The notes under the pieces: generated by a model
What the model saw: the letters and a program-made list of their open reading frames with translations, nothing else
The model's database searches: none
Told to the model about the DNA's origin: nothing
In this document: piece after piece, positions 1 to 64,000 of the stretch
How positions within the stretch are numbered: position 1 is the stretch's first letter
How the letters are laid out: each line of letters starts with the position of its first letter
NCBI RefSeq assembly: GCF_027941835.1
Contig: NZ_CP116005.1
Span: forward strand, 1,689,501-1,753,500
Source: Sphingosinicella microcystinivorans
GTDB lineage: Bacteria > Pseudomonadota > Alphaproteobacteria > Sphingomonadales > Sphingomonadaceae
DNA: 64,000 nt
Direction of reading: 5' to 3'
Made by a program: the position numbers and the translations under genes

Positions 1-261
1 GTCGACAAGGGTGTGCTGCCGAAGGACCCGTTCGTCAGCATCGACGTCGACGGCGTCGGCCAGCTCGTGAGCCTCGCCGCCGAGCGCGGCCGGGCGGCGC
101 GGCCGGGCCTCAAGCTCGGCATCTGCGGCGAGCACGGCGGCGACCCGGCCTCGATCGCGTTCTGCGAGAAGACCGGGCTCGACTACGTGAGCTGCTCGCC
201 CTACCGCGTGCCGATCGCGCGGCTCGCGGCGGCGCAGGCGGCGCTCCGGGCCAGCAAATAA
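1..261 (+). CDS. ppdK: Pyruvate, phosphate dikinase, C-terminal end (partial)
   Basis: Only the last 86 codons are present; the gene begins before the window. The fragment is the end of the PEP/pyruvate-binding TIM barrel. It carries [15 protein letters not shown], where the Cys of CGEH is the family's catalytic cysteine, followed by [21 protein letters not shown], the usual C-terminus of this family. The enzyme interconverts pyruvate, ATP and Pi with PEP, AMP and PPi in the cytoplasm. Enzyme I of the PTS and PEP synthase share the barrel, but this C-terminal wording fits PPDK best. The reading frame is open from base 1 and stops at TAA 259-261. Confidence 0.93.
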
Positions 262-289
262 GCGAGTTGCCGCCGCCCTTCCGCGTGTC

Positions 290-877
290 ATGCTCGCGGG
301 CATGAAGCGGTGGGGCATCCGGCTGCTGGCGGTCGCCGCCGGGATCGCGCTCGGGCTCGGCGGCGCATGGCTCGCCGTGCGCGGCGGGCTCGGCGCGGGG
401 TCCGCGAAATCGGGGCCGTGGGTGACGTCCGCCGTTACCGGCTCCGCCGACGCCGATCTCCGGACGCGCGCCACCGTGGCCGTCGCCGGGCTGCTCGCGC
501 TCTCGGCGAAGGAAGCGATCTACTTCAACGCCGGGGAGGACAGCGCCGGGGCGCCGCTCGACGGCCGGTGCCGCTACCGCGTGACGGGCCGCGACCCGAA
601 GGCACGCTGGTGGAGCATCACGCTCTACGGCGCCGACCATTTCCTCGTCGCCAATCCGGAACGGCGCTTCAGCTTCCACATGCGGAACGTGCCGCGCGCG
701 GGGCACGAGACGTTCGCCTTCGATGTCGCGCCGACGGGCGAGGGCGAGGCGTGGCTGCCGACCGGCGGACAGACGCGCTTCGCGCTGACGCTGCGCGCCT
801 ACAATCCCGATCCCGCCATCATCGGCCGCCCGGACCGCGCGCACCTGCCGCGGATCGAGAAGGTCTCGTGCGCATGA
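290..877 (+). CDS. DUF1214 domain protein
   Basis: A 195-residue protein with an N-terminal membrane anchor or signal segment (about residues 9-30) and a DUF1214-type beta-rich domain containing the stretches YFNAGEDSAG and WWSITLYGADHFLV. A second ATG at 302 (MKRWGIRLL) is an equally good start, since neither has a clear ribosome site. It overlaps the next gene by ATGA. DUF1214 and DUF1254 proteins usually occur together, either fused or adjacent, as here. Their biochemical role is unknown; an envelope location is inferred from the hydrophobic N-terminus. Confidence 0.8.
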   Translation: MLAGMKRWGIRLLAVAAGIALGLGGAWLAVRGGLGAGSAKSGPWVTSAVTGSADADLRTRATVAVAGLLALSAKEAIYFNAGEDSAGAPLDGRCRYRVTGRDPKARWWSITLYGADHFLVANPERRFSFHMRNVPRAGHETFAFDVAPTGEGEAWLPTGGQTRFALTLRAYNPDPAIIGRPDRAHLPRIEKVSCA

Positions 878-1371
878 GGTGGCTCGGCCCCTTCGTGCTG
901 GCCGCGCTCGTCGCGCTCGCGACGTTCTTCGCGGCGCTGTGGGCGACGCCGCATGTCGTCATGGCGAAGGCGATGCAGAAGCTGGGCGCGGGCGGCGTCA
1001 ACACGATGCGGCATCAAGGGCTTCCGAACGCGGAGAATCGCTGGATCGTCCGCCCCAGCCCCGATCTGGCCTACAGCATCTGCGTGTTCGATCTCGCGAA
1101 GGGGCCGGTCGCCATCGACGCCTTCGTGCCGCCGCAGCGCTACTGGTCGCTCTCCGTCTTCGATGCGAACACCGACAACATCTTCTCGGTGAACGACCGC
1201 GCCGTGAAGGGCGGGCGCCATGCGCTGACGCTGTCGAAGAACGGGGCGGACGGGTCGCTCGCCGTGCCGGGCGGCAAGGGCATCGCGCTGATCCGCATCC
1301 TCGTCACCGATGCGGAGGACCTCGCCGCGATCGGCGCGCTCCGCCGCCGCAGCACCTGCGCGCCGGTGTGA
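874..1371 (+). CDS. DUF1254 domain protein
   Basis: A 165-residue protein starting at the ATG that overlaps the previous stop (ATGA), so the two are translationally coupled. Residues 5-25 form one hydrophobic segment. The rest resembles a short DUF1254-type domain, with NTMRHQGLPNAENRWIVRPSPDLAYSICVFDL and RYWSLSVFDANTDNIFSVND visible in pieces. DUF1254 is the usual partner of DUF1214, which supports the assignment. The function is unknown; the pair is probably exported or inner-membrane anchored with the domain in the periplasm. Confidence 0.78.
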   Translation: MRWLGPFVLAALVALATFFAALWATPHVVMAKAMQKLGAGGVNTMRHQGLPNAENRWIVRPSPDLAYSICVFDLAKGPVAIDAFVPPQRYWSLSVFDANTDNIFSVNDRAVKGGRHALTLSKNGADGSLAVPGGKGIALIRILVTDAEDLAAIGALRRRSTCAPV

Positions 1372-1378
1372 GGGCTTC

Positions 1379-1403
1379 CCTGTCGCTTGCAAGCGGCAGG
1401 TTT
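1379..1403 (+). terminator. Hairpin after the DUF1214/DUF1254 pair
   Basis: CCTGTCGCT (1379-1387) pairs with AGCGGCAGG (1392-1400) around a TGCA loop: a 9-bp stem with one G-U pair, followed by TTTC. It begins 8 nt after the DUF1254 stop codon. The T-run is short, so it is a weak intrinsic terminator at best. Confidence 0.45.
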
Positions 1404-1513
1404 CGGCGAGAATGCAGACATGCCCCCTGCGCCGGTATGACGAGAGTGTGGGCGGGTGTTATCGACCTTGCGTGGTCGTCGTCGGCACAATCGTGCCCGC
1501 AAGACAGGGGCTT

Positions 1514-2143
1514 TCAGGACAGGAACAGTGTTGCCCCGGCTTCCTTCCCGATCGCGCGCCGGTAGCCGTCCCGCGCCTGCATCCGCGCGCAGTAGGCCGC
1601 GACGTTTTCCGGGAACGCGCCGAGCTTCAGCATTTCGGCGAGCCGCAGCGCGTAGGCGAAGGCGATGTCGGCGATCGTGAAGCGTCCGGCGGCGACATAC
1701 TCGCGGTCGCCGAGCAGCTTCGCGGCGCCCTTGAGGCGCGAGAAGAACCAGCGCGTGTAGTCCTCCACCGCCTGCGGCAGCCGCCGCTCCTCCGGCTCGA
1801 ACACGCCGTAGCGCAGGACGAGCGTCTGCGGGAAGGTGAGCGTGGCGTCGGACTGGTAGAGCCAGTTGAGATAGCGGCCGTAGTCGGCCTCCTCCGGCTG
1901 CACGGCGAGCGGCGTCGGGCCGTGGCGCGCGGCGAGATAGTGGCAGATGCCGCTGGATTCGGTCATCAGCGTGTCGCCGTCGGTGAACGTCGGCGTGGTG
2001 CCGAAGGGGTTGAGGTCGAGGTAATCGGGCTCGGTGACGCGCGGCGGGAACGCCATCAGGCGGAGGTCGTAGGACAGCCCCATTTCCTCAAGGCACCAGA
2101 GCGGCCGGAACGAGCGCGTGCCCGCGCAGTGCCACAGTTTCAT
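1514..2143 (-). CDS. Glutathione S-transferase family protein
   Basis: 209 residues, normal for a cytosolic GST. The N-terminal thioredoxin-like domain (about 1-80) shows MKLWHCAGTRSFRPLW and the cis-proline/ESSGI region (NPFGTTPTF, LMTESSGICHYL) that binds the gamma-glutamyl part of glutathione. The all-helical C-terminal domain (about 88-200) holds the N-capping motif GRFTIADIAFAYAL. The substrate cannot be told from sequence; such proteins conjugate, isomerise or reduce electrophiles with glutathione. It is convergent with the DUF1254 gene and lies just downstream of the minus-strand lipoprotein gene. Confidence 0.88.
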   Translation of the reverse strand: MKLWHCAGTRSFRPLWCLEEMGLSYDLRLMAFPPRVTEPDYLDLNPFGTTPTFTDGDTLMTESSGICHYLAARHGPTPLAVQPEEADYGRYLNWLYQSDATLTFPQTLVLRYGVFEPEERRLPQAVEDYTRWFFSRLKGAAKLLGDREYVAAGRFTIADIAFAYALRLAEMLKLGAFPENVAAYCARMQARDGYRRAIGKEAGATLFLS

Positions 2144-2147
2144 GCGG

Positions 2148-2555
2148 TCAGCATTTCCTGAGGGTGATCGGAGCGCCGCCGTCGCGCGACACGGTCATCG
2201 TGTCCGGGGCCGGATAGGCGAGCGCCCATTCCTCGCGCGACCACTTGCCGCCGGACTGGCAGACCATGCGGCGCTTCTCGTCGCCGCTCGCGGCGTCGGG
2301 GGGAAGGAGGTCGCAGCGCATCCCGGCCTTGGTGAGCAGCTCGTCGTGCCAGAAGCGCCACCAGCCCTCGGTGCACTGGTCGGCGCTCTTCGCCCAGCGG
2401 CCCGCGTAGCGCGGCGGGGGCGGCAACGGGACGGCGGGTTCGGCCGGCGCCTGCGGCGTCTCCGCTGTTGTCGCGGCCTTCTCCGCGGGCGCGGATTCGG
2501 GCGCGCTGCCGCACGCCGCGAGGGCGGTGAGAAAGAGGACCGCGGCGGTGCGCAT
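2148..2555 (-). CDS. Small putative lipoprotein
   Basis: 135 residues starting at the ATG that overlaps the stop of the upstream helix-hairpin-helix gene (ATGA). The N-terminus MRTAAVLFLTALAAC is a signal peptide ending in a lipobox, with the lipidated Cys near residue 15. A Pro/Ala/Glu-rich linker follows, then a compact domain with four cysteines (DQCTEGWWRFW, GMRCDLLPPD, MVCQSGG and a C-terminal KC), which probably form disulphides in the periplasm. No family was recognised. Coupling to the membrane HhH protein suggests co-expression. Confidence 0.72.
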   Translation of the reverse strand: MRTAAVLFLTALAACGSAPESAPAEKAATTAETPQAPAEPAVPLPPPPRYAGRWAKSADQCTEGWWRFWHDELLTKAGMRCDLLPPDAASGDEKRRMVCQSGGKWSREEWALAYPAPDTMTVSRDGGAPITLRKC

Positions 2556-3178
2556 CAGTCGCTGCCGAGCTTGCCGAAACGGGCCTCGTATTCGGTGAGG
2601 CGGCCGCTCGCGAGCAGCTTCGCCTGCTCGATGAGATGGTCCTTCTCGATGCGGCCGCGGAAGTTGTCGAGCTTGGCATCGACGAGCTTCACCTCCTCGG
2701 GGCTCCAGTCGGCGATCTGCGCGAAATAGAAAATACCGACCTCGCGGAGCCGCGCGGCAAGGCGCGGGCCGACGCCTTTCAGCAGCGACAGGTCGTCGGT
2801 CGGGCCGATCGGCGCCTCGAGGAAGGTCGGCAGCTTGCGGCCCGGTTTCCAGCCGATTCCGGGGGTCGGGGCGGTGCTCGGCGGGCTGTCGGCGGCGGTC
2901 GGCGTACCGGCGCTTTCCGTCTTGCGGGCGGCCTTTTCGCGGCGCAGCCGGTCGACCTCGTCGGCAAGCGGCTTCACCTGGTCGCGCGCGGAGGCAAGCT
3001 CCTTTTCCAGCCGCGCGATCTCCGCGCCGGCGCTCGCCAGCCGCGCTGTGGCCTGATCGTGCTCGGCCTGCAAGAGCTCCAGCTTCGCCGTGCCGCGGAA
3101 CAGCGCCCAGCCGAGCGCGAGCCCGACGACAAGGCCGGGCAGGCCGAATGTCAGCAGCGCGGAGATGTCGATGGGCAT
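2555..3178 (-). CDS. Membrane-anchored coiled-coil / helix-hairpin-helix protein
   Basis: 207 residues from an ATG at 3178 preceded by AAGGACAGG. There is one N-terminal transmembrane helix (about residues 7-28), then a Glu/Ala/Arg-rich coiled coil (about 30-85) and a low-complexity linker. A C-terminal helix-hairpin-helix unit follows (PTDDLSLLKGVGPRLAARL, then an IADWSPEEV segment). That C-terminal pattern is the H3-type HhH domain often seen in alphaproteobacteria as a stand-alone domain or fused to other proteins. The function is unknown; DNA or protein binding by the HhH is possible. Confidence 0.75.
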   Translation of the reverse strand: MPIDISALLTFGLPGLVVGLALGWALFRGTAKLELLQAEHDQATARLASAGAEIARLEKELASARDQVKPLADEVDRLRREKAARKTESAGTPTAADSPPSTAPTPGIGWKPGRKLPTFLEAPIGPTDDLSLLKGVGPRLAARLREVGIFYFAQIADWSPEEVKLVDAKLDNFRGRIEKDHLIEQAKLLASGRLTEYEARFGKLGSD

Positions 3179-3252
3179 GGTCCTGTCCTTGCTTGGCCTG
3201 ACTCTCCCGAACTGATAGCGCGGTCGCCGCCGAATCCAAGGAGACAATCTCG

Positions 3253-4473
3253 ATGGGACCGCTTTCCGGCCTCAAGGTGCTCGATCTCTCCCGCGTGCTC
3301 GCGGGGCCGTGGGCGACGCAGATCCTCGCCGATCTCGGCGCCGAGGTGGTGAAGGTGGAGCGGCCCGGCGCGGGCGACGACACGCGAAGCTGGGGGCCGC
3401 CGTTCATCACGGGCGCGGACGGCACGCAGGGCGACGCCGCCTATTACCTCTCGGCGAACCGCAACAAGCAGAGCCTCGCCATCGACATCGCCGATCCGCG
3501 CGGCGCGGCGCTGGTGCGGCGGCTGGCGGAGAGCGCGGACGTGGTCGTCGAGAACTTCAAGGCGGGCGGGCTTGCCCGCTACGGGCTCGACTACGCGGGG
3601 CTTTGCGCGGTGAAGCCCGACATCGTCTATTGCTCGGTCACCGGCTTCGGGCAGGACGGGCCGAACGCCGAGCGGCCCGGCTACGATTTCGTCATCCAGG
3701 CGATGGCGGGGTTGATGAGCATCACCGGCCCCGCGGGCGGCCAGCCGACCAAGGCGGGCGTCGCCATCGCCGACATCACCACGGGCCTCTACGCCGCCAT
3801 CGCCATCCTCGCCGCGCTCCGCCACCGCGACGCGACCGGCGAGGGGCAGCACATCGACATGGCGCTGTTCGACACGACGCTCGGCTGGATGGCGAACCAG
3901 GCGATGAACTATCTCGTCTCGGGCAAGGCGCCGCGCCCGATGGGGAACGCGCACCCCAACATCGTGCCCTATCAGGACTTCCCCACGGCGACGCGCCGCA
4001 TCGCCGTCGCGGTCGGCAACAACGGGCAGTTCCGGGCCTTCGCGAAGGCGCTCGGGCATCCCGAATGGAGCGACGACCCGCGCTATGCCGCGGGCTCGGC
4101 GCGCGTGGCGAACCGCGAGGTGCTGGTCGCCGAGATCGAGGCGGTGCTCGTGCGGGAGCCCGCCGAGCGCTGGCTGGCCGCGCTCGACGCGGCGGGCGTT
4201 CCCGCCGGGCCGGTCAACGATCTCGCGCAGGCGTTCGCGGAGGAGCAGACCAAGGCGCGGGGCCTCGTGATCGAGCAGCCGCACCCGCTCGCGGGCACCG
4301 TGCGGACGATGGCGCAGCCGATGCGCTTTTCGAAGACGCCGCCCGATTATGCGAAGGCGCCGCCGGAGCGCGGCGCGGACAGCGCGGCCGTGCTGCGCGC
4401 GGCCGGTCTTTCCGATGCCGAGATCGCGGCGCTGGCGGCGGCGGGCGTCGTCGAGACGAACGCCCGCGCCTGA
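3253..4473 (+). CDS. CaiB/BaiF family CoA-transferase
   Basis: 406 residues, the standard length for family III CoA-transferases, which move CoA between carboxylic acids through an aspartyl-CoA thioester. The N-terminus PLSGLKVLDLSRVLAGPWATQ is diagnostic. Asp202 in the GQHIDMALFD stretch is the expected catalytic residue, and KPDIVYCSVTGFGQDGP is the usual central motif. The start has a good ribosome site (AAGGAGACAATCTCG before ATG). The acyl substrate cannot be predicted. The gene stands alone, divergent from the HhH gene and convergent with tadC. Confidence 0.92.
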   Translation: MGPLSGLKVLDLSRVLAGPWATQILADLGAEVVKVERPGAGDDTRSWGPPFITGADGTQGDAAYYLSANRNKQSLAIDIADPRGAALVRRLAESADVVVENFKAGGLARYGLDYAGLCAVKPDIVYCSVTGFGQDGPNAERPGYDFVIQAMAGLMSITGPAGGQPTKAGVAIADITTGLYAAIAILAALRHRDATGEGQHIDMALFDTTLGWMANQAMNYLVSGKAPRPMGNAHPNIVPYQDFPTATRRIAVAVGNNGQFRAFAKALGHPEWSDDPRYAAGSARVANREVLVAEIEAVLVREPAERWLAALDAAGVPAGPVNDLAQAFAEEQTKARGLVIEQPHPLAGTVRTMAQPMRFSKTPPDYAKAPPERGADSAAVLRAAGLSDAEIAALAAAGVVETNARA

Positions 4474-4479
4474 GGCCGG

Positions 4480-5460
4480 TCAGCTCGTGAAGTTGTCGGC
4501 GATCGCGCAGGCCGCCGGCCCGAGGATCACGACGAACAGCACCGGTAGGATGAACAGGATCAGCGGCACGGTCATGATCGCCGGAAGCCGCGCGGCCTTT
4601 TCCTCGGCGCGCATCATGCGCTCGTTGCGGAATTCGGCGGACAGCACGCGCAGGGACGAGGCGAGCGGCGTGCCGTACTTCTCGGTCTGGATCATGGTCG
4701 TCACGACGCCGCGCAGCGCCTCGAGATCGACGCGGTTCGCGAGGTTCTCGAACGCCTGCCTGCGGTCGGTGAGGAAGCCGAGCTCGATCGCGGTCAGCGC
4801 GAACTCGTCGGCGAGCTCGGGGTAGCCGTTGCCGAGCTCCTTGGCGACGCGGTTGAACGCGGCGTCGACGGTGAGGCCGGCCTCGGCGCAGATCACGAGC
4901 AGGTCGAGCGCGTCGGGAAGACCCTTGCGGATCGCGTCCGAGCGCTTGGTGATCAGGTTCTTCACATAGATGTCGGGCGCCTTGTAGCCCAGCAGCAGCG
5001 CGCCGCCGACGATCATCGCCTTCGTCGAGGACGCATAGTCCGGGAACATGCCGAGACCGTAGATGTAGAAGGCGGCAAGGGCGCCGAGCGCGAACGGCGC
5101 GATCAGGCGGCCGAACAGGAACAGCACGACCGCGTCCTTGGAGCGGATGCCGGCCTGCACCAGCTTCACCTCGGCGAGCTTGGTCTGCTCGTCCTGCATG
5201 ACCGACATCTTCTTGAGGATGCCGCGCATGAAATCCGTGGCCTCGGCCCTGGCGGCGAGGCTGGAGCGGCGGCGCGGCGCGACGATGCCGGCCTTGAGCT
5301 GCTCGCGGCGGTCCTGAAGCGCCTTGACGCGGCCGCGCATCGGATCGCGGACGGTCGCCACCGACCAGACCGCGACCATCATGGCGAAGACACCGAGCGC
5401 TGCGAGCAGCGTGGCGAGATCGGTCCCGGTCATGCCGAGAAGGAGGGTTTTCTCTTCCAT
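4480..5460 (-). CDS. tadC: Tad pilus assembly inner-membrane protein TadC
   Basis: 326 residues with a GspF/T2SSF domain. Hydrophobic segments lie near the N-terminus, around residues 125-180 and at the C-terminus (MTVPLILFILPVLFVVILGP). The central cytoplasmic part has the RSDAIRKGLPDALDLLVICAEAGLTVDAAFNRVAKELG motif typical of TadC. TadB and TadC form the inner-membrane platform driven by the CpaF ATPase in Flp/Tad pilus assembly. Its ATG overlaps the tadB stop (ATGA), and it is the last gene of the minus-strand operon in this window. Confidence 0.92.
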   Translation of the reverse strand: MEEKTLLLGMTGTDLATLLAALGVFAMMVAVWSVATVRDPMRGRVKALQDRREQLKAGIVAPRRRSSLAARAEATDFMRGILKKMSVMQDEQTKLAEVKLVQAGIRSKDAVVLFLFGRLIAPFALGALAAFYIYGLGMFPDYASSTKAMIVGGALLLGYKAPDIYVKNLITKRSDAIRKGLPDALDLLVICAEAGLTVDAAFNRVAKELGNGYPELADEFALTAIELGFLTDRRQAFENLANRVDLEALRGVVTTMIQTEKYGTPLASSLRVLSAEFRNERMMRAEEKAARLPAIMTVPLILFILPVLFVVILGPAACAIADNFTS

Positions 5461-6434
5461 CAGATTTCGAAGCTCACCATCTTGGCCATGATAAAGGCGC
5501 CGATTGACATCCAGACGAGGCCGCCGATGCCCGCCACCATCAGGCGCGGATCGGTGAAGAACGGCTGGAGGTAGGAGGGGTTCATCATGTACACCAGCGT
5601 GAACACGATGAACGGCAGCGCGCCGACGATGTAGGCGGACGCCTTCGATTCGGACGACATCGCCCGGATCTTCAGCTTCATCTGCGCGCGCTTCCTCAGC
5701 ACGTCGGCGAGGTTGTTCAGCGTCTCGGCGAGGTTGCCGCCCGTCTCGCGCTGGATCGACAGCGTGATGACGAAGAACTGGAACTCGGGCGTCGCGAGGC
5801 GGTTCGCGGTTTCCTGAAGCGCCTGCTCCATCGTGCGGCCGATGCGGATCTTGTCGGAGACCTGCCGGAACTCGTAGCCGACCGGGTCCATGATCTCCTT
5901 GCCGACGACGCCGATGGATTCGGAGATCGGCAGACCCGACCGGAGGCCGCGCACGAGAAGGTCGATCGCGTCCGGGAAGCGGTCGTTGAAATTCTTCACG
6001 CGCTTCTTGATGAAGAAGCTCACCACCATGTGCGGGAGGAACAGGCCGAAGAACAGGCCGGCCAGCGCGGCGAGCCCCATCGGCGCGCCGGAACTCGAAA
6101 TGGCGATGAAGACGAGCGCCAGGATGCCGAGGCTCGCGACCGCGTACTGGCCGAGCGACCAGGACTTGCCGGTGCGCTCCAGCCGCTGGCGAAGCAGCGC
6201 CCGGTTCGGGATGAAGCCCTGGAACATGTTGTCGAGCCTGCTCTCGCGCGAGGCGAGGATGCGGCGCATCTGCACCTGCGCGAGCACCTCGCGCGAGGAG
6301 GAATGCCGCTCGCGCAGCTGCTCAAGCCGCTTCGCGCCGCGCTTCGCGTTGCCGTCGCCGCTCATCAGAATGATCAGCGCCAGCACCAGGAAGACGCCGC
6401 CGAAGATCACGGCGATCATCAGGTCACGGCTCAT
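5460..6434 (-). CDS. tadB: Tad pilus assembly inner-membrane protein TadB
   Basis: 324 residues starting at MSRDLMIAVIFGG; the ATG overlaps the cpaF stop (ATGA) and the stop overlaps tadC. An N-terminal membrane helix is followed by a basic cytoplasmic region, paired hydrophobic segments around residues 100-145, and the T2SSF motif with FNDRFPDAIDLLVRGLRSGLPISESIG. It ends with two membrane helices. It is the paralogue and partner of TadC in the platform that transfers Flp pilin subunits to the growing pilus. Confidence 0.92.
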   Translation of the reverse strand: MSRDLMIAVIFGGVFLVLALIILMSGDGNAKRGAKRLEQLRERHSSSREVLAQVQMRRILASRESRLDNMFQGFIPNRALLRQRLERTGKSWSLGQYAVASLGILALVFIAISSSGAPMGLAALAGLFFGLFLPHMVVSFFIKKRVKNFNDRFPDAIDLLVRGLRSGLPISESIGVVGKEIMDPVGYEFRQVSDKIRIGRTMEQALQETANRLATPEFQFFVITLSIQRETGGNLAETLNNLADVLRKRAQMKLKIRAMSSESKASAYIVGALPFIVFTLVYMMNPSYLQPFFTDPRLMVAGIGGLVWMSIGAFIMAKMVSFEI

Positions 6435-8134
6435 CCCATACACTCCATCAATGCGCGGCCGAGGCCGAAGTATTCCGCGCGTTCGTAGCAATTCGGGCGA
6501 AGGCCCGTGCTGATGTATTCGCCGCGCAGTTTCCCGCTCTCGTCCTCGCCGTTGTAGCGGTAGAGGAACAGGTCCTGCATGGTGATGACGTCGCCTTCCA
6601 TGCCGACCACCTCCGAGATGTGGGTGATGCGGCGGCCGCCGTCGCGCATACGGCTGATCTGCACGACGAGGTTGAGCGCGTCGGAAATCTGCTGGCGGAT
6701 GGCGCTGGGGCTGAGATTGAGCCCGGCCATGTTGATCATGTTCTCAAGACGCGTCAGCGCCTCGCGCGGGCGGTTCGCGTGCAGCGTGCCGAGCGAGCCG
6801 TCGTGGCCCGTGTTCATGGCGGCGAGCAGGTCGAACGCCTCGGGGCCGCGAACCTCGCCGAGGATGATGCGGTCCGGGCGCATACGCAGCGCGTTCTTCA
6901 CGAGGTCGCGCATCGTGACCTGGCCGTTGCCCTCGAGGTTCGCCGGGCGCGTTTCGAGGCGCACGACGTGCGGCTGCTGGAGCTGGAGCTCGGCGGCGTC
7001 CTCGATGGTGACGATGCGCTCGCCGGGGTCGATGTTGCGCGAGATCGCGTTCAGCATCGTCGTCTTGCCGGAACCCGTACCGCCCGAGATCAGGATGTTG
7101 AGGCGGCAGCGGCCGGCGATGTTCAGGAACTTGCACATGGCCGGCGACATCGAGCCGCCTTCCATCATGCGGTCGAGCGTCAGCTTGATCTTGGAGAACT
7201 TGCGGATCGAGATCGAGGTGCCGTCGATGGCGAGCGGCGGGATGACGACGTTGACGCGGCTGCCGTCGAGAAGGCGCGCGTCGCAGATCGGCGAGGTCTC
7301 GTCGACGCGGCGGCCGACGGCGCTGACGATGCGCTGCGCGATGTTGAGCAGGTGCGCGTCGTCGCGGAACCTGACGTCGGTCTGCGCGAGCTTGCCCTTG
7401 CGCTCGGCGTAGACGACGTTCGGTCCGTTCACCATGATCTCGCTGACGTCGTCGTCGTTGAGAAGCGGCTCGAGCGGCCCGAGGCCGAGCATGTCGTTGA
7501 GCAGCAGCGTCACGAGATCGCGCTGCTCGCGCTGGTTGAGGCCGATCTTCTCCTGGACGAGGATCTCGGAGATCACGTCCGAAATCTGCTCGGCGAGCTC
7601 GCCGCGCGAAAGATCGGCGATGACGCTCGCGTCGATCCGCTCCATCAGGATCGGGTGGACGCGCTCCTTGGCGGCGAGCACGCTCTGGGTGCTCGAACTC
7701 GCCACGCGGGCGGTACGCTCGGCGGCCTCCACGCTGGCGGCCGGCTTCAGGCCGCCGACGAGATTGATGAGCTCGTTGAGGAGGACGGTGACGGTGTCGC
7801 GCACCTGCCCGTCGTCGATCGCCATGCCCTGGATGTCGGCGAGGCGCTTGACGGTGTCTTCCATCTGCGCGGCGAGTTCGCCGCGGCGGCGCGTGCGCGT
7901 CTTCGTCGCCGGGAACAGCTCGGGAAGCTGCGGCGAAAGGATCGCGTGCAGCTCCCACACGCAGTTCTCGGTGCTGCGGCCGCGCGGCGTCTCGACGGGT
8001 TTCGAAAGCCCGAAGTCCCCGGAATCGGCGACGAGCGGCCGCCTGCCGGTGCCGGCGGCGGGGCTCTGCCCGAAGCTGTCGCCGACCACCTGCAGTCCTG
8101 CGCCGCTTCGTTTTCCGAATCCCCTGGGCTGCAT
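6431..8134 (-). CDS. cpaF: Tad pilus ATPase CpaF/TadA
   Basis: 567 residues. The N-terminal about 100 residues are poorly conserved. The type II/IV secretion ATPase core has Walker A GGTGSGKTT near residue 351, the Asp-box (IVTIEDAAELQLQQPHVVRLE) and Walker B (RPDRIILGEVRGPEAFD). GHDGSLGTLHANRPREAL is the His-box region typical of CpaF. It powers Flp pilin polymerisation at the cytoplasmic face. The chosen ATG is the first in frame. Start and stop overlap neighbours on the tadB side, while cpaE is 53 bp away across a hairpin. Confidence 0.94.
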   Translation of the reverse strand: MQPRGFGKRSGAGLQVVGDSFGQSPAAGTGRRPLVADSGDFGLSKPVETPRGRSTENCVWELHAILSPQLPELFPATKTRTRRRGELAAQMEDTVKRLADIQGMAIDDGQVRDTVTVLLNELINLVGGLKPAASVEAAERTARVASSSTQSVLAAKERVHPILMERIDASVIADLSRGELAEQISDVISEILVQEKIGLNQREQRDLVTLLLNDMLGLGPLEPLLNDDDVSEIMVNGPNVVYAERKGKLAQTDVRFRDDAHLLNIAQRIVSAVGRRVDETSPICDARLLDGSRVNVVIPPLAIDGTSISIRKFSKIKLTLDRMMEGGSMSPAMCKFLNIAGRCRLNILISGGTGSGKTTMLNAISRNIDPGERIVTIEDAAELQLQQPHVVRLETRPANLEGNGQVTMRDLVKNALRMRPDRIILGEVRGPEAFDLLAAMNTGHDGSLGTLHANRPREALTRLENMINMAGLNLSPSAIRQQISDALNLVVQISRMRDGGRRITHISEVVGMEGDVITMQDLFLYRYNGEDESGKLRGEYISTGLRPNCYERAEYFGLGRALMECMG

Positions 8135-8159
8135 ACCTTACCCCGTTTTACGCACGCGC

Positions 8160-8182
8160 CCCGGCCGGTTCGCCCGGCCGGG
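8160..8182 (-). other. Perfect hairpin between cpaE and cpaF
   Basis: CCCGGCCGG (8160-8168) and CCGGCCGGG (8174-8182) form a 9-bp perfect stem around a 5-nt loop in the 53-bp gap between cpaE and cpaF. No T-run follows in the direction of transcription, so it is not a classical terminator. It could stabilise or process the mRNA between the two cistrons. Confidence 0.55.
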
Positions 8183-8187
8183 AGGCG

Positions 8188-9453
8188 TTACTTCTTGCCC
8201 GAAGCCTTGGCGGTGCCCTTCTGGGGCAGCAGGCTGCGAACCTTGCTCATCAGCGTCTTCGCCTCGACCTCGGCGGCGATTTCACCCGCGAGCTGGACGG
8301 CCAGCGCCGTGAAGGCGCCGCCGACCTTGCCGGTCGCGACCGCGGCCAGCGCACGGCCCTGCTTCGCGGCGCCCACGGCCTGCTTGACGTCGAGCGGGAT
8401 GACGATGTCGAGCTTGCGCTCGATCGACGCCTCGAAATCCTTGCGCGCCACTTCGGGCGGCGGATTCGTGCCGACGCGGTTCGCGACCATCGTCACCTTG
8501 GCGTGCGGCGCGTTCGCCTTCAGGAAGCCGAGCAGGCGGATCGCGTCGCGCGTCGAGGCCAGCGTCTGCTCCGTCACCACGACGACGTGGTTGACGTCGC
8601 TGAGCAGATGCGGGTGCTGCACCGCCACCGTGCGCGGCAGATCGACGATCACCGTCTCGAAGGCGTTGCGCATCTCTTCCTGGAGCTGGAACAGCGCGCT
8701 GCCGTCGGCGATCAGCGGCTGGCTGATCGGCGCCTCGGCTGAGAGCACGGCGAGCTTTTCGCCCACGCGCACCATCGCGCGCTCGATGAAGAGGCCGTCG
8801 ATGCGGCTCGGGTTCTCGAGCGCGTCGGTGAGGCCGCGGCCCGGTTCGAGATCGAACGCGAGCGCGCCCGTGCCGAACTGCACGTCGAGATCGAGAAGCG
8901 CCGTCGAACGGCCCTGGCTGTCCGACGAGAGCCATGCGAGCGAGCTTGCGACCGTGGACGCGCCGACGCCGCCGCGCGTGCCGATCACCGCGATCGTCGT
9001 GCGCGGACGGTCGCTGGTGTCCGTCTCCACGTGCTTCGGCCCTTGCAGCGTGACCTGCGCGTGCATGAGCGCCTCGCGCAGCGCGTCGCCGGAAAGCGGC
9101 TTCAGCAGATAGTCCTGAAGGCCGCTCGCGACGAGATCGCGGTAGAGCTTCACGTCGTTGATCGTACCCACGGCGATCACGATCGTGCCCGGCTCGCAGA
9201 CCTCGGCGAGCGCGTTGATGTCGTTCAGCGGATCGCCCGATTCGGACAGGTCGACGAGTAGCACCATCGGGCTCGACGAGACCGAGAGCGTCTGCACGGC
9301 GTTGCGAAGGCCACCCTTGTTGACCTTCTCGATCGCCCAGCCGAGCTCGGCCGCGACCACCTTGATGGCGTCAGCCGTCTCGTCGTCGCAGACGAAGGCG
9401 TTGAAGGCGTCGCGTGCGCCGACGCCGGTTTTCGGATTCCAAGGCGCGTTCAT
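8188..9453 (-). CDS. cpaE: Tad pilus localisation protein CpaE (MinD-like ATPase)
   Basis: 421 residues. Residues about 20-125 are a receiver-like domain without an obvious phosphorylation site role (VLLVDLSESGDPL, then YLLKPLSGDAL). From about residue 150 there is a ParA/MinD ATPase with deviant Walker A GTRGGVGAST, and DLDVQFGTGALAF and VIVDLPRT as following motifs. CpaE proteins help place the pilus apparatus at the cell pole. The gene is 18 bp downstream of cpaD in the minus-strand operon. Confidence 0.92.
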   Translation of the reverse strand: MNAPWNPKTGVGARDAFNAFVCDDETADAIKVVAAELGWAIEKVNKGGLRNAVQTLSVSSSPMVLLVDLSESGDPLNDINALAEVCEPGTIVIAVGTINDVKLYRDLVASGLQDYLLKPLSGDALREALMHAQVTLQGPKHVETDTSDRPRTTIAVIGTRGGVGASTVASSLAWLSSDSQGRSTALLDLDVQFGTGALAFDLEPGRGLTDALENPSRIDGLFIERAMVRVGEKLAVLSAEAPISQPLIADGSALFQLQEEMRNAFETVIVDLPRTVAVQHPHLLSDVNHVVVVTEQTLASTRDAIRLLGFLKANAPHAKVTMVANRVGTNPPPEVARKDFEASIERKLDIVIPLDVKQAVGAAKQGRALAAVATGKVGGAFTALAVQLAGEIAAEVEAKTLMSKVRSLLPQKGTAKASGKK

Positions 9454-9471
9454 TTTCTGTCGTCCCCTCGT

Positions 9472-10155
9472 TTAATTGCTGCTGCCGCCACCGCCGCTGC
9501 CACTGCCGCCGGCGGTGCCGACCGTGCTGCGGACGGTCTGCGTGGCGGTGCCCGACTTGCTGCGATAGGTCTCGATCGCCTTCACCGTCGTCAGCGCGTC
9601 GGTGCCGGTGTGGGCCTTGCCCGACACGAGGTCGTTCGCATCGACGACCATCGCCGCGAGGTTGCTCTCGCTGGCGCAGCCGTAGTTGCTCAGCGTCGAG
9701 GCCTCGAACTCGACGTTCGAGGGGCGCGTCCAGTCGGGGCAGCCCGGCACGCTCGCCGTCGCACGCATCACGATGACGCGGGCGCCGGCGCTGCCGGCTC
9801 CGGCCGTGACGGGCACCTGATCGTTCAGCAGAAGCCCGTAGTGGGCGAGCACCGAGGCAATGGCCGCGCGCCGCGCCCCGGAACCTCTGCCGCTGTCGTC
9901 GACGCTGACACGGTCGCCGTAGCGGACGCCGATGCCTTCGAACCATTCCGAAAGCGACTTGCGCTGATCGGCGGAAAGCCCGTCCGCGCCCGCATATCCG
10001 AGATCATGGACGAGGATCGTCTGCGTCACGACCGGGGCCTTGGCCGAAGCCATGCCGGGGTTGGGCGTGCCGCCGCCGCAGGCGCCGAGCGCGAGCGAGG
10101 CGGCGAGAAGGGTGGCCGATGCAAGGCGGCGCATGGATATGGTCTTCATGGTCAT
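9472..10155 (-). CDS. cpaD: Tad pilus lipoprotein CpaD
   Basis: About 227 residues. The ATG at 10155 has GGGAAGGG just upstream; later ATGs (MKT, MRR) and an earlier one at 10173 overlapping the cpaC stop are alternatives. The N-terminus RRLASATLLAASLALGAC is a lipoprotein signal with lipobox LGAC. The body has the CpaD features RVIVMRATASVPGCPDW and NYGCASESNLAAMVVDANDLV. The C-terminus is a Gly/Ser run. CpaD is thought to help place the CpaC secretin in the outer membrane. Confidence 0.87.
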   Translation of the reverse strand: MTMKTISMRRLASATLLAASLALGACGGGTPNPGMASAKAPVVTQTILVHDLGYAGADGLSADQRKSLSEWFEGIGVRYGDRVSVDDSGRGSGARRAAIASVLAHYGLLLNDQVPVTAGAGSAGARVIVMRATASVPGCPDWTRPSNVEFEASTLSNYGCASESNLAAMVVDANDLVSGKAHTGTDALTTVKAIETYRSKSGTATQTVRSTVGTAGGSGSGGGGSSN

Positions 10156-10172
10156 TGTGCCCTTCCCATCCA

Positions 10173-11585
10173 TCAGTCGTTCGAGAAGCCGGGCGTCGCC
10201 GTGCCGGCGACGACGGGCGCTCCGGCCGTCTTCGCCTCGGCGACCGGCGCCTTGGCGTCCTTGAACGTCTTGCCGAGCAGCCAGCGCTCCGCGTCGTTCG
10301 GGATCGCGAGACCGTCCGTCGGCAGCGCGAGGCGCGTGTTCGATGGCTTCACGAGGTACGGCGTCACGATGATCACCAGTTCCGATTCGTCGCGCGCGTA
10401 GCGATCCGACTTGAACAGCGCGCCGATGATCGGGAGATTGCCGAGCAGCGGAGTCTTGTCCTGCGTGGTGCCGACACGGTTCCTGAGCAGGCCCGCGATC
10501 ATGAAGCTCTGACCGGAGCCGAGCTCGATCGAGGTTTCGGCCCGGCGCGTCGTCAGCGCCGGGATCGAGATGTTGTCGAGACGGATCGCACCGGCTTCCG
10601 AAAGCTCGGACACCTCGGGGCGAACGCGCAGGCTGATGCGGCTGCCGTCGAGCACGGTCGGCGTGAAGGCGATGCCGACGCCGTACTGCTTGAACTCGAC
10701 ATGGATGCCGCCGTCGCCGTCGCTGACCGCGATCGGGAATTCACCGCCCGCGAGGAAGCTCGCGGTTTCGCCCGAAAGCGCGGTGAGGTTCGGCTCGGCG
10801 AGAAGCGAGACGAGACCGTCCTGCTCCAGCGCGTCGATCATGCCGAGCACGTCCATGCCGAGGAAGCGCGCATCGCCGAAGATGCTGGTCGCGTCGGGGC
10901 GTGCAGTCAGCGTGCTGCCGCCTGCACCTTCGATCACGAAGTCGCGGCCGCGGCCGAGGAAGAAATTGATTCCGCCCCCGGCGTTCCGGCCCACGGCCTG
11001 GAGGTTGAGGCCCAGTTCCTTCACGAGGCTGCGGCTCACCTCGGCGAACTTCACGCGCAGGTTCACCTGCGCCGGCGTCGCGGTCTGCAGCTTGTTGACG
11101 ATGGCCTGGGTGTCGCCGACGAAGGTCTTGACGAGGCGGGTGGCCTCCTCGACCTCTTCGGGGTTGGCGACCGTGCCGGTGAGCAGCGTCATGCCGTTCA
11201 TCGAGTTGACCGTGATCGCGGCGCCCGGCATCGCAAGGCCCAGCATCGTGCGGATCTGGTCGATGTTCTGCGCGACGCGGACGTTCGCGGAATAGACGAT
11301 GCGCCCGGCGCTGTCCGTCGCGTAGATCGTCGTCTCGCCGGCGCCGACGCCGTAGACATAGAGCAGGCGGTCGGAACGGACCTGCACGTCGGCGATCTTC
11401 TGGTTGGCGACGAACACGTCCGTCATCGAGCGTTCAAGCCGGATCAGCGTGCCCTTGTTGACGCCGACGTTGAGCGAGGACGCCGCCGACGTGATCGTCG
11501 TGTCCTGCGCCTGCGTCGCCGGCGTGGCCATCGCGGCCAGCGACAGTGCGGCGGCGCAGCCGCACAATATTGCCTTGAGCTTCAT
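10173..11585 (-). CDS. cpaC: Tad pilus outer-membrane secretin CpaC/RcpA
   Basis: 470 residues. A signal peptide (MKLKAILCGCAAALSLAAM to about residue 26) is followed by an N-terminal domain with SMTDVFVANQKIADVQVRS, a BON-like segment (GMTLLTGTVANPEEVEEA) and the C-terminal secretin domain from about residue 200. Late in that domain sit SFMIAGLLRNRVGTTQDKTP and LGNLPIIGALFKS, the secretin signature. It forms the outer-membrane channel for the Flp pilus. The stop overlaps the earliest possible cpaD start. Confidence 0.93.
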   Translation of the reverse strand: MKLKAILCGCAAALSLAAMATPATQAQDTTITSAASSLNVGVNKGTLIRLERSMTDVFVANQKIADVQVRSDRLLYVYGVGAGETTIYATDSAGRIVYSANVRVAQNIDQIRTMLGLAMPGAAITVNSMNGMTLLTGTVANPEEVEEATRLVKTFVGDTQAIVNKLQTATPAQVNLRVKFAEVSRSLVKELGLNLQAVGRNAGGGINFFLGRGRDFVIEGAGGSTLTARPDATSIFGDARFLGMDVLGMIDALEQDGLVSLLAEPNLTALSGETASFLAGGEFPIAVSDGDGGIHVEFKQYGVGIAFTPTVLDGSRISLRVRPEVSELSEAGAIRLDNISIPALTTRRAETSIELGSGQSFMIAGLLRNRVGTTQDKTPLLGNLPIIGALFKSDRYARDESELVIIVTPYLVKPSNTRLALPTDGLAIPNDAERWLLGKTFKDAKAPVAEAKTAGAPVVAGTATPGFSND

Positions 11586-11586
11586 G

Positions 11587-12570
11587 TTATTCTGCCCCCA
11601 CGGAAACGTCGGTGGTCTTGTTGCCGCGGAACACGCGGACGCTCGGACCCGCCGGCTTGCCGTTCTTGACGGCGACCGGACGCGGATCGAGGTTGGATGC
11701 GAAGCGCGAGACCTCGCCGCCGGTGGTGAACGACGGATTGCGGTCGTTCGGCTGTACCTGGAGCGCGATCTGCAGACGCTTTTCCTGCGTCGGATTCAGA
11801 TCGTCGCTGACCTCTACCTCGCCGGTCGCGATCATCTGCTCCAGTTCCTGCGTGTTCTCCGCAAGCGGACGCAGGCTAAGCGAGATCTGGCCGAGCGTCT
11901 GCGCGACGGCGATCTTCTCGACGAACTTCGGCGGCACTTCGAACGTCACGGTGCGGCCGGTGCGCGGACCTTCGCCCTCGCCGCCCAGCTCGTTGGTGCG
12001 CTGGTCGATGGCGAGCACGCGCACGTTGCGCAGGATCGTCTCGGAGACGCGAAGCGCCTCGGCGGGCGTGCCCTCGGCGGTGTCGCCCTGGTAGCTGATG
12101 CCGTGCGTCAGCACCATGTCGACACGGTCGCCTGGGAAGACGAAGCCGGCGACGCCGCTCTCGGCGTTGATCGAGACGGTGACGGCGCGCATCCCGGGCG
12201 TCAGCGCCGCGGCAAGGAAGCCGCGCTCGCCCGGCCCGACGATGGACCCCTTGGTGAGTGGCTGCCCGGCCGGAACCGAAACGCGCACCACCTTGCCGGT
12301 CAGGCTTTCGAGACTGGTCTCGCCTTCAAGGAAGTAGACGTTCTCGACGAGATCCTTCGGCCACGGCTGGAGCTTGAACATCTCCTGCGTGAGGATGGTG
12401 CCGAGCGGCAGCGGCTTCGTCGCGACGAGGACCTTCGGTCCCTTGGGCTCGACCTCGCCGGCCTGCACCTGCTGCGCGCCGCTGTCGCTGACAAGCGCGC
12501 GCACGAAGAAGGCCGAGATACCCGCAATGACGAGCGCGCCGACCAGCAATATGAGCTTCTTTACGTCCAT
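11587..12570 (-). CDS. cpaB: Tad pilus assembly protein CpaB/RcpC
   Basis: 327 residues from the ATG at 12570 (MDVKKLILLVGALVIAG), which supplies the N-terminal membrane anchor. A SAF domain follows (KVLVATKPLPLGTILTQEMFKLQPWP, then VRVSVPAGQPLTKGSIVGPGERGFLAAAL), and GDRVDMVLTHG is the usual RcpC motif. CpaB proteins are periplasmic and work with the secretin, possibly binding peptidoglycan through SAF. The gene ends one base before the cpaC start region, so the two are tightly coupled. Confidence 0.9.
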   Translation of the reverse strand: MDVKKLILLVGALVIAGISAFFVRALVSDSGAQQVQAGEVEPKGPKVLVATKPLPLGTILTQEMFKLQPWPKDLVENVYFLEGETSLESLTGKVVRVSVPAGQPLTKGSIVGPGERGFLAAALTPGMRAVTVSINAESGVAGFVFPGDRVDMVLTHGISYQGDTAEGTPAEALRVSETILRNVRVLAIDQRTNELGGEGEGPRTGRTVTFEVPPKFVEKIAVAQTLGQISLSLRPLAENTQELEQMIATGEVEVSDDLNPTQEKRLQIALQVQPNDRNPSFTTGGEVSRFASNLDPRPVAVKNGKPAGPSVRVFRGNKTTDVSVGAE

Positions 12571-12607
12571 GACCCCTGTAGCCTCCAGGCGAAAACCCCT
12601 GCGTGCA

Positions 12608-13081
12608 CTATCCCGCCAATTGCTTAACAATCGGTTCGCCAAGCGCGACAAAGGTCGCGAGGCAGATAGCGCAGCCGTATGGAACCTCCGGCTGTCCCGC
12701 TTTTCCGCGCCGCCGGTGCCACACGAGATAGGCGAGCGTGAGCACGCCGCCGATGATCGACATGATGACCAGCATACGCAGATACGGGATGGCCGGCAGC
12801 CAGAGCGCGAGCGCGGTGAGGAGCTTGACGTCCCCCCCGCCCATCGCCCCGAGCGCGAAGATTCCGGCGAAAACGGCGAACACGCCGACGGCCAGCAAGA
12901 GCTGCCAGCCGGCAAGCGGCCACAGCGCCTCGCCCGATCCCAGCCAGAAGGGAACGGCGAGCAGCGCGACGGCGGCATTGACGGTGTTCGGAATGATGCG
13001 CCGGGTCACGTCGCTGTAGATGACATAGGCGAGCAGCGCGAAAAGCGCTGCGACGCTGACGATCTGAAGAGCCCCGGCCAT
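12608..13081 (-). CDS. cpaA: Tad prepilin peptidase CpaA/TadV
   Basis: 157 residues, all membrane segments: an A24 prepilin peptidase lacking the N-terminal methylase domain, as in TadV/CpaA. The two catalytic aspartates are visible in YSDVTRRIIPN (near residue 24) and GGGDVKLLTALALW. It should cleave Flp prepilin and TadE/F pseudopilins, none of which is encoded in this window. It is first in the minus-strand operon. The 49 bp upstream hold only the start region of the divergent hydrolase, so the promoter must be very close. Confidence 0.92.
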   Translation of the reverse strand: MAGALQIVSVAALFALLAYVIYSDVTRRIIPNTVNAAVALLAVPFWLGSGEALWPLAGWQLLLAVGVFAVFAGIFALGAMGGGDVKLLTALALWLPAIPYLRMLVIMSIIGGVLTLAYLVWHRRRGKAGQPEVPYGCAICLATFVALGEPIVKQLAG

Positions 13082-13130
13082 GTCGCCCGGTCCTAGACGT
13101 CATCACTGAAAAAAACGTAACCATGCGCCC

Positions 13131-14072
13131 GTGACGCCAGACCTGCCTCCCGATGACGCGCTGATCCGCCGCCGGTCGCTGCCGCCGGATGCGCGGCGGG
13201 CGGACTGGGTTGCCGCCGATGGCTGGCGCATCCGTACCCTGAGCTGGGCGCCGGTGCCGGGGCGGCCGTCGATCCTGTTCCTGAACGGGCGCGCGGATTT
13301 CATCGAGAAATATTCCGAAAGCTACTGGCACTGGCGGCGCCAAGGCTACGGCCTCTTCACCTTCGACTGGCGGGGCCAAGGCGCCTCCGGGCGCTTCCCG
13401 GCCGGGACGGGCGGATATTTCGATGCGTGGCTCGCCGACCTCGCCGGGCTTGCCGAGCGGGCCGCGGCGCTCGGCGGACCGCTGGTCCTTGCCGGGCACA
13501 GCATGGGCGGGCACCTCGCGCTCCGGCATCTCGCCGCGGGCGCCGCGCCGCGCTATCGCCGCGCCGTGCTGTTCGCGCCGATGGCCGGCATCGCCGCGCA
13601 CGGGGTTCCGCCGCGCGTGCTGTCGTGGCTCGCACGCGCGCGGGTGAAAGCCGGTGCGGGCGATGCCTACCCGCCGATGCAGGGCCCCTATGGAGAGCGC
13701 ACGCGCAGCGTGCACCGCCAGCGCATCCTGACCGGCGATCCGGAGCGGTTCGCCGACGAGGGCTGGTGGATCGACGAGGACCCCGGGCTTGCCTTCGGCG
13801 GGGCGAGCTGGCGCTGGATCATGGAGGCGTCGGCGTCGTGCGATGCGCTTGCCGCGCGCGGCGTGCCCGAAGCGATCGGGCTGCCGGTCGACGTGTTCAT
13901 CGGCGACAACGAGCGCCTCGTCGACGCGGTGGCGGCGCGGCGGCTCGTTCAGCGGTTGCCGGACGGACGCCTGCACGTCATTGCAGGCGCCGCGCACGAG
14001 CTGCTGCGCGAACGGAGCGCGGTGCAGGCCGAGGTGCTCGCGGCGGTGGACGGGTTGATGGGAGCGTTATGA
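13131..14072 (+). CDS. Alpha/beta hydrolase, lysophospholipase-like
   Basis: 313 residues starting at a GTG; no in-frame ATG lies upstream. The fold is a serine hydrolase of the monoacylglycerol lipase/lysophospholipase L2 group. FLNGRADFIEKYSESY is the oxyanion region typical of PldB-like proteins, GHSMGGH carries the nucleophilic Ser, DVFIGDNERLVDA holds the acid and GAAHELLRE the catalytic His. No signal peptide is seen, so it is probably cytoplasmic or peripheral. Its stop overlaps the next gene's start (ATGA), so the two are coupled. Confidence 0.87.
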   Translation: MTPDLPPDDALIRRRSLPPDARRADWVAADGWRIRTLSWAPVPGRPSILFLNGRADFIEKYSESYWHWRRQGYGLFTFDWRGQGASGRFPAGTGGYFDAWLADLAGLAERAAALGGPLVLAGHSMGGHLALRHLAAGAAPRYRRAVLFAPMAGIAAHGVPPRVLSWLARARVKAGAGDAYPPMQGPYGERTRSVHRQRILTGDPERFADEGWWIDEDPGLAFGGASWRWIMEASASCDALAARGVPEAIGLPVDVFIGDNERLVDAVAARRLVQRLPDGRLHVIAGAAHELLRERSAVQAEVLAAVDGLMGAL

Positions 14073-15187
14073 CGGGTCGGTACGACGTTGTCGTCGTGGG
14101 GGCGGGGATCGGCGGCGCGAGCCTCGCGTGGTTCCTGAGCGAGCGGGCCTCCGTGCTGCTGATCGAGGCGGAAGCGCATCCGGGCCTGCACAGCACCGGC
14201 CGGTCGGCGGCGTTCTTCGCGGAAAGCTACGGCGGGCCGGGCGTGCAGCCGCTGACGACGGCGTCGAAGGCATTCCTGCACCGGCCCCCGGCGGGCTTCG
14301 CCGACGGGCCGCTGGTGACGCCGCGCGGCGCGCTCCATGTCGCCGGGCCGGGCGCGCAGGGCGCGCTCGATGATGTGGAAAGGGCGTTCCTTGCGTCGGG
14401 CGTCGCCGCCGAACGCCTCGACGCCGAAGGGGCGGCGGCGCGGGCGCCGCTGCTCGACCCCGCATGGCGGCAGCGCGCGCTCTGGGAGCCGGACTGCACC
14501 GACATCGAGGTGGCGCGCCTGCACCAGGCGTTCCTCGCCGGCGCGCGGCGGCGCGGCGCGGTGCTCGCCACCGACGCGCCCGCCCGCGGCCTCGAACGCA
14601 GCGGCGGGCGCTGGCGGATCGAAACCGCCGCGGGGCACTTCGAGGCCGACGTCGTCGTGAACGCGGCGGGCGCGTGGGCGGACGAGGTCGCCGCGCTGGC
14701 GGGCACGCGGCCGCTCGGCGTGCAGCCGCTTCGGCGCACGATGGTCGTCGCCGATCTGGGCGCGCCCGTGGACCCCGGGTTGCCGGTGGTGTTCGACGTG
14801 GCGGGCAGTTTCTATTTCAAGCCCGACGCGGGCATGATCTGGGTGAGCCCCCACGACGAAACCCCGGCACCGCCAAGCGACGTGCAGCCCGAGGAACTCG
14901 ACATCGCCGTCGCCGTCGACCGCTTCGAGCGCGCGACGACGGCGACGGTACGGCGCGTCGTGCGCGCGTGGGCGGGGCTGCGCAGCTTCGCGCCGGACCG
15001 GCTGCCGGTCTACGGCTTCGCGCCCGATGCGCCGGGCTTCTTCTGGTGCGCCGGGCAGGGCGGCTTCGGCGTGCAGACCGCGCCGGCGGCGGGTGCGATG
15101 GCGGCGTCGCTGATCACGGGCGCGGCATGGAACGCGCCCGGCGTCGATCCGGAGCGCTACGCGCCCGCGCGGTTCAGCGGCGTCTAG
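14069..15187 (+). CDS. FAD-dependent DAO-family oxidoreductase (D-arginine dehydrogenase-like)
   Basis: 372 residues from an ATG overlapping the hydrolase stop. The N-terminus is a Rossmann FAD site (YDVVVVGAGIGGASLAWFL, then LLIEAEAHPG), followed by HSTGRSAAFFAESYG, a pattern close to that of DauA-type D-arginine dehydrogenase. VVNAAGAWADEVAALAG is the second FAD contact, and the C-terminal GFFWCAGQGGFGVQTAPAAG closes the flavin site. Such enzymes oxidise D-amino acids, glycine or sarcosine; the substrate here is not certain. It is convergent with rnhA, only 3 bp away. Confidence 0.83.
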   Translation: MTGRYDVVVVGAGIGGASLAWFLSERASVLLIEAEAHPGLHSTGRSAAFFAESYGGPGVQPLTTASKAFLHRPPAGFADGPLVTPRGALHVAGPGAQGALDDVERAFLASGVAAERLDAEGAAARAPLLDPAWRQRALWEPDCTDIEVARLHQAFLAGARRRGAVLATDAPARGLERSGGRWRIETAAGHFEADVVVNAAGAWADEVAALAGTRPLGVQPLRRTMVVADLGAPVDPGLPVVFDVAGSFYFKPDAGMIWVSPHDETPAPPSDVQPEELDIAVAVDRFERATTATVRRVVRAWAGLRSFAPDRLPVYGFAPDAPGFFWCAGQGGFGVQTAPAAGAMAASLITGAAWNAPGVDPERYAPARFSGV

Positions 15188-15190
15188 CGT

Positions 15191-15652
15191 TCAGGCTTCG
15201 CCCGCAACGGCGGCGAGCTCGGCGATGGCGAGGTTCGCGAGCTGGTCGGCGCGCTCGTTCTCGGGATGCCCGCTGTGGCCCTTCACCCACTGCCAGTCGA
15301 CGCGGTGGGGCGCGGCGGCGGCGATCAGCGCCTGCCACAGGTCGGCGTTCTTCACCGGTTTCCTGTCGGCTGTGCGCCAGCCGTTGCGCTGCCAGCCGTG
15401 CACCCATTTGCTGATGCCGTCGCGGACATAGACGGAATCGGTGGTGAGCCTTACGGCGCAGGGCCGCTTCAGCGCTTTCAGGGCCTCGATCGCGGCGGTC
15501 AGTTCCATGCGGTTGTTGGTCGTCAGGGACTCGGCGCCCATGAGCTCCAGTTCCCTGCCCTTCGCGCGCAGGATGGCGCCCCAGCCGCCGGGCCCGGGAT
15601 TGCCCTTGCAGGCGCCGTCGGTGAACACCTCGACGTCGGGCGCGGCGCTCAT
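15191..15652 (-). CDS. rnhA: Ribonuclease HI
   Basis: 153 residues, standard for RNase HI, which cuts RNA in RNA-DNA hybrids. The carboxylate active site is visible: Asp in [19 protein letters not shown], Glu in [13 protein letters not shown], Asp in [11 protein letters not shown], and the late Asp in NERADQLAN. The handle region [24 protein letters not shown] is present. The ATG overlaps the thrB stop (ATGA) as the last gene of the ispH-thrB-rnhA operon, an order common in alphaproteobacteria. Confidence 0.96.
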
Positions 15653-16590
15653 TCGGCCTCGCGGTAGTGGATGAGCCGCCGCGCGAACGCCATCGGGTCC
15701 TTGCGGGTGACGAGCGCATCGGCGGGGGTGTTGAGCCAGTCCCACGCGCGCGTCAGCAGGAAGCGCAGCGCCGATGCGCGGCGCAGCACCGGCATCGCGG
15801 CCGCCTCCGCATCCGTGACCGGGTGGGCCGCGCGATAGCCCGCTTCCAGCGCCGCCGCGCGCTCCGGGTAGAAGATCGCGCCGTCGTTGCTGAAGCACCA
15901 TGCACCGTGCATCACGGCGAGGTCGTAGGCGCGCGCGTCGGTGCAGGCGAAATAGAAATCAATGATGCCGGTGACGGTGTCGCCGAGCGCGAGCACGTTG
16001 TCGGGGAACAGGTCGGCGTGGATCGTCGCCTGCGGCAGATGCGCCGGCCAGTGCGCCGTCTGGAAGGCCATCTCGGTCTCGATGAGCGCGGCGAGGCCGG
16101 GGTCGATCTCGCCCGCGCGCGGCAGGCACCGCGCGGCAAGCTCCAGCCGGCCCTGATGGCCGAGCGCGTTGGGGCGCGTGCCCGCGAAATCCGCGGTCGC
16201 GGCGTGCAGGCGGCCGAGCGCTTCCCCGGCGGCGCGGCACAGCGCGGGCGTGGGCTCCGTCACCGAAATGCCGGTCAGGAACTCGATCACGCACGCCGGG
16301 CGGCCCGCGAGATCCTGCAAGGACTCGCCCGCGCGGTCCTCGATCGGCCGCGGCACGGGAAGCCCCCTGTCCGCCGCATGGCGCATCAGCGCGAGGAAAT
16401 AGGGGAGGTCGGCGGCGGCGACGCGCTTCTCGTAGAGCGTCAGGATGTAGCGCCCGCGCGTGGTGTCGATCAGGTAATTCGAGTTCTCGACGCCCTCGGC
16501 GATGCCCTTGGCGGCGACGAGATCGCCGATGTCGTAGCGCGCGACGAACGCGGACAGGACCTCCGCAGGCACATGCGTATAGACGGCCAC
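15649..16590 (-). CDS. thrB: Homoserine kinase
   Basis: 313 residues of the APH-fold homoserine kinase used by alphaproteobacteria and pseudomonads, not the GHMP type. [33 protein letters not shown] is the N-lobe signature; [17 protein letters not shown] holds the catalytic HxDxxxxN loop and GIIDFYFA the metal-binding Asp. It phosphorylates homoserine in threonine synthesis. It starts 3 bp after ispH ends and its stop overlaps the rnhA start, so the three form one operon. Confidence 0.94.
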
Positions 16591-16593
16591 GCG

Positions 16594-17553
16594 CTACTCC
16601 GTGAGCACGCGCGGGAGCTTGAAGGCGACGTCCTCGACCGCGGTCGAGACCTGCTCGACGCTGAGCCGGCGCCGCTCGCCGAGCGCTTCGACGAGTTCCT
16701 GCACCAGCACCTCGGGCGCAGACGCGCCCGCGGTGATGCCCACCGTGTCCGCGCCCGCGAGCCAGGCCCAGTCCAGATCGGCGGCGCGCTGGACGAGGTA
16801 GGCGCGCGCGCCGCAGCGCTCCGCGACCTCGCGCAGGCGCAGCGAGTTCGAGGAATTGGGCGCGCCGATCACGAACACGACATCGCACGCGTCCGCGATC
16901 ACCTTCACGGCGTCCTGCCGGTTGGAGGTCGCGTAGCAGATGTCCTCGCCGCGCGGCGACTGGATGGCCGGGAAACGGCGGCCCAGCGTCTCGACGATCG
17001 CGCGGGTGTCGTCCACGGAGAGCGTCGTCTGCGTGAGGAAGGCGAGGCGCGACGGGTCGTCGACCGCGACGGTTTCCGCGTCCTCGATCGTTTCCACGAG
17101 CGTCATCGCGCCCTCGGGCACCTGCCCGAACGTGCCGATCACCTCGGGATGCCCGGCGTGGCCGACGAAGATGATGTGCCGCCCCTGCGCGATCAGCCGC
17201 TCGGCCTGCCGGTGCACCTTGGAGACGAGCGGGCAGGTGGCGTCGACATACACCATCCTGCGGGCCTCGGCCGCCCTCGGCACGCTTTTCGGCACGCCGT
17301 GCGCCGAGAAGATCACCGGCACGTCCTCCGGCACCTCGTCCAGCTCCTCGACGAACACCGCGCCCTTGGCGCGCAGGTTCTCGACGACGAAGCGGTTGTG
17401 GACGATCTCATGGCGCACATAGACGGGCGCGCCCCACTTTTCGAGCGCGAGCTCGACGATGCGGATCGCGCGGTCCACGCCCGCGCAGAAGCCGCGCGGG
17501 GCGGCGACCAGCACCCGCAGCGGGCGCTTCAGTTCCGGATCAATGTCGGCCAT
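16594..17553 (-). CDS. ispH: 4-hydroxy-3-methylbut-2-enyl diphosphate reductase
   Basis: 319 residues, full length. The three [4Fe-4S]-ligating cysteines appear in [10 protein letters not shown] (near residue 22), [12 protein letters not shown] and [25 protein letters not shown] and [13 protein letters not shown] match the substrate-site motifs. It makes IPP and DMAPP in the last step of the MEP pathway; ispA further right in the window uses these products. It is the first gene of the ispH-thrB-rnhA operon. Confidence 0.96.
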
Positions 17554-17593
17554 GACGGCGCCCCCTCTACGCGATTGCTTGCCGCTTCAAAAG

Positions 17594-17612
17594 CCGCTTC
17601 CTATAGAAGCGG
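17594..17612. promoter_or_regulatory. Inverted repeat between divergent ispH and lipoprotein genes
   Basis: CCGCTTC (17594-17600) and GAAGCGG (17606-17612) form a perfect 7-bp inverted repeat around CTATA, in the 133-bp divergent gap. On the minus strand the centre reads TATAGG, so it could overlap a -10 element for ispH. Either an operator or chance; no consensus recognised. Confidence 0.3.
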
Positions 17613-17686
17613 GCGACAGCGGGCGATATCGGGGCCTCCCTTAGGGCGGCCCGGCTTCGGCCCGACGCGGGAAGGATCATCTACAC

Positions 17687-18304
17687 GTGCGCCATTATCT
17701 CGTTCTTGTGCCTGCGCTCCTCGGGCTCGCCGCCTGCGGCGGCGGCAATCCGCTGAAGATCACGCGCAGCCCGTGCCCCGCGGCGGGCACGCTCCAGTAC
17801 GCGAGCGAGGTGACATTGTTCTCGCCCGAAACCAGCCGCGACGCGAGCGCGATCGACGTGACCGCCGCGATCACCAACGTGCGCGCCACCTGCGCCGAAT
17901 CGACGGAACGGCTGAACAGCCAGCTCAGCTTCGACGTCGTCGCGCAGCGCGCCAGCGCCGGCGGCGCGCGCGAGGTGACGCTGCCCTATTTCGCGGTGGT
18001 GCTGCGCGCGGGCGACCAGCTCCTCTCGAAGCAGCTCGGCAGCGTGACGCTGCGCTTCGAGGACGGCCAGCTGCGCACGCGCACCACGGGCTATGCGCGC
18101 AGCGACATCAGCCGCGCCGCCGCCTCGCTGCCGGAAGCCATCGCGCGCGACATCACGCGCGAGCGCAAGCCCGGCGACGCCGACGCCGCCATCGACCCGC
18201 TCGCCGCGCCGGAAGCGCGCGCCGCTCTGCGGAATGCGAGCTTCGAACTGCTGGTCGGATTCCAGCTCGACGACGCGGCGCTCGCCTACAACGTCGGGAA
18301 GTGA
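17687..18304 (+). CDS. Putative lipoprotein
   Basis: 205 residues from a GTG at 17687, preceded by GGAAGGA. The N-terminus RHYLVLVPALLGLAAC is a signal peptide with lipobox LAAC. The rest is a beta-rich domain (TLFSPETSRDASAIDVTAAITNV, REVTLPYFAVVLRAGDQLLSKQLGSVTLRFEDGQ) of the kind found in conserved alphaproteobacterial lipoproteins of unknown function. It is divergent from ispH and ends just before the glycine riboswitch leader. Confidence 0.75.
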   Translation: MRHYLVLVPALLGLAACGGGNPLKITRSPCPAAGTLQYASEVTLFSPETSRDASAIDVTAAITNVRATCAESTERLNSQLSFDVVAQRASAGGAREVTLPYFAVVLRAGDQLLSKQLGSVTLRFEDGQLRTRTTGYARSDISRAAASLPEAIARDITRERKPGDADAAIDPLAAPEARAALRNASFELLVGFQLDDAALAYNVGK

Positions 18305-18325
18305 CCCCGCGGGCCTGATCCCCGG

Positions 18326-18354
18326 TTGACAGAATCCCTGCCGGCCCGCATGGA
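18326..18354 (+). promoter_or_regulatory. gcvT: Possible promoter of the gcv riboswitch transcript
   Basis: TTGACA at 18326-18331 is a perfect -35 hexamer. At a 17-nt spacing the -10 would be CATGGA, which is poor. Its location about 50 nt before the first glycine aptamer supports a promoter here, but the -10 is not convincing. Confidence 0.35.
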
Positions 18355-18383
18355 GGCCCGGCCGTCGGCGCTGAGGCGCCGGT

Positions 18384-18580
18384 GACGCGCGGGAGAGTTC
18401 GCGCCCCTCGGGGTGCGGCGCCGAAGGAGCAACCGCCCCCGGAATCTCTCAGGCCCAAGGACCGCGCGGCACCGTGTACGGCGCTCTGGAAAGCGGATGC
18501 GCCTTCGGGCGGGTCCCACCGACGGGGTAAGCGCGGGCAGGTCCCCGCGCGAAACTCTCAGGTTCCGTGACAGATGGGGG
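18384..18580 (+). promoter_or_regulatory. Tandem glycine riboswitch
   Basis: This is most of the 327-bp gap before gcvT. Two glycine aptamers lie in series. The first spans about 18384-18470: P1 strands CGCGCGG and CCGCGCG, with GGAGAG near the start and AATCTCTCAGGCCCAAGGACC at the end split across the conserved core. The second spans about 18471-18580, with CTCTGGAAAG, a CACCGACGGGG segment and AAACTCTCAGGTTCCGTGACAGA split across its core. The pairs GGAGAG/CTCTCAGG and CTCTGGA/CTCTCAGG-CAGAT are the known glycine aptamer signatures. The element should switch on gcvT-H-PA-PB when glycine binds. The expression platform before the GTG at 18632 was not resolved. Confidence 0.93.
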
Positions 18581-18631
18581 CGGCCCGGCGCGGCTTTGCG
18601 TCGGGATTCTGTGTCACGAACGGAGCCGCCA

Positions 18632-19746
18632 GTGTCTGAATCCGACGAAACCCCGCTATCGCTGCCGCTGGACGCTCTGCACCGTGAGCTCGGCGGCCGC
18701 ATGGTGCCGTTCGCGGGCTATGCCATGCCCGTGCAGTTCGAGAGCATCATGGCCGAGCACAACTGGACGCGCGAGAGCGCGGGCCTGTTCGACGTGAGCC
18801 ACATGGGCCAGCTCGAATTCCGTGGGCGGGGCGTCGCGGCTGCGCTCGAAAGCCTGATGCCGGGCGATTTCCTCGCGCTTCGCGAGAACCGGATGCGCTA
18901 TTCCCTGCTGCTGGGCGACAGCGGCGGCATCATCGACGACCTGATGGTGACGAACCGCGGCGACCATTTCTACGTCGTCGTCAACGGCGCCACCAAGCAC
19001 GGCGACATCGCGCACATGGCGGCGCGGCTTGCCGAGGGTGTCTCGCTCGTCCACCGCACCGATCTCGCGCTGCTCGCGTTGCAGGGGCCGAAGGCGGCGG
19101 ATGTGCTGGCGCGTCTCGCCGGAGAGGTCTCGACGCTCGTGTTCATGCGCGCCGGGCCGTTCCGCATCGAAGGCGTCGACGTCTGGGTCAGCCGCTCCGG
19201 CTATACGGGCGAGGACGGGTTCGAGATTTCCTTGCCGGCCGAGCACGCCGAAACCGTCGCCCGTGCGCTGCTGGCGCAGCCGGAGGTGAAGCCGATCGGC
19301 CTCGGCGCGCGCGATTCGCTGCGGCTGGAGGCGGGGCTGCCGCTCTACGGCCACGATCTTTCCGCGGCGTCCACGCCGATCGAGGCCGATCTCGGCTTCG
19401 CCATCTCCAAGCGCCGCAAGCTCGAAGGCGGGTTTCCGGGCGCGGAGCGCGTGCTCGGCCAGCTCCTGAACGGCGCGGCGGTGAAGCGCATCGGGCTTCG
19501 CATCGAGGGCAAGCTGCCCGCGCGCGAGGGCGCGGAGATCTTCGCGGGCGAGACCAAGGTCGGCGTCGTCACCTCGGGCGGGTTCGCGCCCACGGTCGGC
19601 GCGCCGATCGCGATGGGCTATGTCTCGGCGGGCAACGCCGCAGACGGCACCGCGCTTGAGATCGACGTCCGCGGACGGCGGATCGCCGCCGTCGCCGCGC
19701 CCATGCCGTTCGTTCCGCACCGTTACGTCAGACAGGGAGGCCAGTG

Positions 19747-19747
<1 letters not shown>
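18632..19747 (+). CDS. gcvT: Glycine cleavage system T protein (aminomethyltransferase)
   Basis: 371 residues from a GTG at 18632 ([21 protein letters not shown]), the start that leaves the riboswitch untranslated. [20 protein letters not shown] and [21 protein letters not shown] are the folate-domain motifs; [13 protein letters not shown] and [21 protein letters not shown] follow. It transfers the methylene unit from aminomethyl-lipoyl-GcvH to tetrahydrofolate and releases ammonia. Its stop overlaps the gcvH start (TGATG). Confidence 0.96.
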
Positions 19748-20118
<371 letters not shown>

Positions 20119-20125
20119 GACTTCG

Positions 20126-20887
20126 ATGGCGCGGCGGCACAACTTCGACCCGGCTGAATACGCCGCCCACGCGGCGTTCGTGCCCGCGCTCGGGGCTGCC
20201 GTGCTCGGCCTGCTCGCGCCGAAGCCGGGCGAGCGCATCCTCGATCTCGGCTGCGGCGACGGGGTGCTGACCCTGAAGCTGGTCGAGGCGGGCGCCAGCG
20301 TGCTCGGCACAGATGCCGATCCGGCGATGGTGGCGGCCGCGCGCGCCAAGGGTCTCGACGCCGAGGTGATGGACGGCCAGCGCCTGAGCTTCGAGGGCGG
20401 CTTCGATGCCGTGTTCTCGAACGCGGCGCTGCACTGGATGCCGGATACGGCGGCGGTGTTCGCGGGCGTGCACCGCGCGCTGAAGCCGGGCGGGCGCTTC
20501 GTCGCCGAGTGCGGCGGCTTCGGCAACATCGCCGCGATCCGCGCCGGGCTGCGCGGCGTGCTGAAGGCGCGCGGCTATGCCGTGCCCGACCACGAGGACC
20601 AGGTCTACATGACTGCGCCGCAAGCGCGCGCCGCGCTGGAGGCTGCAGGGTTCGCCGTGCGATCCTGCGACATCATTCCGCGCCAGACGCCGCTCGCCAG
20701 CGGCCTGGCGGCGTGGCTGACGACGTTCCGCACGGGCTTCCTCGATGCGCTCGAGGTCGCGGACCGCGACCGGCAGGCGGTGATCGACGAGACCGTGGCG
20801 CTCCTGCGGCCGATCCTCTGCGATGCGGACGGCAACTGGATGGCGGATTACGTGCGGCTGCGCTTCGCAGCCACAAAACCGGAGTAG
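20126..20887 (+). CDS. Class I SAM-dependent methyltransferase in the gcv operon
   Basis: 253 residues. Motif I ILDLGCGDGVLTLKL and VLGTDADPAMVAAARAKG form the SAM site; FDAVFSNAALHWMPD and GGRFVAECGGFGNIAAI resemble trans-aconitate 2-methyltransferase-like enzymes. It lies 7 bp after gcvH and 3 bp before gcvPA, all on one strand, so it should be transcribed with the glycine cleavage genes and respond to the riboswitch. The link may be metabolic (one-carbon units are made by the operon and used for SAM), but its substrate is unknown. Confidence 0.85.
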   Translation: MARRHNFDPAEYAAHAAFVPALGAAVLGLLAPKPGERILDLGCGDGVLTLKLVEAGASVLGTDADPAMVAAARAKGLDAEVMDGQRLSFEGGFDAVFSNAALHWMPDTAAVFAGVHRALKPGGRFVAECGGFGNIAAIRAGLRGVLKARGYAVPDHEDQVYMTAPQARAALEAAGFAVRSCDIIPRQTPLASGLAAWLTTFRTGFLDALEVADRDRQAVIDETVALLRPILCDADGNWMADYVRLRFAATKPE

Positions 20888-20890
20888 CGA

Positions 20891-22261
20891 ATGCGATACC
20901 TGCCCCTCACTGCCGACGACCGCGCCGCGATGCTCGGGCGTATCGGCGCTTCGAGCGTCGACGACCTGTTCCGCGACGTGCCCGCCGCCGCGCGGCTTTC
21001 CGGCCCCGTCGAGGGCCTGCCGCTGCACATGAGCGAGATGGAGGTGGAGCGCGCGCTCTCCGCGATGGCGCGCCGGAACCTCACCGCCACGCACGTGCCC
21101 TTCTTCCTCGGCTGCGGCGCGTACAAGCATCACGTGCCGGCGAGCGTCGATCACCTGATCCAGCGCGGCGAGTTCCTGACCAGCTACACGCCCTACCAGC
21201 CGGAGATCGCGCAGGGCACGCTGCAGTACCTGTTCGAGTTCCAGACGCAGGTGGCGCGGCTGACCGGCATGGAGGTGGCGAACGCCTCGATGTACGACGG
21301 CTCCACGGCGTGCGTGGAGGCGATCTTCATGGCGCGGCGCGTCACCCGCCGCGCGAAGGCGCTGCTCTCCGCCGGGCTGCATCCGCATTACGTGTCGGTC
21401 GCGAAGACGCTGACGCACTTCACGGATGACGAAGTGGTGGCGTCCGTGCCCGTGCTCACCGAAGGCGCGCCGGGCGACGACATCGCGGCGCTCATCGCGG
21501 CGATCGACGACGAGACGAGCTGCGTCGTCGTGCAGAACCCGAACCTCTTCGGCCATGTCGCGGACCTCTCGGAGCTGGCCGCGCGCTGCCACGAGAAGGG
21601 CGCGCTGCTCGTCGCGGTGGTGACGGAGGCGGTGGCGCTGGGCGCGATCCGCTCGCCGGGCGCGATGGGCGCCGACATCGTGGTGGGCGAGGGCCAGTCG
21701 ATCGGCGGCGGGCTCAGCTTCGGCGGGCCGTACCTCGGCCTCTTCGCCTGCAACAACAGGCATGTCCGCCAGATGCCGGGGCGCCTGTGCGGCGAGACGG
21801 TGGACGCGGCGGGGCGACGCGGTTTCGTGCTGACGCTCTCGACGCGCGAGCAGCATATCCGCCGCGAGAAGGCGACCTCGAACATCTGCACCAACTCCGG
21901 CCTCATCAGCCTCGCCTTCACCATCCACATGAGCCTGCTCGGCGAGAAGGGGCTGCGCGACCTCGCGGCGCTCAACCACGCGCGCGCGGTGCAGGTCGCC
22001 GAGCGGCTGGCGGCGATCCCCGGCGTGGAGCTGCTGAACGGGCCGTTCTTCAACGAGTTCACGCTGCGGCTTGCCGTCGAGGCGCGGCCGGCGATCCGGC
22101 GCATGGCGGACGCGGGCGTGCTCGGCGGCGTCGCGCTCGGGCGGCTTTATCCGGGCGAGGCGAGCCTTGCGAACGGCGTCGTCGTCGCCGTGACCGAGAC
22201 GCAGACCGACGAGGATGTAGACGAACTTGTCGCAGCGTATGAGGAGGCCGTGTCATGCTGA
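20891..22261 (+). CDS. gcvPA: Glycine dehydrogenase (decarboxylating) subunit 1
   Basis: 456 residues, the N-terminal half-subunit of the two-chain P protein. [50 protein letters not shown] (in pieces) and [15 protein letters not shown] are characteristic, as are the later [19 protein letters not shown]-like motif (here [20 protein letters not shown]) and HMSLLG. With gcvPB it decarboxylates glycine and loads the aminomethyl group on GcvH. It overlaps gcvPB by 7 bp. Confidence 0.96.
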
Positions 22262-23811
22262 ACCGTCAGGGCCGCGAGACTGCGCCGGGGGCTGCCGCGG
22301 CGAGCGAAGTTGACACCTTCACCGGCAACCGGGGCCTTGCGCTGGAGGAGCCGCTGATCTTCGAGATCGGCGACAGCGCCCGCACCGGCGTCGACCTGCC
22401 CGCGCCGCCGGAGGTCGCCTCGCGGCTCGCCGGGCTGGAGCGCGAGCTGATCGGGCTTCCGGGCCTGTCGGAGCCCGAGGCGGTGCGCCACTACACGCGC
22501 CTCAGCCGCCAGAACTTCGCCATCGACATGGGCCTGTTCCCGCTCGGCTCGTGCACGATGAAGCACAACCCGCGGCTCAACGAGAAGATGGCGCGCCTGC
22601 CCGGCTTCTCGGACATCCACCCCTTGCAACCGGTGGACAGCGTGCAGGGCGCGCTCGAACTCATCGCGCAGCTAGCCAACTGGCTGAAGACGCTGACCGG
22701 TATGCCGGAGGTCTCGATGAGCCCGAAGGCGGGCGCGCACGGCGAGCTGTGCGGGATGCTGGCGATCCGCGCCGCGCACGAGGCGCGCGGCGAGGCGCGG
22801 AAAGTGGTGCTCGTCCCCGAATCGGCGCACGGCACCAACCCCGCCACGGCGGCGTTCTGCGGCTACGAGGTGGAGAACATCCCGGCGACGCCCGCGGGCC
22901 GCGTCGACCTCGCGGCGCTGAAGGCCCGCCTCGGTCCCGACGTCGCGGCGGTGATGATCACCAACCCCAACACCTGCGGCCTGTTCGAGCCGGACATGAG
23001 CGCGATCTCCGAGGCCGTGCACGCGGCGGGCGCCTACGTCTATTGCGACGGCGCCAACTTCAACGCCATCGTCGGGCGCGTCCGCCCCGGCGACCTCGGC
23101 GTCGACGCCATGCACATCAACCTCCACAAGACCTTCTCGACGCCGCACGGCGGCGGCGGACCGGGCGCGGGGCCGGTGGTGTTCTCGGCGGCGCTGGCGC
23201 CGTTCGCGCCGCTGCCGTTCGTGCGCCACACCGGCACGCACTTCGAGCTGGTCGAGGAGGAGCAGGCCCACGGCCTCGGCGACGCGCACGCGCAGAGCTT
23301 CGGCCGCATGGTCGCCTTCCACGGCCAGATGGGCATGTTCGTGCGCGCGCTCAGCTACATGATGAGCCACGGCGCGGACGGCCTCCGTCAGGTCGCCGAG
23401 GACGCGGTGCTGAACGCCAACTACGTGCTGCGCAGCCTCGAGGACGTGATGACCGCGCCGTTCGGTGCCTCCGGCCCCTGTATGCACGAGGCGCTGTTCG
23501 ACGATTCGTTCCTTGAAGGCACCGGCGTCACCACGCTCGACATCGCCAAGGCGCTGATCGACGAGGGCTACCACCCGATGACGATGTACTTCCCGCTCGT
23601 CGTCCACGGCGCGATGCTGATCGAGCCCACGGAGACCGAGAGCAAGGCGGCGCTCGACCAGTTCATCGCCACGCTCAGGAGCCTCGTGGCGCGCGCCAAG
23701 GCGGGCGAGGCGGAGCACTTCAAGGCCGCGCCGCACCTCGCCCCGCGCCGCCGCCTCGACGAGACGCTGGCGGCAAGGAAGCCGGTGCTGAGCTGGGCGC
23801 CCTCCGCATAG
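22255..23811 (+). CDS. gcvPB: Glycine dehydrogenase (decarboxylating) subunit 2
   Basis: 518 residues, the PLP-carrying half of the split P protein. Lys292 in [18 protein letters not shown] is the Schiff-base lysine; the glycine-rich loop after it is conserved. [16 protein letters not shown] and [19 protein letters not shown] are further signatures. It is the last gene of the riboswitch-controlled operon; 64 bp separate it from xseB. Confidence 0.96.
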
Positions 23812-23875
23812 CCCTGTTGACCGCCGCGCATCGCCCGTCCAAAACGCCCTGCGAAGAGGCAAGACGGGGATTCTG

Positions 23876-24124
23876 ATGACCGATGCGGCGGCATCGCTGG
23901 AGGGGCTGAGCTTCGAGGCCGCGCTCGCGCGGCTGGAGAAGATCGTGCACCAGCTCGAGGCCGGCGAGGTCGACCTCGAAGCCTCGATCGGCCTCTACGA
24001 GCAGGGCCAGCAATTGAAGGCCTATTGCGAATCGAAGCTGAAGGCCGCGCAGGCGCGCATCGAGCTCATCCAGATCGGTCCGGACGGCGAAGCGAGGGGC
24101 ACGCGGCCCTTCGACACCGAATAG
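23876..24124 (+). CDS. xseB: Exodeoxyribonuclease VII small subunit
   Basis: 82 residues, the normal size. LSFEAALARLEKIVHQLEAGEVDLEASIGLYEQG covers most of residues 10-43 and is the XseB family signature; a short acidic tail follows. It partners XseA (not in the window) in degrading single-stranded DNA. Adjacent placement to ispA, 8 bp downstream, is a very common bacterial gene order. Confidence 0.94.
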   Translation: MTDAAASLEGLSFEAALARLEKIVHQLEAGEVDLEASIGLYEQGQQLKAYCESKLKAAQARIELIQIGPDGEARGTRPFDTE

Positions 24125-24132
24125 GGGCCGCG

Positions 24133-25029
24133 GTGCACGCTTCGCTCAGCCTGAAGCCCGCGCTCGACGCTATCGGAACCGCCATCGACCAGCGTTTCGA
24201 CAAGCTCCTGCCGATTCCCTCGGACCCCCGCCGCCGTCTCGTCGAGGCGATGCGCTACGCGGCGATGGGCGGCGGCAAGCGGATGCGGCCGCTGCTCGCG
24301 GTCGCCTCCTGCGACCTTTTCCACGTCGACAAGGAGCGCGCGCTGCGCGCCGCCATCGCCACCGAGTGCGTGCACGTCTACAGCCTCGTCCACGACGACC
24401 TGCCGTGCATGGACGACGACGACACGCGGCGCGGCAAGCCGGCGCTGCACAAGGCGTTCGACGAGGCGACGGCAGTGCTCGCGGGCGACGCCTTGCAGGC
24501 GCTCGCCTTCGAGGTGCTCGCCGACGAGGCGACGCACGAGGACCCTTATGTGCGCGCCGAGCTGGTGCTGGAGCTTGCCCGCGCCAGCGGCCCGACGGGC
24601 ATGGCGGGCGGGCAGATGATGGACCTCGTCGCCGAGGAGGAGACGTTCGACCTGCCGACGACGACGCGGCTCCAGCAGCTGAAGACCGGCGCGCTGATCG
24701 GCTTCGCCATCGAGGCGGGCGCGATCATGGGCAAGGCGAGCGCGGACAACCGCGTGAAGCTGCGCGGCTATGCGCGCGACCTCGGCCTCGCCTTCCAGAT
24801 CGCCGACGACCTGCTCGACGTGGAGGGCGACAGCGGCCGCACCGGCAAGGCCGTGCGCAAGGACGCGGGCGCCGGCAAGGCGACCTTCGTGTCGCTGCTC
24901 GGCATCGAGCGCGCGCGCAAGCAGGCGGAAATGCTGATCGACCAGGCGATCGGGCATCTTTACGGCTTCGGCCAGTCCGCCGATCTGCTGCGCGCCATCG
25001 CGCGCTTCGCGATCGAGCGCGACCGCTAG
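24133..25029 (+). CDS. ispA: Farnesyl/geranyl diphosphate synthase
   Basis: 298 residues from a GTG at 24133. The first aspartate-rich motif (Asp88 in HDDLPCMDDDDTRRG) and the second (Asp225 in FQIADDLLDVEGD) are both intact. GGGKRMRPLL holds the IPP-binding Arg/Lys, and GMAGGQMMDL is typical of IspA. The residues before the first motif (VHVYSLVHDD) fit a C15 chain-length enzyme. It condenses IPP with DMAPP and GPP, using IspH products. Confidence 0.94.
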   Translation: MHASLSLKPALDAIGTAIDQRFDKLLPIPSDPRRRLVEAMRYAAMGGGKRMRPLLAVASCDLFHVDKERALRAAIATECVHVYSLVHDDLPCMDDDDTRRGKPALHKAFDEATAVLAGDALQALAFEVLADEATHEDPYVRAELVLELARASGPTGMAGGQMMDLVAEEETFDLPTTTRLQQLKTGALIGFAIEAGAIMGKASADNRVKLRGYARDLGLAFQIADDLLDVEGDSGRTGKAVRKDAGAGKATFVSLLGIERARKQAEMLIDQAIGHLYGFGQSADLLRAIARFAIERDR

Positions 25030-25053
25030 ACCAGAAAGCAGGGGGGACACGTC

Positions 25054-25548
25054 ATGCGCATCGGCGTCTATCCGGGCACGTTCGACCCGATCACGCTCGG
25101 CCACATCGACATCATCCGGCGCGGCGCCAAGCTCGTCGACAAGCTGATCATCGGCGTGTCGACGAACCCGTCGAAGTCGCCGATGTTCACATTGGACGAA
25201 CGGCTGGAGCAGGTGCGCCGCGAGACGGCGGGCATCGCGAACGGCACGATCGAGGTGGTGTCGTTCAACGCGCTGCTGATGGATTTCGCCGCAAGCCAGG
25301 GCGCCAGCATGATCGTGCGGGGCCTGCGCGCGGTTGCCGATTTCGAGTATGAGTACCAGATGGCGGGCATGAACCAGCAGCTGAACAGCCAGATCGAGAC
25401 GGTGTTCCTGATGGCGGACGTGGCCCTGCAGCCGATCGCCTCGCGGCTGGTGAAGGAGATCGCGGTGTTCGGCGGCGAGATCGCGAAGTTCGTGACGCCG
25501 GCGGTCGCCGCCGCGGTGAAGGCGAAGGTCGCCGCGGGCAGATCGTGA
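25054..25548 (+). CDS. coaD: Phosphopantetheine adenylyltransferase
   Basis: 164 residues, full length. GTFDPITLGHIDIIRRG carries the T/HxGH nucleotidyl-transfer motif, and RGLRAVADFEYEYQMAGMN is the CoaD signature. VSTNPSKSPMFTLDERLEQV is the usual substrate loop. It makes dephospho-CoA from 4'-phosphopantetheine and ATP. A ribosome site AGCAGGGGGG precedes the ATG. It is co-directional with ispA and the cyclophilin. Confidence 0.96.
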   Translation: MRIGVYPGTFDPITLGHIDIIRRGAKLVDKLIIGVSTNPSKSPMFTLDERLEQVRRETAGIANGTIEVVSFNALLMDFAASQGASMIVRGLRAVADFEYEYQMAGMNQQLNSQIETVFLMADVALQPIASRLVKEIAVFGGEIAKFVTPAVAAAVKAKVAAGRS

Positions 25549-25628
25549 TATTCAGCACAAGGATGTTCAGCGCCGATGCAGCCTTCCAGGGCTATGGCGC
25601 GCAGCAAGGTGGAAATCGAGGGTTCGGC

Positions 25629-26348
25629 ATGAAACGAGTATGGACTGCGCTCATCGCGATGCTGGCGTTCGCGGCGGCGACGCCCGCATCCGCGCAGGAA
25701 GCGGGCAAGATGTCGCCGGAGCAGGCGATGAAGGTGCAGCAGCAGCAGGCCGCCGCCGCTGCGCCCGCGCCTGCCGCGCCCACGGCGCAGGACCCGGAGA
25801 ACATCCTCTATCTCGACCTTTCGACGGGCGGCCGCGTCGCCATCCTGATGCGGCCGGACGTGGCGCCGAACCATATCGAGCGCATCAAGACGCTGGTGCG
25901 CCGCGGCTTCTACGACGGCATCATCTTCCACCGCGTGATCGACGGCTTCATGGCGCAGACCGGCGACCCGCAGGGCACCGGGCAGGGCGGCTCCGACCTT
26001 CCCGACCTCAAGGCCGAGTTCAATTCGCTGCCGCACCTGCGCGGCACCGCCTCGATGGCGCGCACGCAGGAGCCGGACAGCGCCAACAGCCAGTTCTTCA
26101 TCATGTTCATGCCGATGACCGGCGCGATGGACGGCAACTATACCGGCTGGGGCCGCGTGATCTCGGGCATGGAGTTCGTCGACAGGATCGCGCGCGGCGA
26201 GCCGCCCGCGAAGCCGGACCGCATCCTCAAGGCCTCGATCGCCGCCGACAACGTGCCGCCGCCGCCGCCTGCCGCCATCGCCGCGCCCGAGGCCGCGCCC
26301 GCCGGGCAGCAGGCGGCCGTGGAGGCCTCGCCGCCGCCGCAGAACTGA
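25629..26348 (+). CDS. Periplasmic cyclophilin-type peptidyl-prolyl isomerase
   Basis: 239 residues from the ATG at 25629, which gives a good signal peptide ([23 protein letters not shown]). A Gln/Ala/Pro-rich stretch follows, then the cyclophilin domain. [28 protein letters not shown] and [10 protein letters not shown] contain the catalytic Arg, Gln and Phe positions. It should assist folding in the periplasm. The C-terminus is a Pro/Ala-rich tail of about 35 residues. It ends one base before the queA start. Confidence 0.9.
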
Positions 26349-26349
26349 C

Positions 26350-27375
26350 TTGCGCGTCGACGCTTTCGATTTCGACCTGCCGCAGGACCGCATTGCGCTT
26401 CGCCCGGCCAGCCCGCGCGACGCGGCGCGGATGCTCGTCGTGCGGCCCGATGGTCTCGAAGACCGCGTGGTGCGCGACCTGCCCGCGCTGCTGGCGCCCG
26501 GCGACGTGCTCGTGTTCAACGACACGCGCGTCATCCCCGCGCAGCTTTTCGGCCGCAAGGGCGAGGCGCGGATCGGCGTCACGCTGCACAAGCGCGAGGG
26601 GCCGTATGAATGGCGGGCGTTCGTCCGCAACGCCAGGCGCCTGAAACCGGGCGACCGCGTCGATTTCGGCGCGGGGCTGGAGGGCATCGTCGCGGACAAG
26701 GGCGCTGACGGCAGCGTCCTGTGGCGCTTCGAATGCGATGGTCCGCTGGAGGCCGCGCTGCACGCGGCGGGCGCGATGCCGCTGCCGCCCTATATCGCGG
26801 GAAAGCGCCCGGCGGACGCGCGCGACGCCGAGGACTACCAGACGATGTTCGCCGCGCGCGAGGGCGCGGTCGCCGCGCCGACGGCGGCGCTGCACTTCAC
26901 GCCCGCGCTGATCGCCGCGCTCGATGCGCGCGGGGTGCGGCGCGAGACGCTGACGCTGCATGTCGGGGCGGGGACGTTCCTGCCGGTGAAGGCGGAGGAC
27001 ACGCGCGACCACCGGATGCACGCCGAATGGGGCGAGGTGGGGGCGGACGCGGCGGCGCGCCTCAACGCCGCGCGCGCGGGCGGCGGGCGCATCATCGCCG
27101 TCGGCACGACCTCGCTGCGCCTCCTCGAAAGCGCGGCGGGCGAGGACGGCGCGATCGCGCCGTTTAGCGGCGACACCGACATCTTCATCACGCCCGGCTA
27201 CCGCTTCCGCGCCGTGGCGGGCCTGATGACCAACTTCCATTTGCCGCGCTCGACGCTGTTCATGCTGGTGAGCGCGCTGATGGGGCTGGAGACGATGCGC
27301 GCCGCCTACGCGCACGCGATCGGCAGCGGTTACCGCTTCTACTCCTACGGCGATTCGAGCCTGCTCTTGCCGTGA
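26350..27375 (+). CDS. queA: tRNA preQ1(34) S-adenosylmethionine ribosyltransferase-isomerase
   Basis: 341 residues starting at a TTG, one base after the previous stop. [27 protein letters not shown] is the family N-terminus, [16 protein letters not shown] and [26 protein letters not shown] are strongly conserved, and [19 protein letters not shown] is near the end. It converts preQ1 in tRNA to epoxyqueuosine. It lies in the same run as tgt, which makes its substrate. Confidence 0.95.
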
Positions 27376-27388
27376 CGCGGGCGCTTCT

Positions 27389-27406
27389 GTATTATTTACA
27401 TAATAC
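27389..27406. promoter_or_regulatory. AT-rich inverted repeat before the small lipoprotein gene
   Basis: GTATTAT (27389-27395), TTAC spacer, ATAATAC (27400-27406): a perfect 7-bp inverted repeat in unusually AT-rich sequence, 14 bp after queA and 20 bp before the lipoprotein ATG. It looks like an operator or -10 region for the downstream gene. No regulator consensus was recognised. Confidence 0.45.
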
Positions 27407-27425
27407 GGTTAACGAGGTGGTCACG

Positions 27426-27962
27426 ATGAAGCCGATGGTTTCCGCCCTGATGTGCGCCGCGCTCGGCCTCGCGGCCTGCGACGCGCCCGCCGATCCGCCG
27501 GAAAAGGGCGCGGACGTCGCCGTCGTCGCGGCGAACGACCAGGGGAGGCGCGTGTTCGAGGCGTCGGCGGACGGCGGGACGGGGGCAGTCACGGTCTCGA
27601 CGCCGGGCTTCGACCTCAACCTCAAGCTGCCGAAGATGGCGCTCGGCGCCGACGATTTCGACATCGACGGCGTCAAGCTCTACCCCGGCTCGACGATCGG
27701 GACGATCCGGGTCGATGCCGGCGGCAAGGACAGGAAGGGCGACAGCGCGGTCGATGTCGGCTTCACCGCGCCCGCCGACGCGAAGACCGTGGCGGGCTGG
27801 TTCGCGCGCCGCTTCGCCGAGAAGGGCATCGCCTTCGAGCGCGACGGCGAGACGCTGACCGGCGAGACCGGAGACGGCGACGCCTTCGTCATCGAACTCG
27901 CCGACGAGACGGTGGACGGCGCGGCGGGGGCGAAGGGCAGCATCCACCTCGTCAGCGGATAA
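27426..27962 (+). CDS. Putative lipoprotein between queA and tgt
   Basis: 178 residues. MKPMVSALMCAALGLAAC is a signal peptide with lipobox LAAC. The mature part has a predicted beta-rich domain with an acidic bias (DLNLKLPKMALGADDFDIDGVKLYPGST in pieces), a VDVGFTAPADAKTVAGWF segment and a hydrophilic C-terminus. No enzyme motif was seen. It stands between two queuosine genes but is preceded by its own AT-rich palindromic region, so it may be separately regulated. Confidence 0.75.
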   Translation: MKPMVSALMCAALGLAACDAPADPPEKGADVAVVAANDQGRRVFEASADGGTGAVTVSTPGFDLNLKLPKMALGADDFDIDGVKLYPGSTIGTIRVDAGGKDRKGDSAVDVGFTAPADAKTVAGWFARRFAEKGIAFERDGETLTGETGDGDAFVIELADETVDGAAGAKGSIHLVSG

Positions 27963-29934
<1,972 letters not shown>

Positions 29935-30056
29935 GTGCATCTCCCCAAATGTCCGATCGGGGCGATGCTTAGCGGCATCGGGCGGCAAGGGAACCGGTCA
30001 TTTGAAAGGGGGCCATCGCCTGACCGGTTCCCGCCGTCCGCCGAGGGGCGGGTTCA

Positions 30057-30083
30057 CGTTTCAGGCCGCCGGGGCCTGAAACG
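30057..30083 (-). terminator. Terminator-like hairpin after the PepSY gene
   Basis: CGTTTCAGGCC (30057-30067) and GGCCTGAAACG (30073-30083) form an 11-bp perfect stem around a 5-nt loop, 9 nt beyond the minus-strand PepSY stop. No T-run follows, so termination efficiency is uncertain. Confidence 0.55.
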
Positions 30084-30092
30084 ATCGCAGCC

Positions 30093-30350
30093 CTAGTCGT
30101 CGAAGCGCCGGTCGAGCACTTCGCCGGTCCGGCGGTCGAGCACCAGTTCCACCTTGCGGTTGCGGTCGTCGCGGCCCTCCACCTTGATCGTGGAGCGCTT
30201 GATCTTGATCTCGTCGGCGCGCACGCCGTGCTTCGCGGCGTGCTTTTCGGCGGCGCCGAACGACATCGGCTTTGCCACGGGTGCAGCGGCGCAGGCGGTG
30301 AACGGCGCGGCGAGCGCGATGATGGCGGCGGGGAGGACGAATCGGTTCAT
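30093..30350 (-). CDS. Small PepSY-domain periplasmic protein
   Basis: 85 residues from the ATG at 30350, which has GGAGAGTGCCC before it. The N-terminus MNRFVLPAAIIALAAPFTACAAA is a signal peptide, possibly a lipobox (FTAC). The remainder is one PepSY repeat ending in RKVELVLDRRTGEVLDRRFDD. It is divergent from a second PepSY gene that heads a two-component operon. Such small PepSY proteins are often controlled by, or modulate, the adjacent sensor kinase; that role is inferred from position. Confidence 0.82.
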   Translation of the reverse strand: MNRFVLPAAIIALAAPFTACAAAPVAKPMSFGAAEKHAAKHGVRADEIKIKRSTIKVEGRDDRNRKVELVLDRRTGEVLDRRFDD

Positions 30351-30459
30351 GGGCACTCTCCTTGGGTTCGATGTTGCCGCCGGATAGCCGCCCGGGGCTG
30401 ACGCGCGATCGTCTGCGGCCGTCAGCGAAGCGTCAGCCGCGGCGTGATAGGCGCGGCAG

Positions 30460-30813
30460 ATGCAGACGATCCTGAAATCCGGCCTTCGCCGGGTCTTTCT
30501 GGTGCTCCTGGCCGCGGCGGCGACGCTGACGCTCGCCTCGGGCGTGCCCGCGAAAGACAAGAAGCCGAAGAAGTACAAGGCCGAGGAAGTCACCTCGATT
30601 CGCGCCGCCGTCGAGCGCGGCGACATCCTGCCGCTGCCCCGCATCCTCGCGCTTGCACAGGCGCGCGTAAAAGGGGAAGTGCTGAAGATCGAACTGGAGC
30701 AGGAGCACGGCGTGCTCAGCTATGAAGTCAAGATCCTGACCAAGAAGGGCCGGGTCCGCGAGGTCGAGCTCGACGCCCGTACCGGCGCGCTCATCAAGAT
30801 CGAGGACGATTGA
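30460..30813 (+). CDS. PepSY-domain protein heading a two-component operon
   Basis: 117 residues. A signal peptide or anchor covers about residues 8-30 (RRVFLVLLAAAATLTLASGVPA). A Lys-rich stretch follows, then a PepSY domain with LPRILALAQARVKGEVLKIELEQ and a terminal VREVELDARTGALIKIEDD. Its TGA overlaps the response-regulator ATG (TGATG), so it is co-translated with the two-component system. It is expected in the periplasm. Confidence 0.85.
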   Translation: MQTILKSGLRRVFLVLLAAAATLTLASGVPAKDKKPKKYKAEEVTSIRAAVERGDILPLPRILALAQARVKGEVLKIELEQEHGVLSYEVKILTKKGRVREVELDARTGALIKIEDD

Positions 30814-31475
30814 TGCGCCTGCTGGTGGTGGAGGACGATCCCGACGTCGGGGACGATCTCGTCCGCGCGCTCGGCGAGGCGGGCTTCGTCGTCGATCTTT
30901 CGGTGACGGGCGACGACGCCTGGTATCGGGGCGACACCGAGAACTACGCCGCCGTCATCCTCGATCTCGGCCTGCCGCGCCTCGACGGGCTCAGCGTGCT
31001 GAGGCGCTGGCGGAGCGCGGGGCGCAACTTCCCCGTGCTCATCCTCACGGCGCGCAGCGAATGGACCGAGAAGGTCGAGGGCATCGACGCGGGGGCGGAC
31101 GACTATCTCGCCAAGCCCTTCGCGATGGGCGAACTGGTGGCGCGGGTGCGGGCGCTGCTGCGCCGCGCGGCCGGACACGGGTCGCCGCTCATCAGCATCG
31201 GCCGCCTGACGCTCGACACCAGCCGCATGTCCGCGCATGTCGATGCGCGCGCGATCCGCCTGTCGCCGCTCGAATACCGGTTCCTCGAATTCCTCGCGCA
31301 CCAGAGCGGCCGCGTCGCCGCCGTGCACGACATCGCCGAGCATCTCTACGGCACCGCCGATTCGGGCGACACCAACGCCATCGAGGCGCTCGTCACCCGG
31401 CTTCGCCGCAAGACCGGCCCCGGCATCGTCGAGACCCGGCGCGGTTTCGGCTATTTCCTCGCGGAGGAAGGCTGA
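30813..31475 (+). CDS. OmpR-family response regulator
   Basis: 220 residues. The receiver domain has the acidic pair in VVEDDPD, the phosphorylatable Asp51 in VILDLGLPRLDG and Lys in YLAKPF. The C-terminal winged helix (about 125-220) has the recognition region RVAAVHDIAEHLYG and GDTNAIEALVTRLRRKTG, ending RRGFGYFLAEE. It resembles the PhoP/QseB subgroup. It is coupled by overlap to the PepSY gene before and the kinase after it. Confidence 0.93.
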   Translation: MRLLVVEDDPDVGDDLVRALGEAGFVVDLSVTGDDAWYRGDTENYAAVILDLGLPRLDGLSVLRRWRSAGRNFPVLILTARSEWTEKVEGIDAGADDYLAKPFAMGELVARVRALLRRAAGHGSPLISIGRLTLDTSRMSAHVDARAIRLSPLEYRFLEFLAHQSGRVAAVHDIAEHLYGTADSGDTNAIEALVTRLRRKTGPGIVETRRGFGYFLAEEG

Positions 31476-32830
31476 TGCCGCTGCGTTCGCTGCGGCTTCG
31501 GCTGCTGGCGAGCGCCGCTGCCGCGATCTTCCTCGCGCTCGGCGTCGCGGGTTTCGGCCTCGACCTGCTTTTCGAGCGCCATATCGAGCGCCGCGAAGCG
31601 CTGTCGATGGAAGCGAAGGCGCGCGAGCTTCTGGGGGCGCTGAGGCTCGATGCGGCCGGCAGGCCGGTCGTCGATCCGCTGCCCTCCGACAACCGCTTCG
31701 ACGAGCCGGCCGGCGGCCTTTATTGGCAGGTCAGCGCTGCCGGGGGACAGGCGCATTCGCCGTCGCTCTGGGACCAGTCGCTCGCCGCCGTGCCCGGCGC
31801 GCCGCGCGGCCATTGGCGCATCCGGCGCAGCCCCGGCCCGTTCGCGCAGGGGCTGCTCGTCATCGAGCGCATGGTCGAGCCGGACCGGAGCGGCCGCGCC
31901 GTTCTGGTGCAGGTCGCGACGGACGACAGCGCACTCATTGATGCGCAGCGCGAATTCGGCCGCGAGATGGTCGGCTCGCTGGTGCTGCTCTGGCTGGTCC
32001 TGATCGGCGCCGCGTATGGCCAGGTGGTGCTGGGGCTGCAGCCGCTGGCGCGCATCCGCGCCGAGCTCGACCGGATGCGGCGCAACCCCGGCGCGCGGCT
32101 CTCGGCGGACCATCCGGCCGAGATCGACCCGCTGGCGAACGCGATCAACTCGCTGGCGGACGCGCGCGCGGCGGACGTCGACCGGGCGCGCCGCCGCGCC
32201 GCCGACCTCGCGCACAGCCTGAAGACGCCGCTCGCCGCGCTCGCCGCGCAGAGCCGCCGCGCGCGCGAGGCGGGCGCAACCGAGGCCGCGGACGGCCTCG
32301 ACCGCGCCATCGCCGCGGCGGGCGCGGCGCTGGAGGCGGAACTGGCGCGCTCGCGCTCGGCGGTGGCGCGCGAGGCGCAGGCGTCGTCGCGCGCGAACGT
32401 GCTCGACGCGGCGGAAGCCGTCGCCGCCGTCATCGAGCGCACCGAGGCCGGGGAGCGCATCGTGTTCGAGATCGACGTGCCGGAGGACATGGACCTGCCG
32501 CTCGCGCCTTCGGACCTCGCCGAGATCCTCGGCGCGCTGATGGAGAACGCCGCGCGCTTCGCCCGGCGGCGCGTCGCCGTGTCGGGCACGGTCACGGACG
32601 AGGAAATCCGCATCACCGTCGCGGACGACGGCCCCGGCATCGCCGATGCGCGCGCGGCGACGGCGCTGGTGCGCGGGGGGCGCCTCGACGAGGCGGGTCC
32701 CGGCCACGGCTTCGGGCTCGCCATCGTCAGCGACCTCGTGAGCGCGACGGACGGCACGCTGACGCTCGGCACCGGCCGGCTCGGCGGTCTCGAAGTCTGC
32801 CTCGCGTGGCCGGCGCCGGGCGCGTCCTAG
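31475..32830 (+). CDS. Sensor histidine kinase of the PepSY operon
   Basis: 451 residues from an ATG overlapping the regulator stop. Two membrane helices (about 8-30 and 165-190) flank a periplasmic sensor region of about 130 residues. A HAMP-like segment leads to the phosphorylatable His247 in AHSLKTPLAAL. The ATPase domain has LMENAARFA (N box), VADDGPGI (G1) and HGFGLAIV (G2). The SLKTPL variant of the H-box is typical of PhoQ/QseC-like kinases. The signal is unknown; the neighbouring PepSY proteins are candidate modulators. Confidence 0.92.
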   Translation: MPLRSLRLRLLASAAAAIFLALGVAGFGLDLLFERHIERREALSMEAKARELLGALRLDAAGRPVVDPLPSDNRFDEPAGGLYWQVSAAGGQAHSPSLWDQSLAAVPGAPRGHWRIRRSPGPFAQGLLVIERMVEPDRSGRAVLVQVATDDSALIDAQREFGREMVGSLVLLWLVLIGAAYGQVVLGLQPLARIRAELDRMRRNPGARLSADHPAEIDPLANAINSLADARAADVDRARRRAADLAHSLKTPLAALAAQSRRAREAGATEAADGLDRAIAAAGAALEAELARSRSAVAREAQASSRANVLDAAEAVAAVIERTEAGERIVFEIDVPEDMDLPLAPSDLAEILGALMENAARFARRRVAVSGTVTDEEIRITVADDGPGIADARAATALVRGGRLDEAGPGHGFGLAIVSDLVSATDGTLTLGTGRLGGLEVCLAWPAPGAS

Positions 32831-32860
32831 CGCGCGATCGGGTTCGGCTTGAAAAGGAAA

Positions 32861-32952
32861 GCCCCTCCTCTTCAGGGGAGGGGCGGTGCCGCTCCTCGAC
32901 GCCGGGCTTGTGGATGCGCCCCGCCCCCGGCCCCTCCCCTGAAGGGGAGGGG
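32861..32952. repeat. Head-to-head pair of GC-rich inverted repeats
   Basis: CCCCTCCTC-TTCA-GGGGAGGGG (32862-32883) and CCCCTCCCC-TGAA-GGGGAGGGG (32931-32952) are two hairpins of about 22 bp in opposite orientation (TTCA against TGAA loops), 47 bp apart, in the gap between convergent genes. This looks like a REP-type extragenic repeat pair and could serve as a bidirectional terminator for the kinase and the porin. The first copy has a G-U mismatch in its stem. Confidence 0.7.
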
Positions 32953-32972
32953 GGAGACGGTGCCCGGCCGTC

Positions 32973-34265
32973 CTAGAAGTTGACGAGGAAGTTGAGCCTG
33001 AGGCGGTTCTGCCAGTCGATGGGGCCGACGACGCCGTCCTTCTGCCGGTAGCGGTAGTAGGTGGCGTTGAGGACGAGGTTGTGCTTGGGCACGAAGTCGA
33101 CGGCGAGCGTGTGCTGCATGTAGTTCGTCGCGATGTTGGTGTTGTCGTGGCTGAACGCCGCCAGCACCGCGTCCGTCTCCGCCTCGGCGTAGCCGTAGGT
33201 GAAGCGCCAGTCGCCGGGCTTGCTGGCGCGGCCGACGAGGAGGTCGACGCCGAAGCCGGTGTCGGCGTCGGTCGCCGCGCCGTAGTTGTGCACGTAGTCG
33301 CCGACGAGGCGCACCGGCCATTTCTCGCCGAGACCGTTCCACGTGAGCGCGGCGATCACGTCGAGCAGGTTGAAGTCGGAGAGGTAGCGGCCGCCCGCGA
33401 ACAGGTTGGAGCGGAAGTCGCCCGCATCGGCGCCCGCGAGGCTGCGGAGGGAATAGTCGTAGTAGCCGACCGCGAGCTCGGCCTGAACGGGCGCCGGGGG
33501 CGTCTGCACCGAGAGCTGGCCGCCGATCATGCGGCTGTCCGGCCCGGCGACCGATTCGTCGACGAGGAAGTAGAGGCCGCTCGCCTTCACCTTCACGCCG
33601 CCGAGATCGGCGGTGTACGCGGCCGACGCGCCCTGCGGGGAGACGTCGCCGTCCCAGACCAGCTCGGTGCGGACAAACGGCTGCGGGATCTTGCCGAGGT
33701 GGACCTGAAGGTCGCCGGGGGTAAGGCGGATATAGGCCTGATCGAGGCTGACCTGGAGGTCGTCGTCGAAGTTCGACAGCGTCATGTCGGTGGAGTTGGG
33801 ATCGTCGGGGTCGCCCGTGGCGAGCTGGCCGCCGACGGTCAGCCAGTCGTTCACCGCATAGGCGGCGCGCAGGCGGGCGCGCAGCACGCCGCGGTCGCGG
33901 TCGCGCGCGCCGGCGATGCCGAAGTTGGACTCGTAGCGCACGCGCACGTCGCCCGAGAGGCTGAGGCGCGAAGGCCCGCTGTCGGCGGGGGCGGCGGTCG
34001 TGACGATGGCGTTCGGCGCGGGGGGCGGCGCAGCCGCCACGGCGACCGGCGTTTCGCGCTGCTTCGCGAGCGCGCCTTCCAGCTCGGCGATGCGCGCCTG
34101 CGCGCGCGTCTGCTCGGCGCGCAGCGCCTCGACCGCAGCCTTCAACTCGGCGATGTCGTCCGCGGGGGCCGCCTGTGCCGACACCGGCGCCAGCGCGCTT
34201 CCCAGCAGCAACGACGCGCAGACGGGCAGGCGCCATCCGCGCAGAAAACGGAACGTATACGTCAT
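32973..34265 (-). CDS. Outer-membrane beta-barrel porin
   Basis: 430 residues from the ATG at 34265 (AAAAGGGGAATTT precedes it). A signal peptide ends near residue 33 (GSALAPVSAQA). A coiled-coil segment (DIAELKAAVEALRAEQTRAQARIAELEGAL in pieces) is followed by a long amphipathic beta-strand barrel ending in LRLNFLVNF, with the terminal Phe expected for barrel insertion. This layout, a coiled coil then a putative-porin barrel, is common in Proteobacteria. The solute is unknown. It is convergent with the PepSY two-component operon. Confidence 0.87.
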   Translation of the reverse strand: MTYTFRFLRGWRLPVCASLLLGSALAPVSAQAAPADDIAELKAAVEALRAEQTRAQARIAELEGALAKQRETPVAVAAAPPPAPNAIVTTAAPADSGPSRLSLSGDVRVRYESNFGIAGARDRDRGVLRARLRAAYAVNDWLTVGGQLATGDPDDPNSTDMTLSNFDDDLQVSLDQAYIRLTPGDLQVHLGKIPQPFVRTELVWDGDVSPQGASAAYTADLGGVKVKASGLYFLVDESVAGPDSRMIGGQLSVQTPPAPVQAELAVGYYDYSLRSLAGADAGDFRSNLFAGGRYLSDFNLLDVIAALTWNGLGEKWPVRLVGDYVHNYGAATDADTGFGVDLLVGRASKPGDWRFTYGYAEAETDAVLAAFSHDNTNIATNYMQHTLAVDFVPKHNLVLNATYYRYRQKDGVVGPIDWQNRLRLNFLVNF

Positions 34266-34407
34266 AAATTCCCCTTTTGGGCAAGCAAAGGAAGCGCCGG
34301 GGCCGGCACCGCACGCCGCCGATAGCAGCATTTCGCTGGCATGTCGCTGACACGGGCCGTCAGCGAACTGTCAGATTGGCCGCGGGAGGGTCGGCCTCGG
34401 TGCGGCG

Positions 34408-35055
34408 TCAGCGCGATGCGGGCGGCGGCCCGCCGAGGAAATCGGCGGCGCTGAAGCCTTCGGGCGCTTCGACCTCGACGATCGGCTCGGGGCGGTTGTC
34501 GTATTCCATGCGGAGCGCGCGCGTGATGACGGCGTGCATGTCGTAGAGGCAGGTGATGTAGGTGAACTCGAAGATCTGCTCGTCGTCCCAGAAGGTCTTC
34601 AGCTTTTGGAACACGGCGTCGGGGACGCGCCCGCCCGCGCCGGACAGGCAGTCCGCATAGGCGAGCACGGCGCGCTCCTCGTCGCTGAACAGGTCGGAGA
34701 CCGTCCAGTGCGGGATGGCGGCGATCTTCTCGTCGCTGACGCCGAGGCCGCGCAGCGACTTGCAGTGCTGCGAGAAGACGAACTGGCTCTGCTTCACCCA
34801 CCCGGCGCGCGTCTGCCCGAGCTCGCGCAGCACGGGGTCGATGCGCCGCGCCGGGTTCCGGTAGAGCGCGAAGCCGTCGACGGCGTGCCGGAAGATGTCC
34901 GGCGAGAGCGCGTAGACGGTCCACCAGTCGCCGGGCGTGCCGGTCGCGGTGCCCGGCTCGGCGACCGGGCAGCGCGCGCCGAACAGCCGCGTGTAGTAGC
35001 GCTCGACGACCTCGTCCCTGACCTCGGAGCGGGGCACCTGGCGAAGCACGGGCAT
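34408..35055 (-). CDS. AhpD-like / carboxymuconolactone decarboxylase family protein
   Basis: 215 residues from the ATG at 35055 (MPVLRQVPRSEV); a start nine codons upstream (MNNADRNPP) is possible. The all-helical fold and the segment VKQSQFVFSQHCKSLRGLGVSDEKIAAIPHW match the carboxymuconolactone decarboxylase/AhpD family. The CxxC of peroxidase AhpD is not complete here, since only a single Cys is seen in the QHCKSL helix. Enzymatic function is therefore uncertain. It is 55 bp from the end of glcB and on the same strand. Confidence 0.78.
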   Translation of the reverse strand: MPVLRQVPRSEVRDEVVERYYTRLFGARCPVAEPGTATGTPGDWWTVYALSPDIFRHAVDGFALYRNPARRIDPVLRELGQTRAGWVKQSQFVFSQHCKSLRGLGVSDEKIAAIPHWTVSDLFSDEERAVLAYADCLSGAGGRVPDAVFQKLKTFWDDEQIFEFTYITCLYDMHAVITRALRMEYDNRPEPIVEVEAPEGFSAADFLGGPPPASR

Positions 35056-35137
35056 GGGCGGGTTCCTGTCGGCGTTGTTCACGGGCCGACCGTGCGAACC
35101 GCCCTCGCCGGTGTCAACCGGATATGTAGAACCCTAA

Positions 35138-37237
35138 CTATTTCGCGGCCTTCACCTTGGCGCGGAAGGCGTGCAGCAGCGGCTCGGTGTAGCCGCTCGG
35201 TTGGGCCACGCCTTCGAACACCAGCGCCCGCGCCGCCTGATAGGCGAGGCTCGTGTCTTCGTGCCCCGACATCGGCCGGTAGAGCGGGTCCCCGGCGTTC
35301 TGTGCGTCGACCTTCGCGGCCATGCGCGCGAAGGCGGCGTCGACGTCCGCCGCCGTGCAGACGCCGTGCAGCAGCCAGTTCGCCATGTGCTGCGAGGAGA
35401 TGCGCAGCGTGGCGCGGTCCTCCATCAGGCCGATGTCGTGGATGTCGGGCACCTTCGAGCAGCCAACGCCCTGATCCACCCAGCGCACGACATAGCCGAG
35501 GATGCCCTGCGCGTTGTTGTCGAGCTCCTCGCGGATTTCCTCAGGAGACCAGTTGCGCCCGGCGGCGAGCGGGACGGTGAGCAGCGCGCCCAGGCTGTCG
35601 ATGCCCTCCGCCTTGCGCTCCTGCTGGCGCGCGAAGACGTCGACGGCGTGGTAGTGCGTGGCGTGCAGCGTGGCGGCCGTGGGCGAGGGCACCCACGCGG
35701 TGTTGGCACCCGTGCGGGGATGGCCGATCTTCTGCTCCAGCATGTCCGCCATGCGGTCGGGCGCCGCCCACATGCCCTTGCCGATCTGCGCCTTGCCGGA
35801 AAGCCCGCAGGCGAGGCCGATCTGCACGTTGCGGTTCTCGTAGGCGGCGATCCACGCGCTCGTCTTCATGTCGCCCTTGCGGATCATCGCGCCCGCGCGC
35901 ATCGAGGTGTGGATCTCGTCGCCGGTGCGGTCGAGGAAGCCGGTGTTGATGAACACGATGCGGTTCTTCACCGCTTCGATGCAGGCGGCGAGGTTCGCGG
36001 AGGTGCGCCGCTCCTCGTCCATCACGCCGACCTTGATCGTGTGGCGCGGAAGGCCGAGCAGGTCCTCGATCGCGTCGAACAGGCGGTTCGTGAAACCGGC
36101 CTCCTCGGGGCCGTGCATCTTCGGCTTCACGATGTAGATCGAGCCCGCGCGGCTGTTCACGAAGCGGCCCCGGCGCCTCAGGTCGTGGACGGCGATGAGG
36201 CTGGTGACGATGCCGTCGAGAATGCCTTCGGGCGCTTCCGATCCGTCCGGCAGACGCACGGCGGGCGTCGTCATCAGGTGGCCGACGTTGCGCACGAAGA
36301 GCAGGCTGCGGCCGGGCAGGGTGAACGCCGTGCCGTCCGGCGCGGCGTATTCGCGGTCGGCGTTCAGGCGGCGGGTCATCATGCGCCCGCCCTTCTCGAA
36401 CGTGTCCTCGAGGTCGCCCTTCATCAGGCCGAGCCAGTTCGCGTAAGCGGCGACCTTGTCCTCGGCATCGACGGCGGCGACCGAGTCCTCGAGGTCGACG
36501 ATCGTCGACAGTGCCGATTCGAGGATCACGTCGGCGAGGCCCGCCGGATCGTCCTTGCCGATCGGGTGCGCGCGGTCGATGACGAGTTCGATGTGGAGGC
36601 CGTTGTGGCGCAGTAGCAGATTCTCGCCCGCGCGGCCGACGAGTTGCGCCGGGTCGGCGAGCGCGGGCATGCCTCCCGTCCAGTCCGCCCACGAGCCGCT
36701 GGCGAGCGGCACCGCGCGGTCGAGGAACGCCTTCGCCCACGCGATGACCTCGGCGCCGCGCGCGGGGTCGTAGCCCTTACCGGCGGGCGCGCCGGGGATC
36801 GCGTCCGTACCGTAGAGCGCGTCGTAGAGGCTGCCCCAGCGGGCGTTGGCGGCGTTGAGCACGAAACGCGCGTTCAGCACCGGCACGACGAGCTGCGGCC
36901 CGGCGAGCGTCGCAAGCTCGGCGTCGACGTTTTCGGTGGTGATCGTGAACGGCGCAGGCTCGGGCACGAGGTAGCCGATCTCGCGCAGGAACGCCTGATA
37001 TTCGGCGTCGTCGACCGGCTTTCCGGCGCGCGCTTCGTGCCATGCGTCGATGCGCGCCTGAAGGTCGTTGCGTGTCCCGAGAAGCGCGGCGTTCTCCGGC
37101 GCGAAGCGGGCATAGATGTCGGCGACGCCCGCCCAGAAGGCGTCCCCGTCCACGCCCGTGCCGGGCAGCGCCTTGTCCTCGATGAAGCGGACGAGGTCGT
37201 CCGCGATCCGGAGGCCGTTCTTGTCGATTGTCGTCAT
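35138..37237 (-). CDS. glcB: Malate synthase G
   Basis: 699 residues from the ATG at 37237 ([30 protein letters not shown]), close to the 720-residue G isoform. [64 protein letters not shown] and [22 protein letters not shown] (in pieces) are isoform G motifs. [14 protein letters not shown] is near the catalytic region. It condenses glyoxylate with acetyl-CoA. No isocitrate lyase is in the window. It is divergent from a LysR gene, its likely regulator. Confidence 0.95.
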
Positions 37238-37339
37238 GGCTTGGTCCCGATGCTGTGTTCGCGGCTTCATAGACGAGCGGGAACTCGTGCGGTAGATGAA
37301 CGAAAATTAAAGCAGCTTTTCCTTAAAGGAACAAATCGG

Positions 37340-38275
37340 ATGGATGCGGATTACGCACTGTTCGCAAGGATCGTCGAAAGCGGCAGCCTCTCGGCGGCGG
37401 GCCGCGCGGTGGGACTTTCACCCGCGATGGTCTCGAAGCGGCTGGCGCGGCTTGAAGCGCGGCTCGGCGCGGCGCTCGTCAACCGCACCACGCGGCGCCT
37501 CGCGCTCACCGAGACGGGCGAACGCTTCCACCGCGACGTGCTGGCGATCCTGAAGGCGGTCGAGGAGGCGGAGGCGCGGGTCGCGGGCCAGAGCGCGGGT
37601 CCATCGGGCCTGCTGCGCGTGTCGGCGCCGACCTCGTTCGGAAGGCTCCACATCGCGCCGCACCTCAAGCGCTTTCTGGACGACTATCCGCGCGTCGAAC
37701 TGGACCTCGACCTTTCCGACGGGTTCGTCGACCTGATGGCTGAGCGCATCGACGTGGCGGTGCGCATCACGCCCGCGGTCGGCGGCGGCGTGACGGCGCG
37801 GCGGCTGGCCACCAACCGCCGCATCCTCTGCGCGGCGCCAGCCTATATCGCGGAGCACGGCGCGCCGGAGGACACGGCGGCGCTCGCCCGGCACCGGCTG
37901 CTCGCCGCGACCGGTCAGTTCCCGTGGCGGCTATCCGGCGCGGACGAGAACTCAGGCGCGCGCACGGTCGCCATCGACGGCACCAGCCGCGTGCGCACCA
38001 ATTCGAGCGAGGTCGTCCGCGAGCTTTGCATCGCCGGGGTCGGCATCGCGCTCCGCTCGCTATGGGACGTGAGCGCTGACCTTGCCGCCGGGCGGCTCGT
38101 CCGCATCCTGTCGGACTGCGAGGGATCGGCGGACGTCGGCATCTACGCCGTCTCCCCCCGCCGCACCGAAATCGCCCCCGCCGTGCGCGCGTTCACGGAT
38201 TTCCTCGAAAGCCTCTACAGGCCTGTGCCGCTGTGGGAGCGTCAGCCGCCGCTCACCGGCACTGCCGTCTTGTAA
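37340..38275 (+). CDS. LysR-family transcriptional regulator
   Basis: 311 residues. The helix-turn-helix is at residues 5-60 (FARIVESGSLSAAGRAVGLSPAMVSKRLARLEARLGAALVNRTTRRL in pieces), with a periplasmic-binding-protein-like effector domain from about 92 (LLRVSAPTSFGRLHIAPHLKRFL). Its ATG has AAAGGA upstream. It is divergent from glcB across 102 bp, so regulation of malate synthase is likely. AAAGCAGCTTT is a small dyad in that gap. Its 3' end overlaps the convergent Lrp gene by 34 bp. Confidence 0.91.
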   Translation: MDADYALFARIVESGSLSAAGRAVGLSPAMVSKRLARLEARLGAALVNRTTRRLALTETGERFHRDVLAILKAVEEAEARVAGQSAGPSGLLRVSAPTSFGRLHIAPHLKRFLDDYPRVELDLDLSDGFVDLMAERIDVAVRITPAVGGGVTARRLATNRRILCAAPAYIAEHGAPEDTAALARHRLLAATGQFPWRLSGADENSGARTVAIDGTSRVRTNSSEVVRELCIAGVGIALRSLWDVSADLAAGRLVRILSDCEGSADVGIYAVSPRRTEIAPAVRAFTDFLESLYRPVPLWERQPPLTGTAVL

Positions 38276-38739
38276 ACGATCGGCCGCAGCGCGAAGCTCG
38301 TCGTCACCTGCGCGACGCCCTCGATGCGGGTGAGGCGTCGCAGCACGTCCTCGAAGTCGGAGAGGGAGGGGACGAGGACGCGGAGCTGGTAGTCGGCCTC
38401 GCCGGTCATCAGGTAGCATTCCATCACCTCGGGGAAATCGGCGACGGCAGTTTCGAAGATGTCGAGGTGCTTTTCGTCCTGCTGGTTCAGGCGCACACGC
38501 ACGAAGGCGCTGATGGTGAGGCCGACACGGGTGGGGCTCACCAGCGCGACATAGCCGGTGATGATGCCGTCCGCCTCGAGCTGGCGGACGCGGCGCAGGC
38601 ACGGGCTCGGCGACAGGCCGACCTTCTCGGAAAGCTCCTGATTGGTGATGCGGCCGTCCTCCTGCAGGCACTCCAGGATTTTGACATCGAGCGTATCGAG
38701 CGGCTGTGTTGGCACAAAATTGCTTTCCAAAGGTCTCAT
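38242..38739 (-). CDS. Lrp/AsnC-family transcriptional regulator
   Basis: 165 residues. The N-terminal HTH (LDTLDVKILECLQEDGRITNQELSEKVGLSPSPCLRRVRQLE in pieces) and the C-terminal RAM domain (FVRVRLNQQDEKHLDIFE, VMECYLMTGEADYQLRVLVPSLSDFE) are both complete. It is divergent from the transketolase-like E1 gene with 106 bp between starts, the usual Lrp-target arrangement, and probably senses an amino acid linked to that enzyme. Confidence 0.93.
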   Translation of the reverse strand: MRPLESNFVPTQPLDTLDVKILECLQEDGRITNQELSEKVGLSPSPCLRRVRQLEADGIITGYVALVSPTRVGLTISAFVRVRLNQQDEKHLDIFETAVADFPEVMECYLMTGEADYQLRVLVPSLSDFEDVLRRLTRIEGVAQVTTSFALRPIVYKTAVPVSGG

Positions 38740-38845
38740 CTAATCGTTTCTGCTAAAATCACGGGTCTGTCGACCCCATTTCGCAAGGACCGCGCGCGCC
38801 CGGGCGTAATATACGGACGGCTGGCATCCAGTGCGGAGCAGACAG

Positions 38846-41173
38846 ATGGCAGTGACGGTTTCCAGTCCCGATACGGTGAGCACGCTCGAGGACCTCGAGG
38901 CGCGGCTGCGCTGGCTTGCATCGTGGACGATCCACAACGCCAACCACGTCCGCGAGAACGTCGACGGCATCAAGGTGGGCGGCCATCAGGCGAGCTGCGC
39001 TTCGATGAGCGCGATCATGGCGGCGCTCTATTTCCATGCGCTGGGGCCGAACGACCGCGTGGCGGTGAAGCCCCATGCGGGCCCGCTGCTGCACGCGATC
39101 CACTACCTGCTCGGCAACGAGGGGCTGGACAAGTTGAAGGCGTTCCGCGGCCTCGGGGGCGTGCAATCCTACCCCTCGCGCACCAAGGACGTGATCCCGG
39201 TCGATTTCTCCACGGGCTCCGTGGGCCTCGGCGTCGCGGTCACGGCCTTCGCCAGCCTCGTGCAGGACTACATGATCGCGCACGGCCTAATGGCGGAGGC
39301 GGACGCGGGCCGCATGATCGCGCTGATGGGCGACGCCGAGCTCGACGAGGGCAACATCTACGAGTGCCTGATCGAGGCCTACAAGCACGACATCCGCAAC
39401 TGCTGGTGGATCGTCGACTACAACCGCCAGTCGCTCGACGCGACCACCGCCGACCGCATGTTCCGCCGCTTCGACGACATCTTCGAGACCTGCGGCTGGC
39501 GGGTGGTGACGCTGAAGCACGGGAGGCACCAGCGCGCGGCGTTCAGGGAGCCGGGCGGGCAGGCGCTCGCCGACTGGATCGACAACTGCCCGAACGCCGA
39601 TTACGCGGCGCTCACCTATCAGGGCGGCGCGGCGTGGCGGCAGCGGCTGACCGCGGACATCGGCAGCGTGCGCGGCGTGAAGGCGCTGCTTGCGAAGCGC
39701 GACGATGCGGCGCTCGCCGAGCTGATGACCAACCTCGGCGGCCACTGCCTCGAAACGCTGACGGAGGCGTTCGGCGGCGCCGACGACGACCGCCCGACGC
39801 TGTTCATCGCCTACACGATCAAGGGCTTCGGCCTGCCGCTCGCCGGGCACAAGGACAATCACGCCGGGCTGATGACGCCCAATCAGATCGCCGAGCTGCG
39901 CAGCCGCCTCGGCATCGCGGAAGGCGAGGAGTGGGCGCCGTGGGCGGGGCTCGGCGGCAATGCCGCCGCGGCCGCGAAGGCGATGGCCGAGGCGGCGCCG
40001 ATCCGGCGCAGCAAGGACGCGCGGCCCGTCGATTCGATCCCGGTGCCGACGCTGGAGGCGCCGCGCGATGCCGAGCAATCGACGCAGGCGGCGTTTGGCA
40101 AGATATTGTTCGAGCTGGTGAAGTCCGGGCATCCGCTCGCCGCGCGCATCGTCACCACCTCGCCGGACGTGACCGTCTCCACGAACCTCGGCGGCTGGGT
40201 GAACCTGCGCGGGCTGTTCCGCCGCCAGGACCTCGCCGACGTGTTCCAGAAGGCGAAGATTCCGTCCGCGCAGAAATGGTCGGGTGCGCCCGCCGGGCAG
40301 CACATCGAGCTCGGCATCGCGGAGAACAACCTGTTCGTGATGCTCGCCGCGCTGGGCCTCGCGGGCGACCTCTTCGGCGAGCAATTGATGCCGGTCGGCA
40401 CCGTCTACGATCCGTTCATCGCGCGCGGCCTCGATGCGCTCAACTACGCCTGCTATCAGGACGCGCGCTTCATGCTGGTGGCGACGCCCTCGGGCGTCAC
40501 GCTCGGGCCGGAAGGCGGCGCGCACCAGTCGATCAACCCGCCGCTGATCGCGATGGGCCAGCCGGGCCTGACGCACTACGAACCCGCCTTCGCGGACGAG
40601 CTGGCGCTGATGATGGAGCACGGCTTCCGCCACATGCAGGCGGCGGACGGCGGCTCGATCTATCTCCGCCTCACCACGCGCAGCATCTTGCAGGCACGGC
40701 GCGAGGACGACACGTGGCAGGCGGATGCCCTGAAAGGCGCCTATTGGCTGCGGCGCCCCGCGGAGGGCAGCGAGGCGGCGGTGGTCGCGATGGGCGCGGT
40801 GATGCCCGAAGCCATCGCGGCGTGGGAGCTGCTGGAGGCCGACCTTCCCGGCCTCGGCCTGCTCGCCGTCACCTCGCCGACGCTGCTCCATCGCGACTGG
40901 AGCGCCGCGCGCGCCGCGCGCTGGCAGGGCCGGGCGCGGGAGACGTCGCACATCGAGACGCTGCTCGGCACGCTCGCGCCGAACGCCGGGCTCGTCACCG
41001 TGCTCGACGGCTCCCCGGCGGCGCTGTCGTGGCTCGGCGGCGTCCTCGGCCACCGCGTCAGCCCGCTCGGCACCGACCGCTTCGGGCAGACCGGCAACCT
41101 TCCCGATCTCTACCGCGCCTATCGCCTCGACGCGGACGCGATCGTGGAGGCGGCGGCGGAGCTGTTTCTCTAG
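38846..41173 (+). CDS. Homodimeric 2-oxoacid dehydrogenase E1 / transketolase-like enzyme
   Basis: 775 residues starting MAVTVSSPDTVSTLEDLEARL. It combines the thiamine diphosphate-binding half (LMGDAELDEGNIYECLIEAYK, the GDG-like motif) and the pyrimidine half (GQHIELGIAENNLFVMLAALGL, with the catalytic Glu). The size and EGNIYE wording match the AceE-type E1, but the protein is shorter than AceE (about 890). The divergent Lrp gene recalls the mde locus of Pseudomonas, where MdeB, an AceE homologue, acts on 2-oxobutyrate; that parallel is an inference. No E2/E3 genes are nearby. Confidence 0.82.
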   Translation: MAVTVSSPDTVSTLEDLEARLRWLASWTIHNANHVRENVDGIKVGGHQASCASMSAIMAALYFHALGPNDRVAVKPHAGPLLHAIHYLLGNEGLDKLKAFRGLGGVQSYPSRTKDVIPVDFSTGSVGLGVAVTAFASLVQDYMIAHGLMAEADAGRMIALMGDAELDEGNIYECLIEAYKHDIRNCWWIVDYNRQSLDATTADRMFRRFDDIFETCGWRVVTLKHGRHQRAAFREPGGQALADWIDNCPNADYAALTYQGGAAWRQRLTADIGSVRGVKALLAKRDDAALAELMTNLGGHCLETLTEAFGGADDDRPTLFIAYTIKGFGLPLAGHKDNHAGLMTPNQIAELRSRLGIAEGEEWAPWAGLGGNAAAAAKAMAEAAPIRRSKDARPVDSIPVPTLEAPRDAEQSTQAAFGKILFELVKSGHPLAARIVTTSPDVTVSTNLGGWVNLRGLFRRQDLADVFQKAKIPSAQKWSGAPAGQHIELGIAENNLFVMLAALGLAGDLFGEQLMPVGTVYDPFIARGLDALNYACYQDARFMLVATPSGVTLGPEGGAHQSINPPLIAMGQPGLTHYEPAFADELALMMEHGFRHMQAADGGSIYLRLTTRSILQARREDDTWQADALKGAYWLRRPAEGSEAAVVAMGAVMPEAIAAWELLEADLPGLGLLAVTSPTLLHRDWSAARAARWQGRARETSHIETLLGTLAPNAGLVTVLDGSPAALSWLGGVLGHRVSPLGTDRFGQTGNLPDLYRAYRLDADAIVEAAAELFL

Positions 41174-41413
41174 GGCCGATCGCCGTTCAGCCCTGACGGT
41201 CTGCGACCGGCGGTTTTTCGCCGTTTCCCGGCTCATGCCCGGATGTCAGAAAGTCCCGATTTTTGGGGCACACGCGCCTGTGAGCACGTCATCGACAAAT
41301 TCGATCTGACTGATTGAAATTATGAACGCCAAGAAAACAGGCGAATCGTTCTATGATCCCGTCATCTCGTTTGTCGCGTCGATTTCCGCTTCTTCACCAA
41401 TGGGGAGGGTTTC
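41174..41413. other. AT-richer intergenic leader before the di-haem gene
   Basis: 240 bp without a gene, noticeably lower in GC than its surroundings, especially 41260-41400. It contains TATGAT (41352-41357) as a possible -10 but no matching -35. It marks the left boundary of the amine-oxidation region and could indicate where that block was acquired. No repeat or att-like sequence was seen. Confidence 0.4.
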
Positions 41414-42769
41414 ATGAAGAAGAAGTTATTGACAGGCATTATCATTAGTTCGACGGTATTGTTCTGCGGCGCCGCGACATTTGCCGCCAATCCCGCGACA
41501 TTCGCCGATCTCGTAAAGCAACTACAGGCCGAAAAGCCGAAGTTCGCCAAGCGGCAGCAGGACATGCTCGCCGCGCGCTACGACCTCGCCAACCGGCCCG
41601 CGGCCGGCGTCACCATGTCCGGCGGCAAGGCCGTGCAGGCGGGCGTGCGCGTGAAGCTGCCGGCCGGCACGACGTGGGAGCAGCTCGCGGAGATGTCCCC
41701 GGACGATATCCGCGAGAAGGGCCTCTGGCCCGCGGGCTTCTATCCGCTACCGCACCCGCACCACGAGGCGGGCGGCATGATCTTCCCGAAGCACGTGATC
41801 GAGCGGACGAAGAAGGACGCCGGGCGCGACATCTCGCGCTTCGATCTCGATTTCGACCTGCCCGAGCACATGCTCGCGGAATTCCCGGCGCCGATCTACC
41901 TGACGACGCGGCCCGATCTCGGCGACGTGTCGCGCGGGCAGCTGGTGACGACGCAGAACTACTACGACCTGTTCAAGGACGCGCTCAATCCGAAGCAGCT
42001 CGACGGGCTGCGCCTCCTGGTGACGCCGTTCCCGCAGCAGCAGTTCAACAACACCGACGACCGCCGGAGCCTCGAGCCGAGCCTCGGCGTGTCCTGCTTC
42101 GACTGCCATGCGAACGGACACACCAACAACGCGACGCATACCGTGGGCGACATCCGGCCCAACGAGTTCCGCCACCGCATCGACACGCCGACGCTGCGCG
42201 GCGTGAACGTCCAGCGCCTGTTCGGGTCGCAGCGGGCGCTGAAGACGGTGGAGGACTTCACCGAGTTCGAGCAGCGCGCGGCCTATTTCGACGGCGACCC
42301 GACGACCGCCGCGAAGAAGGGCGTCAACACGCTTAACCGCGCCGACCAGGTGCACGCGATGGCGGAGTTCCAGGAGCTTCTGGACTTCCCGCCGGCGCCC
42401 AAGCTCAATGTGCTCGGCAAGCTCGATCCGGCGAAGGCGACGGCGGCCGAGCTTCGTGGCGAGGCGCTGTTCAACGGCAAGGGGCAATGCTCGGTGTGCC
42501 ACTCGGGACCGTATTTCACGGACAACCTGATGCACAACCTGAAGACCGAGCGCTTCTTCAAGCCGAAGATGATCAACGGCCGCTATGCCGTGATGGACGG
42601 GCCGATCAAGACCTTCCCGCTGCGCGGCATCAAGGACTCGCCGCCCTATCTGCACGACAACCGGCTGATGACGCTCGACGACGCGGTCGAGTTCTTCAAC
42701 ATCGTGCTCCAGACGAAGCTGACGGCGGACGAGAAGAAGGACCTCGTCGCGTTCCTCTACACGCTGTGA
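41414..42769 (+). CDS. Periplasmic di-haem c-type protein (CcpA/MauG superfamily)
   Basis: 451 residues. A Lys-rich N-terminus and signal peptide (KKKLLTGIIISSTVLFCGAATFAA) target it to the periplasm. Two haem-c sites are visible: CFDCH (Cys228, Cys231, His232) and CSVCH (Cys359, Cys362, His363). The tail PPYLHDNRLMTLDDAVEFF, with Tyr412, matches the region that carries the distal haem ligand in bacterial cytochrome c peroxidase/MauG proteins. The first haem lies unusually far from the N-terminus, after about 200 extra residues. It is divided from the amine dehydrogenase operon by a convergent TetR gene, so a role in TTQ maturation is possible but unproven. Ribosome site GGGGAGGG. Confidence 0.82.
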   Translation: MKKKLLTGIIISSTVLFCGAATFAANPATFADLVKQLQAEKPKFAKRQQDMLAARYDLANRPAAGVTMSGGKAVQAGVRVKLPAGTTWEQLAEMSPDDIREKGLWPAGFYPLPHPHHEAGGMIFPKHVIERTKKDAGRDISRFDLDFDLPEHMLAEFPAPIYLTTRPDLGDVSRGQLVTTQNYYDLFKDALNPKQLDGLRLLVTPFPQQQFNNTDDRRSLEPSLGVSCFDCHANGHTNNATHTVGDIRPNEFRHRIDTPTLRGVNVQRLFGSQRALKTVEDFTEFEQRAAYFDGDPTTAAKKGVNTLNRADQVHAMAEFQELLDFPPAPKLNVLGKLDPAKATAAELRGEALFNGKGQCSVCHSGPYFTDNLMHNLKTERFFKPKMINGRYAVMDGPIKTFPLRGIKDSPPYLHDNRLMTLDDAVEFFNIVLQTKLTADEKKDLVAFLYTL

Positions 42770-42774
42770 GGCGC

Positions 42775-42803
42775 GGGCGTCCCGGCGCAGGGCCGGGACG
42801 CCC
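42775..42803. terminator. Bidirectional hairpin between the di-haem and TetR genes
   Basis: GGGCGTCCCGGC (42775-42786) and GCCGGGACGCCC (42792-42803) form a 12-bp perfect stem with a 5-nt loop, 5 nt after the di-haem stop and 5 nt before the convergent TetR stop. No T-run. Probably a shared transcription stop. Confidence 0.65.
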
Positions 42804-42808
42804 CGCTC

Positions 42809-43477
42809 TCAGAAGGCGGATTTCCGGATGTCGCCCGGTTTCAGCGATTTGACGAGCGGCAGGTAGGCGCGGCAGGCGATGGTTTCCAGCCAGCCCATGC
42901 GGTGCCGCCACGGCTTCTCGTGGCCCGCGAAGATCGTGGTGCCCTCGAGCGAGGCGGAAATGAACAGGGCGACGGTTTCGCGCTCGTCCTCGGGCAGCGC
43001 CGGATTGAGTTCCGCGATCAGCTCGTTGAGGACGGCGCGCGCGCGGCGGTAGACCTCGTCGACCCGCTCGGAGACGAACGGGTCGTGATTGGCGAGCGCC
43101 CAGATTTCCGGGAAGAAGCGCGTCGTCTTCTTGGTGGTGATGTCCTCCAGGATCAGCCGGACGATGCTTTCGAAGCGCTCCTCGACGCTGGTGCCTTCGT
43201 CGTGGCTGATCGCGTCGAACGATTCCTCGTAGCTGCTGATCACGGCATCGAAGAGCGCGCGGACGAGTTCGTCGCGCGTGGGGAAATAATATGTGATGTT
43301 GCCGAGCTTCATGCCGCAGGCCTTGGCGATCGCCCGCATCGTCACGGCGCGGTAGCCGTGCTCGACGAGGATGGTGAGCGCCGCGCGCAGGATCTGCTCC
43401 ACGCCGTCCTGCCCACGCGCATAGCCGCCCTCGCGCGGCACCACCTTCAGATCCGGAACGATGAACTCAGGCAACAC
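42809..43477 (-). CDS. TetR-family regulator of the amine oxidation region
   Basis: About 222 residues. AAGGAG lies before GTG (43477) and TTG (43474), so either can be the start. The HTH is in residues about 25-70 (ILRAALTILVEHGYRAVTMRAIAKACGMKLGNITYYFPTRDELV in pieces). The C-terminal helical domain binds an unknown ligand. It is divergent from the TTQ dehydrogenase operon across about 150 bp that hold that operon's promoter, so it is the obvious candidate regulator; the inducer is probably an amine or its aldehyde or acid. Confidence 0.88.
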   Translation of the reverse strand: MLPEFIVPDLKVVPREGGYARGQDGVEQILRAALTILVEHGYRAVTMRAIAKACGMKLGNITYYFPTRDELVRALFDAVISSYEESFDAISHDEGTSVEERFESIVRLILEDITTKKTTRFFPEIWALANHDPFVSERVDEVYRRARAVLNELIAELNPALPEDERETVALFISASLEGTTIFAGHEKPWRHRMGWLETIACRAYLPLVKSLKPGDIRKSAF

Positions 43478-43541
43478 GGGACTCCTTCGACTCTCGCCGG
43501 AGCGTCTAGCGCGCTGATTCTGAACCGACAAATTAGTACGC

Positions 43542-43570
43542 TTGACAAAAATTGGACACAAGACCTAAAT
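43542..43570 (+). promoter_or_regulatory. Promoter of the TTQ amine dehydrogenase operon
   Basis: TTGACA at 43542-43547 and CTAAAT at 43565-43570, 17 bp apart, 60 bp before the large-subunit ATG. The -35 lies within two near-direct repeats, GACAAATT (43527-43534) and GACAAAAATT (43544-43553), which may be the TetR operator. On the minus strand the same DNA must contain the TetR promoter. Confidence 0.6.
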
Positions 43571-43629
43571 CATTTTCACGCTTGTGGGAAGTGCGACTCG
43601 TCGAAGGACGAGGCGGAGGGAGAGGAATC

Positions 43630-44811
43630 ATGTCACGACGCGCCGGGATTCTGGCTGCCACGCTGTTGTTTGCCGCGGCCAGCGCCGCAACGAACGGCGC
43701 CAATGCACAGCAGGCCTTTCCGCAGCCGCTCCCCGAAGAGCCGATTCCGGCGGTGGCGACGCTGCCGGAGCGCTATCCCGACAGCTACGTCTTCGTGCAC
43801 GACCTGCACTTCAAGAGCATCCTCGACGGGCGCGCGGCCATCGTGGACGTCTCCTCGCCCGCCTTCGCGGTGAAGGGGCAGGTGCCGGTCGCGCAGTTCG
43901 GCACGCTGCTGCCCTCGGTTTCGGGCAGCGAAATCTACACCGGCGAGACCTTCCTCTCGCGCCTGACGCGCGGCGAGCGCACGGACGTCATCTCCATCTG
44001 GGACAAGGCGACGCTTGCGCCCAAGGGCGAGATCGTGCTGCCGGGCGGCAAGCGCGGCATGTTCGTGACGCTGAAGAACGCCATGCAGTTCACGAACGGC
44101 GAGAAGTGGATGCTGGTGTTCAACTTCACGCCGGGCGCCTCGGTGACGGTGGTCGACCTCGAAGGGCGCAAGGTCCTCGGCGACATCGACCTGCCGGGCT
44201 GCTCGCTCGTCTACCCCACTGGCCTGCGCGGTTTCACCTCGCTCTGCGCCGACGGCACGCTGATGACGGTGCTGCTCGACGCGGCCGGCGCCGCGCGGTC
44301 GACGACGTCGAGCAAGGCGGTCAACGACATCGACAACGATCCGTGGTTCATGACGCCCGCGATGGCGGGCCGCACGGCGTGGTTCGTCAGCTTCAAGGGC
44401 AGGCTGCGCGGGTTCGACCTCTCCGGCGACAAGCCGCGCGACCTCGGCGGTTTCGCGATGGTGCCGGGGGACGCCGCGAAGGGCTATCGTCCCGGCGGCT
44501 GGCAGGTGGCCTCCGCCGATGCGGCGGGGCGCGTCTACGTGCTGATGGACCCGAACGGCGAGCCGGGCAGCCACAAGAACGGCGGCACCGAGGTCTGGGT
44601 CGCGGACACGGCGAAGAAGGCCGTGGCGCGCAAGATCGCCATGAAGAACCACACGCTGTCGATCGAGGTGACGGCGGGCGCGAAGCCCTGGCTCGTCGCG
44701 GCGCGGCCCGACGGCAACCTCGACGTATACGACGCGAACAGCGGCGATTTCCTCCACACGGTCGCAGAGGTCGTGAACGACCCGATGACCATGACGGCAG
44801 CGGGCAAATGA
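43630..44811 (+). CDS. TTQ-dependent amine dehydrogenase, large (heavy) subunit
   Basis: 393 residues from ATG 43630 (GGAGGGAGAGGAATC before it). A signal peptide (ILAATLLFAAASAATNGANAQQ) sends it to the periplasm. The rest is a seven-bladed beta-propeller of the MauB/AauB family: RGERTDVISIWDKATL, ASVTVVDLEGRKV, CSLVYPTGLRGFTSLCADGTL, YRPGGWQVASADAAGRVYVLMDPNGE and GTEVWVADTAKK all align with that family's blades. It forms an alpha2beta2 enzyme with the TTQ small subunit, oxidising primary amines to aldehydes and ammonia. Whether methylamine or larger aromatic amines are preferred is not clear from this subunit alone. Confidence 0.9.
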   Translation: MSRRAGILAATLLFAAASAATNGANAQQAFPQPLPEEPIPAVATLPERYPDSYVFVHDLHFKSILDGRAAIVDVSSPAFAVKGQVPVAQFGTLLPSVSGSEIYTGETFLSRLTRGERTDVISIWDKATLAPKGEIVLPGGKRGMFVTLKNAMQFTNGEKWMLVFNFTPGASVTVVDLEGRKVLGDIDLPGCSLVYPTGLRGFTSLCADGTLMTVLLDAAGAARSTTSSKAVNDIDNDPWFMTPAMAGRTAWFVSFKGRLRGFDLSGDKPRDLGGFAMVPGDAAKGYRPGGWQVASADAAGRVYVLMDPNGEPGSHKNGGTEVWVADTAKKAVARKIAMKNHTLSIEVTAGAKPWLVAARPDGNLDVYDANSGDFLHTVAEVVNDPMTMTAAGK

Positions 44812-45308
44812 GCTTCGCGGGTGACAGCATCGCGCTGTTCCTCGCGCTCGTCCTGCTCTCGGCGGCCGCCCACAAGGCATTCCAGCCGGAGCGCATGGCG
44901 GGGGCGGCGGCACGGCTCGCCGGCACCGGCACGGGCTTCGGCAAGGCCCTTGCGGCGACCGCCGGCGCGACGGAGTTCCTCGCGGCGATCGCGCTGCTGT
45001 TCGCCGCGACGCGGCCGGCAGGCGCGGCCATCGCCGCAGGTCTCTGGCTCGTCTATGCCGTGCTGCTGGTGCGGCGGCGCGGCGAGGCGTTCGATTGCGG
45101 CTGCACCTTCGGCGCGCACGCCGCAGCTCCCCGGGTCTTCGCTCCGGCGCGCGCCATCCTCTTCGCGGGCCTTGCGGTCGCGGCGGCGCTGCTGCCGGCG
45201 GGCGCGGGTTCGCCCGAGCCGCTGTTCGCGGCGCTCGCCCTCTTCAGCCTGCAGTCCGCCGCCGGTGAGCTGGCGGCCATCCCCGACCCCCATTGGAGGC
45301 ACGCATGA
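44808..45308 (+). CDS. mauE: MauE-like membrane protein for TTQ subunit maturation
   Basis: 166 residues, four to five hydrophobic helices with HKAFQPERMAGAAARLAGTG and the cysteine pair in FDCGCTFG, as in MauE. MauE is needed with MauD for export and disulphide formation of the small subunit, which has many cysteines. Its ATG overlaps the large-subunit stop (ATGA), and its stop overlaps mauD. Confidence 0.86.
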   Translation: MSFAGDSIALFLALVLLSAAAHKAFQPERMAGAAARLAGTGTGFGKALAATAGATEFLAAIALLFAATRPAGAAIAAGLWLVYAVLLVRRRGEAFDCGCTFGAHAAAPRVFAPARAILFAGLAVAAALLPAGAGSPEPLFAALALFSLQSAAGELAAIPDPHWRHA

Positions 45309-45889
45309 GCATGATCGTCGTCTCGCAGGTGCTGCTCTGGATCACCGTCGCCGTGCTCGGCGTGCTCGTCGCGGCGCTCGCGCGGCAGGTCGGCGTGCTC
45401 CACGAGCGCATCGCCCCGGCGGGCGCGCTGACGCTGCACCAGGGCGTGAAGGCGGGCGACGTCGCGCCGGAAATGCACGTGAAGTCGCTGGACGGCAATG
45501 CCGTCGTGATCGGCGGCGCGCGGGGCCGCAGCCAGCTGATCCTCTTCCTGTCGCCCGATTGCCCGGTCTGCAAGACGCTGTTGCCGGTGTTCAAGTCGGC
45601 CGCCGCCGCCGAGCGCGGCTGGCTCGACGCGATCCTCGCGAGCGATGGAGACGAGGCCGCGCACCGGCGCCTGATGATGGCCGAAGGTCTTGCGGGTTTC
45701 CCCTATGTCCTCTCCGAGGACCTCGGCCGCCGCTTCGGCGTCTCGAAGCTGCCCTATGCCGTGCTGATCGGCGAGGACGGACGCATCGCGTCGCTCGGCC
45801 TCGTCAACACGCGTGAACATCTCGAAAGCCTGTTCGAAGCCAAGGAGCGCGGCGTCGCCTCGCTCCAGGACTTCCTGGCGAAGCGGTAA
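45305..45889 (+). CDS. mauD: MauD-like thioredoxin-fold disulphide protein
   Basis: 194 residues. One N-terminal membrane anchor (MIVVSQVLLWITVAVLGVLVAAL) is followed by a periplasmic thioredoxin-like domain with redox motif CPVC (Cys86, Cys89) in FLSPDCPVCKTLLP and cis-Pro in KLPYAVLIGEDGRI. MauD handles the six disulphides of the small subunit in methylamine dehydrogenase systems. It overlaps mauE by 4 bp and lies 16 bp before the small-subunit gene. Confidence 0.9.
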   Translation: MSMIVVSQVLLWITVAVLGVLVAALARQVGVLHERIAPAGALTLHQGVKAGDVAPEMHVKSLDGNAVVIGGARGRSQLILFLSPDCPVCKTLLPVFKSAAAAERGWLDAILASDGDEAAHRRLMMAEGLAGFPYVLSEDLGRRFGVSKLPYAVLIGEDGRIASLGLVNTREHLESLFEAKERGVASLQDFLAKR

Positions 45890-45905
45890 AAGAGGGGAAG
45901 CGGTC

Positions 45906-46463
45906 ATGGCCATCGACAAGATCACCGAAGCGCTCACCCGGCGGGTGGCGAAAACGACCTCGCGCCGCAGCCTGCTGACGCTGATCGGCGGCGCGATCAC
46001 TGGCGCGGCGGCGTTCCCCGTGCTGCCGGTCTCGCGCGCCTATGCGTCGGCGAACCCGGTGCACGGCGGCGCGAGCGGCGGGGTCGCCCCGCAGCCGACC
46101 GGCAACCCGCAGGATCCCGGCGATCAGGCGAGCTGCGACTACTGGCGCTACTGCGCGATCGACGGCTATCTCTGCTCGTGCTGCGGCGGCACGGCGAGCA
46201 CCTGCCCGCCCGGCACGGAGATGTCGCCGATCACGTGGATCGGCACCTGCCTCAACCCGGCGGACAACCGCTCCTACATCATCAGCTACAACGACTGCTG
46301 CGGGAAATCCTCGTGCGGGCGGTGCCTGTGCAACCGCAACGAGGGCGACCGGCCGATGGTGCGGCCGCAGGAGAACAACGACATCAACTGGTGCCTCGGC
46401 ACGTCGAGCGCGATCTACAACTGCTCGACCGCCGTCATCCTCGGCGTGGCGCTGGACAAATGA
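45906..46463 (+). CDS. TTQ-dependent amine dehydrogenase, small (light) subunit
   Basis: 185 residues. The long twin-arginine-type leader (TTSRRSLLTLIGGAITGAAAF) matches the family, which is exported folded or by a special route. The mature part is cysteine-rich. The two cofactor tryptophans are Trp111 (PITWIGTC) and Trp162 (DINWCLG), 51 apart, as Trp57 and Trp108 are in methylamine dehydrogenase. The catalytic/maturation aspartates fit too: Asp86 (CAIDGY) and Asp130 (YNDCCG), 25 before and 19 after Trp111, as Asp32 and Asp76 are. All TTQ determinants are intact. It overlaps the next cytochrome gene (ATGA). Confidence 0.95.
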   Translation: MAIDKITEALTRRVAKTTSRRSLLTLIGGAITGAAAFPVLPVSRAYASANPVHGGASGGVAPQPTGNPQDPGDQASCDYWRYCAIDGYLCSCCGGTASTCPPGTEMSPITWIGTCLNPADNRSYIISYNDCCGKSSCGRCLCNRNEGDRPMVRPQENNDINWCLGTSSAIYNCSTAVILGVALDK

Positions 46464-46909
46464 CGATGCTGCGCGCGGGCGTCGCGATGCTGCTGCTGGC
46501 GCTGCCCGCCGCCGCACAGGCTGCGGACGGCCCGACGCTCTACAAGCGCTGCGCGGCGTGCCACCTCGCGACCGGCGCGGGCGTGCCGGGGGCGTTCCCG
46601 TCGCTGAAGATCGAGCCGGCGGCGCTGGCCGCGAAGCCGGACGGGCGGCGCTTTCTCGTCCTCTCCGTGACGCGCGGGCTTTCGGGGCCGCTGGTGGCGG
46701 ACGGCAAGACCTATCGCGGCGTGATGCCCGCGCAGGCCACCATGAAGGACGACGAGGTCGCCGCCGTGCTGAACCACGTGCTGGACGCGATCGCGGTGGC
46801 CGACAAGGCGGTACGGCGCTTCGATGCCGATGAAGTGGCGGGCATCCGCAAGGGCGGCGCGACGCTGACGTCGCGGCACGTCGCCGAACTCAAGGCCGCG
46901 ATCAAGTGA
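46460..46909 (+). CDS. Monohaem cytochrome c, first of two after the TTQ small subunit
   Basis: 149 residues from an ATG overlapping the small-subunit stop. A signal peptide (AGVAMLLLALPAAAQA) is followed by haem site CAACH (Cys31, Cys34, His35). GVMPAQATMKDDEVAAVLNHV supplies a Met for axial ligation. It is the likely electron acceptor of the amine dehydrogenase, since no amicyanin or azurin gene is present here. Its stop overlaps the next cytochrome gene. Confidence 0.9.
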   Translation: MTMLRAGVAMLLLALPAAAQAADGPTLYKRCAACHLATGAGVPGAFPSLKIEPAALAAKPDGRRFLVLSVTRGLSGPLVADGKTYRGVMPAQATMKDDEVAAVLNHVLDAIAVADKAVRRFDADEVAGIRKGGATLTSRHVAELKAAIK

Positions 46910-47373
46910 TCCTGCGCGGCGCTCTTGCGATTGCCGCCCTCGCGGGGCTCGCGGGCGCCACCTTCGCGGCGCAGGGCGTTTCGCCCGACACCGGCGTTTC
47001 CGACCCGGCGCTGGCGCGGCAGAACTGGATCCTGAAATGCCAGGGCTGCCACCGGCCGGACGCGACCGGCACGCCGGAGACGACGCCCGCGATGGCGGGG
47101 ATCGTCGCGAAGTTCCTGCACGTGTCGGGCGGGCGCGAGTACCTGGCGCGCGTGCCGGGCGTGGCGACCGCGCCGCTGGACGACACGCAGCTCGCCGATC
47201 TCCTGAACTGGACATTGTACCGCTTCGACGGCGCGCACGTGCCCGCGGATTTCAGGCCCTATTCGGCCGAGGAAATCGGGCGGCTGCGCAAGGCGCCGCT
47301 CCGCACCGAGGCGCCTGCCGTCCGCGCGGCGCTCGCCGCCAGGATCAACGCTCTTGCAGAGAGCGACCTTTAG
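46906..47373 (+). CDS. Monohaem cytochrome c, second of two
   Basis: 155 residues starting at a GTG overlapping the previous stop. N-terminal signal or anchor ILRGALAIAALAGLAGATFAAQ; haem site CQGCH (Cys45, Cys48, His49). TPAMAGIVAKFLHVSGGREYLARVPG is a conserved-looking segment, and its Met may be an axial ligand. ADLLNWTLYRFDG follows, with a basic tail. It probably passes electrons onward to the respiratory chain from the first cytochrome. Last gene of the tightly coupled operon; 27 bp follow before the TonB receptor gene. Confidence 0.85.
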   Translation: MILRGALAIAALAGLAGATFAAQGVSPDTGVSDPALARQNWILKCQGCHRPDATGTPETTPAMAGIVAKFLHVSGGREYLARVPGVATAPLDDTQLADLLNWTLYRFDGAHVPADFRPYSAEEIGRLRKAPLRTEAPAVRAALAARINALAESDL

Positions 47374-47400
47374 ACCTGTGGGAAAATAAAAGGGGAAGTC

Positions 47401-49601
47401 ATGAACACGAAATCTTCAGGAAGGACGGCCGCGTTCGCTGCCATCATGCCGCTTCTGCTGGCGGGGACCGCCGGCGTCGCACACGCGCAGGAAGCGGCCG
47501 AGGCGCCGCCGGTGGACACGGAAATCGTCATCACCGCGACGAAGCGCGCCGAGCGGCTCCAGGACGTGCCGATCTCGGTCTCCGCGATCGGCGGCGACCA
47601 GCTTTCGAAGTCGCGCGTCACGAACGCCGACGATCTCGTCACCAAGGTGGCGAACCTGCAGCTCACCAGCATTGTCGGCGACAACACGCCGATCTTCGCG
47701 CTGCGCGGCGTTTCGATGTCGGACTACAGCCTCAACCAGTCGCGACCTATTACGACGAGGTCTACAAGGGCAATTTCGCGTTCCTCGGCGTCGCCATGTA
47801 CGACCTCGAGCGCGTCGAGGTGCTGCGCGGGCCGCAGGGCACGCTCTACGGCAAGAACACCACGGGCGGCGCGGTGAACCTGATCAGCCGCGCGCCGGAA
47901 CTGGGCGAGACGAACGGCTACCTCAACCTCGGCTACGGCAACTACAACCGCATGGACGCGAGCGGCGCGATCAACGTGCCGATGGGCGACAAGGCGGCGG
48001 CGCGCGTCGCCTTCACCTTCGCGCGCGCGGACGGCTGGTTCAAGAACCAGCTGCCGGGCGAGCCTGACCTCGCGAGCGTGCGCGAATACGCGGTGCGCGC
48101 GTCCGTGCTGCTGGAGCCGTCGGACGGCGTGCGCTTCGTGCTGCGCGGCTCGACGAGCCTGCAGAACCCCCGCAACTACGGCATCTTCGCGCAGCCCGAG
48201 GACGTGAACCGCCCCGGCCTCAGCAAGCGCGAGATCGAGGCGAACGTCACCGACCGCCGCCGCGCGCGCACCTATTCGCTCGCGCTCACCGGCAACATCG
48301 ACGTGTCGGACACGCTCACCGTCACCAGCATCACCTCGTGGGACAAGGGCACGCTGTTCTTCTACGAGGACACGGACGGCACGGCGACCGAGCTGCTGGA
48401 GATTCCCTACTACGACAAGGCGAACCAGTTCGCGCAGGACCTCCGGCTCACGAGCAACATGGGCGGACCCTTCGATTTCATCCTCGGCGCCTATTTCAAC
48501 CGGGAGAAGGTGTTCAACCGCACCACGTTCGAGATCGCCAAGGACATTGATTTCGACGAGGAGCCGGGCGTCACCGACGCCGACTGCGCGATCGGCCTGC
48601 CGCTCGCCTGCCTGTTCCGCAACAGCTTCAACCAGGTGAAGAAGAGCCTCGCGCTCTATACCGACCTGAAATACGACATCACCGATTCGGTGACGCTGCG
48701 CGGCGGCCTGCGCTACACGCACGATACCGGGCGGCAGACCGATTTCGAATCGAACGCGCTGGGTCCGAACGAGGTTCTCGTCGCGAACCTCATTCCGCCT
48801 TCGAACCTCAAATACAGCACCGACAACATCTCGGGGAAGATCGGCGTCGATTTCAAGCTGGCGGACGGCGACCTCATCTACGCGCACTTCAGCCGGGGCT
48901 ACCGGGCGAGCAGCTTCAACGCGCAGGCGTTCTTCGATCCGTCCGAGCTTTCCATCGCGAAGCCCGAGAAGGTGAACGCCTACGAGATCGGCGCCAAGAC
49001 GCAGTTCGCGGGCCGCACGGTGACGCTGAACGTCGCGGCGTTCTACTACGACTACCGCAACCAGCAGTTCATCAACGTCGATCCGGTGACGGCGGCGCAG
49101 ACGCTACTCAACATCCCGAAGTCGCGGATCATGGGCGGCGAGGCCGAGCTGAATGTCCGGGCGAGCGACATGCTCGGGCTGCGCGCCGGCCTCGGCCTCC
49201 TCGATTCGAAGATCAAGCGCGGCACGGTGAGCGGCGTCGACGTTTCGGGCAACGAGCTGTCGAACGCGCCGTCGATGACGCTGAACGGCGGCGTCGACCT
49301 CACCGTGATGGACTCGGACGCGGGCAGGCTCAGCCTGCACGGCGACGTCAGCTATTCCTCGAGCCAGTACTTCGAGGTGGTGAACGTGCCGCGCCTGCAG
49401 CAGGGCGCCTATGCGCTGCTCAGCGCCCATATCGACTTCGAAAGCGCCGACGGACGCTGGAACGCATCGCTGTGGGGCAAGAACCTCGGCAACGAGTTCT
49501 ACTTCAGCTCGCGCGTGGACCTGCTCGAAGGCTTCGGTTTCGATTATAATCACATCGGCGCGCCGCGGACTTATGGTGTAACGGTGGGCTACAAGTTCTG
49601 A
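47401..49601 (+). pseudogene. TonB-dependent receptor, frameshifted near the plug
   Basis: About 733 residues if joined. Frame 1 (47401 to about 47742) encodes a signal peptide, TonB-box-like region and the plug start (EIVITATKRAERLQDVPISVSAI, then FALRGVSMSDYSLNQS). Frame 2 (from about 47743) resumes with ATYYDEVYKGNFAFLGV and the signature VEVLRGPQGTLYGKNTTGGAVN, continuing through the barrel to the terminal YGVTVGYKF. The join at 47735-47750 lacks bases; total length is one base short modulo 3, and about ten bases short judged from the family's usual wording. It should import the substrate of the dehydrogenase region or a cofactor. Real mutation or sequencing error cannot be told apart. 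Confidence 0.85.
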
Positions 49602-49631
49602 AGCAAGACGAGTTACGGGGAAGGATCGGTT

Positions 49632-51035
49632 ATGGACGACTATCGGCTGCTGATCGGCGGCGAGCTGGTGCCCGGGGACATGACGATGGATGTCGTCAAC
49701 CCGGCGACGGAAGAGGTGCTCGCCGTTTGTCCGCGCGGGTCGGAAGCCCAGCTCGACGCCGCCGTCGCGGCGGCGAAGGCTGCCTTCCCCGCATGGTCGC
49801 GGCGTTCCATGCAGGAACGCCGCGATCTGCTCCTGAAGCTCGCCGACGCGATCGAGGCGAAGACCGACGCCTTCGCCCGGCTGCTGACGCAGGAGCAGGG
49901 CAAGCCGCTCAGCGAATCGACGGCGGAGATCGCCTACACGGCGGCGTTCATGCGCTACCTCGCGTCGCTGGAGCTTGAAGGCCGGCTGATCGAGGACAAC
50001 GACACCCGCCGCGTCGAGATGCGGCGGAAGCCGCTCGGCGTCGTGGGCGCCATCATCCCGTGGAACTTCCCGGTGCTGATCGTCGCCTTCAAGATGCCGA
50101 TGGCGCTGCTCGCGGGGAACACCATCGTCATCAAGCCCGCGCCGACGACGCCGCTCACCACCTTGAGGCTCGGCGAGCTTTGCGCGGAGATCTTCCCGGC
50201 GGGCGTCATCAACATCGTCGCCGACCAGAACGACCTCGGCGGCAAGCTGACGACGCACCCCGACATCGCCAAGATCTCGTTCACCGGCTCCACGGAGACC
50301 GGCAAGAAGGTGATGGCGAGCGCGGCCTCCAGCATCAAGCGCATCACGCTCGAACTCGGCGGCAACGACGCGGCGATCGTGCTGCCGGACGCCGATCCCA
50401 AGACGGTCGCGCCCGGCATCTTCGGCGCGGCGATGATGAACGCCGGGCAGGTGTGCCTCGCCGTGAAGCGGGTCTACGCGCATTCGTCGATCTACGAGGA
50501 CCTGTGCGCCGAGCTTGCGAAGCTGGCGGATGCCGCCATCGTCGACGACGGGCTCGCGCAGGGCGCGCAGATCGGGCCGCTGCAAAACAAGATGCAGTAC
50601 GAGAAGGTGAAGGGCTTCCTCGACGACGCGCGCGCCAGCGGCAACATCATCGCGGGCGGCGAGGCCGTGGACCGGCCGGGCTACTTCATCCGCCCGACCA
50701 TCGTGCGCGACGTGACGGACGGCACGCGCATCGTCGACGAGGAGCAGTTCGGCCCCGTGCTGCCGGTGATCCGCTACGACGACGCGGAAGAGGCGCTCGA
50801 ACGCGCCAACGCCTCGCCGTGGGGCCTCGGCGGCTCCGTGTGGGGCAAGGACCGCGACACTGCTTACGACATCGCGACGCGCATGGATTCGGGCACGGTG
50901 TGGATCAACAAGCACCTCGACTTCGGGCCGAACATCCCGTTCGGCGGCGCCAAGCAGTCCGGCATCGGCGTCGAGTTCGCCGAGGAAGGCCTGCACGAGT
51001 TCACGCAGGTGCAGATCATCAACGAAGCGCGATGA
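49632..51035 (+). CDS. NAD(P)-dependent aldehyde dehydrogenase
   Basis: 467 residues, full length. IPWNFPVLIVAFKMPMALLAGNTIVIKPAP, ISFTGSTETGKKVM and LELGGNDAAIVLPDAD carry the NAD(P)-site and the general-base Glu. The catalytic Cys is in NAGQVCLAVKRVY (about residue 274), and EEQFGPVLPVIRY and KQSGIGVEFAEEG follow. It lies directly after the TonB receptor and overlaps the acyl-CoA ligase (ATGA). In context it should oxidise the aldehyde made by the amine dehydrogenase to the acid. Confidence 0.94.
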   Translation: MDDYRLLIGGELVPGDMTMDVVNPATEEVLAVCPRGSEAQLDAAVAAAKAAFPAWSRRSMQERRDLLLKLADAIEAKTDAFARLLTQEQGKPLSESTAEIAYTAAFMRYLASLELEGRLIEDNDTRRVEMRRKPLGVVGAIIPWNFPVLIVAFKMPMALLAGNTIVIKPAPTTPLTTLRLGELCAEIFPAGVINIVADQNDLGGKLTTHPDIAKISFTGSTETGKKVMASAASSIKRITLELGGNDAAIVLPDADPKTVAPGIFGAAMMNAGQVCLAVKRVYAHSSIYEDLCAELAKLADAAIVDDGLAQGAQIGPLQNKMQYEKVKGFLDDARASGNIIAGGEAVDRPGYFIRPTIVRDVTDGTRIVDEEQFGPVLPVIRYDDAEEALERANASPWGLGGSVWGKDRDTAYDIATRMDSGTVWINKHLDFGPNIPFGGAKQSGIGVEFAEEGLHEFTQVQIINEAR

Positions 51036-52605
51036 CGGAAGCATCTTTCGAGTGGAATCCGCCCGCGCGGACCAATTTCGCGCGGGACCGGATGCAGGCG
51101 CTTGCCCGCGAACGCGGGGCCGATCGTGCCCTGTTGTGGGTCGATGCGGGCGGCCGCGTCGAGGACATCAGCTTCGCAGCGCTCGATGCGCGCGCGGCGC
51201 GCGCGGCGGCCGTGCTGAAGGACGCGGGCGTGCAGCGCGGCGATACCGTGCTGATCCTGCTGGCGCGCGAGCTGGAGTGGTGGGAGCTGATGCTCGGCTG
51301 TTTGAGGCTCGGCGCCATCGCCTCGCCGGGCACCGTGCAGCTGATGCCGAAGGACATCGCCTATCGCCGCGCGGCGGCAAACGCGGTGTGCGTGGTCGCG
51401 GGGACGGATGTCGCGGACCGCGTGGACACGGCGCTCGGCGATGACGGGATCGCGAAGCTGCACATCGGCGGCCCGCGCGCGGGCTGGGGCGACTATTCGG
51501 CGCTCGCCGCGGCGGCCGCGCCGCTGGAGGAGATCGCCGACACGGCGTTCGACGATCCGGCGCTCTGCTATTTCACCAGCGGCACCACCGGCAATCCCAA
51601 GATGACGATCCACGGCGCGGGCTATCCGCTGGCGCACGCGATCACCGGGCGCACGTGGCTGGACCTCGGCCCCGGCGACCTGATGTGGAACGTGTCGGAC
51701 ACCGGCTGGGCGAAGGCGGCGTGGTCCAGCCTGTTCGCGCCGTGGATGATGGGGGCGGGCATCTTCGCCTATCACGCGCCGGGCTTCGACGCGGAGGCCG
51801 TGCTCGGCCTGCTCGGCAAATATCCGGTGACGACGCTCTGCGCGCCGCCGACCGCCTACCGCATGTTCGTGCGCTCCGACCTCGGCACGCGCCGCTTCGG
51901 GACGTTGAGGCGCTGCGTCAGCGCGGGCGAGCCGCTCAACCCCGAGGTGATCGACCTGTGGCGCGCGGCGACCGGGCTTTCGATCCACGACGGCTACGGC
52001 CAGACCGAGACGGTGATGCTGTGCTGCAATCGCGAGGGCGCGGAGCGGCAGGGGGCGATGGGGAAGCCCGCACCCGGCATCGACCTTGCCGTGATCGGCG
52101 AGGACGGCGAACGCCTGCCGCCGGGCGAGGAAGGCGACGTCGCGCTGCGCGTCGCGGAGGGGCGCCCGCCGGGCCTGTTCCTCGGCTACCGCGACGACGA
52201 CGAGCGCACGGCGAGCGTGTTCAGGGGCGGCTGGTATCTGACCGGCGACCGCGCCTACGTGGACGTGGACGGGTTCTTCTGGTTCGTCGGGCGCGCCGAC
52301 GACGTGATCCTGTCGGCGGGATACCGCATCGGTCCGTTCGAGGTGGAAAGCGCGCTGTTCGAGCATCCGGCGGTCGCCGAGAGCGCCGTCGTGGCGAGCC
52401 CCGACCCGACGCGCGGCGAGGTTGTGAAGGCGTTCGTGGTGCTCGCCGCCGGGCACGCGCCTTCGGATGCGCTCGTCGAGGCCTTGCAAACCCATGTGAA
52501 ATCCACGACGGCACCCTATAAGTATCCGCGCAAGATCGAATTTGTCGCATCGCTGCCGAAGACGGTGAGTGGCAAGATTCGTCGCAAGGAATTGAGGGAG
52601 CAGGA

Positions 52606-52633
<28 letters not shown>
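51032..52633 (+). CDS. AMP-forming acyl-CoA synthetase, medium-chain type
   Basis: 533 residues. The P-loop-like motif FTSGTTGNPKM, the YGQTET motif (HDGYGQTETVM), the YLTGDRAYVD hinge region and the C-terminal catalytic Lys in LPKTVSGKIRRKELRE are all intact. Sequence style is that of medium-chain acyl/aryl-CoA ligases. ATGA overlap with the aldehyde dehydrogenase suggests that it activates the acid made by that enzyme. It overlaps the next ligase gene by 28 bp. Confidence 0.92.
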
Positions 52634-54275
<1,642 letters not shown>

Positions 54276-54279
54276 TCCC

Positions 54280-56789
54280 TCACTCGTAGCGGAGCGCGTG
54301 GATGGGATTGGTGCGCGCCACGCGGTAGCTGTGCGCCGCGATCGTGCCGACGGCGATGACCATCGCGAGCGCGCCCGCGCCGATGAACGGCGCCGGTCCC
54401 AGCGCGATGCGCGCGTCGAAGCCGTTCAGCCAGTCGCGCATCACCCACCACGCGACCGGCCACGCGATCAGATTGGCGATCAGCACCGGGCGGCTGAACT
54501 GCCAGACGAGGAGCTGCACGATGCGCCCCGTGCTGGCGCCGAGCACTTTGCGGATGCCGATCTCCTTGGTGCGGCGCTCGGCGGTGAAGGCGGCGAGGCC
54601 GAACAGGCCGAGACAGCCGACGACGACGGCGAGCAGCGCGAAGGCGGCGAAGGTCGTCGCGCGGGCGGCTTCCGCCTGATAGAGATCGCGGACGATGTCG
54701 TCGGCATATTGTCCGTTGAAGGGAACGTCGGGCGCAAGGCGCGTCCACACACCCTCGATGCTCCGCATCACCGCCGCGGGGTCGGCGCCCGTCTTGTAGC
54801 GGACGACCATCACCTCGTGGCTGTCGCGTTCGTAGAAGAAGGTGATCGGCTCGAGCGGGTCGCGGATCGAGCGGAAGCGCGAGCTCTCCACGACGCCGAT
54901 GATCGTCGCGGGCACGACACCGCCGTATTCGGGATTGACGATGGAGACGCGGACCTGCTTGCCGATCGCCTCGGCCGGCGTGCGGAAGCCCATGCGCTCC
55001 GCGGCGAGCTGATTGACGACGACATTGGCGCCGCGCGCGACGAAGGCGCGCTCCGCGGCCGGGTCTTCAGGGAAGGGCGCGACGAATCGTCGAGCGGGCG
55101 GCTGATGTCGAACAGGCGGCCGGCGAGCAGCCTGATGCCCATCGTGTCGAAGAAGGTGGTGTCGACCGAATAGACGTCGCTCGTCACCGGTTCGTCCTGG
55201 CCGGGCAGATACACGCCGGTCGACCGGTTGTTGGTCGTGTTGATGCCGATCTGCGTGCGCCCCACGGCGGCGACGTCCAGGATCTGTTCGATCTCGCGCA
55301 CCAGCGTGTCGCGCACGCCGCCGAGCTGCCGGCGGCTGAGCCCGTCGATCTGGATGAGCCCGTCGCGCCGGTATCCCGGATCGGAATTCCGCGCGTAGAG
55401 CGTCTGCGTGTAGACGACCGCCGTGCAGATGATGAGGCCGATCGAGACGGCGAACTGCACGACGACGAGCGCCGAGCGCAGCCGCCCCGAGCCTTCCGCG
55501 TCGGCCGAGGACTTGTTCGCCTTCAGCACCCGCGCCGGCTGGAAGCGCGACAGGTAGAAAGCCGGGTAGAGACCGCCCGCGACGCCGACCGCCAGAACGA
55601 GGCCGAGGACCGGGAGCAGCAGGCCTCCGTCGCCGAAATAGCGGAGCGTGAGATCGGCCTTGAGGAAGGCGCTGACGGCCGGGAGCAGGAGCTCCACGAA
55701 GGCGAGCGCGAGCAGCATGGCGACGGCGGCGATGAGGATCGATTCCCCGACGAACTGCACCACGAGCTGGCGGCGGTTCGCCCCGAGCACCTTGCGCAGC
55801 GCCACCTCGCGCGCCCGCTGGCTCGCCCGCGCCGTCGCGAGGTTGACGAAGTTCACGCAGGCCATGCCGAGGATCAGCAGCGCGACCACCGCGAACGTGG
55901 TGATCGACCGGTAGTCGTTGCCCGGCGTCATCGCGCCCACTTGCGCGCGGCCGAGGTGCACGTCGCGGACGTTCACGAGCGCGAAATCTATCGAATCCCC
56001 GGCGTTGGAACGGCGGCCGTTGATGATCTGGTCCGGGATGTTGCGCTTCTCCCACGCGGGAAACTGCGCGTTGATCGCGTCGACGTCGGCGCCGGGGCGC
56101 AGGCGCACGTAGATCCAGCCCGATTGCCAGCCGTATTCCTTCAGGAACTGCGGCTGCTCGGCCCAGTATCTCTGGATGTCGTAGCGGCCGATCATCGAAA
56201 TCTTGAGATGCGAATTCCTCGGCAGGTCCCTGAGCACGCCCGTGACGCGATAATCGGCGGAAATGCCGCGCGTGACGATGGTCAGCACCTCGCCCACGGG
56301 ATTGTCGGTCCCGAAGCGCCGCACGGCCTCGCTTTCGGTGATGACGAGATCACCGGGCTTCGCCAGCGCGGTCTTCGGGTCGCCGCGAAGCAGCGGAAGA
56401 TCGAGCGTGTCGAAGACGGGGCCGTCCGCGAACTTGAAATCCGGGACGTCGGTTGCGACCCCGTCCTTCAGCGCGACCGGACGGGTCGACAGCAGGTGCA
56501 CGCTCGCCTCGATCTGCGGGAAGTCTTTCCGCAGGGGCTCCTGCGCGACATAGGGACCCATTTGCAGGTCGTAGGGCTCACCCGTCTGGGGGTCCTTGAC
56601 ATAGAGCTGGAACTGGTACGTGCGCTCCGCTTCCGGCAGCCATTCGTCGTAGGTCAGCTCGTTGCGGACGAAGAGCAGGATGACGAGGCACGCCGCCATG
56701 CCGATGGCGAGGCCGAGGATGTTGATGAACGCGTAGACCCGGTTCGCCAGCAGCGCGCGGACACCGACCGTCAGGTAGTTCTTCCACAT
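54280..56789 (-). pseudogene. ABC transporter permease (MacB/FtsX type), frameshifted
   Basis: About 836 residues if joined. The start is MWKNYLTVGVRALLANR at 56789, with GGAGGAACCGACG before it. The N-terminal helix and MacB periplasmic core domain are followed by a first FtsX block (MACVNFVNLATARASQRAREVALRKVLGANR) and, after a second periplasmic core, a second FtsX block (AERRTKEIGIRKVLGASTGRIVQLL). The frame breaks at about 55080-55086, within GRLFDISRPLDD and FVAPFPEDPAAE, and one added base would restore it. The permease forms an ABC exporter with the ATPase gene 13 bp upstream. Large two-FtsX permeases of this form often export lipids, peptides or drugs. Confidence 0.85.
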
Positions 56790-56802
56790 CGTCGGTTCCT
56801 CC

Positions 56803-57495
56803 TCAGGCGGCGCGGCGGCGCTCGACCAGCACGCGGCCGTCGAGCATATTGACGACGCGGCCCGCATAATCGGCGTGCGCGGGGGAATGCGTGACCATCA
56901 CGATGGTCGCGCCGTCCGCGTTCAGCGCCTGCAGCATCCGCATCACCTCCTCGCCGTGGCTGGTGTCGAGGTTGCCGGTGGGCTCGTCGGCAAGGATCAG
57001 GCGCGGCTCGGCGACGAGCGCGCGCGCGACGGCGACGCGCTGCTGCTGGCCGCCCGAAAGCTGGCTCGGCCGGTGCTTCGCACGGTGCGCGATGCCGACC
57101 TTGTCCATCACCGCCGCGACCCTGGCGCGGCGCACGGACGCGGGAATGTCATGGTAGAGGAGCGCAAGCTCGATGTTCTCCTCGACCGAAAGCTCGTCGA
57201 TGAGGTTGAAGCTCTGGAAGATGAAGCCGAGGTTCGCCTTGCGGACGTCCGCGAGCTTCGCCTCGGAAAGGCCCGCCACCTCGATGTCGCCGAAGCGGTA
57301 CGACCCGCTCGTCGGGCTGTCGAGCATCCCGATGACGTTGAGCAGCGTGGACTTGCCGCAGCCCGACGGCCCCATGATCGCGACGAACTCGCCTTCGAAG
57401 ATGTCGAGATCGACCAGATCGAGCGCCGTCGTCTCCACCATGTCGGTGCGGTAGACGCGGCTGAGGCCTTTCAGGCTGAGCATCGGCTGGGTCAT
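56803..57495 (-). CDS. ABC transporter ATP-binding protein (MacB/LolD type)
   Basis: 230 residues. Walker [20 protein letters not shown]-loop FIFQSFNLI, signature [15 protein letters not shown], Walker [13 protein letters not shown] and the H-loop [10 protein letters not shown] are complete, and the MacB/LolD-type wording is clear. A second ATG (MLSLKGL) four codons in is possible. It energises the adjacent permease. The gene sits between the HlyD adaptor (10 bp) and permease (13 bp) on the minus strand, in the sigma-54-driven operon. Confidence 0.94.
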
Positions 57496-57505
57496 GGTTG
57501 GCCTT

Positions 57506-58816
57506 TCATGTCTCGAGGTCGAGCCGGTCCTTGTCGGCGAAACCGGTGTAGGGGGAGGTGATCACCTTCTCGCCGGGATCGAGCCCGTCGAGCACCTCGA
57601 CAAAGTCGCTGTTGCGGCGGCCGAGGCGGACCGGGCGTTTCACCGCCTTGTCGCCGTCCGGCGTCACCACGAACACCCAGCTTCCGCCGGTGTCGTTGTA
57701 GAAGGCGCCGTTCGGGATCAGCCGCGCGCGCGACGGGTCGCCGAGCGTCAGGCGCGGCTGCAATGTCTGCCCGCGCTGCAATTGCGGCGGCTCGTCGCCC
57801 CTGAATTGCAGGTCGATCTCGAACGTGCCGTTGACCACCGTGGGATAGATCTTGGCGACGGTGAGCGTATAGGTCTTGCCGCGCCATTCGACGGCGGCGG
57901 CCTGACCGGGCCGGATGCGCGGCAGGTGGAATTCGTCGACCGGCGCGGCGAGCTTGTTTCGGCCCGCGCTGTCGATCTGCCCGAGCCGCTCGCCGCGCGC
58001 CATCGACTGGCCGACCTGGATCGAGAACGCGGAGAGCGTGCCCGACACGGGCGCGCGGAGGTTGAGCGCGTCGAGGCTGGAGCGGGCGAGCGCGAGGCTC
58101 GATTCGAGCGAGGCGGCGGCTTCCCGGAGCTGCGCCAGCTGTTTCGTCTGGAGCTGCTCGTCGGTGCGGCGTGTGCGCGCGACGACGCCGTGCCGGTCCT
58201 TCTGGAAGTCCAGCTCGTCGGACGTGTCCTTGAACGTCTTGCCGGCGACGAAGCCCTTGGCGGCAAGCGGCGCCTCGCGGTCGTACTGGCGCTGCGCCTT
58301 CCTGAGCGCCAGCTCGGATTCGAGCAGGGCGCGGTCGTTCTGGAAGCGCGTCTGCGAGAGTTGAAGTTCCAGCGCGCGCATCGAATTGAGCTGCTGCGTC
58401 ACCTCGGTCTGGCGCGCCAGCACCGAAAGCTGAAGCTCGGCGTTCGAGAGCACGGCGAGGAGCTGGCCCTTCTCGACCGTGGCGCCGTCCTCGACCAGCA
58501 CCTTCTCGACGCGGCCGCCCTCGATGGCGTCGAGATAGACGCTGACGAGCGGCGTCACCCGCGCGCGGACGGGAAGCGTGTCCTCGAACCGGCCGTCGGT
58601 GACAGTGGAAATCGTGATGCGTTCGGCGGGAACGGTCTGGCTCTGCCCGTCCGGCGCCACCGCGTAGAGGCCGCCGATGACGGCGAGCGCGACGGCGCCG
58701 CCGAGGGCATATTTGACCGGCTTCGGGAGCGTCCGCCTTTCGATGACCCGGTCCATGCCGCTGCCGCTGACGGCGCCGGCGGCCTCGGTCTCGTTCTTGA
58801 TGCGGACGACGCTCAT
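57506..58816 (-). CDS. HlyD/RND-type periplasmic adaptor of the ABC exporter
   Basis: 436 residues from ATG 58816 (GGAGAGGAAGCCCG before it). One membrane helix near residues 36-55 (VKYALGGAVALAVIGGLYAV) anchors a periplasmic part. A lipoyl-like half (VYLDAIEGGRVEKVLVEDGATVEKGQLLAVL) flanks a long coiled coil (about 120-240), with the matching half LNLRAPVSGTLSAFSIQVGQSMARGE after it. It should bridge the inner-membrane transporter to an outer-membrane channel; no TolC gene is here. It is first in the operon behind a perfect sigma-54 promoter. Confidence 0.92.
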   Translation of the reverse strand: MSVVRIKNETEAAGAVSGSGMDRVIERRTLPKPVKYALGGAVALAVIGGLYAVAPDGQSQTVPAERITISTVTDGRFEDTLPVRARVTPLVSVYLDAIEGGRVEKVLVEDGATVEKGQLLAVLSNAELQLSVLARQTEVTQQLNSMRALELQLSQTRFQNDRALLESELALRKAQRQYDREAPLAAKGFVAGKTFKDTSDELDFQKDRHGVVARTRRTDEQLQTKQLAQLREAAASLESSLALARSSLDALNLRAPVSGTLSAFSIQVGQSMARGERLGQIDSAGRNKLAAPVDEFHLPRIRPGQAAAVEWRGKTYTLTVAKIYPTVVNGTFEIDLQFRGDEPPQLQRGQTLQPRLTLGDPSRARLIPNGAFYNDTGGSWVFVVTPDGDKAVKRPVRLGRRNSDFVEVLDGLDPGEKVITSPYTGFADKDRLDLET

Positions 58817-58841
58817 CGGGCTTCCTCTCCGCCGGTGCCGA

Positions 58842-58856
58842 GCAAGCTGCGTGCCA
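58842..58856 (-). promoter_or_regulatory. Sigma-54 promoter of the exporter operon
   Basis: On the minus strand this reads TGGCACGCAGCTTGC, a complete match to the -24/-12 consensus TGGCACGNNNNTTGC, with GG and GC 10 bases apart. The start point would be about 58830, 15 bases before the HlyD ATG at 58816. Paired palindromes lie about 85-107 bp upstream. Confidence 0.88.
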
Positions 58857-58908
58857 GACCGGTTTGCGGACGATTGCGGGCTTTTCCGGCCGGCTGCGCC
58901 TCGGCGAC

Positions 58909-58945
58909 CGTCCGATTCCGGACACTTGCTGTCCGAAACCGGACG
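58909..58945. promoter_or_regulatory. Paired palindromic activator sites, exporter promoter
   Basis: CGTCCGATTCCGGACA (58909-58924) and TGTCCGAAACCGGACG (58930-58945) are two copies of TGTCCGnnnCCGGACA with starts 21 bp apart, on the same face of the helix. The whole block is itself near-palindromic (GCGACCGTCCG 58904-58914 against CGGACGGTCGC 58940-58950). They sit 85-107 bp upstream of the predicted exporter transcription start, the usual place for enhancer sites of sigma-54 activators, and 20 bp after the small gene's stop. Confidence 0.8.
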
Positions 58946-58964
58946 GTCGCGGCGCGGACGACCA

Positions 58965-59129
58965 TCAGTAGCGGACCGGGCCGAAGCAGGACGGAACGGG
59001 CGCGCCGCACGACGGCGTGCGGTCTCCGGCATGGACGACCTCGGGAACGGCGCTGATAATCGTGACGAGCGTTGCGGCGACGATCGCGCCGAGCGCGCTC
59101 GGGAGGCGGAAGCGGCTGAACGGGGACAT
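58965..59129 (-). CDS. Small exported or membrane protein under sigma-54 control
   Basis: 54 residues, from the ATG at 59129 with AAGGAGAACCGCA upstream. The N-terminus MSPFSRFRLPSALG leads into a hydrophobic segment (about residues 11-32, GAIVAATLVTIISAVPEVVHA) that could be a signal peptide or a single membrane helix. The tail has two cysteines (TPSCGAP, PSCFGPVRY) and a proline-rich composition. It lies between the response regulator and HlyD genes with its own -24/-12 promoter. No known family was recognised. It may be a cargo of the exporter, a sensor partner or a stress peptide. Confidence 0.7.
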   Translation of the reverse strand: MSPFSRFRLPSALGAIVAATLVTIISAVPEVVHAGDRTPSCGAPVPSCFGPVRY

Positions 59130-59180
59130 TGCGGTTCTCCTTGTCTGCGGCGGCCGGGGGACCGCCGCGGCAATGGCTTC

Positions 59181-59195
59181 GCAGGAACCGTGCCG
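59181..59195 (-). promoter_or_regulatory. Sigma-54 promoter of the small gene
   Basis: On the minus strand this reads CGGCACGGTTCCTGC: GG and GC with the required 10-base gap and five of six bases of TGGCAC. The start would be about 59169, 40 bases before the small gene ATG. The paired sites 59261-59297 are about 100-120 bp upstream of it. Confidence 0.7.
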
Positions 59196-59260
59196 GTTTC
59201 TGGAAATGGCGGATTTCCGCGATTTCCGCTGTACTGCCCCGATCTGGCACAGATATTGAT

Positions 59261-59297
59261 TGTCCGGTTCCGGACACCGGTTGTACGGGAGCGGACA
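59261..59297. promoter_or_regulatory. Second pair of palindromic activator sites, regulator start region
   Basis: TGTCCGGTTCCGGACA (59261-59276, perfect palindrome apart from its centre) and TGTACGGGAGCGGACA (59282-59297, two changes) have starts 21 bp apart, like the first pair. They stand about 100-120 bp upstream of the small gene's predicted start. They also cover the sequence just before the response regulator ATG at 59297, so binding here could repress the regulator itself. Confidence 0.75.
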
Positions 59298-60694
59298 TGG
59301 CGGAGAGCAAACCCTTCGACCTCTGCGTCGTCATCGACGACGACACGGACATATTGCTCGCGGCGCGGCTGCTGCTGCGGCAGCTCTTCGACGAGGTGCT
59401 GACCGCGGCCGACCCCGCCGAGGCGTTCGCCGCCACGGCGGGCCGCGCGCCCGACGTGATCCTGCTCGACGCCAATTTCGCGCGCGGCGCGACGAACGCC
59501 GCCGAGGGCTTCGAATGGCTGGGGCGCTTCCTGGAGCGCGACCCCGAGGCCGTGGTGGTGATGATCACCGCGCACGCGGGCGTGCAGGTCGCGATCGAGG
59601 CGATGAAGCGCGGCGCGACCGATTTCGTGACGAAGCCGTGGTCGAACGAGCGGCTGCTGGCGACGGTCCGCACCGCCGCCGCGCTCCGGCAGTCGCGCAA
59701 GGCGGTGAACACGGAAAAGCACCGCGCCAGCGCCATCGCGGCGCCGCCCGGCGGCGAGACGCCGCTGCTCGGCCGCTCGCGCGCGATGCGCCACGTGTTC
59801 CACCTGATCGACCGCGCCGGGCCCACGGAGGCCAACGTGCTGATCCTCGGCGAGAACGGCACCGGCAAGGAGCTCGTGGCGCGCGAGCTGCACCGCCGAT
59901 CGGCGCGGCGCGACCGGGTGATGCTGTCGGTCGATCTCGGCGCGATCTCCGAAACGCTCATCGATTCGGAACTCTTCGGGCACGTGAAGGGCGCCTTCAC
60001 CGACGCGCGCAGCGACCGCATCGGGCGGCTGCAGGCGGCGGACGGCGGCACGGTGTTCCTCGACGAGGTCGGCAACCTGCCGCTCCATCTGCAGCCGAAG
60101 CTGCTCACGGCGCTCGAACAGCGCCGGGTGACGCCCGTCGGCGCCAACAAGCCGGTGCCGGTCGACATCCGCGTGATCGCTGCGACGAACCTCTCCGCCG
60201 CGCAGCTCGCCGACGAAGGCCGGTTCCGGCAGGACCTGCTGTTTCGGCTGAACACGGTGGAGATCGTGCTGCCGCCGCTGCGCGAACGCCGCGACGACAT
60301 CCCCATCCTGATCGAGCACTATCTCGCGCTCTACGCGCGCAAGTACGGCAAGCCCGTGCAGCCGGTGCCGCAGGAGGTGATGGACGCCGTCGTCGCCTAC
60401 GACTGGCCGGGCAACGTGCGGGCGCTGCGCCATGCCGTGGAGCGCGCCGTGATCCTCGCCGGGGACGCGCCGCTCGGCATCGACGACTTCTCGCTGCGCC
60501 GCGATGCGCCGCGCCCCGTGCATGTGCCGACCGCCGCCGATCCGGCTGCCGACGACATGAACCTGGAGCGCGTCGAGCGGCGGCTGGTCGAGGCGGCGCT
60601 GCGCAAGCACCGCTACAACATCTCGCTCGCCGCGTCCGAACTCGGCCTCACCCGCGCCTCGCTCTATCGCCGGATGGAAAAGCATGGGCTTTGA
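59297..60694 (+). CDS. Sigma-54-dependent response regulator
   Basis: 465 residues. The receiver has Asp58 in VILLDANF as the phosphorylation site and DFVTKPW for the Lys. The AAA+ domain shows Walker A GENGTGKE (185-192), Walker B GGTVFLDEVGN (250-260) and the sigma-54 contact loop as GAFTDA (232-237) in place of GAFTGA. A Fis-type helix-turn-helix is at the C-terminus (HRYNISLAASELGLTRASLYRRMEKHG in pieces). It is the likely activator at both pairs of palindromes. Its 3' end overlaps the kinase gene by 11 bp. It is divergent from the small gene and exporter. Confidence 0.94.
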   Translation: MAESKPFDLCVVIDDDTDILLAARLLLRQLFDEVLTAADPAEAFAATAGRAPDVILLDANFARGATNAAEGFEWLGRFLERDPEAVVVMITAHAGVQVAIEAMKRGATDFVTKPWSNERLLATVRTAAALRQSRKAVNTEKHRASAIAAPPGGETPLLGRSRAMRHVFHLIDRAGPTEANVLILGENGTGKELVARELHRRSARRDRVMLSVDLGAISETLIDSELFGHVKGAFTDARSDRIGRLQAADGGTVFLDEVGNLPLHLQPKLLTALEQRRVTPVGANKPVPVDIRVIAATNLSAAQLADEGRFRQDLLFRLNTVEIVLPPLRERRDDIPILIEHYLALYARKYGKPVQPVPQEVMDAVVAYDWPGNVRALRHAVERAVILAGDAPLGIDDFSLRRDAPRPVHVPTAADPAADDMNLERVERRLVEAALRKHRYNISLAASELGLTRASLYRRMEKHGL

Positions 60695-62024
60695 CCAGCG
60701 CTTCACGCTCGGGCTCGCGCTGCGGCTCGCGCTGGCGCTGCTTGCGCTCGCCGGCCTTGCGTGGTCGCTGCTGACGCCGGGGCTCGGCGCCGTCCGGATC
60801 GTGGCGCTTCTGCTTGCCGCCGCTGCGGGGTGGGCGCTGTGGCAGCACGTGCAGCGCACCAACAGGGAGATCGCGCGGTTCATCGACGCGGTTCGCTTCG
60901 GCGACATGCAGGCGCGCTTCTCGCAGCCCGGCGCGGACAGCGGCTTCGATGCGCTCGGCGCGGCGCTCGACGGCGGTATGCGCACGCTCCAGACTGAGCG
61001 GGCGAAGCTGTCGGAGGCCGGGCGCTTCTACGAGGCGCTCGTCGACGATGCGCCGGTGGCGATGCTGACCGTCGACGCTGACGGCGCCGTCACGCTCGTC
61101 AACAAGGCGGCGCGGCGGCTGTTCAACCGTCACACGGGGGTGCGCGCGGCGGACTTCGAGCCCTACGGCCACGCGCTCGTCGGCGCGATCGAATCGCTGG
61201 AGCCGGGCCGCGCGCTGACGATCATCCTCAGCCTCGACGTCGGGCCGCAGCGCGCCATCGTGCGCGCAGGCACGCTCGCCCGCACAGGCGCGGCGACGCG
61301 CGTGATCGCGGTGCAGGTGATCCAGCAGTCGCTGAACGCCATCGAGATGGCGGCGCAGAGCGACCTCATCCGCGTGCTGACGCACGAGATCATGAACTCG
61401 CTGACGCCGGTGACATCGCTGGCGCGCACCGCCGCCGAACTGATCGCGGAGGCGGACACGGGCGCCGACCCGGTGATCGTGGATGCGCGGCAGGCGGTGG
61501 AAACGCTCTCCCGCCGCGCCGACGGGGTCATGCACTTCGTCGAGACCTACCGCGAGATCACGCGGCCGCCGCAGATCGCGCGCAGGCCCGTGCCGGCGGC
61601 GCCGTTCGCCGCCGAACTCGCGCAGCTGTTCGAGGCCGACGGCAAGTGGGACGGCGTTGCGCTCGGCGTCGAGGTCGTGCCGGAAACGCACGTCATCGAC
61701 GCCGATCCGGACCTGCTCGCGCAGGTCGTCATCAACCTGCTGCGCAATGCCGCGGAGGCCGCGGCGGCGCATACGGAGACGCCGCGCGTCGCGCTCCGTA
61801 TCGCCGCGATGCGCGCGGGCCGGACGATGATCTCCGTCGCCGACAACGGCGCGGGCGTGCCTGTGGCGGTGCGGCAGGACATCTTCCTGCCGTTCTTCAC
61901 GACGCGGAAGACCGGCACGGGCGTCGGCCTCAGCTTCGCGCGGCAGGTGATGCTGGCGCACGACGGCTCGATCGAGGTGGCCGACGCCGAGGGCGGCGGC
62001 GCACTGTTCCGGGTTATCGTCTAA
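60684..62024 (+). CDS. Sensor histidine kinase partner of the sigma-54 regulator
   Basis: 446 residues. Two membrane helices (about 8-30 and 36-52) with almost no periplasmic loop suggest sensing in the membrane or cytoplasm. A HAMP-like stretch and a PAS-like domain (DDAPVAMLTVDADGAVTLVNKAARRLF) follow. The phosphorylatable His234 is in LTHEIMNSLTPVTSLA, as in NtrB-like kinases. ATPase motifs: LLRNAAEAA, VADNGAGV, FTTRKTGTGVGLSFAR. It overlaps the regulator gene by 11 bp, and its end overlaps the convergent aminotransferase by 4 bp. Confidence 0.92.
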   Translation: MGFDQRFTLGLALRLALALLALAGLAWSLLTPGLGAVRIVALLLAAAAGWALWQHVQRTNREIARFIDAVRFGDMQARFSQPGADSGFDALGAALDGGMRTLQTERAKLSEAGRFYEALVDDAPVAMLTVDADGAVTLVNKAARRLFNRHTGVRAADFEPYGHALVGAIESLEPGRALTIILSLDVGPQRAIVRAGTLARTGAATRVIAVQVIQQSLNAIEMAAQSDLIRVLTHEIMNSLTPVTSLARTAAELIAEADTGADPVIVDARQAVETLSRRADGVMHFVETYREITRPPQIARRPVPAAPFAAELAQLFEADGKWDGVALGVEVVPETHVIDADPDLLAQVVINLLRNAAEAAAAHTETPRVALRIAAMRAGRTMISVADNGAGVPVAVRQDIFLPFFTTRKTGTGVGLSFARQVMLAHDGSIEVADAEGGGALFRVIV

Positions 62025-63178
62025 CCGAAGAGCTTGCGCGCCTTCGCCATGCGTTCGAGCGCGGCGTCGACGGTGGCGTCGGTCTTGGCGAAGCAGAAGC
62101 GCACCACCGAGGTGACGGGCGCCTCCGCGTAGAACGCCGAAACCGGGATGGCGACGACATCGCCTTCGCGCGCGAGGCGGTCGCAGAAGCCGACGTCGTC
62201 GAGCGAAACGCCCGAGGCGGCGAGATCGACCGACAGGAAATAGGTGCCCGCGCTCGGCAGCGTCTTCCAGCCCGCGGCTTCGAGGCCCGAGGCCAGCCGG
62301 TCGCGCGAGCGGGCGAAATCGGCGCGCATCGCGGTGAAGTACGCATCGTCCTTGCCGAGGCCGTAGGCGATGGCGGCCTGAAGGTTCGGCGGCGTCGTGA
62401 AGGTGAGGAACTGGTGCGCGCGGGCGAGCGCGTGGCTGAGCTTGGGCGCGGCGCACATCCAGCCGACCTTCCAGCCGGTGAGCGAGAAGATCTTGCCGCC
62501 CGAGCCGATCTTCACCGTCCGCTCGCGCATACCCGGCTGCGCCATGATCGGCGAATGGGCGCGGCCGTCGAACACGACATGCTCCCATACCTCGTCGCTG
62601 ATCACGACCGCGTCGTGCGCGACGACGAAGCGGGCGAGCAGCGCCAGCTCTTCATCGGAGAACATCGTCGCCGTGGGATTGAGCGGATTGTTGAGCAGGA
62701 CGACGCGCGTGCGGGGCGTGAACGCCTCGGCGAGCGCCGCCTCGGTCAGCCGCCATTCGGGCGGTTCGAGGCGGATCAGCTTCGGCACGCCGCCCGCTTG
62801 GCGAACCATCGGCAGGTAGGCGTCGTACATCGGCTGTATGAGCAGCACCTCGTCGCCGGGGCTGACGAGCGCCATGATCGAGGCCGCGAGCGCTTCCGTC
62901 GCGCCCGAGGTGACGGTGATCTCGGTCTGCCAGTCGAGATCGATGCCCTGATGGCGGCGGTAATGATCGGCGACCGCCTGCCGAAGCGCAGGCAGGCCGG
63001 GCATCGGCGGATACTGGTTGTAGCCGTCCGTCAGCGCGCGTGCGCCCGCTTCCAGCACGTCGCGCGGCCAGCCCGCGTCGGGGAAGCCTTGCCCGAGGTT
63101 GATCGCGCCCGTCTCGCGGGCAAGCGCGGACATCTTCTCGAAGATCGTCGTCGGCAGGTCGGCGTAGAGCGGATTCAT
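62021..63178 (-). CDS. Class I PLP aminotransferase (methionine/kynurenine type)
   Basis: 385 residues. The PLP lysine is in SGGKIFSLTGWKVGW (about residue 235); INLGQGFPD, YNQYPPMPGLPALRQAV and NNPLNPTATMF are motifs of the YbdL/kynurenine aminotransferase subgroup, which accept methionine. Its divergent neighbours mtnB and mtnD make 4-methylthio-2-oxobutanoate, which needs a transaminase to become methionine, so a methionine-salvage role is likely (inference). The ATG at 63178 is 65 bp from the mtnB start. Confidence 0.87.
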   Translation of the reverse strand: MNPLYADLPTTIFEKMSALARETGAINLGQGFPDAGWPRDVLEAGARALTDGYNQYPPMPGLPALRQAVADHYRRHQGIDLDWQTEITVTSGATEALAASIMALVSPGDEVLLIQPMYDAYLPMVRQAGGVPKLIRLEPPEWRLTEAALAEAFTPRTRVVLLNNPLNPTATMFSDEELALLARFVVAHDAVVISDEVWEHVVFDGRAHSPIMAQPGMRERTVKIGSGGKIFSLTGWKVGWMCAAPKLSHALARAHQFLTFTTPPNLQAAIAYGLGKDDAYFTAMRADFARSRDRLASGLEAAGWKTLPSAGTYFLSVDLAASGVSLDDVGFCDRLAREGDVVAIPVSAFYAEAPVTSVVRFCFAKTDATVDAALERMAKARKLFG

Positions 63179-63243
63179 GAGGATGGTTCATAGGTGAGCG
63201 GAAACCGCTTCGCCAGCGCCGCCGCGATGGTTAAGGAAACATC

Positions 63244-63864
63244 ATGGTTGCAAGCACTTTCGAAAGGGCGGCCGACGCCATCGTCGCCGTGGGGCGCGCA
63301 TTCGACGCGCGCGGCTGGGCGCCCGCGACGAGCGGCAACTATTCGGCGCGGCTCGACGACGGCAGCTTCGCCGTGACGGTTTCCGGGCGGCACAAGGGGC
63401 GCCTGACGCGCGACGACGTGATGCGCGTGGATGCGGGAGGGGCGCCGCTCGACGGCAAGCGCCCGAGCGCGGAGACGGCGCTGCACCTGTCGCTCTACCG
63501 GCGCTTCCCGGAGGTCGGCGCGGTGCTGCACAGCCATTCGCCGCAGGCGGTGGCGCTGTCGCGGCTGCTCGGCACGGACTGGGCGATCCGGGGGCACGAA
63601 CTCGTGAAGGCGTTTCCGGGCATCGTCACCCACGCGGCGGAGATCGTGCTCCCGGTCGTGGACAACAGCCAGGACATGGGCGAGATCGAAGCGGCGATCG
63701 CGCCGCATATCGCCCGCGAAGCGCCGCCGCCCGCCTACCTTATCCGCGGCCACGGGCTCTACGGCTGGGGCCGCGACATCGCGGAGGCCGAGCGCGTGAT
63801 CGAGGCGGCGGAATGGCTCGCCGCGTGCGAGGTCGCCGAACGCAGCATGAGGAGGGAAGCATGA
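63244..63864 (+). CDS. mtnB: Methylthioribulose-1-phosphate dehydratase
   Basis: 206 residues of the class II aldolase fold. ATSGNYSARLDDGSFAVTVSGRHKG is the MtnB signature region; the zinc-binding histidines are in LHSHSPQAVALS (near residue 98) and YLIRGHGLYGWG. Met salvage context: the next gene is acireductone dioxygenase. Its TGA overlaps the mtnD ATG (ATGA). The start follows TTAAGGAAACATC. Confidence 0.93.
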   Translation: MVASTFERAADAIVAVGRAFDARGWAPATSGNYSARLDDGSFAVTVSGRHKGRLTRDDVMRVDAGGAPLDGKRPSAETALHLSLYRRFPEVGAVLHSHSPQAVALSRLLGTDWAIRGHELVKAFPGIVTHAAEIVLPVVDNSQDMGEIEAAIAPHIAREAPPPAYLIRGHGLYGWGRDIAEAERVIEAAEWLAACEVAERSMRREA

Positions 63865-64000
63865 GCCACCTTGCGGTCTATGCGGAGGACGCGCCGGAGC
63901 GTCCGCTTCTGGAAACCGCCGATGCGGAGGAGATCGCAGCGGCACTCGGCGGGATCGGCGTGCGCTTCGAGCGCTGGCCGACGCGGGGCGCACCGGGCGG
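63861..64000 (+). CDS. mtnD: Acireductone dioxygenase, N-terminal part
   Basis: 46 codons before the window ends, in frame from ATG 63861. MSHLAVYAEDAPERPLLE and ALGGIGVRFERWPTRG are the usual start of the ARD cupin, with the FERW motif. The metal-binding histidines lie beyond the window. With mtnB it converts MTRu-1-P-derived acireductone; mtnC is not in the window and may follow. Confidence 0.85.
   Translation, partial: MSHLAVYAEDAPERPLLETADAEEIAAALGGIGVRFERWPTRGAPG

Follow-up and report, generated by a model that had tools for sequence, protein, structure and literature searches.

The window analysed here, that is, the whole stretch of 64,000 nucleotides of Sphingosinicella microcystinivorans DNA, carries an open reading frame of 54 codons between a response regulator and an exporter. 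The question that this locus raises is whether the frame is a gene and, if it is, what ties it to its neighbours and where its product might act. The first-pass annotation of the sequence had placed there, on the minus strand, a 54-residue gene preceded by AAGGAG and coding for a hydrophobic N-terminus, and all these features are indeed seen at 58965-59129. Comparison with relatives makes it very likely that this gene is real and co-regulated.

A small gene and its putative regulatory sites

The predicted protein has a signal or transmembrane helix at about residues 10-34, then a tail of 20 residues which ends in PVRY and contains both cysteines, Cys41 and Cys48; a possible AxA signal-peptidase site (VHA followed by GD) can also be recognized. 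The protein passes a sequence and hydropathy filter for a single N-terminal transmembrane helix at a length of about 50 residues, a predicted topology. In the database family scans no model matched the frame, and a protein search with the 54 residues against 59 genomes gave the query itself as the sole confident match, the next best having an E value of 0.005. Relatives were therefore sought by position, in what we shall call the slot between regulator and exporter. A literature search by title and abstract, with most subscription journals outside its reach, gave no description of the slot gene among the matches listed. Many slot proteins of at most 66 residues share a C-terminus of the form Pro-x-(Leu/Arg)-Ala or close to it (PVLA, PFLA, PIRA, VPLA, LPFA), which is possibly a processing or protease signal.

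Table 1. Features of the slot locus, with their positions in the window
Feature	Position	Strand	Basis or remark
Slot gene, 54 codons, ATG start	58965..59129	minus	ORF translation and comparative evidence
AAGGAG ribosome-binding site	59137..59142	minus	7 nt before slot ATG
Slot-gene -24/-12-like promoter CGGCACGGTTCCTGCG	59180..59195	minus	3 mismatches to consensus
Inverted repeat TGTCCG-N4-CGGACA, perfect; upstream pair, site 1	59261..59276		repeat scan
Imperfect inverted repeat; upstream pair, site 2	59282..59297		repeat scan
Exporter repeat pair, site 1, imperfect	58930..58945		repeat scan
Exporter repeat pair, site 2, imperfect	58909..58924		repeat scan
Exporter -24/-12 promoter TGGCACGCAGCTTGCT	58841..58856	minus	0 mismatches to consensus used
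Response regulator, sigma-54 AAA+ and Fis-type HTH	59297..60694	plus	domain scans
Histidine kinase, two TM helices, periplasmic loop of about 5 residues by eye	60684..62024	plus	domain scan, sequence
HlyD/MacA-like periplasmic adaptor, DarC-like, below DarC cut-off	57506..58816	minus	domain scans
ABC ATPase, DarD/MacB-like, below DarD cut-off	56803..57495	minus	domain scans
MacB_PCD/FtsX permease, frame broken near 55070	54280..56789	minus	domain test, frame comparison

The neighbours form a five-gene system, in which kinase and regulator diverge from adaptor, ABC ATPase and permease. An alignment of the adaptor gave at least 365 confirmed relatives, the best 80 of which were taken as named loci; among these best 80 of at least 365, the regulator is present in 76, a kinase match directly follows it in 74 of the 76, and all five genes are matched in 68. 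The kinase N-termini, judged by eye in 45 printed rows of the 74, consist of two hydrophobic helices and a tiny loop, so that this kinase appears to be devoid of a periplasmic sensor domain. At the locus of Sphingobium sp. SYK-6 (L086), regulator, adaptor, ATPase and permease were found along with a slot frame of 72 residues, and no kinase match was found there. The permease is read in one frame in a genome of the same species and in the six relatives printed, and in two frames in the window; because of this frameshift, the module may be failing in the window strain, or the sequence may contain an error near 55070.

As for the expression of the slot gene, a -24/-12 site had been announced 40 bp upstream. 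A site of the form GG-N10-GC is present at 59180-59195, with sites also in relatives; as 50 nt separate CGGCACGGTTCCTGCG from the slot ATG, the distance of 40 bp fits the inferred transcription start better. Judged by consensus, CGGCACGGTTCCTGCG is not significant, since the window has 68 sites with at most three mismatches against about 120 expected. The pair of repeats that had been described above the gene was found at 59261-59276 and 59282-59297, with the sequence pattern of paired activator-type sites over 59261-59297, and the second repeat ends on the A of the regulator ATG. It had also been proposed that slot gene and exporter share their architecture, and each does have a -24/-12 site and a repeat pair, that of the exporter (58909-58945) standing upstream of TGGCACGCAGCTTGCT.

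Strand-matches to the repeat with at most two mismatches number 11 in the window, an enrichment over the 2.85 expected, and the exact palindrome exists as a single copy in the 4.53-Mb genome, at the slot locus. When one mismatch is allowed, there are 16 genomic sites, four of them at the slot locus, the reversed-pattern control giving seven. No two of the remaining 12 near-palindromes lie close together, and the idea of a wider regulon was dropped, as the whole-genome scan found no second close pair of sites. This genome has three unlinked UrcA genes, and about 120 bp past the end of one of them stands a single near-match of the repeat (G000:C1:2955198; L145:4199). RpoN is encoded in the genome (Sigma54_DBD, 228 bits) and the regulator carries Sigma54_activat, so that sigma factor and AAA+ activator are both present. 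We infer that the regulator binds the TGTCCG-N4-CGGACA repeats. At least one repeat is found above the slot promoter in each of the 64 loci that bear the slot arrangement defined in the next section. TGGCACAGATATTGAT (59245-59260, plus strand) was considered as a sigma-54 promoter of the regulator and rejected because its -12 GC is missing; the upstream repeat pair falls between TGGCACAGATATTGAT and the regulator ATG, a location that makes autoregulation of the regulator possible.

The slot in related loci

Adaptor searches, which matched in 27 of 149 family genomes and in three of six of the genus, provided related loci, together with the 80 named loci and with a regulator search that matched in 60 of 397 family genomes; the 149 and the 397 genomes were drawn evenly from a larger family group. 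Twenty further stretches were fetched for regulator matches, 30 more loci came with the regulator search itself, and the remaining matches fell in loci already collected. A total of 158 loci were scored and 127 kept, near-duplicates remaining among them; we dropped 26 loci identical in a 120-nt stretch, four without regulator (L098, L110, L116, L132) and one without adaptor (L189). A regulator was considered as close at an identity of at least 61.5%, a cut set by eye, outside which the locus of Sphingomonas segetis (L100, 61%) falls. The slot arrangement was defined as a -24/-12 site with its first base 33-72 nt before an open reading frame that is led by a Shine-Dalgarno sequence and has a signal-like or transmembrane-like start.

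This arrangement is present in 64 of the 86 non-redundant close-regulator loci, the window's included, and in none of 1720 dinucleotide shuffles. Taken separately, a qualifying reading frame is found in 70 of the 86 loci, against 1.5% of the shuffles and five of the 86 reverse strands, and a qualifying promoter in 85. Six of the 22 close-regulator loci without the arrangement have the reading frame and not the promoter or its spacing, the other 16 having no qualifying frame; the slot gene must thus be dispensable. In the 41 distant-regulator loci the arrangement was never found, and the same filter gave a qualifying frame in one of them. This set includes Gammaproteobacteria, Kordiimonas, a locus of the same genus (L058) and Sphingomonas segetis, together with four family members which, with regulator and adaptor 33-42% identical, are not clear orthologues. 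The median gap between regulator and adaptor is 218 nt in distant-regulator loci, compared with 425 nt in close-regulator loci. The shorter gap, combined with the missing arrangement, leads us to see the slot gene as part of an insertion that accompanies the sphingomonad-type regulator.

A second -24/-12 site stands before the adaptor and its exporter in 28 of the 64 slot loci, as it does in the window, and none was found at that place in the other 36. In these 36 loci, the slot gene is probably the first gene of the exporter operon. The earlier reading had seen neither this feature of the relatives nor the link with UrcA that is considered below. In ten close-regulator loci the adaptor is just 32-40% identical, with a regulator at 65-74%, and the slot gene is kept in all ten. 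One of these ten diverged adaptors was scanned and its best match was still DarC-like, so that the case for a slot gene which follows the regulator is weaker than it would be under a full exchange of the exporter. As far as sequence comparison can tell, the slot peptide and the exporter seem to be produced together, and the peptide also seems to go with the regulator and kinase pair.

The slot holds more than one type of sequence, and its proteins vary in length from 27 to 126 residues. In genus code g75 and Sphingosinicella taken together, five slot peptides of 27-28 residues have little beyond the helix, the others having 36, 55 and 62 residues. Partial conservation of the tail (..AC....PVLA) is seen in genus code g103. 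A second type of slot protein, met in seven loci (L077, L083, L087, L089, L090, L095 and L184), has a conserved tail ..AFDSG..C....C (AFDFG in L095), and in some of its members the codons appear to overlap an inverted repeat of the exporter pair. Two of these loci, from Sphingomonas kyeonggiensis DS2008 (L083) and Sphingomonas leidyi DSM 4733 (L090), have matches to all five genes of the system, and their slot peptide is of type B.

Codon-level constraint and a probable relation to UrcA

The nearest slot homologue found is a protein of 55 residues, of the window type, from Sphingomonas sp. LaA6.9 (L062). It had been expected that, if the gene were real, relatives would display an open frame with a bias for synonymous sites, and this holds for the helix: in a block of 26 codons, window and L062 differ with pS 0.39 and pN 0.10, the differences being distributed as 4/1/9 over codon positions 1/2/3 (one-sided Fisher p 0.002-0.012, from rounded counts), and the other reading frames of the pair have no such codon-position bias. 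When all 54 aligned codons are taken, little bias is left (pS 0.41, pN 0.30), since conservation does not extend to the tail. The same contrast is found within slot groups when pN/pS values are summed over all pairs of a group, pairs which are not independent: the first 34 columns give 0.32-0.52 in six of seven groups, and the five helix-only peptides of 27-28 residues are still constrained, at 0.39. Past column 34, the ratio is 0.52-1.17 in the four measurable groups other than type B, the upper value being that of the window group; conservation of the tail is thus unsupported. The two cysteines that the first-pass annotation had pointed out do exist. As a pair, they are not conserved, L062 having one cysteine and 25 of the 49 slot proteins shorter than 90 residues having none after residue 22. 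In the type B group, which is saturated, no constraint is visible by this measure (0.97), with 1.07 in the first 34 columns and 0.92 beyond them.

UrcA proteins provide a control for these figures, and its outcome is mixed. In a pair that resides outside the slot, the signal region gives 0.85 and the rest 0.42 (0.57 and 0.59 when a third genome is included), and in another non-slot pair constraint extends throughout, with 0.06 and 0.05. UrcA proteins of the slot, in four genomes, give 0.33 for the signal and 0.71 for the rest, two close pairs having 0.23/0.27 and 0.36/0.26. Since one non-slot pair is equally constrained throughout, constraint on the helix could reflect secretion alone.

Is the peptide, then, a cargo of the neighbouring exporter? 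Its signal peptide would be cut after VHA, and the 20 remaining residues, with their cysteines and prolines, would be taken up from the periplasm by a MacAB/DarCD-like pump and secreted as a signal or an antimicrobial. The possible AxA site and the short mature tail would suit this role, and so would the nature of the neighbours (a MacA-like adaptor, a DarC/DarD-like adaptor and ATPase, and a MacB/FtsX permease), the probable single operon of gene and exporter in the 36 loci of 64, the partly conserved g103 tail and the DarC-like character that the strongly diverged adaptor retains beside the slot gene. Yet the arrangement is missing from all 41 distant-regulator loci though the adaptor is present there, the gene is kept in ten of ten loci beside diverged adaptors, and the mature part varies, being unconstrained in the window group and missing altogether from the forms of 27-28 residues. 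For these reasons a function as exporter substrate becomes less likely, and we regard it as improbable. What stands of the functional partner that had been proposed is, very probably, a real gene under selection, tied to the regulator by its site and its position.

Another way to account for this diversity would be decay, an ancestral UrcA having lost its function after insertion, so that the promoter persists while the reading frame drifts. Lengths spread from 27 to 126 residues, a tail at 1.17 in the window group, type B ratios near 1 and the 22 close-regulator loci, out of 86, that lack the arrangement are what one would expect of such a remnant. It is difficult to reconcile with it that the helix remains at 0.32-0.52 in six of seven groups, the helix-only peptides included, and that 64 of 86 loci, and no shuffle, combine Shine-Dalgarno sequence, start and promoter. 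A decaying remnant is therefore an unlikely explanation.

Where could the slot gene come from? In several related lineages an UrcA-family protein occupies the slot, and elsewhere the slot gene is shorter. All 13 slot proteins picked by eye as UrcA-like (75-126 residues) pass the TIGR04433 model at 25 bits or more. The window frame does not match that model, even at E values up to 10, and lacks the two-cysteine mature domain of UrcA, its own two cysteines belonging to an unrelated short tail; none of nine other short forms scanned passes, one of 63 residues reaching 18.5 bits for a cut-off of 25. A search for a structural match with full-length UrcA gave one weak chain (E 0.52), which was not used. 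With a profile of the signal region of slot UrcA proteins, the window frame scores 18.3 bits and beats 329 of 330 background N-termini as well as 50 of 50 shuffles, and, with a profile built from the other 64 slot proteins, six of the 330 score at least as high as the window frame. Of 47 short forms scored with the slot-UrcA profile, 11 rank first or second when set against the background sequences and the others do not stand out, so that for most short forms these scores do not establish a common origin with UrcA. The top background match of this profile (22.0 bits) is the first transmembrane helix of the L077 kinase, which belongs to the same kind of system, a likeness possibly due to helix mimicry or to low complexity.

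A quick tree of the regulators (93 rows) places UrcA on several separate branches, some close to the root of the clade, and twice nests short forms within well-supported UrcA-bearing clades (L048/L049 and L092); six slots were left as unclear in this tree, stop codons inside matches were read as X, and by itself it cannot separate shortening from lengthening. Put together, the constrained forms of 27-28 residues and the short forms nested in UrcA clades fit a repeated shortening of UrcA toward its signal helix. That the window gene is a shortened form of a gene which held UrcA in this slot is reasonably likely, and a descent from UrcA of the window copy itself is probable, to the extent that profiles and position can tell.

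It could also be argued that the gene codes for an UrcA-type periplasmic protein of metal or stress response, acting via its mature part, of which the short forms would be minimal versions. UrcA does occupy related slots, and in Caulobacter urcA is controlled by a two-component system and induced by metals (PMC8963506), but the window frame and nine short forms fail the UrcA model and the number of cysteines varies, which makes this proposal very unlikely. A chance frame in an intergenic regulatory region, for which one might invoke that a frame of 54 codons readily stays open in GC-rich DNA, that no database family is matched and that the promoter match has no significance of its own, is scarcely tenable in front of the comparative and substitution evidence.

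A possible action in the membrane, and known systems

We prefer to read the slot product as a micropeptide under sigma-54 control and targeted to Sec, probably what erosion has left of an UrcA, which would act in the membrane on the kinase or on the MacAB-like exporter; our confidence in this whole is slightly less than even. The slot, its pattern of promoter and repeats, the constraint on the helix and the presence of UrcA in related slots are computed directly; the site and the direction of the peptide's action are what we infer. An ancestral secreted protein of the UrcA family would have been shortened more than once, its signal helix being kept, and the slot gene, which sigma-54 RNA polymerase would transcribe under control of the divergent regulator, would now yield a micropeptide targeted to Sec and inserted in the membrane. 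An envelope signal, perhaps a membrane-active peptide, would activate the kinase, which, having no periplasmic domain, would pick the signal up inside the membrane or by way of the exporter. Once phosphorylated, the regulator would bind the pairs of TGTCCG-N4-CGGACA repeats, so that slot gene and exporter would be fired together, and the helix of the peptide would then act in the membrane on kinase or exporter, most likely as feedback. Action at this place is favoured because the kinase is without periplasmic domain, the helix is constrained and the tail is dispensable. Taken for itself, a feedback or accessory action of the peptide at the membrane is a tentative proposition. More daring, and doubtful at this stage, is the view that an UrcA-type protein was repeatedly cut down to a signal helix that is its working part, resulting in a micropeptide (down to 27 residues) that sits in the membrane and is the ligand or the brake of a kinase deprived of periplasmic sensor domain. 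Were the slot system to work as we prefer to read it, UrcA-family proteins would gain a well-defined set of partners and a place of action that can be tested, and we might have at hand a natural series in which a secreted protein loses its mature domain while its signal helix is still under selection.

Among known systems, the UrcA family (TIGR04433) comes first, as it occupies the same slot in related loci and has a signal region similar by profile to that of the window frame; it differs by its mature domain, missing in the window frame, which the family model does not match. Caulobacter UrcA is described as a periplasmic protein of unknown function controlled by the two-component system UzcRS (PMC8963506). 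There, urcA is under UzcR, presumably via the m_5 motif (PMC8963506), whereas for the slot gene a sigma-54 activator is predicted.

The feedback of MgrB on PhoQ is a further term of comparison. Like MgrB (47 residues), the slot peptide is small and has one helix, is apparently in the regulon of the two-component system on which it would act, and has, in the window copy, two cysteines in its tail. In MgrB the two cysteines matter (PMC8404706), whereas the pair is not conserved in slot peptides, which may also have a signal-peptidase site; furthermore, PhoQ has a periplasmic domain while the kinase of the slot system is almost without one.

The exporter shares with MacAB-TolC and DarCDE an adaptor, an ATPase and a permease of the MacB/FtsX type. 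The window proteins remain below the DarC and DarD equivalog cut-offs (190 of 450 and 261 of 375 bits, respectively), and the window exporter differs from the darobactin exporter DarCDE by its predicted sigma-54 two-component control. As for the regulator, its best NCBIfam match is PEP_resp_reg (335 bits for a cut-off of 503), which recalls PrsK/PrsR, the sigma-54 two-component pair of PEP-CTERM systems, where the neighbouring genes differ from those of the window. The N-terminus of PrsK is long, unlike the short membrane part of the window kinase. Finally, according to a study of sigma-54 regulons, FtsX-like permeases are sigma-54 targets linked to antimicrobial-peptide stress (PMC12316311).
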